DNA from: Dichotomocladium elegans
Taxonomy: Eukaryota; Mucoromycota; Mucoromycetes; Mucorales; Lichtheimiaceae
Length of the DNA stretch: 64,000 nt
Assembly (NCBI GenBank): GCA_025716815.1
Contig: JAIXMN010000002.1
Location: forward strand, 1,674,001 to 1,738,000
Reading direction: 5' to 3'
This document shows, piece by piece, positions 1-64,000 of the stretch; positions within the stretch are counted from its first letter, which is position 1, and every line of letters starts with the position of its first letter. The notes beneath the pieces were generated by a model. That model was not told where the DNA came from. It saw only the letters and a list, made by a program, of their open reading frames with translations, and made no database searches. The position numbers were made by a program, and so were the translations under genes.

Positions 1-545
1 GTGCTAGCCCCCAAGAGCCAACGCCTAGCAATTGCTGGTGGTTTGGTTGCTTTAGGCGTTGGCATTGCGTCTGCCATGTGCATGTATCCATGGAGGTAAG
101 GTGTTGGTTCTTCAAACGATATCAGAGGCCGGAGGGATCAAGCTGGCAAATGACCCACCCGGACGTCTGTATCTTAGATATATCGATAAGTTAATCCTCC
201 TCCGCGGTGGCAACCGTGTCAAACTGGTGACCCACGCACGATTCCTCGATTCGCACAAGTATAAAGAATATCCCATTGACCAGATGTTCTGCAAGCAAAA
301 AGTGCTCACGGGATTAGGTATGTTATCTATAAGAGCTCGACAGGTCGAAGGAAGTGTACGGGAACAACGCGAATGACATTTTTTTCTCAGGCCCAACAGG
401 CATTGACCCTTTGGGTAAGACCAACTCCTCCCACATTTTCCTGCGTGCTAAGGGCGAGCGCATGGCCTACATGTTGGATCGGAAAGGAAAATTCACAGAC
501 ACCAAGTTGTTTGATGGATTATGGTATAATCCAAGTGCGCGATAA
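1..545 (+). CDS. TMEM223-like mitochondrial membrane protein, 3' part (gene starts before the window)
   Basis: The first 95 bases read in frame as a hydrophobic helix rich in Gly, Ala and Val. The next coding block (about 128-301) contains a segment LILLRGGNRVKLVTHARF, and the last (about 351-545) ends with AYMLDRKGKFTDTKLFDG. A membrane helix, then an RxGG-V-L-T-H strand, then a C-terminal LDxxGxFxxTKLFD motif is the pattern of TMEM223, a mitochondrial inner-membrane protein linked to cytochrome c oxidase assembly; that role is known for animals and inferred here. Candidate introns are about 96-127 and 302-350. The first junction cannot be brought into phase with plain GT-AG sites, so a microexon or a sequence error is possible. 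The stop codon is at 543-545. The N-terminus lies outside the window. Confidence 0.6.
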
Positions 546-703
546 ATGGATATAGATATTTTATTAAGATGTGACATTACATTCCCGGGATGGGTGGTTT
601 GGTTTGCATGATTTAATGAGGTCAGATACGTGTGCAAAAATGATTGCCGAATGGATGGAAGTAGGAAGTAGGAAGGTAATATGAGAGAATAACCGAGTGT
701 TGG

Positions 704-910
704 TTATTCCATAGGATTGGTTTTTCCATCCTGTGGGCGTTTGACGCGACGCTCTTCCTTGTGTTGCTCGTAAGAGTCCTTGATATCCTCCTTAATGTCG
801 TGGAGTTTGTCGTGTATTTGCTGAAGATGGGTATGTTTGAAGCCGTCAATTGCATGTTTATCGCTGGTAGTACTGGGATATGTATTATGATGCGCTGTGG
901 ATGAATTCAT
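704..910 (-). CDS. small hypothetical protein, 68 aa
   Basis: A single uninterrupted frame, convergent with the TMEM223-like gene. The product is hydrophilic: an N-terminal Ser/Thr/His-rich part, then a charged, probably helical stretch (HDKLHDIKEDIKDSYEQHKE) and a basic end. A TATA-like ATATAAAAAG lies about 60 bases upstream of the ATG at about 969-978 on the minus strand. I do not recognise the family. The helical composition and the promoter-like sequence argue for a real small gene; its short length argues for caution. Confidence 0.35.
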   Translation of the reverse strand: MNSSTAHHNTYPSTTSDKHAIDGFKHTHLQQIHDKLHDIKEDIKDSYEQHKEERRVKRPQDGKTNPME

Positions 911-1293
911 AATCTTTGGATTTCAATCAACTGAAAGATAGCGTAAATAGGAAGCCATTGATTCCCTTTTTATATTTTTCCCTTCCCCTACCACTCATTT
1001 GGTGACGACATGTGTAACGGAATCGCCAATCTGCCCATGACGTCATGTGTTACCTGACGTTCTTTTAAATCGTTCGCTTGGCATAAAGAAACCAACTAAA
1101 GTCAACCTGTACTCAACTATAGATGACATGCATCCTGCTTTTCATGCTCAATCCAAGGATCCCACGGAACGCTGCACACATTGGTCTCTGTTAGATATAT
1201 CCATACCGTTTTTTTTCTTTACAGTGATAATACATTTTAAAGGTAAGGAGGGTAATACAACTAAAAAGGGGTAAAATAAAAGGTCAAAGGTTC
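911..1293. other. intergenic, no gene seen
   Basis: Short spacer between two minus-strand genes. It holds the TATA-like element of the small upstream ORF and the presumed 3' UTR of the acyl-CoA synthetase. No conserved coding was found. Confidence 0.6.
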
Positions 1294-3721
1294 CTACAAT
1301 TTCGCAAGAACAGCTGGCTTGGTAGAGGCAGACAAGTTGGCATAGAGCTCAGCAATCTGTTCCTTATAAAACTTGGCAGCTTGAGCACGCTTGATCTTGA
1401 GCGTAGGAGTGAGAATGTCGTTCTCAATAGTGAATGGTGACGATTCCAAGTAGATCGCTTTTAGGAATTCAAAACCACGGAGCTCGGCAGACTTGGCGAC
1501 CTTGTCGAGTTCGTCAAGGACAGCCTTTGTAACCTCGGGAATCTTGCATAATTCGGCAAAACCCAGGTTCTTTGCTGCGATCTCGGGCAGCTTGTGTGCG
1601 AGCAAGGTATTCAGGGCCTCCGGGTCGGGCACGAGGATACCGACCAGCTGGCTCTGGAGCGAGTCGCCATGGACGTATAACTGGGCTACAAGCGGGGACT
1701 TCGCATACGCGTTCTCGATTTTCTCAGGAGCAATGTACTCGCCCTGAGCAAGCTTAAAGATGTTCTTCTTCCGGTCGATAATGACAATACAGCCGTGTTC
1801 ATTAATCATCGCGATGTCGCCGCTGTGATAGAAACCCTCCTCGTCCAATGCTTCCCTCGTCTTCTCTTCATTCTTATAGTAGCCCATAAATATATTGGGG
1901 CCGCGCAGGCACAGCTCACCGCGCGGATAAGGATCAGTGGAAAGATACTCCATTTCAGGTACATCGACCAACTTGATCTCGTTACATGTGAAGGGAACGC
2001 CAATGTGACCTGCACGGTACTCGCCTTCGTTATGGACCGTCGAAGCGGCCGTCGTCTCTGTCGCGCCGTAACCCTCGCGGACGTCGCAACAGAGCGCGAC
2101 GCGCAGGAATTGCATCACATCCTTGCTAAGCGGGGCCGAGCCAGAGGACACGAAGCGGACACGGCCACCAAGTGCCTGTCTGACCTTGTTGAAGATGATA
2201 CGATCCCAGAACGGGTGAGTGTATCCACGGCCTGCTTCGAGGTTGGCAAGCTTTGCGGCCACAGCACGGCGAGCGAGAGCGCCTGTGAGGCCAGGAGCCT
2301 CAATAGTCTTTTGAACAATACTGGCATACACGCGGTTCAGCAAACGGGGAACAGAAGTGAAAACAGTAGGCTTCAGGATTTGAATGTCCTCGACAATCTT
2401 GGTGACGTCTCCACTGAAGAAACCAAGACGTGAACCGCGGATCAAGGTGGTCATGTCGACAAGTCGACCGAAGATATGGGCCAGGGGAAGGTAGGAGATG
2501 GACACATCATCATCCATAGACGGACCAAGATTAATCGAGGCAGCCGACACAGCAGCAACGATATTGCGGTGGGATAGCATAGCACCCTAAGTTAAATGTC
2601 ATTTCAATTTCCTGTTTCCATACCCACTATTGTCATTGCAATTGATAAGCCTGTATACCTTAGGGTCGCCTATGGATGCGATGGGTAAGTAACTAGTCCT
2701 TCGAGATCCATGCTCTCTGCGGTTTTCACCCCAATCCCACCGCTTATACTTTTACTTACCGGTGGTTCCACTGGTATACATGATAAAAGCGAGATCCTCT
2801 GGTTTAGGGTGATTGAATGAGCGACGGTTCTTCTTTCCGGCGGCTTCAATGGCAGCCATGTCCATCAACAAAACATTCTTCTCTGCTGCCCAGGCCTTGA
2901 TGATGGCGCTCTTAGACGCAGCCCCTGTGCCGGGCGCTACGCCATCCTCAAGGGTGTCCATGGAAATAATGCAGCGCAGGGTCGGAAGCTTGTGCTTAAG
3001 TTTAAGTAGATCTGCAACGTGGTCAGCCGAACAGACGATTGTCTCCAGTTCGACATGATTCACAATAAATTCCACAGTATCCGGACCAAGTGTGTCGTAA
3101 AGAGCAACCGAGAAAAGACCATAGGCTGCGCAGGCAAGATCCGTGATGGTCCATTCGGGGCGATTCACAGCCCAAATGCCGATGGGAACTTGACGTGTGC
3201 GAGGATCATTCAGCGTGTGATTTATGACGTTCATCAGGCCGGAGCCAAAGTTCGTGATGCGATGGTTGACTTGACGGTAGGTCTGCCAGACATACTGGCC
3301 GCGCTCGCCGGTCTTTTCGTTTATAATAGGGCGGTAACCGAGGCAAGGACGGTCACGAGAAATCTTCATACCTTAGCCAGCGGAGGTCGAGAAGGAGGAA
3401 TGTTAGCATACTTAGTGCCCAAACAGCGACGCATCGTTAAAAGGCTCTCAGCGTCAGAGAAGTGTGTTATCATTATACCTGCATGGAAAAGGTCGTACAT
3501 CGTCTTTATCTTTGGGCTGACCGTTTCAACAAGCTCAGAACGAGCAGTAGTTCGATAGACACCTAATCGTTTTTATGTTTTTGATTGGCATGTGATCAGA
3601 ATCGGGAATGCAATAACATAAAGAAATGCACAACGCGTAAGGGTGAAATACCTGTCTGTCCGGGTTTTCTGGTACCCGGAAGCTCAACCATTTGCTTTTC
3701 AAGATTAATGGTGGTGGGCAT
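1294..3721 (-). CDS. FAA: long-chain acyl-CoA synthetase (FAA family), five exons, 689 aa
   Basis: Activates long-chain fatty acids with ATP and CoA to acyl-CoA. Exons on the minus strand: 3721-3652, 3562-3479, 3371-2760, 2669-2659 and 2586-1294. They sum to 690 codons, and all introns are GT-AG. The N-terminus reads MPTTINLEKQMVELPGTRK. The P-loop motif YTSGTTGDPKGAMLSH lies at about residues 251-265 and is completed by the 11-nt exon 2659-2669, which supplies GDPK. Further hallmarks are GYGATETT near residue 430, YHSGDIA, and the fatty-acyl-CoA-synthetase region RKKNIFKLAQGEYIAPEKIE near residue 535. The length fits fungal Faa1/Faa4/Faa2 proteins (about 690-740 aa). No signal peptide is obvious; the C-terminal AKL is not a canonical SKL, but it could be a weak peroxisomal PTS1. 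The start was chosen because it joins in frame to the next exon and precedes the family N-terminus. Confidence 0.95.
2659..2669 (-). other. 11-nt microexon of the acyl-CoA synthetase gene
   Basis: On the minus strand GCGACCCTAAG is preceded by ...CATCCATAG and followed by GTATAC. Its flanking introns are 2670-2759 (GTAAGT...TAG) and 2587-2658 (GTATAC...TTAG). It completes codons for G-D-P-K of the invariant TSGTTGDPKG loop. Skipping it would delete the catalytic loop and shift the frame. Confidence 0.9.
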
Positions 3722-4611
3722 GGTGGTAATAGTAGCACGTAATAATAAGGAACGATGTGTTTCTATCCCCGCAGAAAAGACGTGAAAGAGAAACGGTGGG
3801 GTAAAAAAGGGAAGCACATTGGTCAACGATCGAAAATCAAATAAATCTGTCTAGTATATTGAAAGGCCGACATCTATTTCGCTTTGGTCATCTGTTCTAA
3901 CATTCGCGCTGTACCATGTGAACTTCTCCCCGGTATTCAAACGCTGTTCACCTATGTGCACACCCGTAAGTGTATGCTTAAGAATTAGAAAATGATTCTA
4001 GTAAAGCCGTTGGATCGGTCAAGCCGCCATATGGCGAAAACTTCGTCTATCTTTTTTATCAATACGCGAGATATCTGCAGCAAATAAGATGAATCCGGCC
4101 ATGATACAGGTTGCTTGGGTTGTATCATTTACATTGAGGATCCTGCTCGCAAACAACGATGATAGGCTATTTCATTGAGCAACGGCAAAGCGTGGGAGAT
4201 TGGACCTATTCTGTGATACAAGCTGACACCGTGACATCAGACCAACGCCTGTAACTCGGCTGAATAGCTGGGAACAGGTACATGGTAGTATCAGGATGCG
4301 AGCTTGGTTGAGTATACATCGTGGCTTTCTGTGAGCGTGCGGTACTTAGTTCTGGCAATACTGATTACGTGATTGAGTTTAAAATTACACACCAGTTGTT
4401 CCACTGGTCAATTTTACATCTGCCCTTCACAAAAAACCACATAGTGCGTTTGACTGCCTGGTTGATGAAAAAACACATGGATAAGCATAGATCAAATATT
4501 CGCAGCAATTAATCAAACATTAGACCACATTCACACGTGATACGAGCCTTCAAAATGACAAAATACAAATCCCAGTAAATGTTTTTGTACAAAATGTACA
4601 GTTGTTATGGA
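3722..4611. other. upstream region of the acyl-CoA synthetase; no gene seen
   Basis: AT-rich sequence without a convincing frame. The longest frame is 63 codons (4321-4512) and has no family features. It presumably contains the acyl-CoA synthetase promoter; no clear TATA box was identified. Confidence 0.5.
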
Positions 4612-4613
4612 TA

Positions 4614-4766
4614 CTGTAGCCATCCATTATAATTATATCCTTGGTTCCCACCAAATCATATCACTATATTGGAATTATCCCTACCCAGGCAATATGGTGC
4701 CGTAAAAATTGTATCACTATAGTGAAATATCATTGCAATGAATATCATTATAACAGGCGGCCACTG
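4614..4766. mobile_element. MITE copy A (153 bp, TA target duplication)
   Basis: Flanked by TA (4612-4613 and 4767-4768). Left end CTGTAGCCATCC and right end GGCGGCCACTG are imperfect inverted repeats. The interior has TCACTATA-type repeats. It aligns along its whole length with the element at 52691-52862: both share TTATA-CCT-GGTTCC near the left and the GGCCA-TG right end. TA duplications and CACTATAA repeats are typical of non-autonomous Tc1/pogo-type elements. It codes for nothing. Confidence 0.8.
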
Positions 4767-4768
4767 TA

Positions 4769-7700
4769 TCTCTCATTGTTCTGCCCAAAGTAGAGCATCT
4801 CATAAAGTGGAGAACCCAACATCTTTGACATTGATGCGTGTGTGCTAAGCATAACCATGCAGTCAGTAAGTTGTCCTTGCTCGCACCGAGGTCAAAGATG
4901 GCAAAATAGGAGTTGTTCTTGCCTAGAAATTCATGCTCTAGAAATATCTCTTTTTACGAACACTAACAGAACCATGTAGCTGACGTAGAAGTATATTCTT
5001 TTTAAACTGCTTTTCCCATAAAGAACGCCTGTGTAGCCTATTTTGCAAAGGATAATGCTGTGTCTGTTGTTGTGAATACCCCTAATGAAGGGGATACAGA
5101 CATTCCGATAAAAGAAGTAAGGTCCTAGCATAATACCCAACGTACAGTGACTAATGCAAGTTTAGATTTTTCAATTTGGCGTTTTAGAAAGTTCGGGTGC
5201 ATCAGCTGCAGCAAAGCAATAAGAAATGCGTGACCATCCATCAAAGCAAATGGATTTTACCGTATGAAAGTGATCCCTGACAACGCTTTAAGAAGCATAG
5301 AACCAGCGCTTCATATCTATTTTTATTATGTGCATGAGTCTAATTTTATAATACGTCAATGAAAATTCATCCATTATCCTAGATCAACTTACGAACCAAC
5401 TGACCCAGAGATTCGACGTCTGAAATGTCCAAAGGTAACTTGTACATGCAATCAAATTGAATACAGCTTCTCATTAAATAGCACTAGATTAATTCGTGAA
5501 TACAAAGAATCGCACAATAGTTTTAAAATGACTTTTATGGGAGTGTCTAACCGGAAATAGCTGGAACTGGCTCTAGAAACAATATATTCCTTAATACATC
5601 CGGATACTATATTATCATGAAACTTGGAGTGGCGTGGTTCGAGAAACGGAACATTTCTAGCAAATTAGAGTGTCAAGATCAAAGCAAGGAAACTGTAATG
5701 GATATTATCCTTGGTATCTTAGTGCTGCAGTAGAATAAGCCAGATGAGTACTATATATCTGCACCAATCCAATGGTCACTTTCATCGCGTAGGCTGCCAA
5801 CGACCGTCCCTTTTTTCGATTATTACCTGTCTGTGCATTTCCCTCTGGTTATCAACAATAGTCTCAGTAGTACTGTATGCATGAAGTTTCATCATCGGTA
5901 TATATTTTCAACAAGATGCGTCAAGCGTTCATATAAGATTCAACAGCAACCACACTGGAATTCTTCGGCCATATTAGCGAGGATGATAAGCTTATGTTCT
6001 GCAGCCTAAAAAAGGGCAACAGAAGTCAAGCTTTGATACAAGGAATATTTGAGTGTTAACAGCGCAATAAACGGACGCGATATCCCCAATCCATTAATCC
6101 CGCTCATATGACCTGCTCTCTCGTATCTTCGATAACTGCGCTAGCTATTGGAATTGATGTCTTTGAAGCCATTGGATTGGGATGAGGACATGGATAAATG
6201 GACATGTATGTATTATATCTGCGTGGAAGGGCCAAATAACTCAATGGATTCCCTTTGGCGGGTTCTAGCAGCGGAAGCAAGAGTTTGTGGGTTTGTTTTT
6301 TATTTTTCGCAGCTGGTACATCTCCTTCAGATAATCCACTACCGTTGTAATATCATCATCTATATCTATATTATCTATCGTATCTGTATCAAAGAATTAG
6401 GTATAAATATTAAGCAGTAAAATGCACAATAAAAGGCAGTTCTACAGTATTTCGTACCACTCAGCTCCATTACAGTCATGAAACGAAGTGCAACAGACAA
6501 CTGATTGCGCACTGTTCGGCTTCCAGGTGCAGGTCAACTATCTTTCTTTCCCGCGGCAGTCCTTCCACTAGTTCTCTCTCTCCATTTGCCATGGCTTCTC
6601 TCGTCCCCTCCAGTGTTGCTCTGCAAAACCACTACCGGCTTTCAACTTCTTGTGCGATTGCCTTCGTGATTCTACCGCAGATCCTCCCCCCTCCAGTGTG
6701 CTTTTTCCGCGCCGATAATCATCGACACAAACATGGTTAAAACTGTGGGCATGGGTAAAAATAAAAACATATCGAATGGATTGTTTTTTTGTTGATGTAA
6801 CAATTTTACAATATCCAACTTCTCCTTTCTTGAAAATATAGCAGAATCAGTTAGCAATACGCCTCTTCGCTCCTCAATGCAATGGCTCCCTAGAGAGAGA
6901 GAGAGAGAGGGTTTGCGAAACGCTGTAAGCACTATCATACCGAGAAGCTATTGCGCCATTGGGTCGATATTCCCATCAACGATAGAAAAAGGAACTGCTT
7001 CGCACAACCATCAGTCAACGCCTTTATGTTAATCATAAAGCCTCATACGGCTTTTCAACATACATTAACAATACATCTCTCGGGATACTATATCAAAAAA
7101 TCAGTATACTTTGGCTGCTTATTTTCCCAGAGGCTCGAGCGATTTAAACGTCTATATTTTTAGAAAAGGACTTGAAGGAATGACGATATTCTCGTTCATT
7201 CCGTAACTAAAGAAAGCATTTTATGGTACTCCATATGAGACACATGCGCACATAGCCCGATCGTCTTATATGTACATAATTCACTTTCAACTAAGTTTGC
7301 AAGGACGAAGATCTGGGGTAAAATGCTTCCTTTATCGACGGATAGAAGCATTCCCTCTAAAGGCTGCACTATCACCCAATGTCGCTGCTGTCTGCTGTAG
7401 TAGTGTGATCAGACGATGCTTCTAAGAGAGAATTCGTGAATTCTTTTCTTTTCCCGAAGATCATTGTCTGTTCGTACACTACAATATCTATGCAAAGAGT
7501 ATGAATTAGTCCAAGGAATTAAAGCAGCTTAGATGTTTCCTTGGACCTGGGGCCTTGAACGTGGGTGATATATGTGTAAGGAAGGCATTGTAATGTCTAT
7601 GGTGCATACTGTTTTAGACCATGAAACTTTATTTTGTCTCCAAACGATATGTCGCAGATAAATACACGGATTGATATACAGTAGATCAGGAGATGAGATA

Positions 7701-8335
7701 TTTTTTGGGGTGGAGTTTTTTGGAACTGCTTGAGGGAATAAGCATTAAAACTGCTGACAGAGTCATATGGCGCTCGACAGCACAAGAACATTAAAAAATC
7801 TGGACGATATTTCTCACTGCGAAATCTGGCGCAAAATTTGGGAGATGAGGTCCCTAGGGAGGATCTGCGAATAACCTTGCACAGTTTCTCCAAGAAATCG
7901 TGAGGTCATCTATTTGGATGCGTAGCATGGGTATCTCACATTCGAGGTTGGGGTTCATTAAAACACGATCTGTAAATCAGATCATAAAAATGTAATCTTT
8001 GTTGGAAAACAATTGAAATCTGGCTTTTTACATCTTACAGAAAACTATTATTAAATAACAATAACAGTCACCGCAATAATTATAGATAGGCCGTAACCGC
8101 ATCACAAAACAATAAGAGAAGCGACTTGCGGTTACAAGTTGTATATATATGTTATTAGAATAAACGCGCAGTCCTTCTACCAAGGTCATGCAGCTGTCTA
8201 ATCCATAAATCAACAAGCATCAACTACCTTTGTAAGTGTCTTGGATCACTTCGCAAATAACATAAGCTGATTGCTCTTAGGATAGTTGAGCGAGTCGGTT
8301 TATAACTTGTTTCTATTTCTTATTCAGACTGATAA
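4769..8335. other. gene-poor AT-rich region; no gene supported
   Basis: About 3.6 kb without a frame that looks protein-coding. There is one weak possibility: an ATG at 6591 after a pyrimidine-rich stretch opens a frame of about 50 codons (MASLVPSS...) with no recognised family. A GA microsatellite lies at 6893-6909. Frames of 60-98 codons (for example 6148-6420 and 7597-7893) have low-complexity or AT-driven composition. I see no RNA gene. Confidence 0.5.
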
Positions 8336-8530
8336 GGGCATCAACATTCACAAGTTGATAGTCATCAGTACTCACAAACGCACTCTTCACCAACACTCAC
8401 AAATGCGCACTGACCAACGCCCACAGCCTTAAACGTATCTAACTGACAAGTGCACAGTCATCAACGCTCACAAGTGCACATTCAACAACACGTACAGACG
8501 CACACTCACCAACACTCATAGACGCACTTT
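8336..8530. repeat. degenerate tandem repeat, ACTCACAA-YGCACA type
   Basis: A series of imperfect units built from CAACACTCACAAATGCGCACTG-like words, for example CTCACAAACGCACT, CTCACAAATGCGCA, CTCACAAGTGCACA and CTCATAGACGCACT. The spacing is about 30 bases. It looks like an old minisatellite decayed by substitution. Confidence 0.65.
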
Positions 8531-10630
8531 TGCTGGCACTCGCTGACACACATATCGATATCGATGCTGGTGATGAGATGGATACTCAAGATATGCCAAC
8601 GCTCATACTGACACCGACTCAGATGATGGTATTGAAGCTTGTGATGAAAGCACTATGCGAGAGTCCGCTCACATGCCGTCCTACTATCGACTGGATAGAC
8701 TATTGCTTCATGACATCGAGGTACGGTACTTTAAGACTGAAACGACACCGCTATGCGCAGGATGAGATTGTTCTGCGCGTATACGAGACCGACGCATTGA
8801 AAATTGAGACAAAGTGAGTTGGTGGTCCGGAGGCGGCAGGTGTGTGGGAAGCGTGTAGGTATACCAGCCGCATAACTCATAAGGGATTTGTATTATTTCT
8901 GTAATGACCGCATTGTATTAGCGTTGATCAACAGCATGAAGAATACCAGAGGCAAGCGATATATGGGCGAAGCGGGCCAACCGATGGGTGAGATGTATCT
9001 GAACAGGCTGGAGAGAGACAATACAACTAACTGCATTGGCTCTAGAAACATTGAACAATGGTGTTCCAGGAATCAAGCATCAGAGCATCTGCGATCAGGA
9101 CATGGATCGAAACATACGCACAGAGAAACGAAAGGCAACGGACGAATGCCGCATCGAGTTCCTGGAAGAAACAGAAGTCCCCGAGGGATATCCTTCCAAA
9201 GAAGCGAAGAAAAGGCGGCAGTCGATGGTAAGAGCCTCTGACAGAGAATCTAGCGAGTGGTTTTTAACCGTTCTTTTCATTATGGAATAGCACCATTATA
9301 TAAAATCCTTCCTCCCTAGTTACTAGCAATAAATTTCACGATTCGCCTTTAAAGCTGCTTCTTCTCCTGCGAATGATACATAAAAGCTAATTTTCTTGGC
9401 ATATGTGCGGTTGGGGCCTACACGGAGGTGGGCGGCTTAGTTGCATGCGAAGGCGCGGCATACAACGGGCAATGCGAAAGCACTGGGTGGCTGAGGTGTG
9501 ATACCCCTGACCACCCATGGAGATCTGCAACAAAGAGTCTTGTTCCATTGCAGAGCCCCGTATCAAGATTGAGATTGCGAGCTTCAAGTCCAGAGGATGT
9601 GGAGACATTCCTGGGCACGTCAGATTATGAAGCAACTCAACGGGATATCGTGCATTGGCTGCATCAAGGCTGTCAGCGTCTGCAATACGCTCTCAAAAAA
9701 AACAATACGTATTCGTAGTGTTAGTTTCAGATGTGGTTGGTATTCAACTAACACGAGCAAGAAGTATTAGATCGATACGGTGCCCACTGTTGCTCTATCT
9801 CTTACCTTCAGCCTTCACAACTTTCTCTGTCGGCAACGATTGTACGACGTTTTACTTCTCCAAAGAGGCAGCATACACATCACTTTGCTTGATATAGGCG
9901 TATACTTATTGTCGTTATTGAAGCGGTTGCAGTAGGACGCAATATTATGCAATGAAATGACAAATGCTTTGTGTAACTCATGCGATCCGTGCTTTTGCAA
10001 TTCAAAACTCTGTTTCTCTACTATTTGTGGTAATGAATGATGAAACTTTGATTCTATCTGCAATGGACGTCTTACCGTGTGAACCTATAATGTGACATGC
10101 TTCACATGATCGTCATGGGTTAAGGGCGCCGATGTTGTGTTCGTCACTCGTACATTATGCAAAAGGAAGTATCGGAAGTTGTAACTACCTATACAGAATG
10201 TCGTCCACATTGAACAAGAAAACTTCGAAACCATTGGACCCGAAGGATATTCGGGTGCTTGACTTACTCATGTTATCGGCGCCCCTCACCTACCGAGAGC
10301 CGGTCGTGTTCATATCGAGTTTTGCTGAGCCTTTTTCTCACTTATACGGAAATATTTCTAGTACAATGCGACCTCTGAAGTGAGGGTCCCCGATGTTGGC
10401 CTCAGATAAGAATATATACGGCAACAACGATGGGTATAATGTACCCCGTTCTCCAAAATTGAAGTCGCATCTTAGCAATTCAGAGGATCACAAAATAGAG
10501 TACGTGTTTTCCCCCATAAATCTTTATATCGACTTGCATTTTATTCGAATCTAATACCTTCTGTCGTTTATAGATTGACCAATCGCGCCCGTACTTAATG
10601 AGCCGACTGGTAAGCCAAAATATAAAGGGA
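8531..10630 (+). other. unrecognised, probably decayed coding sequence
   Basis: Several plus-strand stretches have protein-like composition but no joinable gene model: 8541-8817 (a Thr/Asp-rich N-terminus, then YRLDRLLLHDIEVRYF in one frame and EIVLRVYETDALKIETK in another), 9036-9290 (IEFLEETEVPEGYPSKEAKK) and 9428-9718. Frames change without splice signals. The stretch ends directly in a copy of the Fanzor element right end (10632-10744), so it may be the remains of an inserted element. No domain was recognised. Confidence 0.35.
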
Positions 10631-10631
10631 A

Positions 10632-10744
10632 TGTTTTCTGTTGACTAACAAAGTCTTTTGCCTGTTGATACGACAATTTCGTATTACTTTATACGACATT
10701 TTCTAAATCTTGTATACGAATTTGATTTTGGAAAACAAATATAT
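10632..10744 (+). mobile_element. solo right end related to the Fanzor-carrying element
   Basis: Starts with GTTTTCTGTTGACTAACA and continues with ATACGAC, ATACGACATTTT, CTTGTATACGAATTTGATTTT and finally AAATATATA. The same series occurs at 55434-55590 (TTTTCTGCTGACTAACA, ATACGAC, TGCGACATTTTTCTTGT, GTTTACGAAATT). No intact Fanzor or hairpin scaffold remains next to it, so this is a remnant. Confidence 0.75.
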
Positions 10745-11624
10745 AATCTTTCTCACGTATCCTGTCGTCGTGATGCTGCTTTTCTTAAACCAGCAAGGTG
10801 ATTTAGCAGCATTGGGCGTTGACTGGGATGATTAGTATCCAGTTTTGTGTTCTGTATCTCGACACATTTCCTTTTTGCTTCAATGCGAGTATTGAGCCCG
10901 GTATGTTTAGCCTTGAGTTCCATCTTATCTGTAATAAAGAAAAGGGGCATATGCAAGTTTCGAAACAGAATTCTGTTCTATTTCGTTTCATATTGTGAGG
11001 ATAAACGTGCACTTCGCTTGCATTCTTATAATATAACCGGTGCGATTTTCATAGCCAACTATAACAAAAGCTGGACCGGTTGCGTGCGGCAGGAAACATC
11101 CCTATCTCTCAATCGTTTAATGTTGCATATTAGAGCCCCACCCCCATAATTCCAATGCCCCTGTTCGGTCTGGTACCGACCCCTTCCCATGCGAATGAAG
11201 CAGGGGTTGGATAACAAAGGATTCGGTTGTGTGCAAGACAGCTCGAGTGGATTAAAGCAAGAATGCTCTAAAAAGGCAGATTCTACTTATTTAGAATATC
11301 TCACGCTTTTCTCTTTTCTTATTTGTGTGCTTCTGAAGTCCGATTTGGGCGTGTGTGTGGGGACCACGGCTGCCAGCAGCAAACGATGTCCGCTGTGGAG
11401 CGGACAGTGTCTAATCCTCACCTCTCGCGCAGCTTTTCATCACTCCCAAAACAAGCAATAAGTTCCAAAGGTAGTATCCGCAACATCTTGTTCCCCGTCC
11501 ACCCTCTCTATTCGGAGCACGGAACTCCGTCTTGCTGCAGCATATTTCAACGCTTTCTTTTCGTTTGACGCGTTTTATCGCTGCTGGTCTTACGTGTAAT
11601 TGACCATCTCATATTCACAGCACC
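10745..11624. other. upstream region of the aminopeptidase gene
   Basis: No supported coding. Contains the presumed promoter of the M1 aminopeptidase. The 5' leader just before the ATG at 11625 is unremarkable (ATTCACAGCACCATGG, a good start context). Confidence 0.5.
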
Positions 11625-14600
11625 ATGGCTCAATCCGAAGGACGTCAAATACTCCCTGCCAATGTCAAACCAGTCCATTATGACATCACTCTCAAGCCCA
11701 ACTTGGCCACCTTTGTCTTCCATGGTCAAGTCAAAATTGAGTAAGTTGACCGACGAGTTGAAGGAATGGCGCACGTCTGCGTATTTGAGCGAGTGCGCCA
11801 GTATTCATCTTTTTCTTTCGCTTCCCTACATAGACTTGAGGTTAAGGAAGATACGAAAGAAATCGTGCTCAATGTCAAAGATATCAAGATCCATTCGGCA
11901 TCCTTAACTTCTACCAGTCTAAAGACTGAGTCAAAGTAAGTTCCCGCTTCATCCTCCTCCATACGCCCAATGTTTCGGCATCTGCTGCATATTCAGTCTT
12001 CCCACACTCCCTTCTTTTGGTACCAACTCATCGCCTCGCACCTGCAGGCAAAACGCCACCGACATTACATACGACGCCAAGACCGACGTGGCCATCCTCA
12101 AGTTTGAAGAAGCGCTCGCGTCAAACACCAAGGCAGTTTTGGATATCGTATTCGAAGGTGCCTTGAACGAACAGCTATGTGGTTTTTACCGCTCGTCCTA
12201 TAAGGATGCCGAGGGCAATACAAAATATATCGCTGTTACCCAATTCGAGGCCACAGACGCTCGACGTGCCTTCCCGTGCTGGGACGAGGTATAAAGCTAA
12301 TGGGTTGCAGAAAGAGATGATATCTAAGCTGGCTTAAGATTAACGGATGTTTCGATTGTACTTCATTTTAGCCCGCGCTGAAGGCTACTTTTGATATCAC
12401 GCTTATTGTGTCGTCGGAGCTGACAGCGCTGTCCAACACGAACGTCATCTCCGAGAAGCCGTACCTTGAAACCGGAAAATTAGCGGGCAAAACTGAAGGC
12501 AAAACCGAAGGCAAGACTGAGGGCAAGACTGAGGGCAAGACTGAGGCCTCAGGTGTTGTTCAGCAGCTTAAGGAAGTTAAGTTCTCCACCACTCCGCCCA
12601 TGAGCACATACTTGGTTGCTTTTGTTGTGGGACCTTTTGAGTATATCGAAGACTATACCTCTGGCGAACACAATGGTCACCCTGTGAAGACGCGAGTGTA
12701 TGCTCTTCCCGGATCGGTTGAGCAAGGCCGCCTGGCTCTTAACGTGGCTACTGCTGCCATCGAATATTTTGCTAAGGTGTTCGGTGAACCTTACCCTTTG
12801 CCCAAGATAGATATGGTTGCTATTCCTGATTTTGAAGCAGGTAAAGGAAAGGAACTAGATGCGAGACCGGGAATACATGTTGAGCATTCAGTGTGTTAAT
12901 ATTGTTTGATGAATTTCTCTATAGGCGCCATGGAGAACTGGGGTAAAAGAGTAAACGAGAGAGAGCATGAAACTTCAAAGGAGTGCTAACAGCGCATTTT
13001 CTTGTTAGGTCTTGTGACTTACCGAAATGTTGCAGTAAGCCTCTGCTAATATGGCAAGTGTTTTGCGGAACCTGATTGGCTGATAACGTTAATTTTAGCT
13101 TTTGTACGACGAGAAATCATCCTCCATCATGTTCAAGAAAAGTGTAGCCTATACCGTTTGCCACGAACTCGCTCATCAGTGGTTCGGTAACTTGGTAATG
13201 AGAAAGTTAGAATAGGAATTTCACCAATTGCCACGTTGGTACTGGGTGCTCACTAAGTCTTTCAGGTCACGATGGAATGGTGGGAGCATCTCTGGTTGAA
13301 TGAAGGTTTCGCCACATGGGTTGGATGGCTTGCCGTTGATCAGATCTTCCCAGAATGGGATATTTGGGTCTCTTTTGTCAATGAGGACATGCCCCGCGCT
13401 CTGTCCCTTGATGCCCTTCGCTCATCGCACCCTATCGAAATTCCTGTCAAGGATCCGGCAGAAATTCACCAAATTTTTGATGCCATCTCCTATTACAAGG
13501 GCGCTAGCGTTATTCGCATGTTGAGCTCTTGGCTAGGCGTGGATACCTTTTTGGCCGGTGTCAGACGTTACCTCCACAAACACAAGTTCGGGAATGCATC
13601 AACATCAGATCTTTGGGCTGCATTGAGCGAGGAAGCTGGACAAGATGTGTCTCAATTCATGACAATTTGGACAAAGACCATTGGTGTAAGTAGTGTGTAA
13701 TGGGTCTCAAGTTCCGAAGGAATCAATAAGGAAACATGATTTTGCTTACAACAGAACTAAACAAAATAGTATCCTGTCCTCAATGTTGAGGAAGTTGGCG
13801 AGAACAAGATCAAAGTTACCCAGTCTCGCTATCTGTCGACGGGCGATCTGAGCGTGTCTGAGGACAAGTACGTCAGACTATTTAAATCATTGGATTGGGT
13901 ATTAGTTCTCGATGGCTCATTTCTTTTTTTGGCTGTAACAGAACAGTGTGGTGGAGTCCTCTTAGCATCTTGACTCCTGGGAAGACGGTGGAGCCGCTTA
14001 CGTTGACTGAGAAATCCCAAATCTTCGACATCCCTGAAGATGGATTGTTCAAACTTAATGCCGGACAGACCGCAGTCTACCGAGTTAATTACCCAATGGA
14101 GGTTGTTCTACGCTTGGCTGAGGAGATCAAAAAAGGCCCAGATGGCATTCTCAACAATGCTGCTGACCGTGTTGGTCTAATTGCCGATTCTGGAAATCTT
14201 TGCGTGAGCGGAGAACAAGCAACCACTGCGTTTTTGGAGCTTGCTCAGGCGTTTACACGTGAGAATGACTATTTGTAAGATCGATATGGCATGATGGGCT
14301 CAATGTGCAAGGGGAAAGAAGAGAGGGTCGCGGAGTGACAAACGACGGAGGAAGGGTTATTCTATGCTTTTGCTGATGTCGTAGCGGCCTTATATAGTGT
14401 CCTGTCGCAGCTGAGTTCCCATTTGAGCAACATTTTGGGCGTTTGGGCTAAGGAATCTGATGAGGTGACAGATACGCTCAAGGGCTTACGCCGAAGCCTA
14501 TTTGGCCCGTTGGCCCGTAAACTTGGCTGGGAGTTTGCAGAGGACGAAAGTTATCTGACGAACATGCTGCGTGTGCTTGTGGTGAGCAACGCCGGTCGCT

Positions 14601-15297
14601 CCAAGGATGCTGAGATTGTGAACGAGGCTAAGCAACGGTTCTGGAAGTATGTGGAAGGCGATCAGAGTGCCATCCACCCCAACTTGAGCGGACCTGTATT
14701 CGGTATCGTGCTATCCAATGCTGAAGATGAGAAAGAGGAAGCCAAGGCCTGGGAGAAGATCATGGAGATCTATTTGGATGAAACTCTACCTGTGGACCAA
14801 CGCATGGTGGCCCTCAATACGCTCGGCAGTGCAAAATCGCCTGAGATTATCAAGCGATACCTGAACATGCTGCTCGACAACACAGTCCGTGACCAGGACT
14901 CGCTTTATGTCTTTAGATCGTAAGTAGGCTTAACAAACTGCGCATACCACAATTTGATCTAATACTGGCCTCTTTTTAATTAATTAGGCTTGGCGCCAAC
15001 CCAGATGCAAGCGAGTTGCTTTGGGAGTTCTTTAAGGATAAGTACGATTTGCTAAACGAGAAGTATTCCAAGTCGCCCAGTCTGTTCAAAGCAGCGGTAC
15101 GCTCGGTCATCATCGGTTTCACGTCTTTTGATAAGATTGAGGAAATCGAGGCGTTCTTTGCTACCAAGGACATCAAGGAATACGAAATGCAATATCAGCA
15201 AGCGATCGAGGCTGCTCGTGTGAATACCAAATGGCTCCAGCGCGATCGAGATATCGTTGCTGAATGGGCTTGCAAGCATTGTGCGCAATTCCAGTAA
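11625..15297 (+). CDS. APE2: M1 family zinc aminopeptidase (puromycin-sensitive / Ape2 type), twelve exons
   Basis: Removes N-terminal residues from peptides. Exons: 11625-11740, 11834-11935, 12048-12288, 12372-12840, 12925-12942 (18 nt), 13009-13034 (26 nt), 13099-13194, 13266-13685, 13770-13867, 13942-about 14274, 14385-14919 and 14988-15297. The exopeptidase motif GAMENWG is at about 310-316, split over the two tiny exons. Zinc site: HELAH at 346-350, with the third ligand Glu369 in LWLNEGF, exactly the HEXXH-x18-E spacing. The C-terminal ERAP1-like helical domain follows. Length is about 915-920 aa, normal for the family. Oddities: five KTEG repeats at residues 192-211, and a one-base phase conflict between the natural donor at 14275 and the exon beginning at 14385 (an alternative donor at 14259 restores the frame). 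No signal peptide, so probably cytosolic. Confidence 0.95.
12486..12545 (+). repeat. 12-bp tandem repeat encoding five KTEG units in the aminopeptidase
   Basis: Five adjacent 12-bp units, GGCAARACYGAR, keep the reading frame and give GKTE x5. They sit in the N-terminal beta-rich domain, in what should be a surface loop before the strand continuing at [11 protein letters not shown]. Confidence 0.95.
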
Positions 15298-15925
15298 AGA
15301 GAATCTCTCACAAAAGATTTATCCCACCACATCCATACGCGCGCATGTAAAAAAAAAAAAAGGGAAAAGTCCTTTCTTTTTATTCCCCTTCTTTTTCGCC
15401 CTTTTTTCTTCCCTGAGGAAACCTGTCCTTCTATGCACCCTGACATACGTACATATCCACATCCTCATCTATACGCTCAATCTTTGTTTCTTCATAATAA
15501 AAACACCAATGATGGGAACTTTTATGGTCGATCCAGTGTGAAATTACGTATACAGAAAATGGGATATTTTCTCCTGTTGGTGAATATTTGAATCTTGCTC
15601 TTTTTCTCAGCGTATCAATGCAAAGCAATGTATTAATTATTATTTGATTAAGACTTTCTATATCTATGACTACGAGGAAAAGATGCAAATGGGGACTATA
15701 GACATATGGAAGCGAGGCCATGCACATATTGGAAAAGTGGATGAGGAAGAGAATGTAATGGAGCATATGGTAGGCTAGTGCAAAGAGGAGGGACAATCAT
15801 AGACGACATATGAAAGCGAATGCATTGTGTCTGGGGGCGATGGTATAGTAAAGAAGGGGATGGAGGATGATATGTACAAGAGAAGAAACATGGAGTGATT
15901 GATATATGAGGTGATGTAGGGACAC
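15298..15925. other. convergent 3' region
   Basis: Between the ends of the aminopeptidase and the C2H2 gene. T-rich and A-rich runs and AATAAA-like words (TAATAAAA near 15498), as expected of two 3' UTRs. No coding supported. Confidence 0.55.
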
Positions 15926-16688
15926 CTAAACGACAGTCGTTGCGGAGCAGAGATGGAGAGGCAACCAACGGCTATAATTGACAGGCTGTGGACGGACAAA
16001 GACCGGCAGCGGACTCAACGCGCTCTCTGATGTTCCTGAATCGTCACTGCTCGCTGTAGGAGAAGACATGGAGAAATGGATTGGCGTCGTTGTCTGCTCA
16101 TCCTTTTGATGCAGGTCGAAAGGGTGGAGCGATTCTTGGTGGCATCGCTGGTGCCTAGAGAGTGTAGTCTTGCGAGTAAATGATTTGCCGCAAGCATCGC
16201 AGGCATACGGCCGTTTGCCAGTATGTGTACGGCGATGGCGGGCTAAAGAAGAAGACTATGTGTGTGTAGCGCATACGGCTGTTAGAAAACCACAGGATGC
16301 TAAAATGCACAAGCACATTGACACACCAACTTACATCACTAAAGGACTTGCCACATGAAGGGTGTTCGCAAACATGCGGCCGTTCACCAGTGTGTGTCCG
16401 GTAATGCACCGTGAGAGCTGAGCGCTGAATGAACTGTTTGCCGCATCCAACCCACTCGCAATGATAGGGTCGTTCGCCCGTATGAATCCGACGATGGCGG
16501 CTCAGATCAGACCGTCGCGAAAAGCACTTGCCGCAGTCTGACCAAGAACAAATAAAGGGTCGATCATACGCTCCCAATGACCAATCGGTCGAGGGCGTGG
16601 AATCCTGCTGAGTGGATCGGGTGGTAAAATTGACGAGTTCCATGGTTGAACGCAGGTCGTCATGGTTGAGGAGGCTATGGATATCCAT
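15926..16688 (-). CDS. C2H2 zinc-finger protein with four fingers, 227 aa
   Basis: Two exons, 16688-16335 and 16255-15926. The intron starts GTAAGT and ends CACATAG, and the join restores finger 3 perfectly ([15 protein letters not shown]). Four tandem fingers occupy about residues 46-160. Fingers 1-3 have the longer C-x4-C spacing and finger 4 C-x2-C, joined by TGERP/TGKRP linkers: classic DNA-binding Krueppel/Zic-like spacing. The N-terminus ([11 protein letters not shown]) is short and acidic/polar; the C-terminal tail of about 65 residues is Ser/Thr/Pro-rich and probably disordered. Likely a sequence-specific transcription factor of the nucleus; the target is unknown. Confidence 0.9.
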
Positions 16689-16782
16689 CTATTTTCGCCT
16701 GAGAAGTGAGCAGAGAGAGAAAGAGAGAGATAGAATCAGGTGTATACCCGTGTGTCGATGCTTAGGCAGGTGGTACGTACTG

Positions 16783-16793
16783 GCCATTTATAA
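16783..16793 (-). promoter_or_regulatory. TATA-like element of the C2H2 gene
   Basis: The minus strand reads CTTATAAATGG about 95-105 bases before the ATG at 16688. Its position suits a core promoter. Shown by sequence only. Confidence 0.4.
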
Positions 16794-19421
16794 GTCTGTG
16801 TTGTGTTCTGTGACGACCCAAATTAAGGTGTTATATCGAGTGGCACGCACGCATGATTGTCCAAGCAAGGATAAAATCACGCTTCCCCTTCCTCCTTCTC
16901 GCCCCCAAAATACTAAAAAGAACCCAGTACTTCTTCCACACTCCCCTCTCTGACACTCGCGTTACTCCTTGCCGGTCTTGCATCACTTTAAGCTTATAGG
17001 ATAAGAGCGCAAGTCCGTGGACCCGGTGTCAGGAGGGAGAGATAAAGAGGATAGCGCGAGATCGGGTATATGGAGCTACTGAGAAAACAAACGGTATCAC
17101 TGCAACCTACTCCGCAGTGGAGATCATCCTTCACCGCATAGTTATCAAAGGCGCACTTGTGTTCTCTTCCCCTCCCTCAGAGATATGCTGCACTTTGAAA
17201 GGTAACAGGTATCTCCCCGACCTTTTAGAAAACAAAAGGAATCCACATGGCACATTTATTTCAGGTGATAGAGAGGATAAAACCGGATCTCCCTTAAAAC
17301 GCATCTTGCACACAATAAGGAACATAACATATTCTCTCTCCTTCCGAGTGAGTCGAATTCTCTCGTCGAACCAACCACTCAACGGAAAGTGATAAAGTTC
17401 TCTTGGGATGTACACATTGTAACTTGCGAAAGATGTTAGGTTGAAAATAAAAAAAATGCGAGTAAGCGAGATTTTGTGTGTGAGTGCATACGGATATTGG
17501 CGACACCGGTAAGCCACATGGCGGGCCAAATTCAACACATGACATGAGGGGGAGGAACCCTGTCAAACGACTCTGATGCGATCTTCCAGGTATCAACTCA
17601 TTCCTCGATAGGTTGCTGATTGAGTGAGTCCTATACATTTGAAATAAACTCAGGCAGTCGCTGGGATTTTCCTCTTTCTCAGCCGGCATCGCTCTTTCTC
17701 AACTATGTAAATGTGATGTGTAACCTACTAGGCAAAGCTACCAAAAACTGGGAGAAAAAGGAGGGGGATAGATGAGGAGGAGGAACGGCAGCAATGATTT
17801 GTATGATGCAGAAATAGTTGTCCTCAAGTTATATCTTACAAATGGCTATGTATTCTACATAAATCTTTACATTTTACCTAAAAGCCTTAGTGCTGGGTTT
17901 TATGAACAGTTCACCCTAATAACCGCAAGTCTTGAGCCCGCGAGGCAGGGGCGAATTAGAGCGCACCTAAAACTTAATGCATGGTCATTTCGCTGTACTT
18001 TGATAGAACCATAATCATATAAACTGCGAACGTCATCTCCTTTTCCAGATTGTTCTCATTTCTGGTCAGTTTACAGAAAAGGGAGTTGGGCTAAACCGAT
18101 AACAAAGATGTAGGAGTAATCGAGAAAAAGGACCCGCATGTGGTGAGATAATCCAAGGGTGGTTTCCTTCGGGATACGTGACCGACCAACACCTATATCT
18201 GTTTAACTAGCTTAATTGCAAAGCAACCTTTGAAGGTCAGGGAGGAACAACAAGTGCTTCTCAATGGGTCGTATTCTCCCTTCGACCACCACAAGAAATG
18301 CTTAAAGCCTCTTTTACACTCTCTATTTTTTCGGATATTGTACTTATACAAGCTTGTGCAAGAAGTAATGTAAAATAGGCATGAGTACTCTTAAAGGAGC
18401 TAAACAACGACACTGATTCTGTCGTTATAGGAGATAACGTTGAGGAGGAAACGGTGTCCTGGAAAGTCGAAGAGAACACGCATTGGCGGCGCTTACGTAC
18501 ATATACAAGACGACATATCATATTAAATTGTTGGTAGAAAGTTCTGACGCAGTCTGTGCGGTTAAGGAAAGTAACTCGGGGCAACACCGTGAAATTTGTG
18601 AAAATAATATAGTACATATTTCCTAAAAATCGCTGTGCTTTGACAACTTGTTATGGCCCCTTCCTCCCGAGTTTCTGAAGGCCGAGATCGTCAGGAGAGT
18701 AACAGGCAAAAATCCATTATTGGGCGATTGACTTATTGGCCTCTGCAACTTCCACTGTTGCTGATCGTCTCCTGGGGCAGGAGGAAACCCATCTGCACAA
18801 AAAAGGTCATTTTACGCCCAATAACCTCTTCTCCTCAACCACCACAAACATTTTCCAAAAAAGAGTGTTTGACTGCACTGGCATATACATGTCCTGGCGT
18901 ACCCCGAGTGCTTGAGAAGGATATATAAATATTTAAATATTTATACTTTGTACGCGGGAAGAGCTGACCCGGGAAGAAGGGAGCAAGTGACAAATTAGTA
19001 TTGCTGACAATGTCGCGTCTAACCCATTGGATGAGGTGTCGCGTTTTACCTATGGAAATGTTTAGAAGGTCAGGGTTACTAAGCAAAGGCCCGTACCATT
19101 TGCAGTACCTTATTGTCTGAAGAAATGCTACTTTGAACTGTGGAGAACGGGCAAGCGTGGATTCTATTTGTCTTGGAATCTTACACTGTTATATCTCACT
19201 CTGATTACCTAAATGCCTCTTTATGACCTTACCTTATGCAAGTGAGCGGTTTCTACCATGGGAGTAGCATAGGCTGTTGAACCTCATCGACAAGAATCAC
19301 AATTTAAGAGATAGACTTTCTAAGCGATCGTTTTCCCTTACCGGAGTGTTCAAATTGAAAGAGAAATCTTCAATACCTGTCATGGTCTAATTTTTCTTTG
19401 CTTTTCACTAAGTCGTCGCGC
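16794..19421. other. 2.6 kb intergenic; no gene supported
   Basis: Upstream of two divergent genes. Frames of up to 135 codons occur (for example 17131-17538 minus), but they overlap each other on both strands, lack splice-consistent extensions and show no family motif. Nothing repetitive was seen. Confidence 0.5.
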
Positions 19422-21431
19422 ATGAGTTACTTTTACACTACGCCGGTTGAATCATGGAACATTCCCGACGCGCTTAAATCATTTGCATCATCAGAGCAAC
19501 ATGCAGAACGTTCGGAACGCTACATTCTAACGTGCGTGACGAACGAGCTCCTGGAGATTATTCAGCATTCAGGGGTGGATCAAAAGGTGAACAAAGCTAA
19601 TGACCTCCTTACAAAGGAAGGTTTCAACGATGCAACATCGGCATGGTAAACATACATTTACGACTGGAATGCGCACAACACATTATGTCGGGATTTGAGC
19701 GGCTTGAAAACAAAGAGGGAGGGAGAGAAGAGAGAGAGAGAGAGAGAGAGAGTGGACGTATAGTGGATTCTCATGCCTGGTTCTTCCCGCCTATAACATT
19801 CAGCACAGGTATCAAGGGAATCATCGAGAGTTGCGAGGTATGGAACAGAAAAGACAGCCACATCAAACATTTGAATAGCAACACACTTTGAAGCAATTGC
19901 TCTGCAACAGACTTTCAACCCACTCGAGATTGTCAGAGGATGGCAACCTGGACCTGCGCCAAGCACATCTTCCAATTTATCCCAGGATTTCTACGAGTAC
20001 AAGAAGAACTGTTATGCTTATTTACGAGAAAATAGCGTGTCTCGCGCCGAAGATGATTGGGAGTACATACAAGAAATCCTGTAAGTGAAAGTGAGAGGAA
20101 ACGAGAGCTGGTGTTTTCTTCGTCGATGACTAGACGCGAGAAAAAAAAGTTCCTTGTCCCATATCCTAGTTTTGAAACCAGACATGCCTGAGGCAATGAA
20201 AGATGTGTTTGGTGAACAAACATTACAAGACCTTTACAGGGAAATTCTCATGGACTTTCTGCCGGAAGATATCAAGTTTTCTCCCAAACCTTGCTCTGAA
20301 ATAACTGAGGTTCTCAACGTAGGAGGAAGCGATATTCAACTATCTACTCTACATCTCTAATGATATCTCTGTCTCTGTTGTGTATCAGCTGCTTAATTCG
20401 CCGATGAAGGACTTCGATTTGGTGCTCGATCGTCTACAAGACATCAAAAATGATCTAACGAATGATGAGAAAAAGATAATTGCTAGTATAGAAGCCATGC
20501 AAGTATCCTAGCAGTATCTGTTACCTGGCATCATTCATAGAAACACACTAAGACCCTTCCTATTCCATAGATTCGAGGACCTTGCTGAAGTATGGCATCC
20601 TGAGCTCGAAAAGAGTTTCCTTGAATACGACCTCCTGTCCGAAGTTATGTTACCAGCACTCAAGCCTATCCTTTCTACGCCAAGAGAGGCATCCGTTTGT
20701 ACTTGTACGTCTGAGCAACCCTTCTTCATCTAGAATGAGAGCATGGTGTCTAGATTATTCCCCTATTTCGCTTTTAACAGGACGAGCAAGAATGACATTG
20801 GACCTCGAGGACACAGAACAGCAAGAGTTTTGATACCTGACGGGCTTATTAGCAAGTTTGATACACGATATCGAACGTTTGTGTGGTCGTGCGGTGTCCT
20901 TGAGGCAAAATGTGCACGGAGGGCCAATGAAAAGAAGGCCCTTGCGGAAGACTTTCTACGCCTCGCACGCCATTCAAAGGATCTGATTGACTGCTATGAC
21001 ATGGAGGCGGTCCTGGCCCTTCAGATTGTTGGTAAGAATCCGTGGTGCAGTTTACTGCAAAGCCATAGTTTATCCGACCCTCTCTTGCTGTCACTCACGA
21101 ATGTTACATGTTTCTTTGCATATGCACGCAAATGGGTTGTATAGGACATCATGTTACCTGCTACATTACCACACTTGCATGCGAAGGCACTTATGTGATC
21201 ATTGAAGCAGCAAGATTCAAGGTTCCTTCAAGTAAGGATACGTTGTCGGCTTTTACTCTGTCGTTTACAACCATTCTGCGAATTATCCACGTTGTGAATA
21301 ATCGCTGTCGGCCACGGGCAATTCCGTTACCTGAGGAATGGACCCGAAGAACTCAGGATACATTGGACATGCGTGAAATGCTAAAAACTCACGGAAAGCG
21401 CAAGCGTGGAGGTCTTCGGTTTCATTTCTAA
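19422..21431 (+). CDS. mucoromycete-type hypothetical protein with a possible PD-(D/E)XK-like core, 479 aa
   Basis: Eight exons: 19422-19645, 19809-19837 (29 nt), 19879-20080, 20150-20318, 20389-20502, 20578-20694, 20734-21031 and 21145-21431. They sum to exactly 480 codons. The N-terminal half is polar and helical. The C-terminal third contains FVWSCGVLEAK, then a helix, LIDCYDMEAV, and after the last intron TTLACEGTYVIIEAARFKVP. I recognise the general pattern (LEAK/GEIK, then K-x-M-D, then an extracellular-looking strand ending YxxIE) from a large uncharacterised family in Rhizopus and Mucor; that is memory, not a search. E-x-K after hydrophobic strands resembles nuclease cores, but no function is shown. 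It ends in a basic tail, KRKRGGLRFHF. Exon borders in the middle (20318-20734) are the least certain. Confidence 0.65.
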
Positions 21432-21703
21432 ACACAGGACCATCGTGCCTATCCTTTTCTTCCGTATGTACCATATTTTGTATTCTACAACAACAGGAGG
21501 AAGCCGATAACCCTTATTACTGTATGTATACAAAACTTCCTATGGGCATAATACGTCGGGAGGATATCTAGATGTTCATTTCACCGATAAGCAGCTCGAG
21601 GGTTCCAGAGAGAAAAAGGAGGACACCTCCTAATCATGTGACAGCTATCGCGTCAATCGGAGATGACTTGATATTTAATAACAAAAATGTCACCTCCTTC
21701 TTC

Positions 21704-23932
21704 ATGGCTCATGAGGACAAAGTCAACCATAGTTATGCCAATTCCAGTACGCGAACGGCATGTTTTCGTTGTCGTGGATTCAGGCAAGCGCATTTCCTTA
21801 GGGATCAGATGGTGACAAATCATACGAAATGCTAAGATGCAAACGTCGTGTTTTCGATCTGGAAAAATAGACATGCATGCGATCGCAAGAAACCTAATTG
21901 CACCCCATGTGGCTCTCGAGGTCTAGAATGCGTGTATCCTGAAGCAGCTCCGACACTCAAGGAGCTAGAAATGCAGGCAGAGAAGCTTGCGGCACGAATA
22001 CAGGGACTGGAAAAATCCAAGAGGACGAGCGTGTTCTCCGAATGGCCGTCTCGGCTGATAAGGCACACGGCTTTGTATCCGTGCCAGAAATGCAACCAAT
22101 TGCAGCAACCATGCGACATGCGGAAGCCCAGTTGTGACCGATGCAAGTCGTATAAGATCGACTGTTCATACATTGACAGCGAAAGACCAAAAGTTTACCA
22201 TATCTCGCATGCCATCGCTGCAATGAATAATGTCATTGATGCTTATGAGTTAGCATTCAAGCAAGACAATCATCAGAGAATACTGAAGACGCCATCACTA
22301 TCGTCACCATTCTTATCGACACGCAAATCCATCTGGACTGTAGCCTCAACCCCACAAGGGTTCACGGCTTATGCGCATGTATCTTCATACCGCGAACTTC
22401 AAATGCTTATCAATCATATCCACGAAAACCAACCGATGGAAAATCATATTGTACAACGGTTAGGGGACTCAACACATCAATACATTGCAGGATCCAGACC
22501 CAGCGACAAGCACAACAACGATAACAAAGCAGCACGAACAGCAGAAGCAGAAGCAGCAGCAGCAGCAGCAGCAGAAGCAGCAGAAGCAGCGCGCCCAGAT
22601 TATCTGTTGGCCTTTGCATTATGGGACGAATATACATTTAATGCCCAGAGCTTACCCCATGACTACCCCATTGATGTCACATCCGACTTGACGGATGATT
22701 TATTGGCGTTGTACTGCCGTACTCCTTGTTGCTCTGCCGCTCGATTACCAATTATTGACACCAAGGAATTCATGGCCCGACATCGTAATCCCGACATTGG
22801 AAAACGGCCAAGCAAAGTTTTAACCTATGCCATATGCGCCATGGCCGCACGGAATGCGTTCCAGGTCCATGTCTGGAGCAAAGGACATAGCCATGCATCC
22901 CCACGATATAATATGGGTAAAGCGCTCTCCGTTGGTTACTGGCTTGCTGCCAGGAAACTGTTAGCTGAATGCTTTGACGAACCTTCGCTGGACAACTGCC
23001 GTTCTGCGCTGCTTCTTTCATACGCCAGCCATCAGAACGGCCACACCGGGACGATGTATTACTACGATTGGATCGCGATTACCATGGCGAAGGAACTAGG
23101 ACTTTTTGAGGACTCTCACCATGACTATTATGATAAGATGCTTGCCTGGAGTCTTTATTACTGGAATGTGTGGATGCGTGTTCTTTGTGGTGGGACAGCA
23201 CATGTCACTTGCCCACAGCCATCATACTCACCACCGTCGCCACCTATAAATATCAATGACGACCACTACGACGTACTGAGCGCGTGGTCACTCAATTTCC
23301 ATCTTCAGGCTCAACGGGCAACAATCATGGCATCTCTCGTTTCCGCTCAGGACAAAGACTTGAACCTTCCCCAATTAGTCGAGCTCCTACAGCCACAACA
23401 GGAACAGCTCGAGACGTTCTTTAGGAACCTCCCGGATGAATGGAAAAGCATGGAGATAAAGCCGTATCAAGAACAAAAGCAGGATGATCATCTTCAAGAG
23501 ATGATGGGTACTGTTGATAGAGGGAAACTTCGTTGTGTATGTGCGTTTGATGTTATGGTGAACTATTTCATCAACGTCATCATGGTCCATTTTCCCTTTC
23601 TGCAATCAAGGATGGATTCTAATATGGCACATGCCGAACACTGCCTTCGGATCTGCATGCATGCAGCGCAGTCAATCACACGAGCAATTGAGGCCACGCC
23701 AGACTGTTGCTATACACCTGTGATAGGATTGGCATTCAGCAACGGTGTTTATAACAAGATTTTCCAGTGTACAGGGAGCGACTGGGCCCTGCAGCGAATG
23801 CAACAGTCTGTAGATATCCTCAAGCCATCGCTGCAGTATGTTTACGATTTTGACACGACTAAATCGCTTGCGAGGACCATGGAAAATGGGATACAGATGG
23901 CAATGAACATAGGTTGCCATAAACAGCAGTAA
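21704..23932 (+). CDS. fungal transcription factor with two Zn2Cys6 clusters, 713 aa
   Basis: Two exons, 21704-21783 and 21871-23932, joined across a GC-AG intron (GCAAGC...AAATAG). The join creates a perfect cluster C20-x2-C23-x6-C30-x6-C37-x2-C40-x6-C47. A short coiled coil (about 55-75) follows, then a second perfect cluster with the same spacing at 98-125. A Glu/Ala-rich run (about residues 230-250, A-E repeats at 22537-22590) precedes the middle homology region typical of fungal-specific transcription factors (DTKEFMARHRNPD to about residue 600). It should bind CGG-type DNA sites in the nucleus. Two clusters in one protein are unusual; nearly all family members have one. Target pathway unknown. 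Confidence 0.88.
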
Positions 23933-24228
23933 ATGAAAATAAGATTTTGGGAAATTCTGCGCCAATAATAAAGCACAAAGGGTCTAGAAACAATGTTGGC
24001 CCAGGCTCTCCCACATTCGCCGGCAGAGGAGGCACAAGGTGTTCTGGACCACACTGCGCCTTCCTTTTCCGGTTTAGGTCCTCACTTCAACAATCGCTGT
24101 TATTTAAAAACACCGATCACCTCATTGGGTCGTCTCTTCTAACAGAGCCTGGACTCTTACCTCCTCCTCCTCCTTCTTCTTCTTCTCTCTCTTTCCTTCT
24201 TTCTCTTTCTATACTTTGATTCTACCGT

Positions 24229-25479
24229 ATGGAGTCGAGTCATCTATCTCATCAAACATCTGTATGCGATCTCCCACTCGAGCTACTGCTGCGAATTTCA
24301 TCCTATGTCAGCTTCTCGGACCTGTGGTATTTCGGCACCTGCTCACGCGCATGCCAAAAAGTGGCTCAGCAGCTTGTACATCACAAATACCACATTGACC
24401 TTTTGCGACAACAACGCATCAACTCGTTCAACCATATCATTCACTCTGCTGTCGCCTTCTTATGTCGGCATGGTTATGAGGACAAGAGCCAGCGAGTAAA
24501 CCACATAGCAATCCAATCCGTTGCGAACCGACTTGCTGTGGAAATCTATGATCGGACGCCGCAGAGCAACTGGGCACCCTGTTTTGATTTTTTTCTTGAC
24601 AAGATGCTCGGCATTCTACTCGACCATGTCCTCTACGACTCCTCGCTTGATGAACCTCTCCCGTCGATGGACGATCTTCCCAGCTTATGCAAGACGAAGA
24701 ACTACACCTCCACCAAGATGAGCCATCTCATGTCTAATCTGCTCGTCACGCTCTATCCGACACTGACAGCACTCTTCGACACCGATCCGGCAAGCACCAT
24801 CCACCATCGACTGCTTCTCACTCACATTAGCCGACACATCGACTCCCTCACTCGCCGATATCACCAGCAACACCGCCGTTGGATGCAACAGCAGCTCAGC
24901 AAGCCGAATGCTATTACAGAGACCCGTAACTCACCACCCAATACATCTACCGTCAAGCAGGGGTTCAGGGTGCTTGTACAGTTCATTGGCACATTGGCAC
25001 AGACCGAACTCATGACAGCCGCTGATTTGAGCATCCTGACGCAGCAGCGCATCGTCTACTTCTTTCAATCACAACCCGCCACACCGTCGCCTAACAGTGA
25101 CGAGGAGGATGTCGAAGGCGATGCCCAGGTCGCACATTCAGACGGCAGCAGTAGTACAACCATTACAACATCAAAAGGCTACTTTGACGAAAGACAATAT
25201 CTTATCGAAGAGACCGAGTTCCAGATCATTGTTCTATTTGACTTGCTGCGGGCAGCTGTCTGTCGCCAGTACACCCGATGGGACTCGGGAAAAGAGCTTC
25301 ACCTGCTGGCATCATTGTTTAATGAGACAGTAGGCAGCATCCCGTCCTGTAAGCCAGCATCATTACCGTCCGATCTTTTTGTTTCCACCAGTGCTTCTAC
25401 CGCGTCTCCCCCATCATCATCGTCATCGTCATCATCGTCGTCTGGTGCGGCACCGACAACCGTATCACCACCACGATGA
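24229..25479 (+). CDS. F-box-like protein, 416 aa
   Basis: Single exon. The N-terminus has an F-box-like motif, CDLPLELLLRISSYVSFSD, followed by LWYFGTCSRACQKVA (about residues 13-48), which in this family binds Skp1 in SCF ubiquitin ligases. The remainder is helical, without recognised WD40 or LRR repeats. Acidic and Ser-rich linkers lie near 285-310, and the C-terminus is low complexity (a Ser run encoded by TCATCATCG repeats at 25411-25442). A pyrimidine-rich leader and TTATTTAAAA at about 24101 lie upstream. The substrate is unknown. The F-box call rests on the N-terminal motif only. Confidence 0.7.
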   Translation: MESSHLSHQTSVCDLPLELLLRISSYVSFSDLWYFGTCSRACQKVAQQLVHHKYHIDLLRQQRINSFNHIIHSAVAFLCRHGYEDKSQRVNHIAIQSVANRLAVEIYDRTPQSNWAPCFDFFLDKMLGILLDHVLYDSSLDEPLPSMDDLPSLCKTKNYTSTKMSHLMSNLLVTLYPTLTALFDTDPASTIHHRLLLTHISRHIDSLTRRYHQQHRRWMQQQLSKPNAITETRNSPPNTSTVKQGFRVLVQFIGTLAQTELMTAADLSILTQQRIVYFFQSQPATPSPNSDEEDVEGDAQVAHSDGSSSTTITTSKGYFDERQYLIEETEFQIIVLFDLLRAAVCRQYTRWDSGKELHLLASLFNETVGSIPSCKPASLPSDLFVSTSASTASPPSSSSSSSSSSGAAPTTVSPPR

Positions 25480-27182
25480 CACGCATATACACATTGCCCG
25501 ATATCCTTTCTTTATTATCTAGAGCCTTTATCTCTTGTCCATAGTAATCTCTCGTTACCAAGATAAGCCGTTCCCCCTTCCCTTTCAATCACTGGCGATC
25601 CAAATGGGAGATGGTGGCTTCTATTCATCATCTTCGCCTTTTGCCTTCCGCACATCACCACTATCACCACCACCGCCCAACAATACTAATCCTATCAGAG
25701 TACATAGTCCGCATCAAAATAAAGCCATAAATCTGTACAGTTAAACAAGAATGGATCGACATGAATGCCATGTACCCTGTCCAATAAATAAGCTTTGCGG
25801 AAGGGGAAATTCATCGCTTACAGGCATTTCTTACCCGGCCTGCTTTTTATAGTACACGGGCTTTCCGAATTCTTTCTTGTGTTAGTGCGAGCGAGTTTTA
25901 CTTGTTCTGAGGATTGCCGGTCTGTTGGCATTCTTTTGGAGGTTGGTTAGACGCGGAGGCATGTCCCGCCCCCCAGCGTGTTGCTTCCTCCATCCCTCCC
26001 GAGGGGAAAGGCGGGCGGGGCCGACGGGGCCGACGGGCTGGATCCCCTTTTTACTTTCTCTTTCTGCTCATCTCTCTCTCTCTGTGTGTGTGTGTGCGTG
26101 GGGATATATGTGTCTCCGGCCCTCCCCGGGCGCCGCGCTGTTTAGTTCTAACCGTAACAGAGCAATTTGCGTGCCATTCAACCCACGTAAAAGATGTAAA
26201 TATAGCTTTGTGTAGCCCGAACGCGATCGGCCCTCCATGTTCCCGCTCCCTCCTCTCCACACTCCTTCGCCCCCCCCACGCCTCTCGGTGGGGTCTCTAC
26301 ACCTACATGGCATCCTAGATTGAATAATCCGCCGTCCGCCATCTCATTCCATGCATGAATACTATTATCAGACCGGGCTGTGAGGGGATTGTTCAGGGAT
26401 GCCTTTTCTCGCTTCCTCTCAAGTAAAAAGTTCTTTTTCATCCGGGGTGCAGGATAAAAGGTTGGTATCACCTTGTCAAATGTTCCAGTAAAAAAAATAA
26501 ACACGGATGCCTCCTCCTCCCCACCACACCCACTCACTAGTCAAGAAAAAGGGGGATGGACCATCAACACCCCCCCACCCATACCGGGTTCGCTCCACAT
26601 GGGAAGAATTGCTGGGCTTGCATGATGGAGCTCCATGCGGTTTGCTGCTGCTGCTGCTACTACAGATCGGGCCTATTCCCAAGCGGAGACGTATTGTCAG
26701 CAACATGAGCGCTTGATTTGGACTCCAAAGTAACATGCAGATAGCGATTATCACAGACCGCGCACTAAATTGTAGACGTCGGATACTGTACGTAGCAACG
26801 CAGGGCGATAAGGATGATCACATCTGTGTCTGGAGAGATCACTGTCCAGGTTGTATGGATCTATTCATGACGATTAAAACCTCGACGATGATCCTCCTGC
26901 CTCAATGGAATCTCCCTTGGCATGCGAGCGCGCGCTCTGCTTCCATGCAACTGGATGCGCGGGTTTCTTTCAACCGCCATGGGATACCATTATTATTCAG
27001 CTTTATGCTGATAGTCAGCCCGCCACCCTCCCATTTCATCCCCTGCCTGACTCTACATACGAAGAAGACCGGCTTTGTTTGATTCTCTGACTCAGGTCTT
27101 ATTTAGTGTGTATCTGCAGAATGGAGCTGGATCTCAAATATACACATATATATTCTTTCACTTGCACAAGAACAATCTCGAC
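25480..27182. other. 1.7 kb intergenic, locally G+C-rich
   Basis: Contains a G/C-rich patch (about 25960-26110), a TG run (26081-26096) and pyrimidine/purine tracts. Frames here are numerous on both strands but of skewed composition. The part near 27130-27150 (CACATATATATTC) may be the TATA region of the following gene. No gene supported. Confidence 0.5.
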
Positions 27183-28356
27183 ATGGTGTCGAGCTCATGG
27201 CAGGGAATCAATGACCCATCGGAATCGGATGGTTTGACATTGCTCGGATTCGGGACTCGATCCCACGCGTTTGCTGTCACGCTGCCTCCACCTCTGTACT
27301 TACCTTGGGCTCATTTATTGGCACTTTACGCGATCTTATGGTGTGTTGATTACCTTGTCATTCGATACGTCTCGAAAAGGGCTAGTGTCAAATGTATCCT
27401 CGCGGCCATTCATTTTGCGATGCCGCTTGCGTGGGCGTGTCCTGAATTTTACGTCAACGCATGCATGGTGTGCGGGCCATGGGTGGTTGGGGCCCAAGTC
27501 ATCCACGAGGCCGAGCAAGCACGGCCGCTCGGATCGTTGCGCCAATCATCGGTGCGCGATATCCTCCCGTTCCTGATCGACGACAAGGCGCCGATGGACA
27601 ACGACGCAAATGTCCGTGTTCGAGGCGTCGCGAAGATCATGCGCGGCGTGTTCAAATGGTCGCTGATGAAGGCGGCGGTGGACCCGCTCCTGGAGCGCGT
27701 ACCTGAGATGGCTGGACTGCTCGACATGGCCTATTTCAGTATCCCGAGTGTGTGGATCACGGTGCTGTTGGGGACCAAGGTGTACTGTCTCCTGGGCGTG
27801 GTGGATATCGCAACAGGTGCGCAGCAACTCATGCTAGGCTTACCGATGCTGGACCTATTTGACTCGCCATGGCTCGCATCAGGGTATGTTACTTGTGTGT
27901 TGCGTATAATCCTATTCCGCAACAGGCCTGCTACATGCAAAAAGATTTTTCTTTTTCCTCACCGCCACCCTCTCCTCCCTTAGACCTCGCGATTTCTGGA
28001 GTCGGCGCTGGAACCGTCCAGTTCACAAAATACTCCATCAACACTTTTTCCCGATCGACACGCCCCGGTCGCAATACACCCTCCGCGGATTCGCCTGCTT
28101 CGTAGCAAGTGGCCTATTTCACGAGGTGATGCTTGCTGCATTGGTTCGCAAAGTGTCTCTCGATCAGGTTGTCTTTTTCGTCATCCAAGGCGTGGCGGTC
28201 CTCGCAGAAGTCAAGACGATCGGGCAGCCGTCTCGAAAAGAAGGACGGCAGATTCTCGGCCGGCGGGCTGTCCATTTCCTTTTTCTTGCTTTGACCGGCA
28301 GGTTGTTTTTGGCACCTTATCTTCGCAGCGGCCTTTTTGAGAAGCTTTTTCGCTGA
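27183..28356 (+). CDS. wax-synthase-like membrane-bound O-acyltransferase (MBOAT_2), 357 aa
   Basis: Exons 27183-27883 and 27984-28356; the join (tca gg|a cct) gives SG-PRDFWSRRWNRPVH. The sequence LFDSPW...PRDFWSRRWNRPVHKILHQHFF followed by SGLFHEV is the signature of the wax synthase domain; the His in the FHE segment is the expected catalytic residue of MBOAT enzymes. Hydrophobic helices at about 35-60, 75-105, 200-230 and 270-340 indicate a polytopic ER membrane protein. Proteins of this type esterify fatty alcohols or sterols, or act in fungal terpenoid/meroterpenoid acylation; the substrate cannot be told. The ATG at 27183 is the first methionine near a plausible start; an in-frame extension upstream is possible. 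Confidence 0.85.
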
Positions 28357-30152
28357 ACCCGTCCGTGCATGATTTCCACAAGCAGAAATAAGTGTAAAAA
28401 AAAAAAAAGAGAGAGAGAGAGAGAAGGACGGGATTCGTCCATGCAGAACCTCAAGCGTCTTTCTTTTTAGGAGATGAGGGGGGGCGGGGCGGGGAAAGAG
28501 GAGGAGTGAGAACAAGGAGAAGAATGTGAATGCGATGCATGTCCCGGCAACGGTCTCGCCCTGCGATTAGGTGCGCGTGTTGGCAATTGGGCCGCGTTAG
28601 ACGATAACCGTCTATAGTTACACACATCCACACTCGCTTTTGACGAACCGGAAAACAAGATGGCTTTTTTTTTCTTTTCAGGCATAGGTCATCTACGTAT
28701 ACCAATGCGGATCTTGAGGAAACGCAGTTGGCACGGGGAGAGGTGGTTTGATTGTCTACAGTAGCTGGATCCTGGCATACATCACATTTATTCGGCTCTT
28801 ACACCAAAGCCGTCCGTTATCATTGATCAACTGATGTAATCTGGTTCGAATGAAACGCAATGGTATGTATTGCTAAAGCCGTGGGGGGGAGGTGGGAGCG
28901 CACGCGCGCAACTGTACGTACGTCGCATCGCAGAAATACCCGGAAGAGCGCAATCATATGGTTATATGAACTCCCTTCATCTTCATCGTCTGGGTGCGCT
29001 CCTCCTCCTCCTCCTACCCATCCCTCCCCCCCCCATGCATCCATCCGCAAAGCATTGAAATCCAAAGCGGACGTGTCTGTTTATTTTATTTTCTATTTTC
29101 CAATCTATTTATCACGACAATAATCAAGGAGACCAAGAAAAGAAGGAGAGGTCAATGAGTCGTGTGTGATGGCACTCGTCAGTGAAGACGGGGGAGAGAG
29201 ATAGAGAGAGAGAAAAGGCACATGACCTAAAGTTTCCTTATTATGTCGTGTAAGAGAGAGAGGGAGAGGGAGAGAGTGTGTATGTGTGTGGCGTCGCGTC
29301 GTATTGTACCCGGCCCCAAGGAAAGCATCATGGCGCTCTACATAGAGGAGATCAAAGATACGGCTGCAACTGCTGTGCAATGGCGTTTTATTTTCTTTTA
29401 TCTACTGTCAATGAATATTCTACCTGTTTGTTGACTCCAGAATCATGCGGAGCAGCGGAAGACCCAGGTACAGTTCCATCCATCATCTATCAATAGTACA
29501 TGTGTCTATTATTAATCGTACAATCTGCATGTATCTGCAGGTTGCTACCTCCCTATTTCAACCATTGTTTTGTTAGAGAGTGCGAAGGAGAGAAAGAATA
29601 AGCTGATGAGAAGATATATATATATACATATATATATGTATGTATTTGTCATAAAATGGTGTTGTGCATAGAATACTAAGTAAGAGATAATTTTACGAAG
29701 ATGGAGTAGAAAGAAAGCTACTAAAGGATATCATAATTGCAGATGCAATAATGGATTTTTTTTTCTGGGGAGGAGGTGGTGGTGGAGGGGTGAGCTATAT
29801 GAGTGGATGTATATTTACAGCAGCAGCAAATAATAATAGAGAATAACCATCAAGGGGTATGTATGTATGTATGTGTGTGTGTGTGTGTGTGTGTGTGCGT
29901 GAGAATATAATAAGGTGCAAATATACAAGGTAAAACATATTAAAGAGGATATCCCGTAACCGTAGTAATAGTGTTTTGAAGGAAGAAAGAGAATGGTGTG
30001 TATAAGTGTATGTTTTTTTTTGGAGTGGATAAAGAGCAATGAAGGGAAGGGTGGGATTCCACCAAGGGAGAGAGGGGTGGGGCGGACGCTTTTGAGAAGA
30101 ATTGGGGGGGAGTGCGATTTAAGGAGAGGGAGGCGTGGTTTAGAGGCTATGC
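28357..30152. other. 1.8 kb intergenic, microsatellite-rich
   Basis: GA runs (28411-28423, 29190-29215, 29253-29278), a TG run (29873-29897), a TATATATACATATATATATG stretch (29617-29637) and homopurine tracts. The last 370 bases are the probable 3' UTR of the cyclin gene. No coding supported. Confidence 0.55.
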
Positions 30153-30674
30153 TCAAGCGTTGTTGATGGGCTCCCCGTGATCTCGGGCAAGCTGGCTGAT
30201 CTCGTCACAGTTCACAAAGAGACTGAACTTGATAACGCCCAAGAAGCTGCGTTCCATGACCGTGATATCGTTTGCAGAATAGACGGGGGCGCAGACCCGG
30301 TAAACATATCGTGCAACCGTATGCGAATCTTCGACGAATTTCGACGCCAGCACGACCGAGGCGAGGTAGAGTTTGTAAGGCGTATCATACTCTCCTTGAG
30401 ACCCGCTCGGGAGTTTCTTCTGCAGCCGCTTAAGATAGACGAGGGCTACGACGAGCAGTGTCGGTGTCATCCGGCATTTGACGTACACTTGCTGGATAAA
30501 GTTCGTAAGGCTTGGGAGGCGGCGGTGTGCTTCCGATTTAGCCTCACGTGGGCATTCAACAATTGCGGCCACGACTGTCGAGATCTGAGCCAAGAGTTTA
30601 GTAGGCAGCGGATGGACAATCCTGCGGCTTTTGTCATAGTGAGCTGCGTTCGCGTTTTGATAGATAATGGCCAT
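30153..30674 (-). CDS. PCL: Pho80/Pcl-type cyclin, 173 aa
   Basis: Regulatory subunit of a Pho85-like cyclin-dependent kinase. Single exon. The cyclin-box core runs from LTNFIQQVYVKCRMTPTLLVVALVYLKRL (about 50-79) through TPYKLYLASVVLASKFVEDSH to MERSFLGVIKFSLFVNCDEI, in the order and spacing of the yeast Pcl1/2/9-Pho80-Clg1 group. It is short compared with yeast Pho80 (293 aa) but normal for filamentous-fungal PclA/Pcl1-like proteins. The chosen start MAIIYQNANA is preceded by a leader and an ATATATCTAAAAAA region about 45 bases upstream. An in-frame ATG further upstream exists but adds atypical sequence. Confidence 0.85.
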   Translation of the reverse strand: MAIIYQNANAAHYDKSRRIVHPLPTKLLAQISTVVAAIVECPREAKSEAHRRLPSLTNFIQQVYVKCRMTPTLLVVALVYLKRLQKKLPSGSQGEYDTPYKLYLASVVLASKFVEDSHTVARYVYRVCAPVYSANDITVMERSFLGVIKFSLFVNCDEISQLARDHGEPINNA

Positions 30675-30976
30675 TATAATACAAGGGGAAGATGGTGGTG
30701 CTGGCGCTGTTTTTTTTAGATATATAGGGATGTACAAATACACAGGGAAAGACCAGAACGATAACTCTGGACCGGTAAATAAAGGGCGAGGGAGAATCAG
30801 TAGAAAGAGAAAGTTGTGTAAAAAATACCTTCATTTGGATAAATCATTTATATATACGCCTTTTTTCTTTTTACCAAATCTGTCTATTTTTTCAGGGACA
30901 TGCAGATCCCCTTTTTTGCTTCGATGGAACTGACACATGTAAAGATCTTGTGTGTCCCCATGCAATCACAATCTCT
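30675..30976. other. spacer with the cyclin promoter
   Basis: Upstream of the cyclin and downstream of the SET gene. It holds TATATAT at about 30717 and the SET gene 3' UTR. No coding. Confidence 0.5.
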
Positions 30977-32994
30977 TCACGCCTTTTTATGCTTCTTCCC
31001 TGTTGCTGCCTTCTGCTGTTCATCAGACCTGCGCTTCTTCAATCCTTGCTTCAGCTTATCCATGGTCTTCTGGAGAATTTGCTTTTCGCCGATGCGAACT
31101 AGGAGTGCATATCGCTTGTTCTGGCTGCAGTCTTGTTGCAGTTCAGTCAGGTCGGCCTGTTATCATTTTAATATCGTCAATGCACTCTATCCAACGATTC
31201 TCTCCCTCTTCTTCTTCAGCTCTCTGCATATTCCTTCACTCTATCTTCTCACTTGCCTCAATTGACGTCGGATACCGCTTGAGCCGTTCCTCAAGCAATG
31301 CAATCGCGGTCTCCACTACTCCCGATTCCATTTTGGGTTTCGGGAGTTTTTGTTTACGCTCCATCTGTTGAAACTCGGCATCCGGCGCGCGCAATACATG
31401 CACTAAACAGCGTAAAGTTTAGAAGCGGTGCGCCACACCGTGTATATTGCGATTGTAGCTTGCTGCTTGCTTGTTTTAGACGAGACTTACATGTACTGAT
31501 AAGCTCTGGAGGGAGCTCGCACTCCGTATCAATCACAAAACAGCTATAAAACAGGGAGCGTATGTGAGCCCGAGTCAAAAAGGAAAGAGAGAGAGAGAGC
31601 CCAGTCATTGGGGATGAAAGGGAGGGGGGACATGCATAAACACTGCATACACGTCGCTCAACTGCTACCACTTACTCGTCCAATGCCTCCTCTTCCATTA
31701 ACAGATCAATCTGATTTTGATACAAAAGGTGACTCAATTAGCCCTGCCCCACCCCCCCCAAATAAACAAACACACACTCCTCCTTTATTTACCTTTCTAT
31801 CGCGCAACGCTGGGTCTCCCATCAGGCCAGCTTCGACAACACTAGCTCCATTTAGCTCCACCAGATCAAATGGGTTGTTCTCATCCACAAAACCATATTT
31901 CCGGAGTAGATCTGCATTACATAAATCCCCGTAGGTGTTGTATACCTGTTCACCTGCATGGATGGTCTTGATGGCTTTCATGCGCAAACATTCGGATTCA
32001 TGAAACAGACGTGCGTTGTTATACCCAGTCTTGTGATTCAACATATCTGCCATAGGTACCATCGCAAGCATTGCGGTAGACTCCTTCTCTTCTTCGTCCT
32101 CATCATCTTCCATATCCGACTCTTGCTCGTCCTCGCCCTCCTCCTTTTCGTCCAGAAAACTGTACGCCATAATCAGAGAACCGCACTGATGAAAGAGATC
32201 GAGTGTATGCACCTGAGGATCGAATATTCCCGGATGATCCTGTGGTGGTAGCAGCCGCATCGACCACGTTAACGTCTGCCTCTCTATCTTTCCGAGTGAA
32301 ATCCGTCAAAAATACCTTAATCACAGGCTCAATCTCTCGATGAAACGCTTCATCTGCCTCTTTCTTTCCGATTTTTTCTTTACGTTTGATATATTCAGAA
32401 TACTCTTCTGCCAACCATTTTTTCGTTGTCGCCTTACCCACAATGTCGGTGCCATCCAACTCCTTCAAATCGTCCTGTGACCAAAACATGGGCGTATCAA
32501 ATGATTTAGGGAGGACATCTGAATAGCAACAAGGAAAACATGAGCGCTCTCCGCCCCCTTCTTCTTTTTTCTGTGCACAAGTATTAAATGCTTGCCAAAA
32601 TAAGGTTTCCAAAACGAAGTGTCTCGCTGGCTCTCGTACATCAAGCAGAGAATGAGCGGATTCCAACCCGTCAAGCTGTCCAGAACCTCGCCGAGCAATT
32701 GGCGCAACTCGGACGTTTGTGTCGTCAGCAGCATCGATCTTGGGATCGAAAAGAGATCCTCGCCCTCCTTTTGGTATATGATACATAAAGCTCTGCTGTT
32801 AGATTTCGGCTCAGGTGCGAATAGAATCGCGGGGATAGAGAAGTGCTGCCAACCTCAATGTCGCGCGTGGCCACAACACCCCGTCCTGCTCCTTCAGAAC
32901 GAAAATCATGGAATGCAATGCCGTTCGACAGCGTGGCTTTGTTATCCTCAAGCCATTTCCAGAAGACTTGCCCCTTTTGCTCAAAGTCAGCCAT
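30977..32994 (-). CDS. SET-domain protein lysine methyltransferase (Rkm4/SETD6 type), eight exons, 458 aa
   Basis: Exons: 32994-32854, 32767-32596, 32518-32316, 32239-31793, 31710-31676 (35 nt), 31543-31491, 31402-31257 and 31156-30977; the sum is 459 codons. Introns 2 (32519-32595) and 7 (31157-31256) use GC donors (GCAAGC, GCAAGT). The split SET domain begins with AGRGVVATRDIE...DLFSIPRSMLL. It is interrupted by the helical iSET insert and ends with MVPMADMLNHKTGYNNARLF and AGEQVYNTYGD..NADLLRKYGFV, which carry the cofactor-binding N-H and catalytic Tyr motifs. The C-terminal Rubisco-LSMT-like substrate domain contains LHVLRAPDAEF. An acidic insert, EEGEDEQESDMEDDEDEEEKE, lies before MVPMAD. 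Yeast Rkm4 methylates a ribosomal large-subunit protein; that substrate is an inference here. A lysine-rich tail may act as a nuclear signal. Confidence 0.9.
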
Positions 32995-33358
32995 TGGGGT
33001 GCGATCAAAGGAGGTGGAAAGTAAAGCATCGCGTTTGACAGCGGCGCGCCCTTTTTTTTTTTCACCCACCAAGAAAAAATTACACTTCCGACGATGATAA
33101 CTTTTTTGTATGTCGTTGAATAAGAGCTCTATGCGGGAAAGCCCACTCGGAAAAGGTGGCGAGCGGTGCTGCGGCAACAGATACTTTCGATAGTTCCTTG
33201 GATCGTTTGTCTGGGTCATTATCAGCAAAGGTGACCCTATCATTCGATGGATATCGGTTTCTCTCTTCCCAAGCCCGTTTAGTAACGTAAAATTTCTTAG
33301 CTCGGAGAGAAAAAAAATGTATTGCGCACGGTTTTTTTTTGTTATCTGGGGCAAATCG
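32995..33358. promoter_or_regulatory. shared divergent promoter between the SET methyltransferase and DEG1
   Basis: The two genes are transcribed away from each other from this short interval of about 320-400 bases (depending on the DEG1 start). It contains T and A runs and no clear TATA box. A bidirectional promoter is an inference from spacing. Confidence 0.45.
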
Positions 33359-34696
33359 ATGCTGCTGCGGTCGTTTCTCAAACGTCGGATTCACACCATG
33401 GGCCCATACGATAGTTGGACTCGTGAACAACTCCTCGAACGCATTGCAGCGCTTGAATCGTCCTCCTCGGCAATCACGCCAGCGAAGCGATCCAACTCTG
33501 GAAAGCCGCGCAAGGAGCAGCGGCCTTTTGACATGAGCAAGTACAGCCAGCGGCATATTGCGCTGAAGGTGGCGTACCTCGGCTGGAATTACCTTGGTTT
33601 CGCAGCGCAGGGCGACGAGGCGAATGTGCCGACTGTGGAGGGTCGTCTCTTCCAGGCGCTCCAGAGCTGCCGTCTCATCGTCGATCCGGATTCCTGCTCG
33701 TTTTCGCGCTGTGGCCGGACAGACAAAGGCGTGAGCGGCCTCGGTCAGGTCGTGTCGCTCAAGGTGCGGAGCAATTTGCCCAAACCGGATGAGATCACCT
33801 ATGTGGAGACGATCAATCGCCTGCTGCCTGAGGACATTCGCGTCCTGGCCTGGGCGCCCGTGTCGGACAGCTTCGATGCACGATTCAGCTGCCGATCACG
33901 TACCTACAAATACTTTTTCCCCAAGGGCGAGCTCGATCTTGATCAGATGCGCCTTGCTGCGTCCTACTTTGTAGGTGAGCATGACTTTCGCAACTTTTGC
34001 AAACTCGATCCATCGAAGAACATCACAAACTACAAACGGACCGTCGTGTCGCTCGACATTCGCCCCTCCGCGCCGAGCACGCTTGGCCTCGGTGACTCAA
34101 CCGCATTTTACGAGGTCGAGCTCAAGGGCACAGCCTTCTTGTGGCACCAGGTCCGCTGCATCATGTCTATTCTCTTCCTGGTCGGCCAGAGACTCGAGAA
34201 ACCAGAGATCGTGCAGGACCTACTGAATGTCGACAAGGTCGAGTCCCGTCCAGATTATCCCATGGCAAGCGAGCTGCCGCTTCTCTTGTACGACTGCGAG
34301 TTCGAGGGCCTCGAGTGGAATTACGGACTCGAGATGACCCCCCTCAGGCTCTACCAACACTGGCGTGAGCTTTGGAGCGCAAACGTGACCCGCTCGCTCC
34401 TCTGCCAGACATTTATGGGCTCGGTCCTCGACTTCCCCATCAAGGGCTCGCTTCTCAGGAACCACCTCATCTCCAACCCCGAGACCCCACCCGCTGTCGT
34501 ACTAGGCGGAGGTCGCGAGATGCGGACTGCACGTTATAAACCGCTGCTTGACCGACCGCGATGCGATTCGGACCAGGTCAAGAAAGAAAAGTATAGGGCG
34601 AAGAAGAAACAGAAGACGTTATTGGATAATGACGATAAGAAGGCTACTGCTGCTACTGCTACTACTAACAATAATAATAATGATGGGGATCAGTGA
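33317..34696 (+). CDS. DEG1: tRNA pseudouridine synthase Deg1/Pus3
   Basis: Converts uridine 38/39 in the tRNA anticodon arm to pseudouridine. Single exon. TruA-family core: KVAYLGWNYLGFAAQ, the catalytic Asp in SRCGRTDKGVSG (codon 33722-33724), RVLAWAPVSDSFDARFSCRSRTYKYFF, GEHDFRNFCKLD and GTAFLWHQVRCIMSILFLVG. All are in family order. Three in-frame starts exist: 33317, 33359 (MLLRSFLKRRIHT, arginine-rich like a mitochondrial presequence) and 33398 (MGPYDSWTREQL, the usual Pus3 beginning). A predicted coiled helix with an ELL...ERIAALES pattern precedes the domain, as in yeast Deg1. The C-terminus is basic, then Thr/Asn low complexity (ACT/AAT repeats). Confidence 0.95.
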   Translation: MYCARFFFVIWGKSMLLRSFLKRRIHTMGPYDSWTREQLLERIAALESSSSAITPAKRSNSGKPRKEQRPFDMSKYSQRHIALKVAYLGWNYLGFAAQGDEANVPTVEGRLFQALQSCRLIVDPDSCSFSRCGRTDKGVSGLGQVVSLKVRSNLPKPDEITYVETINRLLPEDIRVLAWAPVSDSFDARFSCRSRTYKYFFPKGELDLDQMRLAASYFVGEHDFRNFCKLDPSKNITNYKRTVVSLDIRPSAPSTLGLGDSTAFYEVELKGTAFLWHQVRCIMSILFLVGQRLEKPEIVQDLLNVDKVESRPDYPMASELPLLLYDCEFEGLEWNYGLEMTPLRLYQHWRELWSANVTRSLLCQTFMGSVLDFPIKGSLLRNHLISNPETPPAVVLGGGREMRTARYKPLLDRPRCDSDQVKKEKYRAKKKQKTLLDNDDKKATAATATTNNNNNDGDQ

Positions 34697-34818
34697 TGAA
34701 GGAGAACGAACGTAGATATGTTATGCGAAGCTAGAAAGAAAGAGACAGAGAGAGAGAGAGAAAAGGCCCAAGAGACAGTGTGTGTTATGCTGTTCCCGGG
34801 CGGGGAGGGGAAGGGTAT

Positions 34819-35817
34819 TTAGTTAGTCCAGCGGTTGCGGATGGTGGATGACCAGCCCGGAGCGCCCTCAAATCCGTTGATGCCGCGGTCATAATCATGG
34901 AATGCCTTGTAAATCTCCTGTTGGGTGTTCATGACAAACGGGCCGTACTGGACAATGGGTTCGCGGATGGGCTGGCCGGCGATGATGACAAAGTGACAGT
35001 CGTCGGACAAGGACTCGACGGGGATGTACTCGCCGCTGTTTTGGGATAGGACGAGGGTGTGATGAGCTTCCGACTTGTGTTTGTCGGATCCATAGAGACC
35101 GGAGCCAGCGATGGTGTAGATAAAGCCTGCATAGTCCTTGGGGATCACCTGCTCCATCTTTTTGCCCTTTGCCAGCTTGACGTCGATGAACATGGTCGGA
35201 GTGCGCGTCATCACCGGGCTCTTGACACCGTAAGACTCGCCCGCAATCACCTTGATCTGAACGCCTTCCTCGGGCGACACCTGGGCGACCTTCGAGGCCG
35301 GGTACTCCTGGTAGTTGGGCTCGGCCAGCTTGTCCTTCGCCGCAAGATTCACCCAGAGCTGCAGCCCGTGCGCGCGACTGTCTGTAGCAGGGATCTCGGC
35401 GTGGACAATGCCCCGTGCGGCAGACATCCATTGCAGATCACCAGGCCCAATTCGGCCCTTGTGACCCTTGAAGTCCTCATGGAGAAACTCGCCCTCGAGC
35501 ATATACGTCACGGTCTCGAACCCACGGTGGGGATGGTCCGGAAACCCGCCAGGCGCTTGCACATCGAACTCATCAAGCATCAAGAATGGATCCAGATTGC
35601 GCAACTGCGCGCTGCCAATGCTGCGGTACACTTTTTTTTTGGGGGGGGGAAAGAACATCCATCAAACAAAGCACACATGATAAGCCTCAGCTCAGGAACG
35701 CTCCCTTCCCCTCCTGCCTCGCACTCATTCATATTACATACCTCGAGCACCTACACCATCCATTTGCTCGCGGGACAAAACAGACTTGGTAATATTACGT
35801 GCAATACGGGCTGCCAT
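34819..35817 (-). CDS. pirin, 295 aa
   Basis: Iron-binding bicupin of the pirin family; members act as nuclear cofactors or quercetinases. Exons 35817-35742 and 35630-34819; the join (GCT CGA G|TG TAC) gives GARVYRSIGSAQLRNLDPFLMLDEF, the invariant pirin start. The N-cupin contains FPDHPHRGFETVTYMLEGEF and the metal ligands in HPHRGFE, with H and E further along (GDLQWMSAARGIVHAE). The C-cupin follows with MFIDVKLAKGKKMEQVIPK. Length and order match fungal pirins. The acceptor is preceded by C9 then A9, a slippage-prone 3' splice site. The start gives a short, basic, possibly targeting N-terminus (MAARIARNITKSVLSRE). Confidence 0.93.
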
Positions 35818-35888
35818 AGAGAAGAAAATAGAGTACAGGAAAAAAAAATTTGAGGAATAATGAAGGAAACGGAGACGGACATCCCGGC

Positions 35889-35898
35889 TTTATAAATG
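35889..35898 (-). promoter_or_regulatory. TATA-like element of the pirin gene
   Basis: The minus strand reads CATTTATAAAGCC about 75 bases before the ATG at 35817. The sequence and distance suit a TATA box. Confidence 0.4.
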
Positions 35899-36158
35899 TT
35901 AAGTGGAAGACAAGGCGGGTTTCAATCTCCGCATTAGGTAACCCTTTGTCAAAGATGACAAAGGCAGCGCTCAACACTGCGGATTTCGTGTGACCCTTTA
36001 TTTTGCCGGTGGCTGACAAACGGCCCTCTTTTAAGAACGCACTCGAAGGCCCGAGAAGATCGAAACTCAGGGTTATAGAGCCTGAGTGGAGAGCGAGAGC
36101 ATATGTGTCGTCGATAGGAATATGCATTGGTTTATTTGTAAGTTCATGAGCGCGATCC

Positions 36159-37592
36159 TCATAGTTTCAACACCTTCTGGACAGCCTCCAAGACGCGATC
36201 AAAGATCTTTGAGTTGGCGGCAACCACGCCCTTGTTGTTTTCGAGCGTTCGGCCGATGGAAAAGTCCAGAGGCTTGCCGTAGATGTCTGATACTCGGCCA
36301 CCTGCCTCTGTGACCAGTAACGAGCCAGACGCATGATCCTATTCAGTCCGCCATTGCTATGTTAAACTGACAGTCGCTGGATGAAGGCCATGTCATAACT
36401 TTACCCAGATCTTCTCGACATAGCTTTTGGAGGTAGGCAGCCGGAGATAGATATCGCCGTCGCCACGGGAGATGGAGCAGTATTTCGCTTGGCTATCCAT
36501 CCGCACCGCAGGCCGAGTAATACCAAGCAATTTGGCGATCTCGGCAGCATCGCCATGGGACGAGTGCCCAGCCTCGACGGATTCGCAGAACGTCGCTTCT
36601 TCCGTTGACGCAATATCGTTAAAGTGGATCTTGGTTTCAGCTTCGTTGGTAAAGGAACGCTGAAAAAAAAATCTCAGAAACAATGCGCTAGAGCAACCCC
36701 ATTTTTGTTTTTACCTGGAACGCGCCTTGGCCGCGCACAGTGATGAATAGCGCTCCCTTCTCTCCTTCAGGCTTCTTTGGGTCTAGGGGAAGATTAGGAG
36801 CACCCATCACACCCAGCTGTACTACACCATCGACAATCAGCGCCAGGCAAACCGCATACTGGCCGCCGCGCAAGAATCCCTTGGTGCCGTCAATCGGATC
36901 AAGAGCCCAGTGCCCTAAACCAAGAGGATTCAGTGGGAGCTGGACAATGCAATCCCAGATGCCAATCTCACTTACGGCCCCGAGAGCCACCCGCATAGTT
37001 GCCGCGATCAATCGCAGCCAAGATCTACACATACACACAAAAACACCACTTAGGGTTCGATCATTTCCCTAGTGCGTCCACATTATCCTCCCCTTCTCCT
37101 TCTCACCTCTTCCTCAGAGAGCTGTTCGTTATCGCTCAAAACACCGTTTGTCAGCGCATGCACCTTTTCACGGAGCACTTTGCCGACATCACCACGCAGA
37201 TCCTTTGAGTCTTCTTCACCAATAATAGGATCCTCGGGGAAAGCCTTGTGCAAGTACGTGTTGATGATGGCCTGCGCTGAGAAATCCGCCACTAGATAGA
37301 TTTCCCCATGCATGACACGGTGCCGATGGTCAGCGGGGAGGAACAACAGAGGCCCTGTTTCTCGTTTTTTGTTTTGCCCTTTGGCGAAAGGAGTATGTAC
37401 TAACCGGTGACGGGGGACTTGTCATTCTTCGTCAAGGTCTCATTTGCAACGAGATGCTGAAATACCGATTCGCACACTCTGCTGGCCTGCAACACAGCTT
37501 GGATCGCAACAGATCGCTCTTTGGCAAAGACTGAAATGATGTCTAGCGTGAGTATATATACTCTAGGAAAAGGAGATCATCGTACCGGACAT
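36159..37592 (-). CDS. MET22: 3'(2'),5'-bisphosphate nucleotidase (Met22/Hal2), seven exons, 333 aa
   Basis: Hydrolyses the PAP by-product of sulfate assimilation to AMP; the yeast enzyme is inhibited by Li+ and Na+. Exons: 37592-37586 (7 coding nt), 37530-37405, 37291-37107, 37024-36976, 36914-36715, 36659-36405 and 36338-36159; total 334 codons, all junctions in phase. The first exon supplies only ATG TCC G, giving MSVFAKERSVAIQAV. Metal/phosphatase motifs: DKSPVTVADFSAQ, GEEDSKDLRG, DPIDGTKGFLRGGQYAVCLAL and the C-terminal WDHASGSLLVTEAGG split by the last intron. The order matches yeast Hal2 throughout. It lies about 5 kb from the sulfate permease gene of the same pathway, on the same strand but clearly separately transcribed. 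Confidence 0.96.
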
Positions 37593-38754
37593 TACTGGTA
37601 TAGAACGGCTCGTCCTTTTCTGCACGAGCAGGCTCACAGGAGTCGTCAAGCGGCGGGATGTGAAAAAGATCGCTTGGAACATTAGATCTTAGATGGAAAA
37701 AAAAAATCTCACGTCTTGGGTATGACATGCATTTTCATTTCACCATTTTTGTGCCAGTTTCGCTAGGGAATGGATCATATTTTACTTCAACATTGTCTTT
37801 TGAATTTAAAGGAACCGCATGTCGATCCTCGCCATCGGGCAAAAGAATATTCTACTGAATGGCCAAAGGATGTCTTCACCCTTTTTTTTTTTTGGCCATA
37901 GTACCTGTCGTTCCTCAAGGATGATCGATCTCGGTCATTTCACGCTGGGCGATGTTGACAATAGTTTTCTAATAATCCAATGACAGGCCCAGGCGGGTGG
38001 ATTGTTTAGCTAGTATGAATAGTACACATCATGGGTTGTGCAGCAGCACACTTCCGTACTGTCCCATCCACACGTGAGATAACAATGGCTGACATCGGGG
38101 AACACCGATACGGAACAAGTTAACTAGGACACAATTCGAAGGGAACGGCTTTTTTGCAAAGGGGGCATCATGTCATCCGCTTTCCCTTGGAACCAATGTC
38201 AGACCAAGATGGACCATCCGCACTGACATGAGATGGAATTAGTTGATCCTTCGACGAACGTCTAGACGGCGCCGATTTTTCTTTCTTGAACACTGGTATT
38301 AGACTTTCGTTGTCAAACATTAGAGGAAGATTCGTTTGATTGGATTTTACGTCAAGGTGGAGAATACAGCTTAGGAATCAATGGATTGACTGATGATGCA
38401 CCAACAGTGGCGGTTGGACAAACAAGCACCACGTGTTACTATGGATTATACGCAATGGAGGAGAGAGGAAGAAAAAAAGATTTCGCCCGACGACAAGTGT
38501 ATGCGATGTATGTACACGAGCCCTGTGCGCACCTTTTTTCGCTTCTTCGTGGCTCTCAATGATGAGAGCGGTGACGACGGAGGTGATTGGAAGACAGAGC
38601 ATTAACACAGCGAGTAAGAGAAAGGTAGGTGGCGGAAGAGCACAGCAACAGATAAGGATGCGGCGCCGGCTTCAATACCACCTATAAAAAGAAAGACATG
38701 TAATAAACAGCATAAAAGAAAAAGAAGAATATATATACAGTGGCAAATATCAAC
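37593..38754. other. 1.2 kb intergenic
   Basis: Presumed MET22 promoter side and the 3' end of the next gene. Contains a T11 run near 37883. No coding supported. Short frames at 38393-38687 overlap each other and have no family signal. Confidence 0.5.
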
Positions 38755-39804
38755 TCAGTCGTCGTCGCGATCATCGTAGTCACGACAATAGTCGTCTTCG
38801 TCACTGTCGTTGTGATATGGTGACCCGGACATATCATCATAATCAAACTGGTCTTCTTCATCGTCATCATCCTCTTGGAGGGGGGGAGCTTGTCCGTGAT
38901 CAAGGTGAATCCGTCCCATTGTCATGCTGGTTCCATAAAAAAATAAAGTAAGTACAAACATTGGTGTTACAGTTCGGTAATTCTGTGTGCTTTCAGATTG
39001 GGGAGAAACTGGGAAGGAAAGGAGAGAGAGAGAAGGAGGAAGGGGAGACGGGAGACGGGAAGGGGAGGAATGCGTATAATTTTCCACCATACCTCAAGGA
39101 ATCCTCAATGGTGATAGCTTGTTGGTGATTCATGAGCCGCAGGCGGTCTTGCTGCAGCTTGACCGATTCGTCCAGACTTAACATGCAAACCTTAGACGGC
39201 GGACTGGGGTTGGTGGTCATCATGGTAGAATTTTCAGGGAGGGAGACGAATCCCGGATAATAATAATTATACCTGTTTGAAGTCATCGCTGGCGCCTGCG
39301 CATTCGCAGTAGCCACGTAGCCGTTGTTGCTATTGGCAAAGGTATTAGCACGGGCGATGCTTCGACGACGGGCTTCTTGACGGGGTGCCAAGAATGTCAT
39401 TCCTGCCAGCTTTTCTGTCAGGGGGCTTTCGCGGTCGCAGTAGGTGTTATCTGCGGTGATAATATCATCGTGGATAACGTCTCCATGTAAAAGAATATCG
39501 ATGGCTTTGATGCTTTGCTTGATCTTGGCTCCCTTGTCCGGTAAAGTGCTCACTACGGCTCTATACCAAGAGAGAGAGAGAGGGGGGGATGAATAACAGG
39601 TGATTTTTTTTCTGCATAAACAGAACCTACTTACTTGTAGCGAAGCATTCGTTCATTACGTTCTTTTAGTTCTTGCAGTTCCGAACGGGACAATGATTCC
39701 AAGGCTTTGCGATTGAGAGCGGAGGGGAGGCCATCCAAAGAATGAATTGAGCCACGGCGGGTCCGGGCGTGGTGCCTTGAGGTTGGGCGATTTATGGTTG
39801 TCAT
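38755..39804 (-). CDS. Gdown1/POLR2M (GRINL1A)-like protein, 269 aa
   Basis: Exons 39804-39635, 39560-39093 and 38926-38755; the sum is 270 codons, all in phase. The conserved block around the first junction reads SRSELQELKERNERMLRYK|AVVSTLPDKGAKI. It resembles the metazoan POLR2M/Gdown1 signature, in which a helix with E-L-x2-R-x-E-R-x-L is followed by LPDKGxKI. Gdown1 binds RNA polymerase II and antagonises TFIIF; that function is known in animals, and transfer to this gene is inference. The middle is Ser/Asn/Tyr-rich and likely disordered. The C-terminus is strikingly acidic (EDDDDEEDQFDYDD, ending in DDRDDD). It could instead be an unrelated protein sharing a short LPDKG motif. Confidence 0.55.
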
Positions 39805-39877
39805 TGTGGCAATGTCTCAAGTACATAAAAGTTTGAAAGTGAGAGGAAAAGCAAGAAAAAGCGTGGAGGCGAGTGCC

Positions 39878-39890
39878 TTTATATACCTTT
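39878..39890 (-). promoter_or_regulatory. TATA box of the Gdown1-like gene
   Basis: The minus strand reads GGTATATAAAGG about 75-85 bases before the ATG at 39804; a strong TATA consensus. Confidence 0.55.
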
Positions 39891-41443
39891 TTTCGTGCTG
39901 CGATTTTGGTTTTAAAAAGAATTCATGCCTGGACAACGTTTTAACTCATGTGAGCAACGTGGCCCACAAAAACTCAGTTCTACCTGCATTTCACCCATGC
40001 GCTTTTTATAATAGCCCGACGATTACCGTTTTCTTGCTTTTGCGCAAAGCAGTGCACTCGCTCTCTGCCTCCTTTGTTATATATTGTAGTACACGTGGGA
40101 TGCTTTGTGTATGTAGGTGTGAGCAAGACCCTCTGGTTCAGTAAAATGGGTTTGTGCGACGCCCTTTCCGTCAGGAGGAATTTCTGGGTTGTGACACACG
40201 GCTGCAGTTCGACTTTGGACACCCCAACCCCACTTGGTTGACCTTCCAACATCGCCCCTCCCTTCCTTTCGTCCCGTATCTCCTGCCGCTCTCCTTTCAA
40301 ACAAAAAAAAAGCGACCGCATACAGTATGGCACCCAAAAAGTAACAATAAAGAAAGAAGGCGTCCACTTGGCAAGAAGCAAGCCAATAAGCAACACGAGA
40401 TAAAAAGAAAAAAGGAAATCGAGATACCGTAGTTCCTTTTGTCTGCATAGCACAACTCACTCATACCATTTTAACTTGGTGACTTGCGGGCATGTTCCTC
40501 ACATATTCCGGAACAAGGCACCTCAGGCATCACCGGGCCTTGACTGTATACGGTCGGATGGGGGGGAGAGAGAGAGAGAGGATGAGAAAAGACGCAGCAA
40601 CTAGCTTGCTCACTAAAAAGACATATCCTCGGCTTGGGTGCCGCTCAAGCAAATAATGTTCCACTCCTCATTGACAAAAGAAATCGCCGCCCTCGGAATT
40701 CGGCCAGCATCTCCCTTCCATCCCCATTTCCTGATTCAATACGGTATCACTCAGGAAGATTTCAGTAATTATTTTTGAAAAAGATTGTACGAATGAACAT
40801 TTAGGGCCAAACACATTAGTAGCAGTATCTTTTAGCAGTACCAGCGCAACCAAAGTATGCCAAAGCAATCAGGTCTTGCTTCCTCTTGTGCGATAAGAAA
40901 TGGAAGTTGACGTTTCAATTTATGTGTCCTAGCTAGGGTCGGTAGCGAATGCTTCTCAACAGGCACATGCGTATACGCCTCTTCTTCTGTGTGCCATATG
41001 CATAACCCGCATCATCGACTGGGATCCATCCTAAGCTGACAGGTAAAGAACTCGGATGATGATGGTTTTCACGCAATCCGACACGGCTAGAAAATAAATG
41101 AATAACGGTAGCTGACCGGCAGCGGCTCGTTATGCATGAACCTAATAATAGACTTGCACAGGTAAATCGATTAGTCCAGGCTTGGGAGTTTAACTCTCCC
41201 CGAATATCAAACATTAATTTTCATTTATAAATGACACTAATGGTACATTGCATGAAGGCGATCCTATTCATTAGAGACGTTTTTAATTAATAGTACGTAT
41301 CCCATCTGATGAGTTGAATATTAGCTGAGAAAGGAAGGGGAAAAAAAAGTGGTTTAATACAATTTACAATTTTTATCATTGGGGAAGTTGCGCTAAGACT
41401 CCAATGGTTGAGCCGGCCCATTCAGATTCTTTTTTTTTTTTGC
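39891..41443. other. 1.55 kb intergenic
   Basis: Frames up to 157 codons (39980-40453 minus) overlap others on the same strand and have A/T-run composition. GA microsatellite at 40565-40580. No gene or RNA supported. Confidence 0.5.
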
Positions 41444-41879
41444 TTAGGCAAGGATTCCAACCGCAGCAGCAAAGCTGATTGAGAAAACGACGGCGATGCC
41501 AACAGTCATCTTGTTGGTCATGACAGAAAGGCTCGCAGCGCCTTCCTTGCTAGATCCATCCGCAGGCGGGGTGGGACTATTCTTGGCGCCCGTGATAGCC
41601 GCAAGTTCTTTGCTAAGGCTTTCCCTGACCGCACTTGGTGAGAGACCATTGATCATACTATTGGCCGCGCTATTGATCGCCGAAGCTGCTGACGAGATAC
41701 TGTTATGCCCATCAAGGCCAGAAGCAGTGGGGGTAGGAGCTATGTATGAAGGGCGTGTTACTCGCACAATTGCTAGAAAACGCGAGCTCATCGTTCTAGA
41801 AATATTACTTACTGCTGTTCTGAGCCGACACAGAGAGGGTAGAAAACGCAATGAGCGCAAGAACAGCAGCAGGCTTCAT
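41444..41879 (-). CDS. small Ser/Ala-rich secreted protein, probably GPI-anchored, 120 aa
   Basis: Exons 41879-41813 and 41739-41444, sum 121 codons. A clear signal peptide, MKPAAVLALIAFSTLSVSA, with cleavage likely after SA|Q, is followed by a Ser/Thr/Pro/Ala-rich mature part of about 75 residues. The last hydrophobic segment (VGIAVVFSISFAAAVGILA) ends exactly at the C-terminus. This is the arrangement of GPI-anchored or tail-anchored cell-surface proteins; Ser or Gly residues before the tail (DGSSKEGAAS) are possible anchor sites. No enzyme domain. Probably a cell-wall or plasma-membrane protein. Confidence 0.8.
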
Positions 41880-41913
41880 GATGGGAGAGGGGGAGGGAGT
41901 AAGGAGTTGATCT

Positions 41914-41930
41914 GTGATATATATATAAAA
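41914..41930 (-). promoter_or_regulatory. TATA-like region of the small secreted-protein gene
   Basis: The minus strand reads TTTTTATATATATATC about 35-50 bases before the ATG at 41879. It is close to the start, so the leader would be very short. Confidence 0.35.
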
Positions 41931-42256
41931 AAAAAGGAGGGCGAGCTGTAAGAGGAGGCAATTTTATACAACATTGCAGGGTGGGAATCTGATCCATCGG
42001 TTCCTGTCTACATGTGAATTACCCGTCGCAAACGCTACCCGAATTAGACACAAAGATACATGAAGAACCACTCTTTGTATCTTCTTTGTGTTACAAAACG
42101 TGAAATAATTTTTATTTTTATACAGTGGTTAATGTTACTTGGGTGCACCCATAGTATGTACCCAGTAATCCAGTTACTAGTTCGGAGGAAGGGATGGGTA
42201 TATAGATGGTAATAGACTACTGCAAGCAAGCAATGTTGTACATGATAATACAGCGA
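41931..42256. other. spacer, 3' region of the sulfate permease
   Basis: AT-rich, with no coding seen. Confidence 0.5.
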
Positions 42257-44904
42257 CTAGACTCTATGGATGGCATGACGATCCACGATCGACTTGACGG
42301 CAGAGTCAATGTCCCAGTGAAAGGCAGGGTACCGGTCCCGAGGCAAGTTCTGGTGCGGATCTACGATGATGCGCGTATATTGACTCTGATCCATGTAATA
42401 CATATCCACCATGTCTTCTGACGATGGATAGTCCCCTGTAGAGGCGACACCATGGGAACATTCGTATTGTTTCTGGTCGAGAACCTTCTCGCTGCCTTTG
42501 TTGCAGGTTGAGTCTTCCTTGCTGCTGCCACGATCCTCCTCATCCTCTTTGAGCGTTGTAGAGCGTGAGACATTGGCGGCGTCATAATAAGCAATGTTCT
42601 CATCCGTCCCTGGTTCAGCTTCGGGAAGACTGCCAAAGCCATAGAGGACAAGATCATTGCGGACCTGCTTAGAGACGACGCCAGCAAAGTGCCATTCCAC
42701 AGTATGGCCCGCATATCGGTCGAGAAGATCACGTGCGCTCACTAGGGTCTGGAGCGCGGTGGCATCAATGCGACTGAGCGCGGCACAATCGAGGACGATG
42801 GCATCGAGCACTGGAAGATGGGTCTTCTTGCCGTCATCAGTACCTTGAGTCCAGAGCCCACTTTCGGCTGCCCCCTGCTGTTCCTGCTCCTGCTGACCCC
42901 GACGGGTTCTTGCCTTTGCACATTCGACAATGGATTCGCATACATAGCCTGCATTGGGATAGAGGAGAGCGCTTGTGAGTCGAATCACGATAAGCCCTGA
43001 TGTGATGGGACGCGCTGCGTTCAGGAAGTGAGGATCCTTTTCATCGACATAGATAGCATGGCTGTCGTCTTTGGTGAGCGGTGAGCGAGCAAGAACAGTG
43101 ACCTTGGGCCGTGCGAGGTTGACGAGGACGATGAAGAGGGACAGCGCAATAGCCACATAGATGCCATCCTCTACTCCGTCAAAAAAGGTGATGGAGACGG
43201 CAGCGGCAAATACCATGAACTCAAGTTTGCTGACGTGCCACAGCTCACGGATGTATTTCATGCCCGATACGAGATCGGTGACGGCGTGGATGACAACCGC
43301 TGCTAGAAGCGCATCAGGAATGTAGTAAAACGCCGGTGTCAGCACATAAAGGGCCAGCGCAACCACGGTTGCGGAGAAACCGCTGGATAGCGGGGTCTTG
43401 GCGCCGGATCTCGACATGATTGCAGTCCGACTGAATGCACCTGTGCCGGGGTAAGCGCTATATGGATCAGATCAGTCAGTAAACGATAGATACAATGTTC
43501 TACTAGATTTTGTTTTTTACCCAAAGAAGGCGCCTGCAAGATTCGTGACTCCGATTGCCATAATCTCCTGATTAGGATCGATGACATAATCGCTCATGCG
43601 TCCAAATGACTTGGCAACAGACACGTGTTCAAGCACCATAATGAGCACAATAGACGGTAGCACGCCGCTGATGTCACCCAGGATGTCGATATCCATGCGC
43701 GGCACACCCATTGCATCAAATCCCGCTGGCACATTTTTCAAGATGCTGAACGGACTTTTTTCCTTGCCCATGTTGACCAAGAACGAAATGAATGTCCCGA
43801 CGATCAGGATCACACTGCTACGCATAATGCCAAGATAGAACAATGGCTTCTTGTACTTTGGATATCGCGCCCCGAGCTTTGCTGCCAGCGATCGAATGAC
43901 ATACAAAGCAACGAGGCTCGGTACGCCAAAAGCTGCATCGATATGGATTCCGGACAGACCAGAGAGAAAATCGGCAATGATCAAGTACGGCGCCTGGCGC
44001 GTGTTCAGTTTCATTCCAACAAGCTTTCCCCACTGTCCGAGACTGATGGTGATGGCCGATCCTGTCATGTATCCAGCAATGGCAGGTTCTGTAGTGTAAT
44101 GTGTAAGGGTTTAATGTGTGTGTTTCATCTTTTCCCCATTTTACCCATCATGAAGCTCATGCTCAAATTCTTACCTGGGATAAAGTCAACGAGAAAACCG
44201 AGGCGGATCATACCGATAAGAATGCAGATGACGCCGGTGACGACGCAAAGATAGACCGCCACCTCAGGACCAGTGATATCAGGGTGGGTAGCAGAAACAG
44301 ACGCAATTGCATTGCCGACCAGCAGCGATACAACAGCTGTTGTTGTTGTTGTTGTTGTTCATACATTCCGAGTAATTAGTGTGAATGCACGCAAATGGAA
44401 TTTTGCGAAATAGACACTTACTGATGGGACCAATGCTTATATCCTTTGATGTGCCAAATATGAAGTAAAAGCAAGATCCAACAAATGATGCACTAAGAGC
44501 GTAAAATCCATTTCGGTGAGCCAGATGAAAAAGAAAAGAAAATGTGATCCACGTACTAAAGGCCGTATTGAGGATCAAGGCTGGCGACTTTTGCATAAGC
44601 AATACCCTGAGGAACGAGCATCATACCCACGGTCATTCCGGCGATGATGTCTTGGGTCATCCACTAGGTTTATTCAGATTGATATGCGTCGTTGGTGAGC
44701 TGCCAAACAAATGCAGAATGAACGTGTCTCTCTCTCGCTATCTCTCCCACCACATACTGCAGAATTATAGCGTGTGATCCATTGGAAGACCGGGAAAAAG
44801 CTCGAGATATAATGGCGAGCATGAGATGGTAGCTTTTGGACAAAATTCCTTGATCTGTCGCGCAATGTAGCCGATTCGTAGTCGAGGATAATAGGTGGAT
44901 CCAT
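42257..44904 (-). CDS. SUL1: SulP-family sulfate permease with STAS domain, six exons, 751 aa
   Basis: Plasma-membrane sulfate uptake transporter. Exons: 44904-44758, 44663-44557, 44492-44422, 44336-44175, 44088-43521 and 43457-42257; 752 codons in all, phases consistent. Family motifs: [26 protein letters not shown]-type [51 protein letters not shown] and [13 protein letters not shown]. About ten or more hydrophobic helices are followed by a C-terminal STAS domain ([22 protein letters not shown], about residues 560-660). A Gln/Glu/Arg insert ([11 protein letters not shown]) lies inside the STAS region and an acidic/Ser linker after it. Closest in layout to yeast Sul1/Sul2 and Neurospora Cys-14. 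Intron 3 ends in (CAA)n directly before its AG. Confidence 0.95.
44337..44359. repeat. (TTG)n trinucleotide repeat at a splice acceptor
   Basis: Seven TGT/TTG units on the plus strand, read as CAA repeats on the coding strand immediately before the CAG acceptor of SulP exon 4. Length changes here would vary the intron, not the protein. Confidence 0.85.
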
Positions 44905-45870
44905 CTTCTGTGTGGGTGTATGTGTCTATAAGACGATGGGTGTCGTAAAAGATGTGATAGGAAAAAGAAAGAAAAATAGGATACTTGAAAAGAGTCTATA
45001 TTTATATGTGGAACCTATCGAAAGAAGGGCGGGTACTGATCTTGTCTTGCAAACCACAGCAGCTGATACTACATGGTTGATACGACATGATACAGACAGA
45101 GAGCGCCCGCTGCAGATTGATCGAGACGGACCGTCAGGCTTATTCATCGGACGAGATGCTGGTTAATTGTGAAAATGACTGTGAGCCTTCGGATATACAA
45201 TTCGTTTCGGATCATTCGCTCCACAAATCAGATTTGCCCATCCATGGCGTAATGCATGTTTCTCCATCACTTCGGGCCTTCAATTTTGCCCTCCCCCCAG
45301 TTGCATCAAACAAGATCGCATGATTTGTTCCTTGTCAAAGAGCTGCGATGGCGGAGGAAGGAATGCATCTCTCCTGATCCATTTTATGCAGAACAATGAA
45401 AAGTAATTTACAAGTGGGTATAGTACGCTTCCATTACGTTTGAATGGAAAGGAATAATACCGTTTGCGTGACACAGAATATGTCAATGTTACTATTTCTC
45501 AGGAAAACGACATTAATGTCGTCGCTTCTATTTCCCGGCAACGCGTTGTCTGGCTTGGAATGACTAAATCCTACTTTAGCTGCATGCGTATGCGCATACG
45601 TGGTAGCAAGTCATTCTCCAGCGATGGATCAGATCGTACACTCTCGCCCGGCGTAGACCTCGGGCAGCTAAACACCGCAGCCTAGAAGGTTTGCGAGAGG
45701 ATCCAAAATCAAAAGGTAACAAAAGTGCGCAAAGCTTGATCGCAAGTGGGCCACATTATGCTACGAGAGACACACATATATTGTACTCACTCATACACGC
45801 ACGCACACACACACACATTCACACACACATATATATATAATCGATCCCTCTTGCCTAGTGACGTATCAAA
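44905..45870. other. upstream region of the sulfate permease
   Basis: No coding supported. A CA/TA microsatellite (about 45799-45839) lies at the right end, before the possible pseudogene. Sulfur-control elements were not identifiable with confidence. Confidence 0.5.
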
Positions 45871-46230
45871 ATGTCTAAAGAAACTAGCCTTCCGTTACTT
45901 CAGATTTCAAACGGCTCAGTTTCCGACCGCATACCGAAAACAGAGTTGAACAATATCCCGTGCACTGCTTCCAGACACACACCGACCCGTGCCATCATTC
46001 TAGTTCCTCTCACAGTCATTCACACACTCCCTCTATTTTCTCTTTATCGCATGGTGGAAACTCTGGAAACGACGAACAATATTTCCAAAGTTGTGCTGTC
46101 CCCGACATCAGGAAAAGCCTGACCAGATGGATTCGTTCTGGGACGGAAGACCTTAGTTAGCATATCGACATCTCTCAAGCTGAGGAAGAACGGGCATTCT
46201 CAGATAATAGTATAATCGGTACAGTTATCG
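45871..46230 (+). pseudogene. possible small pseudogene of unknown family
   Basis: An ATG after a TATATATATAATCG stretch opens a frame (MSKETSLPLLQISNGSVSDRIPK) that loses its protein-like look after about 30 codons. The look then continues in another frame with SHSHSHTPSIFSLSHGG and SLTRWIRSGTEDLS. After an in-frame TAG it goes on with HIDISQAEEERAFSDN and ends at a GTAAGT donor. One frameshift and one stop would explain the pattern. No family was recognised, and the evidence is composition only. Confidence 0.3.
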
Positions 46231-47042
46231 TAAGTCAATAAAATATCTATTCGGGTACCGTAGCAGAACTCCCCGCTGTAGCACTGGTCCGTATCTTTGG
46301 AGAATGCTTAATGCATATCGCTGATTGGTGTGGCGCGACCATGACTATAGAATTCGAAGACGTCCTCTTTGTTCAGTTCTGGAAGCGCAGGACAATGCAT
46401 TCACTGTATTCATTCCTTTTTTTCTGAAAACCTCCATCAGTAAAAGCACGGTATCTTAATAGAACATGTCTCGGAGAAAGTATTCTGATACAGTCAATTG
46501 CTTGAGATTAGCGAGTGCATCATCATCCTGGGTAACATAGCTACTCAAACTACAGGAAATGCTCCTAGCGCAAAGTATGTCTTTGCTGTCGTCATCTCTT
46601 TGGGGGGGAGGTGCGTGTGAGTGGGAGAGGGATGTAGGACATGCATAAAATCATCAAAGCGCATAACCACCGGAGCTGTTTCTACAATTGCTATTACTAA
46701 TTAATGCTTCACATCTCGTCTATATGGATCTCGCTGGAAGAAACATAGACCACTAGAATCTTGCAGGCCTAGCCCTTTATACCACATGACATAATGTGAT
46801 GCGAAAGGTATGGATAAACTAAACAGCTCAAGCGTCTATTTTGGGTATCGGTCCATATTTGGAATAATTTCCTTTTAGGAATTGAAAGGGCATTCTGCCC
46901 TCTTATGTGTGCAAATGACAACTACAGGTGGCTGCATGGGACAGTCGACAATCATAGTACTAAGAATAAATTCTTTCTCATGCAGATACAAAACTAAGCA
47001 AGGAGGGAAGGGGAAGTAGACTAAAAAAGAAGGCAACTGCAT
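46231..47042. other. intergenic, nothing recognised
   Basis: AT-rich; no coding, repeat or RNA signal seen. Confidence 0.5.
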
Positions 47043-48349
47043 TTACTTTTTCAAAAGACCGAAGGTGCGCTTTAGCTGGTTGGTGATGTTGACAGAAGCA
47101 ACAATGCTTGCAGGACGCAAAGCACGGCGCGGAGAAGATAAGCGCAGATCAGGCTGACTGCTGTTACGGTTGCGCTCTCGAAGAGCACATGGATCAGGTA
47201 AAGGGTTCGACTGAGCGGTGAGCGTCCTCCTGTGACCTCTGCTGTGCTGTATGGTGCTACCATTACTATCATTTGCTGTTCCAGCAGGTGCTCTGCAAGA
47301 AGGCAGGAAGAGGTCTTCATGGCTATATGGGACAAAGACAACAGGGATTGCCGTCGTCTGTTTAAGACTTTGATTCATGGTGGCCTGCGTACTACTGCTA
47401 GAAAGAAGACTCGACTTGCGGCTCTTTTTGCGGTAGCCAACAACCAGCATGGTCGGTTCATACATTTGGGTCTGTGCTTATGTGGGAAGAAGAAGAAGAA
47501 GAAAATAAGTTCACCATTCCGATAAAATAGATAGAAAAAATGATAGCAAACGGTGCGTACCATTATTCTGAGTGCCTGCTCAGACCTTCCAAAGGCGACC
47601 TCTATGGTAATAAAGATCTGTAGACGTTGGAATCTCATTATCAGCAATTAAGTTTTTTCCTGTATACACAGGAGTATTTCTTGGTATCTTGGTCATCACA
47701 TAACCTTATTTTCTTGATGCAGCGACCCGAGCGCTATATTTAAAAGCCGTTCTGACGTCGGTTTTGCCGTGTGTACATCTAATGCGATGAGGTCGAGGTA
47801 AAATCAACTTCCTTTGGATGTGTATTACAATGGTTTGGTATATACCATTCTGCATGTTGCTCTGAAGAGCCACCACTACGACCTCGTCGCCGTCGTCTAC
47901 CAGGTCCTGGAGAGAATTGATCAGCAAAATGCTTTTTTTAGTGGCAGTGCATGTGCATGTGCCTGTGCATGTGCGTGTGCACATAGTACCATAGATGCGT
48001 CTTTATTGTACTTTACCATGACATGACGGATAATTTTGGTGACTGCAACAGTAGTCGCCAGATCGTCTAGATTCCCAGGGTCGTCGACAGCCACCATGAA
48101 GAGGCGTGAGGCGGCTTTATACTGATAGCCTTCGCTGGATGTCCGTAATGTGTACGAGATGAAGGGATGGTGGGCGACCCTGTTGAACGAGACGCGGTGC
48201 CGGTACAGTCTTTTTGAGTCAGCGGATTGAAAAGACAGCCGAGATGAACGAGCATCCACAGGCGAGACACAGCCGCTGCTGGTGGACACCGATCGGTCAT
48301 CGTCTTTCAACGTACAAGATATTAAACTTTCAATGTCGCACAGAGCCAT
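47043..48349 (-). CDS. universal-stress-protein (UspA)-like protein, five exons, 317 aa
   Basis: Exons: 48349-48017, 47906-47846, 47778-47705, 47617-47561 and 47471-47043; 318 codons, all in phase. A Ser-rich N-terminus (about 1-65) is followed by a USP fold: SRLFMVAVDDPGNLDDLATT, then DLVDDGDEVVVVALQ, then IFITIEVAFGRSEQALRIM, then MYEPTMLVVGYRKKSRKSS. The final GYRKKSR replaces the G-x2-G-x9-G(S/T) ATP loop of classical UspA, so nucleotide binding is doubtful. A basic Ser/Arg-rich tail of about 120 residues follows (SSPRRALRPAS). Fungal proteins of this design are little studied; a stress or signalling role is inference. A TG/CATG repeat (47942-47981) lies in the first intron. Confidence 0.75.
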
Positions 48350-49059
48350 GCTTGATCGATGTCGTTTGTGTATCCATTCGCTTGCTTTAGAGAAATAAAA
48401 GAAAAAAGAGGTATGAACCAGAGGAAAGGGAAAAAGGATCAAGAAGAACAGATGATGATGGCATTTAAAATAACAACCCCCCCCGCACACACACACACGC
48501 GCGCGCGTTTCCCCTTGTATCTCCTGCCCTTCTTTCCCTTTTCCTTCTTTTTCCCTCTTCCTTTTATTTCCCCACTTCTCCATTTTACGTACCCCTTTTT
48601 TCAATACGACCTCCCTAGCTCCTACATCTCTTTGTGACTTTGTCTTCAACATTCCTATGTAGATGTCGCGCATTATAGAGTGCTCAGTGCGGGTTTTGGA
48701 ATACATATACCACATGTATGTCTTTCCTGATAGCCTCCAATTGAGATCTGAACCGAGGGCTTTAGAGGAAACCATAGGCGTACATTACCAGGTATCTCCT
48801 CTATTGGATTTTTCTCTGCTATTCAGCAAGTGGAACCTTTTTTGTTCGCGGAATATGAAATTGCGCGACATCGCAAATGATTTTGCATTGGGCCTTGCCA
48901 TCATTGCTGCCAGCCGCTGCTGGCTACGTCGTCATTATCTTGACATCAAGAGAGGCATCTAAATCACTACACGCCTCAGAACGTACCACTGTCAGCAGCG
49001 AGGGCTGTGTTTCTTTGTGCTTCAGAGATATATTGGTGAATATGAACATTGTCAGGTAC
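48350..49059. other. upstream region of the USP-like gene
   Basis: Contains an AC/GC repeat (48484-48508) and a CT-rich tract (48510-48600). Short frames, none convincing. Confidence 0.45.
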
Positions 49060-49591
49060 CATGTCCACATCCCACAAATAAAGGCTTTCCTCCATTGATG
49101 ACGATAGACGGGAGTTCCAACGCAGGAAGGTCCTCATTCTGCAATACTATACTCTATTATACTTGGGATGGTACTTCACTCATCAATATCATATGCTGGC
49201 TATTGATCCAAGTCATGTACTGTTCAGCTTGTTGCTTGATGAAGGCAGAGACTACCGGTGGCATTTTCTCGCTAGCAACCTGTTGGTAGGGGAATGGAAT
49301 TAATCACTCTATGTGCTTTATTATATTCCAAGAAAATTGCAGTACGTGGGCTCATGGTTTCTTTGTTTAGCAAAAAGATCGATCACCAAAAATGACAGGA
49401 GGAGTGCTATCATTTGTCAAGTAGCTTCTGCTTTGAAGAGATGCTCAGGCTGGTCGCCAGCAGCATCGGTAGAAGCGAATACTACTGCGTTGTTTTTGAT
49501 CCTCGATCCACCCAGCACATCTCTTGCGTCTTGTTTACGTAATCTCAGCAATCTCTTCTCTAAGTTGTACAGAACCATTGGGAGACATTGA
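49060..49591 (-). pseudogene. minus-strand relic coding of unknown family
   Basis: Two protein-like stretches on the minus strand: DVLGGSRIKNNAVVFASTD continuing DAAGDQPEHLFKAEAT (about 49530-49430), and SEKMPPVVSAFIKQQAEQ continuing YMTWINSQHMILMSEVPS (about 49284-49165). Stops and frame changes separate them and no clear splice pattern joins them. I cannot name the family. It lies next to the transposon island and may be a fragment of an element-borne or duplicated gene. Confidence 0.3.
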
Positions 49592-49736
49592 CAAAGAAAT
49601 ACATAAATAGTTGAATGAATTTATCAGCTATCAACATGAATATAAGTTGTCTGAGGTGCTCTTTTCCTTTTCTTCGAACTCGATACAACCCCAGTCCTGT
49701 ACGTACATACTTGCCAAACCCACAATTAGATCGATA

Positions 49737-50922
49737 ATGGCCGAAGGCAAGGTCAGCGTTATCAAGACCTCTTTTCGATCTGTTGGGTGGAAACAGGAGT
49801 ACCAGGAAACGATGGAAACGCTGGTGCAAACTACCCACTTTCTTACCACTCACACATACCCGTTGTCGCGCTGGATCCTTCTCCACGAGCTGGAACGCGA
49901 CCGCGACTTCGATCCCAGCGAGCTCCTCTGTCAAGCATTCTTTTATGAAATATTCCTCAGTCTGGTCGGAAGAAAGGTCATGCGCGAGAAGGTTAAACCG
50001 TCGACCAAGGCCATTAGGACACTCATACAGAGACATATTGAAGATTACACGAAGCTGGCCGACATTGAGCCTGGGCAATACCGCAACATGTCCGAGGTGG
50101 CGGCCTATGTCAGCACTGGCATCATGACAGCCTGCAAAGTTAATGTTCAGCTGCGGTTTGGCGAGCGTTTTCGGCGCGCTATCAACACTCTGTTGAACGT
50201 ACGCCAGCGAAAGGAAAATCTACGCAAGGAAATGGTTACTGTAACAAGGATGAACACGAGTTCCAAGCGTAAGACGATACACTTATGCATTCGCAGAAGA
50301 TGATATCTACTAAGGCGTCAAGAAATCTCCGGAGAAACATCTCAATGCTTTCTATGACTCTGCAAATTTTCTGAGGCAAGAGGGGCAAAGTAACAATCCA
50401 GTGCTTTCCTATCCAAACTTCCTGGGTGCCACCCTATATGCACATCGATACGCGGAGCCTCTGCCAGCATATATCAAAGCAGGCATCCACCAAAGCACCA
50501 TCGATCGAAGATACATGGAGGGGAAGGTACTTGACTTCAAGTCCAGGGCATTCAAGGATAGGCATGGCAGAAGGTTCTTGGGAACGGTACAAACGGATGG
50601 AGTGTCTTTATCAATCACACTCAAGACTCCTGACGCAAAGAGGAACTTTTGTCGCAAGAGAAATTGGGCTGATGACGATGTTATGAGAAGCAAGGACACT
50701 TGGATGAAGCAGGGCAAGCACGATCATTCTGCAGATTGTTCCTACATTCACGACGTCCCACAAGACGAGAGCAATACAGCCTACTATGTGACAACAAATA
50801 GCCTCGACTTGCTAACATCATCATTTCGTTGTATGTTTATCAGCGCACACGCAAACCGCTCGGCTTATTACACGCATAAATTGCCTCTATTGAACCGCAA
50901 ATACTATCTACTGATGGCGTGA
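49737..50922 (+). pseudogene. broken Fanzor (TnpB-like RNA-guided nuclease), relic A
   Basis: The N-terminal half matches the intact Fanzor at 53108 in order: IKTSFRSVGWKQEYQETMETLV (compare VKSSIRGIGWRQQYRERLYQLV), then FRRAINTLLNVRQRKENLRKE (compare LRRVINVILNLRQRKADRKRE). After about codon 165 the frame is lost. It resumes with EKHLNAFYDSANFLRQEG after an in-frame TAA near 50308 and continues through EGKVLDFKSRAFKDRHGRRFLG and TVQTDGVSLSITLK to 50922. A segment of about 60 residues is missing in the middle, and the RuvC core, zinc finger and catalytic acids are absent altogether. It is clearly diverged from copy B, not a recent duplicate, and cannot be an active nuclease. Confidence 0.85.
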
Positions 50923-51693
50923 TATCCATGACCGCATGATCCAAGCTTGATTGAAAATAAAAGTATTTCGAGAATATGGTACAAAATTATCCGCGTGTAT
51001 TTTCGCTTTTTTTTTTCGGGGGCCTGAATTGAATAGAGCGCTCACCAATCGATCATTCTTAATTGTTCTCCATCTTCTTGCCGTGCCAAATGCCACATCT
51101 TGTCATACTTATGATGAAAGCCAGACTAAGGAATCTCATGCCCATATCAACAGAATCTCTTCGTACCATCTACATTTACGTTCGCCTGAAGCTGGATAAC
51201 TCCAAAGTAAGACAAGAGAGTGGAAGCCCCCCATTTTTTTCAAAACCCACGATCTTTGATGTCAGGATACAAAACCGCGCATAGAGGGAATACTTTATTT
51301 TCAATCAAGTTTGCGCCATGCGGGTGTGGATATCACGCGAACACAGTATAGTATTTGCGGACAAAACATACGGGCCGAATGAGAAGGGTCATAAAGATCA
51401 AGCCTATTACTATGTTGTCTCGCAGCAGACTTTATTGCTCTCTACCGACTCGAACCAGCCTTTAGGGTGCCTCGCGCAGCTTCTTAGGCCATTCCACCGC
51501 TAAGGTGACCCGCGAACAAAAGAGCCTGTACCAGATTTTAAGGTAGCGGTTTGCATGAGAACTCTAAGACACCAGAAGAGAGCATTGTATGGTTCGACTG
51601 CGTTTTGATCGGGAACCTCATCGACAGCATCCGCGGTCATCGCAAAGGTATTGCCGACCGCCCTGGGATCTGAGCGTCAACCTATTTCTCACA
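50923..51693. other. space between the Fanzor relic and the Fanzor transposon
   Basis: No intact coding. A few short frames occur (for example 51318-51503, and WFDCVLIGNLIDSIRGHRKG near 51590-51650 on the plus strand) that may be transposon debris. Confidence 0.45.
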
Positions 51694-51859
51694 GTATACA
51701 CCATTTTTCAAAATCAAAGTCGCACCCTGCCAGTTTTGAAGTCGCAGGATTGCAAAAATACAAATCGCATTTTTGCCCGGAAATCTTTACGCGTGATGAC
51801 AAAGCAAAAGTCGCATACATACACGAAAAGATGTCGCAAATCCATCTCATCCTTATGAC

Positions 51860-52440
51860 TCTTTCTCTTTATAAACTTTTACATTTTGAAATGAGCAATC
51901 TATTATTTTACAACGATGGCCAAGGTCATGTCGCTGATGAGGAAATGTACTCACTTCAATCCGTTTGTTCTTACACTGAATATCTGTGTAGCATATCGTG
52001 CAAAGATAACTCTGAGTTTACTCTCACACACATTCCCAAGCGAAAGGATACATACATTCGGATGAAAGAAGCGGGGATCAAGGGCAGTTACACAGCATAC
52101 ACTGATCAAGGCAAGGTCAGATGTTTCAAACTGGTGTTTGAGGAGGTATTGAGTGCATCAGCTGCAGCAAAACAGCTAGGACTCCATGTTCGTTCAGCAC
52201 AGCGATGGGCATTACAGTATGAAAAGGATCCTGACAGCATTTTAAGAAACGTAGAAGCAGGGGCCGATCGTGTATTCTCAATGAAGAGCATATCGAGAAG
52301 ACTAAGTTTATTCTTGGAAAGAACAAAGAACTATCGGAGTGTGCTTTCTTTGTCAATGAGCCATTTAGCCTGGGGATTGTAACTCCGAAGCTGGTTATCA
52401 AATGGAATAATGAAGTAATAGCTTTCAGGAGACTCCTGTG
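51860..52440 (+). pseudogene. relic of a mariner/Tc1-like transposase, N-terminal helix-turn-helix part
   Basis: One frame ends with GKVRCFKLVFEEVLSASAAA, then KQLGLHVRSAQRWALQYEKD. This is a helix-turn-helix as in transposases of the mariner group, where an SA-A-AAxxLxLxxRTAQRW pattern is common in mucoromycetes. After about 52280 the reading continues in another frame with EEHIEKTKFILGKNKELSEC, the linker that follows the DNA-binding domain in such proteins. No DDE catalytic domain remains, so the element could not move itself. Confidence 0.6.
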
Positions 52441-52690
52441 TTCTCATTGTAATATTCAGAGAAATTATTCATTATGTACCTACACTTTCTGAACGTATGG
52501 ATAAGGATGACAGCAGTGTCGTGTTTTGTTGTGTTGTAAGAGACTGAGAGAGTACGAAAAGAAGTACAATCTTCCTACACTACACAAGTGCCGGATATGT
52601 ATCGGATTATTCTTGAGATGGTCTCTTGGAATTACTTGTTGGAATTGTTTGGGATTTCATTGTTGATTTCAGACCGCCCTCACGTCGATA

Positions 52691-52862
52691 CAGTGGCCGC
52701 CCCTCATAGTTATACCCTCGGTTCCAGGAAATCGCATCACTATAATGAATTATCACTATAATGAATTGGAATAAGCCCTACCTGGCAACTTTGTCCTTCA
52801 TAAAGTGTATCGCTATAACGAATTATCATTATAATGAATATCACTATAACGAGCGGCCATTG
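52691..52862. mobile_element. MITE copy B (172 bp, TA target duplication), nested in the Fanzor element
   Basis: Flanked by TA (52689-52690 and 52863-52864). Inverted ends CAGTGGCCGC and GCGGCCATTG match at nine of ten positions. The interior repeats TATCACTATAATGAAT-like words four times. Homologous to copy A at 4614-4766; copy B has one extra repeat unit. Better conserved ends suggest a younger insertion than A. Confidence 0.85.
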
Positions 52863-53107
52863 TAAAACCTCATTAAAGAACCCAGTGGGAAAAAGAAAAA
52901 CACTGTGGAGATGGATCATTGCTGACACTATAAATAGTGATGCTCAAGCAAGCTGTCCCTTTCCATTATCCACATACAAAACTAGAGCCCATTCAGCCTA
53001 CAGAAAATAACACAGCACCACATTTACGGTTGAAAGGTAATACGGCCGCTTTCATACTCGGCTCTGCGATACTAAGAAATAATATACCCTAGGTCTTCAC
53101 CCACCAA

Positions 53108-55306
53108 ATGGCCCAACCCCACCGCCCCGTCATTCCCGAAGGCATGCGCACTGGCCACAGCATTGACCGCACTGGCCGTATAATTGGGGTGAAATCGTCC
53201 ATACGGGGCATCGGCTGGCGACAGCAGTACCGTGAACGTCTGTATCAGTTGGTTGACCTTGTCCACAACACCACAACACAGGCGTACGCGTTCGCCAAAT
53301 ATATTTTCATCAACGAGGCAGCGCGCGATCCAACTTTTAACATCCAGGAAAACATCACAGAGAAGTTCTTTTCAGAAGTTTGGCTCTCCATGGTTAACAA
53401 AGCCGAACGCCGCACCCAAGGTGAAACTGCCCGCATCCGAGAACTAATTAACCGCCACAAGGATGAGTACCTTCGGATATCCGGATACGACAGGCCTGCG
53501 TTCCCTTATTCCCAGCAATGTTCTTCTTACGAAGGCACCAAGATTTATACTGCTTACGTGAATAATGTCCACATGCGGTTCGGGCAACACCTTCGGCGTG
53601 TCATCAATGTCATCCTGAATCTTCGTCAGCGAAAAGCCGACCGCAAGCGAGAGTTAATCGCACAGGGCCTAAGCCCCGATCAAGTACGCCAGGACCTTTA
53701 TGAAACCATCACCCGGCATGCCACAGGATTCAAGCTAGCAATTGCCCGTCGAGGTGTTTTGAGGGAAGACATTAACGCCGAACCTGGATTTCTTCGGGAA
53801 GCATACGATATCCTACAACCTGTCTTAAACGCTTACCCCCGAAACCACCAATTCCAACACCAGAGTATCTATTACGACGCCAAGGCCAATCCTGTTAAGC
53901 ATTTCAACGCCTTCTTCCAGCTTGCACGTGTTTGTCAACAGAACGGAATACGCGGATTCAACTGTTTTCCACTTCGTCGCTCGTGGTCACCATGCTACAT
54001 GGAGATCGATACGAAAATCCTTTGCTACCATATCCTGGGCTGCAAAATGGAATCCCACACAAGCAATATGGAGTACTGGAGACGTGTTGTAAACCTGAAA
54101 TCAAGAGCTTTCAAACCCCAAGAATCCGAGCTGCTCCAATTCCGTGGGACTATTCACACTGACGGCGTCGGTGTTACTGTGTTCAAGAAGACAAATGGCC
54201 TTCAATCGGGTTTCGGACAGAGATTTGGCATCCAGAGCGAAGATATCGAATACGTCACCCCACAGATACTCCGGAACGAAGACTATAGAGGACAATGGGT
54301 CACCATTGATCCTGGCAGAAGGGACCTGTTGTATTGCGTTCATGAGAACTCGTCACCCGACAACCACCAGACCTTCCGATATACAAAGCAGCTTCAAGAT
54401 CATACACGGAAGACCAAACGGTACCGCAGACTCCGAGAACGACTCAAGTTAGAGCGACCCGAGGTCGCGTTGGCTGAGCAGAATCTATCGCAATTTCAAA
54501 GTCATACGCTTTCCGTGCCCAACTACGACGGATACCTCGCCGCCAAGAATCGGGTCTCTGTAGTTCTCAAGTCTTTCTACGCGACAACCACTACGAACCA
54601 CCCGAACCCGCAATTTCTTTTTCGAAAACTCCGCCTGTCAGCGTTTTACAAGAAGCAGCAAGCAGATGAAAAGCTTCTCGATTCTTTGAATGCGAAGTTT
54701 GGCAGTAGATCCGTTTTCGTGATGGGAAATTGGTCTGCGCCGCATACAAGATATCACGAGCCTATCCGTGGTGTCGGCTTCCGGCGGCTGTTGAAGAAGA
54801 ACAATTGCAATATTTATTTGGTCGACGAGTACAAGACAAGCAAGTGCTGCCCTGTATGTGACAATGAAAGCCTTGCTACCTTTAAAATGGTTCCTAATCC
54901 ACGCCCATATCGACGACCCGACAATCCGCTCACGATCTGCCATGGCCTGCTACGGTATGAAGGACGGGCATGTTGTGTTATACTTCCAAAAGATTATAAT
55001 ACAGTATTTTGATGTTTCAATAGATGCACAAATCAAAACTGTACAGCAGGCATGGCAGAGGGTGTTTGTCAACCAAGGTTATGGAACCGGGATCTGGCGG
55101 CGGCTCTCAACATGCATCATATCCTCCGGGGTCTTCGGGAAGATGGTATCATCCCAGCAAGGTTCCAGAGAAGAAATGCTGCACAAGCATCCGCAGCTGG
55201 TGGAAGACCGCACTCACCTGAACCAGAGCAGCGCAGCGTGAGACCACGACGGGCAAGGCCAGGAAGGCCACGAGGTGCACGCTCTGGCGGGTCGAGACGA
55301 CCGTAA
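53108..55306 (+). CDS. Fanzor (eukaryotic TnpB-like RNA-guided endonuclease), copy B, 706-707 aa if spliced
   Basis: An uninterrupted frame runs from 53108 to 55012. After the N-terminal wedge/REC-like part come KSRAFKPQESELLQFRGTIHTDG, then RuvC-I WVTIDPGRRDLLYC (Asp401), then FVMGNWSAPHTRYHEPIRG with a Glu near 551 as the likely second catalytic acid, then the zinc-finger half KTSKCCPVC and LTICHGLLR. The third motif, RLWNRDLAAALNMHHILRG (Asp at 55091), lies in a different frame. It joins in phase if 54972-55046 or 54972-55049 is removed as an intron (donor GTTGTG, acceptor ACAG or AGCAG). A better-looking donor nearby (GTATGA) would not restore it. The tail is basic (RPRRARPGRPRGARSGG). 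Fanzors cut DNA guided by an RNA encoded at the element's right end. Start context ACCAAATGG is good. Either spliced and intact, or broken by a small indel. Confidence 0.85.
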
Positions 55307-55433
55307 CCCCAACCAAGAATTTTCCGCGTCAGTTATCGCTGACGCACCCAGGATAACCACAGCCCTTCGGGGCAAGCCCCCTTCCTTTGGAAGGACGGTG
55401 TGTTGTAAGTCAACGGGATTGGAGAAGGCGTAG
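55307..55433 (+). ncRNA. candidate Fanzor guide RNA (fRNA) scaffold
   Basis: Immediately after the Fanzor stop codon lie three stable hairpins within 70 bases. GCGTCAG/CTGACGC is a 7-bp perfect stem with a 6-nt loop (55326-55345). GCCC-TTCG-GGGC is a UUCG tetraloop (55362-55373). CCTTCC-TTT-GGAAGG has a 6-bp stem (55380-55394). In TnpB and Fanzor elements the guide RNA is made from the 3' end of the nuclease gene and the right end of the element, so position and structure both fit. Transcript borders and the guide segment cannot be read from one copy. Confidence 0.6.
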
Positions 55434-55590
55434 TGTTTTCTGCTGACTAACAGGGTTTCATCCATGGATGCGATATCTTTTTACCTATTGATACGACAAA
55501 TTTATATAATTCTATGCGACATTTTTCTTGTATTTTGCACGACATTATTTTATCTTGTTTACGAAATTTATTTTTGAAAATAAAGTATAC

Positions 55591-56126
55591 AAATAATAAG
55601 CAAATGCAGGGCATATACATGCGGGGCTGGGGTGAACGGTGGTACATAAACAACCTGATTTGGCCGACTGCAGCTATTGTTACTGCTCGTGCTCCGCGAC
55701 GTCGCTCAATTGGCTATCTACAGTAAGCAAGGTACAGCCCTCAAACGCGCGAGTCAAATAACGGTTACTTTAGACAGGCGTGTCACATAAAGGAAGAAAG
55801 CATGTCTACACGATTAGTTAACGAAAACTTCGTCTATAATTTATGCAACCTCACAGCGATATCATTTAGTTGGCCCTGTTTCAACTTTAGGCTATCTTCT
55901 CCATATCTATCCTTGTTCCGAAATTGAGCCGCGGTCGTCCTTTATATATATATATATATATATTGGAGGAGGGCTTATGTGTTGTGATCAATGCAAAAAA
56001 AAAAAAGTCAGCTTCTTTCTATGGTAACCGAAGCGACCGTGAGAAAAGGCGGTAACGGGCGGAGCAGGTTGATTAAATAGCCACGCTTCCCCCGTCCTAT
56101 TTTTCTCGTTATCTCGAAAGCGCGCA
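55591..56126. other. spacer with a TA microsatellite, promoter side of the S9 peptidase
   Basis: TA repeat at 55943-55963 and an A11 run near 55995. GATTAAATAG at about 56070 could be a core element of the peptidase gene. No coding. Confidence 0.5.
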
Positions 56127-58403
56127 ATGGTCGAAATTAAACCCTACGGCGCGTGGCCATCTCCTGTGACCCCAGATTCCCTCTCAGCCGGCATCAGCGC
56201 GACTGACTTGATGGTCGATGGCGAAGATGTGTACTGGAATGAAGTCATTCCAGCCGAACAAGGTCGCGGTCAGATCTTTTTCAAGACTCCCGTGGACACC
56301 GTCCCATTGCTACCGGCAGGGTACAGCTGCGCAGACCGAGTGCACGAGTATGGCCGCGGCACATTTGCCGTCAAGAATGGTCTGGTGGTCTTTTCAAACG
56401 ATAGTGACAGCCGACTCTATACTATCCGTGAGGGGACCATTGCACCCTTGACGGCGGACAGCAACAACCTACTTCGATACGGTGACATGCGCATTGATGA
56501 CAAGTGCGAGTATGTTGTGTGTATTCAGGAACAGCACTTTGAAAACGAGCAGCCAAAGGATGTGATCAACCGACTCGTGTCTGTTCGCCTCTCGGATGGG
56601 TCTGTTCATCCTCTTGCCGAAGGCTACGACTTTTATGCATCTCCACGTCTTCATGGCGATCAACTAGCATATGTTTGCTGGAAGCATAGCAACATGCCTT
56701 GGGATTTTACAGAGCTTCATGTTGGTACCTTCACCGGCACATCCATCGAGGGAACGAAATTCATTGCAGGGAACGAAGAGAGTGTTGCGGTAAGGCGAGC
56801 GGGCGGGGAAACTACTCCATCCTTCTTTTCTTAACTCTTTCTTTCCTTTTTTTTTTTTTGTCTCCCGGTAAAAATCAGCAACCCGAGTGGGGCTTGGATG
56901 GTACACTCTATTTTGTCTCGGACCGTTCCGGATTTTGGAACATTTACAAGTGCAGCGGGGATGAGGTCAAGCCTGCGTTGGGCAGGACGTTGGACCAAGA
57001 ATTTGCTGACGCAGCCTGGCGCTTCAATAACTCCTGGTATACGCCATCGCAATCCGATCCTACCAAACTGGTTTGCATCAACAAGAGCTCGCTTGCCATT
57101 ATGGATACCGAAAAGCAGACCCTCACCAATATCGAAGCCCTTCGTGACTATGTCAGCTTTGAATATATCCGCACCATGAAGGGTCCACATGGCGATATCA
57201 TCGTCACCAACGCGACGTCGACTCACGCACCTTGTCAGATTGTTGCAGTCGATGACAGCGGCGTCCGTGTGATTCGCGAGGGCAAGGCCCCCGCACTTGA
57301 CCTGCCCTACGTGTCACTAGGTGAAGAAATCGAATTCCCGACTGAAAACGGTCTGACGGCTTATGCCTACTACTATCCGCCCAAAAACCCCAACTACGAA
57401 GGTCCCAAGGGTGAACTCCCTCCTTTGCGTGTGCTCTCTCACGGTGGCCCTACCTCCTCCGTCTCTGGCAGCTATAATCGCAGCATCCAGTTCTGGACCA
57501 CGCGAGGATTTGGCATTGTGGATGTCAACTATGGTGGTAGCACAGGCTACGGCCGGACATACAGAAACAGACTCAAGAAGATGTGGGGTATCGTTGACGT
57601 GGATGACTGCTGCAATGCGGCACGTTATCTGGTCAAGCAGGGCCGGGTCGATGGTAACAAGTTGACCATTGAAGGTGGAAGTGCGGGCGGATACACTACT
57701 CTGTATGCTGGTTTTTTTTTTCTTGTTTGTTTGCTGGCATACAATGCCCACTAAATATATTCAATTAGAGCGAGCCTTGCCTTCCGCGACGTCTTCAAGG
57801 CTGGCTGCTGTCAGTATGGCATCTCGGATATCACCTTGTTGGCCAAGGAAACTCATAAATTCGAATCTCGCTACCCAGGCAAGCATATAAAAGTCGGACC
57901 TTTTTTTTTCTGCTAAGCAAGGACTCATATAAGCCATCTTTCTCTCTAGATGAGCTGATTGGCGAATATCCCAAGGACGAGGCCATTTACAAAGAGAGGT
58001 TGCGTTTGGGAAAAAAGGGGGCACAGTACAGTATTTGGACTGAAAATGGCAAATTCACAGATCTCCTTTGTTCTCGGCCGATAAGATAAAGTGCCCAGTC
58101 ATCTTTTTCCAGGGGGCAGAGGACAAGGTGGTCCCTCCATCCCAGGCGGAGGTCATGGTCAATGCACTCAAGGAAAATGGCGTTCCGGTGGCTTATGTTT
58201 TATACCCAGAGGAGGCACATGGTAAAGGCAGTTCATTCTCATATGCATCCACTGTTATCAAACTGATGCGTAATGGCATAGGTTTCCGCCGTGCTGAGAA
58301 TATCACGCGGACGGTCGAGCTGGAACTGTGGTTCTATGGCCAAATATTCGGTTTCCCTGTGGAGGGCGTCGATGGTGTGGAAATCTACAATTTTTCCAAG
58401 TAA
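56127..58403 (+). CDS. S9 family serine peptidase (acylaminoacyl/dipeptidyl-peptidase-like), six exons, 642 aa
   Basis: Exons: 56127-56789, 56879-57702, 57769-57878, 57950-57998, 58061-58221 and 58282-58403; 643 codons, all phases consistent. Intron 3 has a GC donor (GCAAGC). An N-terminal beta-propeller with repeats such as VHEYGRGTFAVKNGLVVFSN and QPEWGLDGTLYFVSDRSGFWN is followed by the alpha/beta-hydrolase domain with LRVLSHGGPTSSV, IVDVNYGGSTGYGRTYRN and the nucleophile elbow EGGSAGGYTTL (Ser489). Asp570 in GAEDKVVPP and His602 in PEEAHGF complete the triad. No signal peptide, so probably cytosolic. The layout is that of the DPP-like S9C group; exact peptide preference is unknown. Intron 1 carries a T13 tract, and a T10 tract follows the exon 2 donor. 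Confidence 0.92.
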
Positions 58404-61361
58404 TTCAATAGTGTATTGTTGTGACGTGATGATAACTCCTACAATGTCCCATGCGTATCACGTACCCAAGACATTGGTCCTTAAAATGGCTCTGTTTGTG
58501 TGCTTTCTTTACTACCGTCAAAGTTGGATATTACCCAAAAAGTTGCTAGACCCGCTGTATGTAACGCTGACTACAAGATCAGGCGAGGGAGCTGCAACAC
58601 TACTTGTATTGAAGACATGTTTCCAGATCCCTCGTCAGCATGATTTGTTAGGATTTACGATGATGCAATCAAGCGAAAGAAATATTGATGTATCTTGGAC
58701 GTCCAATATCCATCCCTTTGGGTTACTCCTCTCGAGCACCGGAGGGAATTCGCTTCAAAGATGGATAGGGAGTTGCAACCCTTTGCTCTTCTATGTTTCT
58801 CAAAAAGAAATGTTGCATATACATCTTACACGTCAGCATGATGCATGGCTTTGTTGGGAAACATGCATCTAACCGATCCACTTCTGGTTAAGGTTATTCT
58901 GATTGTCTTCCAGGCCATATCGCTATCATGATACACGATCATATATATTTATTTCATTATTATCATGGTGATCACCCGGTAAGGAGTAGATGTTATGGAT
59001 ATTAAGCAGTAATTACCGTCAATGAGATTTAGGTTTTCATGCCGTGTCAAGAAACGTTCTTGTTTGCACCAGAGGTGATCGTAGGATATGCCTTGTGACG
59101 AAAGAAAGACCAAACCTACATACTGTTGCATAAGCTGAAGGGCTGAAACAGCTTCATACATATACGCAAAACATGCTTGTCAATTGCTCAGATGCAAACA
59201 ATACAGGTATGGAAGAAAGTTTATAAGTCCTTGCTATCTACCGTCTTTGTATCTGTTTGTCATTTCCAAGCCTCATTATGACGACATGGGGCCTTTATTC
59301 TCATTGATCAGAGCAATCTGGAAGCTGAGCGCAAGAATTTTTATTTATTCAAAAGACATCTTGCTGTTCATGTTGTTTATCTTCTTTCCACGCCCTGCAG
59401 GATGTCTGTCTGTATGCACAATGCTTAAGAAGACTACATTCCCATTGAAGCAACATTAGGCTGTTACAGATGCATGCGCGCCATCTATAACAATTTCAGC
59501 ATATATTGACGGGAACTTCTTAACTGGGAGGCATCAATACCAAAAAAAAAAAAAAGAACGGATAGATGGGGGGGCAGTAAGTGGAGTATGAACACACTGG
59601 GATGGAATGGCCTGGTACAAGCATTTTTGAACCTCCACCACTCCGGTCGGGTCGTGCGTAGAAACACCGTTTCGAGGGATTTTTGCGAAAGGGTGGCTTT
59701 ATTTTCTCACAGGGCTCGATCAAAATCAAAACAGACGAGCTGATTGACATTTTTAGAATGAACCAAGCACCGGTCGCCCATCTATTGTATTTTCCTTATG
59801 AGGATCACTACGTAGAGTTGCATCGCATGTTAATTATTTTAGAAGCTCAGGGGAGAGGCATTATCGCGTACGCTTCAATGAGGAAACCAATAGATCGTGA
59901 GGAGGCATTTAATCCGATGCGCGCAAGTGCAGTGACTGATGCATATGCAATTTATTATGTCTGTTACATTGCCCCGACTGTAAACAAATATACAGCAGCT
60001 TCTCGACGTGGAAAATGGAGCGAAAAGACGTGCTTATGTTCCAACATTAAAGTAAAAGCCCTGGATCTATTATGGATGACGCTGCTGGGCCATTCTTGCA
60101 CTCTTGGTTGTGTTTGGACCACTGTTGTTCGCCTGACCCATCAAACATTGGTGATGATGAACCTTAACCTTCGATAACTTCGCGCATCCGAGATAATGCT
60201 AACCATAAATTCACCGTCACACGGTCCGAAGCTTAAATGGTACGAATATTCCTTTCCTCATGATGCATTGCCGCCTCCCAGGTAGGTAGGAGGCAGCTGT
60301 AAGTGAGCGAAAGGGGGTTGGGTGGGCAATAGGCAGTGCGTGGCAGGCTACCTTAGATCCAAAAGTGCTCCTTTCTTCGGGAAGCAACAAGTACCGCGTT
60401 CTTGTTAAGGCTTTTTCAGTTGTTGACCTAGTCACATGTACAGCATCATTGAGAACTTGATGCATTCCTTCTGAAAAAGCTTCCATCTTGACATCATTTG
60501 GCTCACAAGATTGTTAGTGTGACCAAAAACTCTGTATGAGAGGAGGGGGCGAATGTTTCGGATTCCCTCTTCATCTTCTCGCTAGTATAGCAATGACGAA
60601 GTCGATCCATTTTGAGCATCATTAGTTAATCTACATCTTCATTCCTATTATCAGTACGCGCTATGTTTACGTCCCTTGATGGGGGATATTAGCACGATGC
60701 CTTCTTCTCGCTTTTAAGAAAGGTAATCGTCCACGTCGTTGCTACTAGTTCCCTCGAAATAAAACTTTCTGTATTGGCCCCAAAACTTTGCAGATCTGCG
60801 AGCAAAAATGCATATTTTCCAACTTGCAAGTTATTTACTAAAAAATTGGTTTTCACGAAACTATCCTTCTATCTGCCGTTGTGCGAGCCCGCCCATTTTG
60901 CCTTTACTACCACACTACACATGCCGGGAAAAAAACGTTTAGTTCCTGGAGTGAGGTAATTCCATATTAGGAAGAGACAAACCCCCCAGACTGGAGCATA
61001 TCCATCATTGGCGCAATTCGCGCGCATCGTGTGTGACCCCAACACTCAACGATTTTTCGTGCCCGGGATGTTTTGCGGCAATCATGTCGAGGGCCCCACC
61101 GCCCGGGCGGAGGTGTGACGGCCAGCGGCAGGCCGGTACGCGCCAAACGGCCGAGAATGCACAAGGAATAAACAAATAAAGCAGAGTGATGTGTGGTGCT
61201 GTAGATAACGATGGCACGTATTGCTAAATAAAAACTCGATTTTTTGATCTTGGGCTTTTGAGCAAGAAGATACCTGATGGGGTTTTTTTCCCTATTTTGT
61301 GCCAAGATTTGAGGGATTTATTTTTCAAAAGAGATAAGATAGGTCTTAATCGCGACAGCTC
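58404..61361. other. 3 kb intergenic; no gene supported
   Basis: One frame of 139 codons from the ATG at 59758 (MNQAPVAHLLYFPYEDHYVE) is the only candidate. It starts plausibly but shows no family and has no splice-linked extension. GT-rich and A-run sequences occur near 59540. The rest is AT-rich without repeats seen. Confidence 0.45.
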
Positions 61362-61376
61362 CGGCCTATTTAACGC
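61362..61376 (+). promoter_or_regulatory. TATA-like element of the TRK gene
   Basis: CCTATTTAACGCAGG about 135-145 bases before the ATG at 61507, followed by a pyrimidine-rich leader (61410-61490). Confidence 0.35.
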
Positions 61377-61506
61377 AGGCAGTGATAGCTGAGAGTGGGA
61401 TCCAAAAAAAAATCCTGTCTCTTCCTTTTTCCTTTCCCGCTCTCAGCAAAGCACGCACCCCCTCCTTCTTCTCTTACCTCTCTCTGTTACCCTGGCATTG
61501 CTACAA

Positions 61507-64000
61507 ATGAGCCGTCGTATCCTTGGTTCGGTGCGCGACTGGTTCTTCAACTTCTACGAAAACCGCTTACACTTTATTGAGCTTCACTATCTTTGGTTTG
61601 CATTTTGCATCTTCTTCACATCCGCCCTGTTCTATTGCGAGCCTGGAACAACATGGAACTATGTTGACGCCCTCTTTATGGCTACGACCAGTTTCACCAA
61701 TACTGGCCTCAACACGCTCGCGATGTCTGACCTCAGCATATGGCAAACTACGATCATCGTGCTTAACTGCTTCTTCTCTTCCCATATCATCGTGTCCTAT
61801 GTTGTGCTCATGGCCCGGAAGCACTACTTCTCCAAGCGGTTCGAGGATATTCTTCGATTCAACAAGGAACGCCGGGCTCGCGAGGAGAACAGGCGCAAGG
61901 AACGCAAGCGCAGGATGTCAGCACGGAGCAAAGAAGGTGGCGACGGTGACCTGGAACTTGGGATCAAATCTGCCGACTCCCCCTCCCTGCACCGCCGGTC
62001 GTTGTCGTCCATCGCTTCGACCCCTGTCCCTGGAGTACAGGCATGCAAGGGACGAGGTCGGGCCATTTCCGCAATCCCCGGCCTCTCCCAGGACTTGCGG
62101 AAGGAGAAAAGCGAAACGGCCGACCTGACTACCAAGGCCGACATGATGTCGCAGTTCGGTGTAGAAAAGGCGAAAGAAAACCATCCATCGGGTTATCCCT
62201 GCGAAACCAAATTCGATCCGACGGCCGACAAATCTGGTGTAACCACGCCACAGTCTCCTTCTTCGGACAGCGCAACTCAGCCAGCAGTTCTCGGCAATCC
62301 AGCTGGTGGCATTGCTTTTGCGAATAATGTCGAGCAGCAGCGCGAAAATGCCCGTCGGCAGTTTGAGCAGGGACGACGCTTCGATGGCATGGTGGATATG
62401 ATGTCCCGCGACAATGACATGCCGTTGACAGACACCGTGTTGGATTCCGACATGGACGACGATAGCCGCGACGATGAAGCCATGTTTGAGGAAATCATGC
62501 GCCAGCCGATTGACAAGAGCCAGCTGACAAACGAGCAAAAATATCTCCTTGGTGGCGTCGAATACCGTGCCCTCGACATGCTCTCCCGCATTGTACCGAT
62601 CTATTTCTTGTGCATGAACATTATCTCGGCCTTTTTCTTCCGTCTTTATGTGGCCTGCTCGCCCTATGCGCAGAATGTGTTGCTTACATCAAACCCCAAC
62701 CCGGTTGATCCTTGGTTTTGGTCATTCTTTGCGTCCATCTCATCGTTCAATAACCTCGGTCTCATCCAGCTGGACGCCAACATGTCCCCCTTCCAAAGCT
62801 CACCTGCTCCGCTCATACTCAGCGCCTTCCTCATCGTTGTCGGCAACACTGGCTATGCCATCGTGCTGCGCTTCATCATCTGGGTCCTCTACAAGCTCAC
62901 GCCCCATGATAATACGTACCGACGCGAAACTCTTCGGTTCCTGCTCGATCATCCGCGTCGCTGCTACACTACTCTCTTCCCGGCAACCCAGACTTGGTGG
63001 CTCTTCATCATCCTTTTGGTGATCAACATTGTCGAGATTGTGTCCTTCCTTGTCTTGAATTTCTGGCTGCCTGTCCTCGAAAACTTGTCGTGGGGAACAC
63101 GAGTGCTCATCGCCTTCTTTCAATCGGTGGCCACGCGAAATGGTAAGTATATGGCTTTACATCCATTCCCTCTGTTCTTGTTGCTGATATGCTTGCTCTG
63201 ACATATAGCTGGTTTCACCGTCATCAATCTGAACGATATCAATCCGGGCGCTCAGCTTGTGTACATTATTGCAATGTACATCAGTGCTTATCCTGTGGCG
63301 ATTTCCATGCGTAACACGAATGTCTATCAGGCATGTGTGCTTCATTCGAGCTATTATCGACCATCTGCAGCAGCACACACGATCTAATTCTTTTGCTTTT
63401 GAACAGGAACGGTCACTTGGTGTTTATCGCGGCAGCCAAAACGATGGAGTCGCGTTCACGGACAGCGAACTGCGCGGGCCCGCCCCGTTTATCAAGTTGC
63501 GGCGCCATCCTACCATCAACAGTGTTGTGACCCAGTCGCGCAAGCTGCTCCGTGGCCCGGACTTTTTTGTGCTCACTCAGATCCAGCGCCAGCTCACGAG
63601 CGATATCTGCTGGGTGATCACAGGCGTCTTTTGCATTTGTGTGATCGAGGCGAGGGCTATCATGTCCCCCTCTCCGATTACCATATCCACTGTCATCTAC
63701 GAGGCTGTCTCTGCCTTTGGCAACGTAGGCGCATCTCCTGGTTACCCCAACACGGCCACATCTCAATGCGGTCAATACCATCTCCTCGGAAAGCTTGTGC
63801 TCATTCTGCTCATGTATCGTGGCCGACATCGAGGTAAGATGGGCGTCTCTCTTTCTGCACTGTCTTCATGCACGTTATATTGAATAATATCAATTCTTAG
63901 GTCTTCCGTCGTCCATTGACCGAGCTGTCCTTTTGCCATCTGAGCAGCTCGAACAGCAGGAAGTCGAGGAGCAGCTTCTGAAGCGACGCAATACATCTTT
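61507..64000 (+). CDS. TRK1: Trk-type potassium transporter, 5' part (continues beyond the window)
   Basis: High-affinity K+ uptake at the plasma membrane. Exons: 61507-63142, 63209-63330 (GC donor GCATGT), 63407-63833 and 63901 onward, phases consistent. The first M-P-M unit begins with FIELHYLWFAFCIFF and contains the pore segment TTSFTNTGLNTLAMSDL. A long hydrophilic loop (about residues 115-360) carries RRAREENRRKERKRR and acidic stretches (DSDMDDDSRDDEAMF). Further pores: SISSFNNLGLIQLDANM and AVSAFGNVGASPGYPNT, with the selectivity-filter Gly after FxN-G/TG. The regulatory NTNVYQ|ERSLGVY junction matches fungal Trk1. The last pore and C-terminus are cut off at the window edge. The start at MSRRILGSVRDW was chosen because it opens the family N-terminus; codons upstream are not supported. 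Confidence 0.95.

Follow-up and report, generated by a model that had tools for sequence, protein, structure and literature searches.

A probably intact, one-intron Fanzor1 gene in a young Tc1/mariner-type transposon of the mucoralean fungus Dichotomocladium elegans

According to the available text of Bao and Jurka 2013 (PMC3627910), Fanzor1 genes are already known from Mariner-type elements with TA flanks, and a Fanzor element without a transposase is known as well. Comparable with the element described here are PGv-1, PUl-1 and PUl-4, in which Fanzor1 is accompanied by a Mariner-like transposase or by Mariner ends and TA flanks alone. PGv-1, in contrast to our element, resides in a virus; among 37 pattern stretches of viral contigs, tblastn found no relative. 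The same text places the Mucorales elements that it names, the MuDr-like ROr-4, PBl-3 and MCi-4 as well as MCi-2 and MCi-5, in other or unclassified groups.

SPu-1, the element of SpuFz1, is likewise a Fanzor1 element with terminal inverted repeats, putative TA duplications and no transposase of its own (PMC3627910, PMC10432273). As given in the accessible portions of Saito et al. 2023 (PMC10432273), a conserved CA stands ahead of its left inverted repeat, its TAM is CATA, and the Spizellomyces punctatus omegaRNA joins a scaffold of 75 nt from the right end to a guide of 14-15 nt taken from the flank. Our element shares with SPu-1 a conserved dinucleotide ahead of the left repeat and an RNA from the right end, which is here a prediction, but its dinucleotide is TA, and its gene contains one predicted intron where SPu-1 has a single ORF (PMC3627910). 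Related transposase units exist for our family, whereas, according to those portions of PMC10432273, no transposase flanked by Spu-1 repeats was found. Finally, the 17 full-length SPu-1 copies are about 92% identical to their consensus (PMC3627910, available text), whereas 15 of the 29 other copies that we fetched reach an identity of 99% or more with the window copy across the bases that align.

Two further systems bear on the comparison. TnpB of IS200/IS605 cuts the element-free site under RNA guidance, upon which the element is copied back by recombination (PMC10432273, same portions), a likeness to what we propose below; it differs in being prokaryotic and in having TnpA as its partner transposase ('peel-and-paste') instead of a DDE transposase. 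Among solved proteins the best match is PpFz1 (PDB 9cf0-9cf3), a Fanzor1 that has its catalytic residues and zinc finger in common with the window protein. About 93 of its chain residues (1002-1094), which we take to be the RuvC insertion (FRI) domain described in the consulted part of PMC11423790, are without counterpart in the window protein, and its TAM is ATN according to the same source, whereas we predict TATA.

The window is the whole stretch of 64,000 nucleotides that was analysed. Fanzor proteins are found in eukaryotes and are related to the CRISPR nucleases. We think it probable that the window contains an intact one-intron Fanzor1 gene carried by a DNA transposon of Tc1/mariner type, young and non-autonomous, in the genome of D. 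elegans (Mucorales, Lichtheimiaceae), and that this transposon is mobilised in trans, with Fanzor restoring its site. Protein family, catalytic residues, intron-like interruption, ends, copies, transposase relic and related transposases, selection and RNA-like structure are all apparent in the DNA itself (Table 1). In the openly licensed literature, as far as its text was available, we did not find the family, its youth, the intron in the finger, the related transposase units or the selection signal, and a full-text search for Dichotomocladium together with Fanzor found no paper.

Table 1. Features of the Fanzor-carrying element in window coordinates
Feature	Position	Strand	Remarks
Fanzor-carrying Tc1/mariner-type element	51695..55587	+	left end TATACACCATTTTTCAAAATC, right end TTTATTTTTGAAAATAAAGTA; edge TA counted at both ends; identity between copies confined to this interval, flanks differ
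TATA at left edge; predicted TAM 5'-TATA	51695..51698	+	conserved TA beside the TA abutting CACC; 38/40 left ends; TAM by analogy with SPu-1 (CATA)
Relic of IS630/Tc1-type transposase N-terminus (helix-turn-helix part)	52017..52289	+	weak Pfam HTH matches; part encoding the DDE domain missing
Fanzor1 exon 1	53108..54954	+	N-terminal part, RuvC-I, shifted RuvC-II E574, first zinc knuckle
Catalytic D401 codon (RuvC-I, DPGRRDL)	54308..54310	+	aligned with SpuFz1 D383
Catalytic E574 codon (RuvC-II, VDEYKTS)	54827..54829	+	aligned with SpuFz1 E541
Predicted intron, 69 nt, GTATGA...CAATAG	54955..55023	+	GT-AG; holds in-frame TGA; in-silico splicing restores C4 finger and RuvC-III
Fanzor1 exon 2	55024..55306	+	second zinc knuckle, RuvC-III D639, arginine-rich tail
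Catalytic D639 codon (RuvC-III, LWNRDLAA)	55091..55093	+	aligned with SpuFz1 D606
Conserved structured stretch just past the stop, 64 nt	55324..55387	+	low variation, fold z, hairpin kept in second family; candidate omegaRNA part
8-bp hairpin	55326-55345	+	within 55324..55387
Possible pseudoknot of the 8-bp hairpin loop with GAUAAC	55352-55357	+	read from sequence
UUCG hairpin	55362-55373	+	within 55324..55387
Right end, potential hairpin TTTATTT-TTGA-AAATAAA	55567..55587	+	expected 3' end of omegaRNA scaffold, by analogy with SPu-1
Predicted guide segment of this copy's omegaRNA, ~15 nt of flank	55588..55602	+	inferred from SPu-1

The nuclease gene and its predicted intron

An earlier note on this DNA had recognised RuvC-I (DPGRRDL), a zinc finger (CCPVC...ICHGLLR) and RuvC-III (LWNRDLAAALN) in this order and had proposed a nearly intact Fanzor gene. 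The motifs do lie at the place given, in that order and on one forward frame (53108-55306), with CPVC starting from codon 54848, and membership of the Fanzor family is borne out by homology. The spliced protein of 709 aa has Parasitella parasitica Fanzor 1 (PpFz1) as its best match in a phmmer search of the PDB (E=1.1e-129; query residues 22-506 and 504-666) and also matches SpuFz1 of Spizellomyces punctatus (E=2.8e-52; residues 38-665); with exon 1 and the start of the intron as the query, the same two proteins are found at 9.5e-120 and 1.7e-43. D401, E574 and D639 align with D383, E541 and D606 of SpuFz1, the catalytic residues according to the consulted part of Xu et al. 2024 (PMC11423790). 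The three RuvC acids are thus in place, as the note had held, including the one that it left unnamed, the shifted RuvC-II glutamate E574. The phmmer matches are well outside what chance would give. In Pfam, the TNB model PF07282 remained sub-threshold on exon 1, scoring 15.4 bits where 26.3 are required. Identity to 36 aligned database relatives is 27-51%. Because the protein is homologous to two solved Fanzor1 proteins and its three catalytic acids align, its assignment as a Fanzor1 nuclease is well supported; RNA-guided cutting is its predicted activity.

The Fanzor frame contains a single stop, the TGA at 55010-55012, which divides it into a frame of 53108-55012 and a continuation of 55013-55306. 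The ICHGLLR of the earlier note runs into the second zinc knuckle, whose continuation CTNQNC is reached only after excision of the predicted 69-nt intron. Removing 54955-55023 in silico leaves the frame undisturbed and produces HGLLRCTNQNC, the latter half of a C4 finger that precedes the last RuvC acid D639 and is complete only with the predicted intron removed. With the other GT-AG choices tried, either the finger or RuvC-III is cut short, or residues encoded by the intron persist in the finger. An interruption at the same place is found in three Fanzor copies of the same genome (L064, L065 and L066; 57, 56 and 52% identical to the window copy), and the database relatives P0003 and P0001 are gapless there, reading HGLLRCTNQNC and HGLLRCTHQTC.

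Conceivably, the TGA might truly end the protein, in which case the gene would be a pseudogene of recent origin, given that the frame does read TGA at this position and that the intron is a prediction. This is very improbable in our estimation, as three diverged relatives have an intron-like GT-AG segment at the corresponding position, the spliced finger agrees with annotated relatives and the ORF bears the mark of purifying selection (see below); we have rejected it on the intron evidence. As far as the sequence can tell, the Fanzor1 gene is intact with one predicted intron, because this intron takes out the sole in-frame TGA and because the interruption is conserved in relatives. 'Nearly intact' understated the state of the gene, which is whole once the predicted 69 nt are removed.

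Ends, copies and age of the element

The earlier note had also pointed to a well-preserved locus with its own flanks. This is correct, but the locus is one among dozens of dispersed copies. When 30 loci fetched by protein similarity are compared (the window copy being L006), DNA identity in the better-kept copies begins at 51695 and ends near 55587, giving an element of 3.9 kb whose terminal inverted repeat is short and imperfect (51705-51718 and 55567-55580; 14 nt, 86%). The genome contains right ends at no fewer than 40 places plus one fragment row, left ends at no fewer than 40 places plus five smaller rows, and at least 79 match rows of the Fanzor protein (70 of 863 candidates scored), 16 of which span the whole exon 1 query at 98-100% identity and free of stops. 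In at least 14 of the 30 fetched copies, splicing gives an ORF no shorter than 702 aa in which the D, E, D and C4 motifs are all exact, a lower bound in that four loci (L009, L021, L028, L033) missed the start or donor pattern and four had no acceptor match; two copies (L017 and L018) each have a spliced ORF of 709 aa with one motif deviating from the search pattern. Together with the near-identity of so many copies, this indicates that the element is young and multi-copy and that its spread is recent.

The flank following the element differs in each of 36 right ends (L055 and L018, the latter the same as L061, were left out with unrecognised terminal motifs, and would add one T and one A). 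TA is present at both edges, in ambiguous register, except that five copies have a match of 6-7 bp instead. When the flanks of 22 of the 30 loci with full copies were joined and searched for, no clean empty site came to light (of 52 candidates, 40 were scored; seven loci in which both ends were not recognised were dropped, as was L017 with a left flank of less than 25 nt), and we therefore call the TA duplication putative. The significant matches of these joined flanks were the loci themselves and one diverged duplicate of the L009 insertion site (L067, C35:678080-678340, on the contig that carries the window), which has 44 extra bp at the position of the element.

The left edge is more uniform than the right. 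TATA (as TATACAC or TATATA[CG]C) is found in 38 of 40 distinct left ends, whereas a TA beyond the right-edge TA is found in 24 of 36 right ends (Fisher p=0.002). The left-end tally excludes L085, which is the same locus as L043; four copies were absent from the first tally, of which L002 and L003 read TATACAC, L047 reads AATACAC and L027 is degraded. A symmetric insertion preference would not explain this asymmetry. It would follow from a TAM requirement, or from a left end to which those two bases simply belong. The transposase units L068 and L069 have CA, not TA, at this position, within a shared AAACATACACTC. By analogy with the CA and CATA of SPu-1, the pattern suggests 5'-TATA as the predicted TAM of the window Fanzor1.

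The five exceptional copies (L004, L028, L018, L019 and L078/L099) have left ends that read TATATACC or TATATAGC(C) before ATTTTTC, replacing TATACACC, and their last 6-7 left-end bases (TATACC, TATAGC or TATAGCC) recur immediately behind AAAG at the right end of the same copy. Four such matches led to the prediction of the fifth, which was borne out; the count leaves aside older copies that have TACACT or TACACG. Either a 6-7 bp target duplication, which would be odd for a TA-targeting transposon, or recombination at the junction would produce such matches.

Other observations concern the surroundings and remains of the element. At C46:1029411-1030645 lies a derivative whose left and right ends are only about 1.2 kb apart, so that most of the Fanzor gene is absent, which makes it a ghost copy or one with an internal deletion. 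Inside the element, upstream of the Fanzor gene, 52740-52855 of the window consists of AT-rich direct repeats of the type TATCACTATAATGAAT. The neighbouring host gene has a Peptidase_S9 (prolyl oligopeptidase family) exon at 56690-57754, and its likely upstream exon starts about 0.5 kb downstream of the element.

A structured stretch beyond the stop codon

How might the element supply a guide? The 64 nt at 55324-55387 form the least variable non-coding bin among 29 copies: they have 0.078 changes per site, whereas the remaining non-coding bins range from 0.16 to 0.53 (Fisher p=3.6e-4, with 376 changes in 1413 sites; a recount gave 381) and exons 1 and 2 have 0.184 and 0.145. All the bins were drawn after the structure had been seen. 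The interval 55318-55387 folds with z=-4.26, a value matched by none of 200 shuffles. For the whole 280 nt from around the stop to the right end z is -1.43, which is not significant; it is -1.59 for the homologous 80 nt of a second Fanzor family (L064), and -0.55, again not significant, for the region of the right-end hairpin (55540-55588).

The 8-bp hairpin is 99.1% paired across 14 sequences. Two of its pairs are doubly changed, both of them in the four second-family sequences, so they reflect what happened in a single lineage, as opposed to many separate events. Its covariation score was reached in 2 of 500 shuffles, the number of doubly changed pairs (two) in 412 of 500 and the number of further pair types in all 500. 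Pairing of the UUCG helix, as we have drawn it, amounts to 78.6%, its base being broken in 5 of the 14 sequences. These 14 come from 18 distinct sequences (L018, L019, L031 and L092 were dropped; the window sequence represents L004), and as the 18 were found by the hairpin pattern, strongly changed copies are missed. Allowing up to two mismatches, the pattern occurs at 128 places in the genome (78+50) and its reversed control at none. A search of Rfam with 51600-55700, at E up to 10, gave no match.

We regard 55324-55387 as a candidate part of the omegaRNA, and by inference from SPu-1 we take the geometry of a right-end scaffold followed by a flank-derived guide to apply here as well. The right end itself is well kept: its last 26 nt to 55587 are identical in the second-family copies L064 and L086 and its last 21 in L065; the stretch fetched for L087 does not include this right end. 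Structures in a 3'-UTR can have other roles, however, and it is a real possibility, if not the one that we favour, that 55324-55387 acts in mRNA stability or 3' end formation and that the omegaRNA is confined to the last 50-75 nt. Known scaffolds are short, with the PpFz1 guide starting near nt 50 (PMC11423790, consulted part) and the SpuFz1 scaffold measuring 75 nt (PMC10432273, consulted part), which is in keeping with such a division, as are the distance of about 200 nt between the stretch and the right end and the partial absence of the middle of the 3' region in some copies (121 nt in total in L065, 280 in the window). Conversely, the stretch is the least variable non-coding part of the element, its first hairpin is retained in a second Fanzor family, and omegaRNA length is reported to vary considerably between species (PMC11423790, same part), all of which argues for the candidate omegaRNA.

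L065 (C40:584250-586900), the second-family Fanzor in question, has a compact 3' region, the 121 nt of which start shortly ahead of the hairpin and reach as far as the right end; directly after this Fanzor lies sequence that resembles the N-terminal part of a transposase unit.

Mobilisation, selection and a possible role for Fanzor

What might move the element? Its upstream ORF has only sub-threshold HTH matches in Pfam, and a TAA interrupts the relic region in most listed element copies, whereas relatives elsewhere are open for 371-475 aa. One of the related units, L068, encodes a DDE_3 transposase (E=1.8e-30) and shares 75% identity with the Fanzor element along its left 660 bp; as this similarity ends at 52290, the DDE part is missing from the window element. 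Another unit, on C57 (L069 with L066), matches L068 along 2.75 kb at 98% identity; its transposase is convergent with a Fanzor gene that is open in both exons, and on C44 the Fanzor 3' end alone is kept beside the transposase. Transposase and Fanzor sequence are thus physically linked at two loci, although these could also be one duplicated segment. The right end of the C57 transposase unit was looked for and not found. We propose that a transposase of the L068/L069 type moves the family of the window in trans.

Is the nuclease itself maintained by selection? Changes in the ORF were divided into those shared by at least two copies and those private to one, shared status being a crude proxy for internal tree branches. 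In 29 of the 30 copies chosen by protein (L028 was dropped, with coverage below 80%), where the element's own non-coding spectrum gives an expected N/S of 2.69, shared missense, synonymous and nonsense changes number 32/45/0 (omega 0.26) and private ones 187/109/7 (omega 0.66). Because choice by protein favours conserved proteins, the analysis was repeated on loci chosen by right-end non-coding DNA, with the last 1431 coding bases compared in 28 of 30 loci (L043 and L057, covering under half of the coding stretch, were dropped): shared changes were 18/30/0 (omega 0.22) and private changes 127/72/4 (omega 0.67; Fisher p=0.00095). The two sets share many genomic copies. A simpler dN/dS against the window copy (27 of 30 copies, three skipped), which suffered from the choice by protein similarity and counted shared ancestry repeatedly, has been replaced by this analysis. 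The pattern fits purifying selection on the transposing lineage and relaxation after insertion.

We envision a scenario whereby the transposase of a related element moves the Fanzor element in trans, and Fanzor cuts the matching element-free site beside a TATA motif, be it on the homologue, on the sister or at the site just vacated. Repair from the element-bearing copy would then restore the element at the cut site, and excision could proceed without loss of the element's place. Tentatively, and with less confidence than we have in the overall picture, we propose that selection maintains Fanzor as a propagation factor, in a transposon whose own transposase has been lost: the DDE transposase would come from a related element, whereas the cutting of vacated or empty TATA sites, by which copies are kept and multiplied, would be self-supplied.

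Alternatively, Fanzor may be a passenger ORF in an element that is moved by a transposase in trans, the nuclease adding nothing to its spread. The element did spread although its own transposase is a relic, and at least one derivative, the one on C46, has ends about 1.2 kb apart; moreover, shared and private changes are alike within the 19 youngest copies (8/9/0 against 39/33/0, p=0.79), where the omegas, 0.32 and 0.42, are both below 1. Against a passenger stand the shared omega of about 0.22-0.26, as opposed to a private omega of about 0.66-0.67, in two differently chosen, if overlapping, sets of copies, and the fact that all observed nonsense changes are private (7/7 and 4/4); we consider it unlikely.

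Somewhat less unlikely, but still doubtful, is that Fanzor serves all related elements in trans, through a pool of guides, selection then acting on a few source genes and not on every copy. The same idea has been put forward for Spu-1 ghost loci (PMC10432273, available portions). Here, the 128 hairpin places exceed the 79 Fanzor match rows, so gene-less copies with the RNA are likely to exist, although this difference is a weak one because the Fanzor list is a lower bound. Against this reading, at least 14 of the 30 fetched copies have a full ORF, which is more than a few sources.

This one genome makes the propagation hypothesis, in which each element supplies its own cutting, open to test: copies that are almost identical lie dispersed in it, the nuclease bears a signal of selection while the transposase beside it is dead, a candidate for the partner transposase is present, and guide RNA and TAM are concretely predicted. 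The window protein is a diverged Fanzor1 that does without the roughly 93 residues present in the RuvC region of PpFz1, and the window element is useful for learning what Fanzor does for its element. If true, acting as a propagation factor would be a biological role of Fanzor, which is recorded as unknown in the available text of Saito et al. 2023 (PMC10432273).
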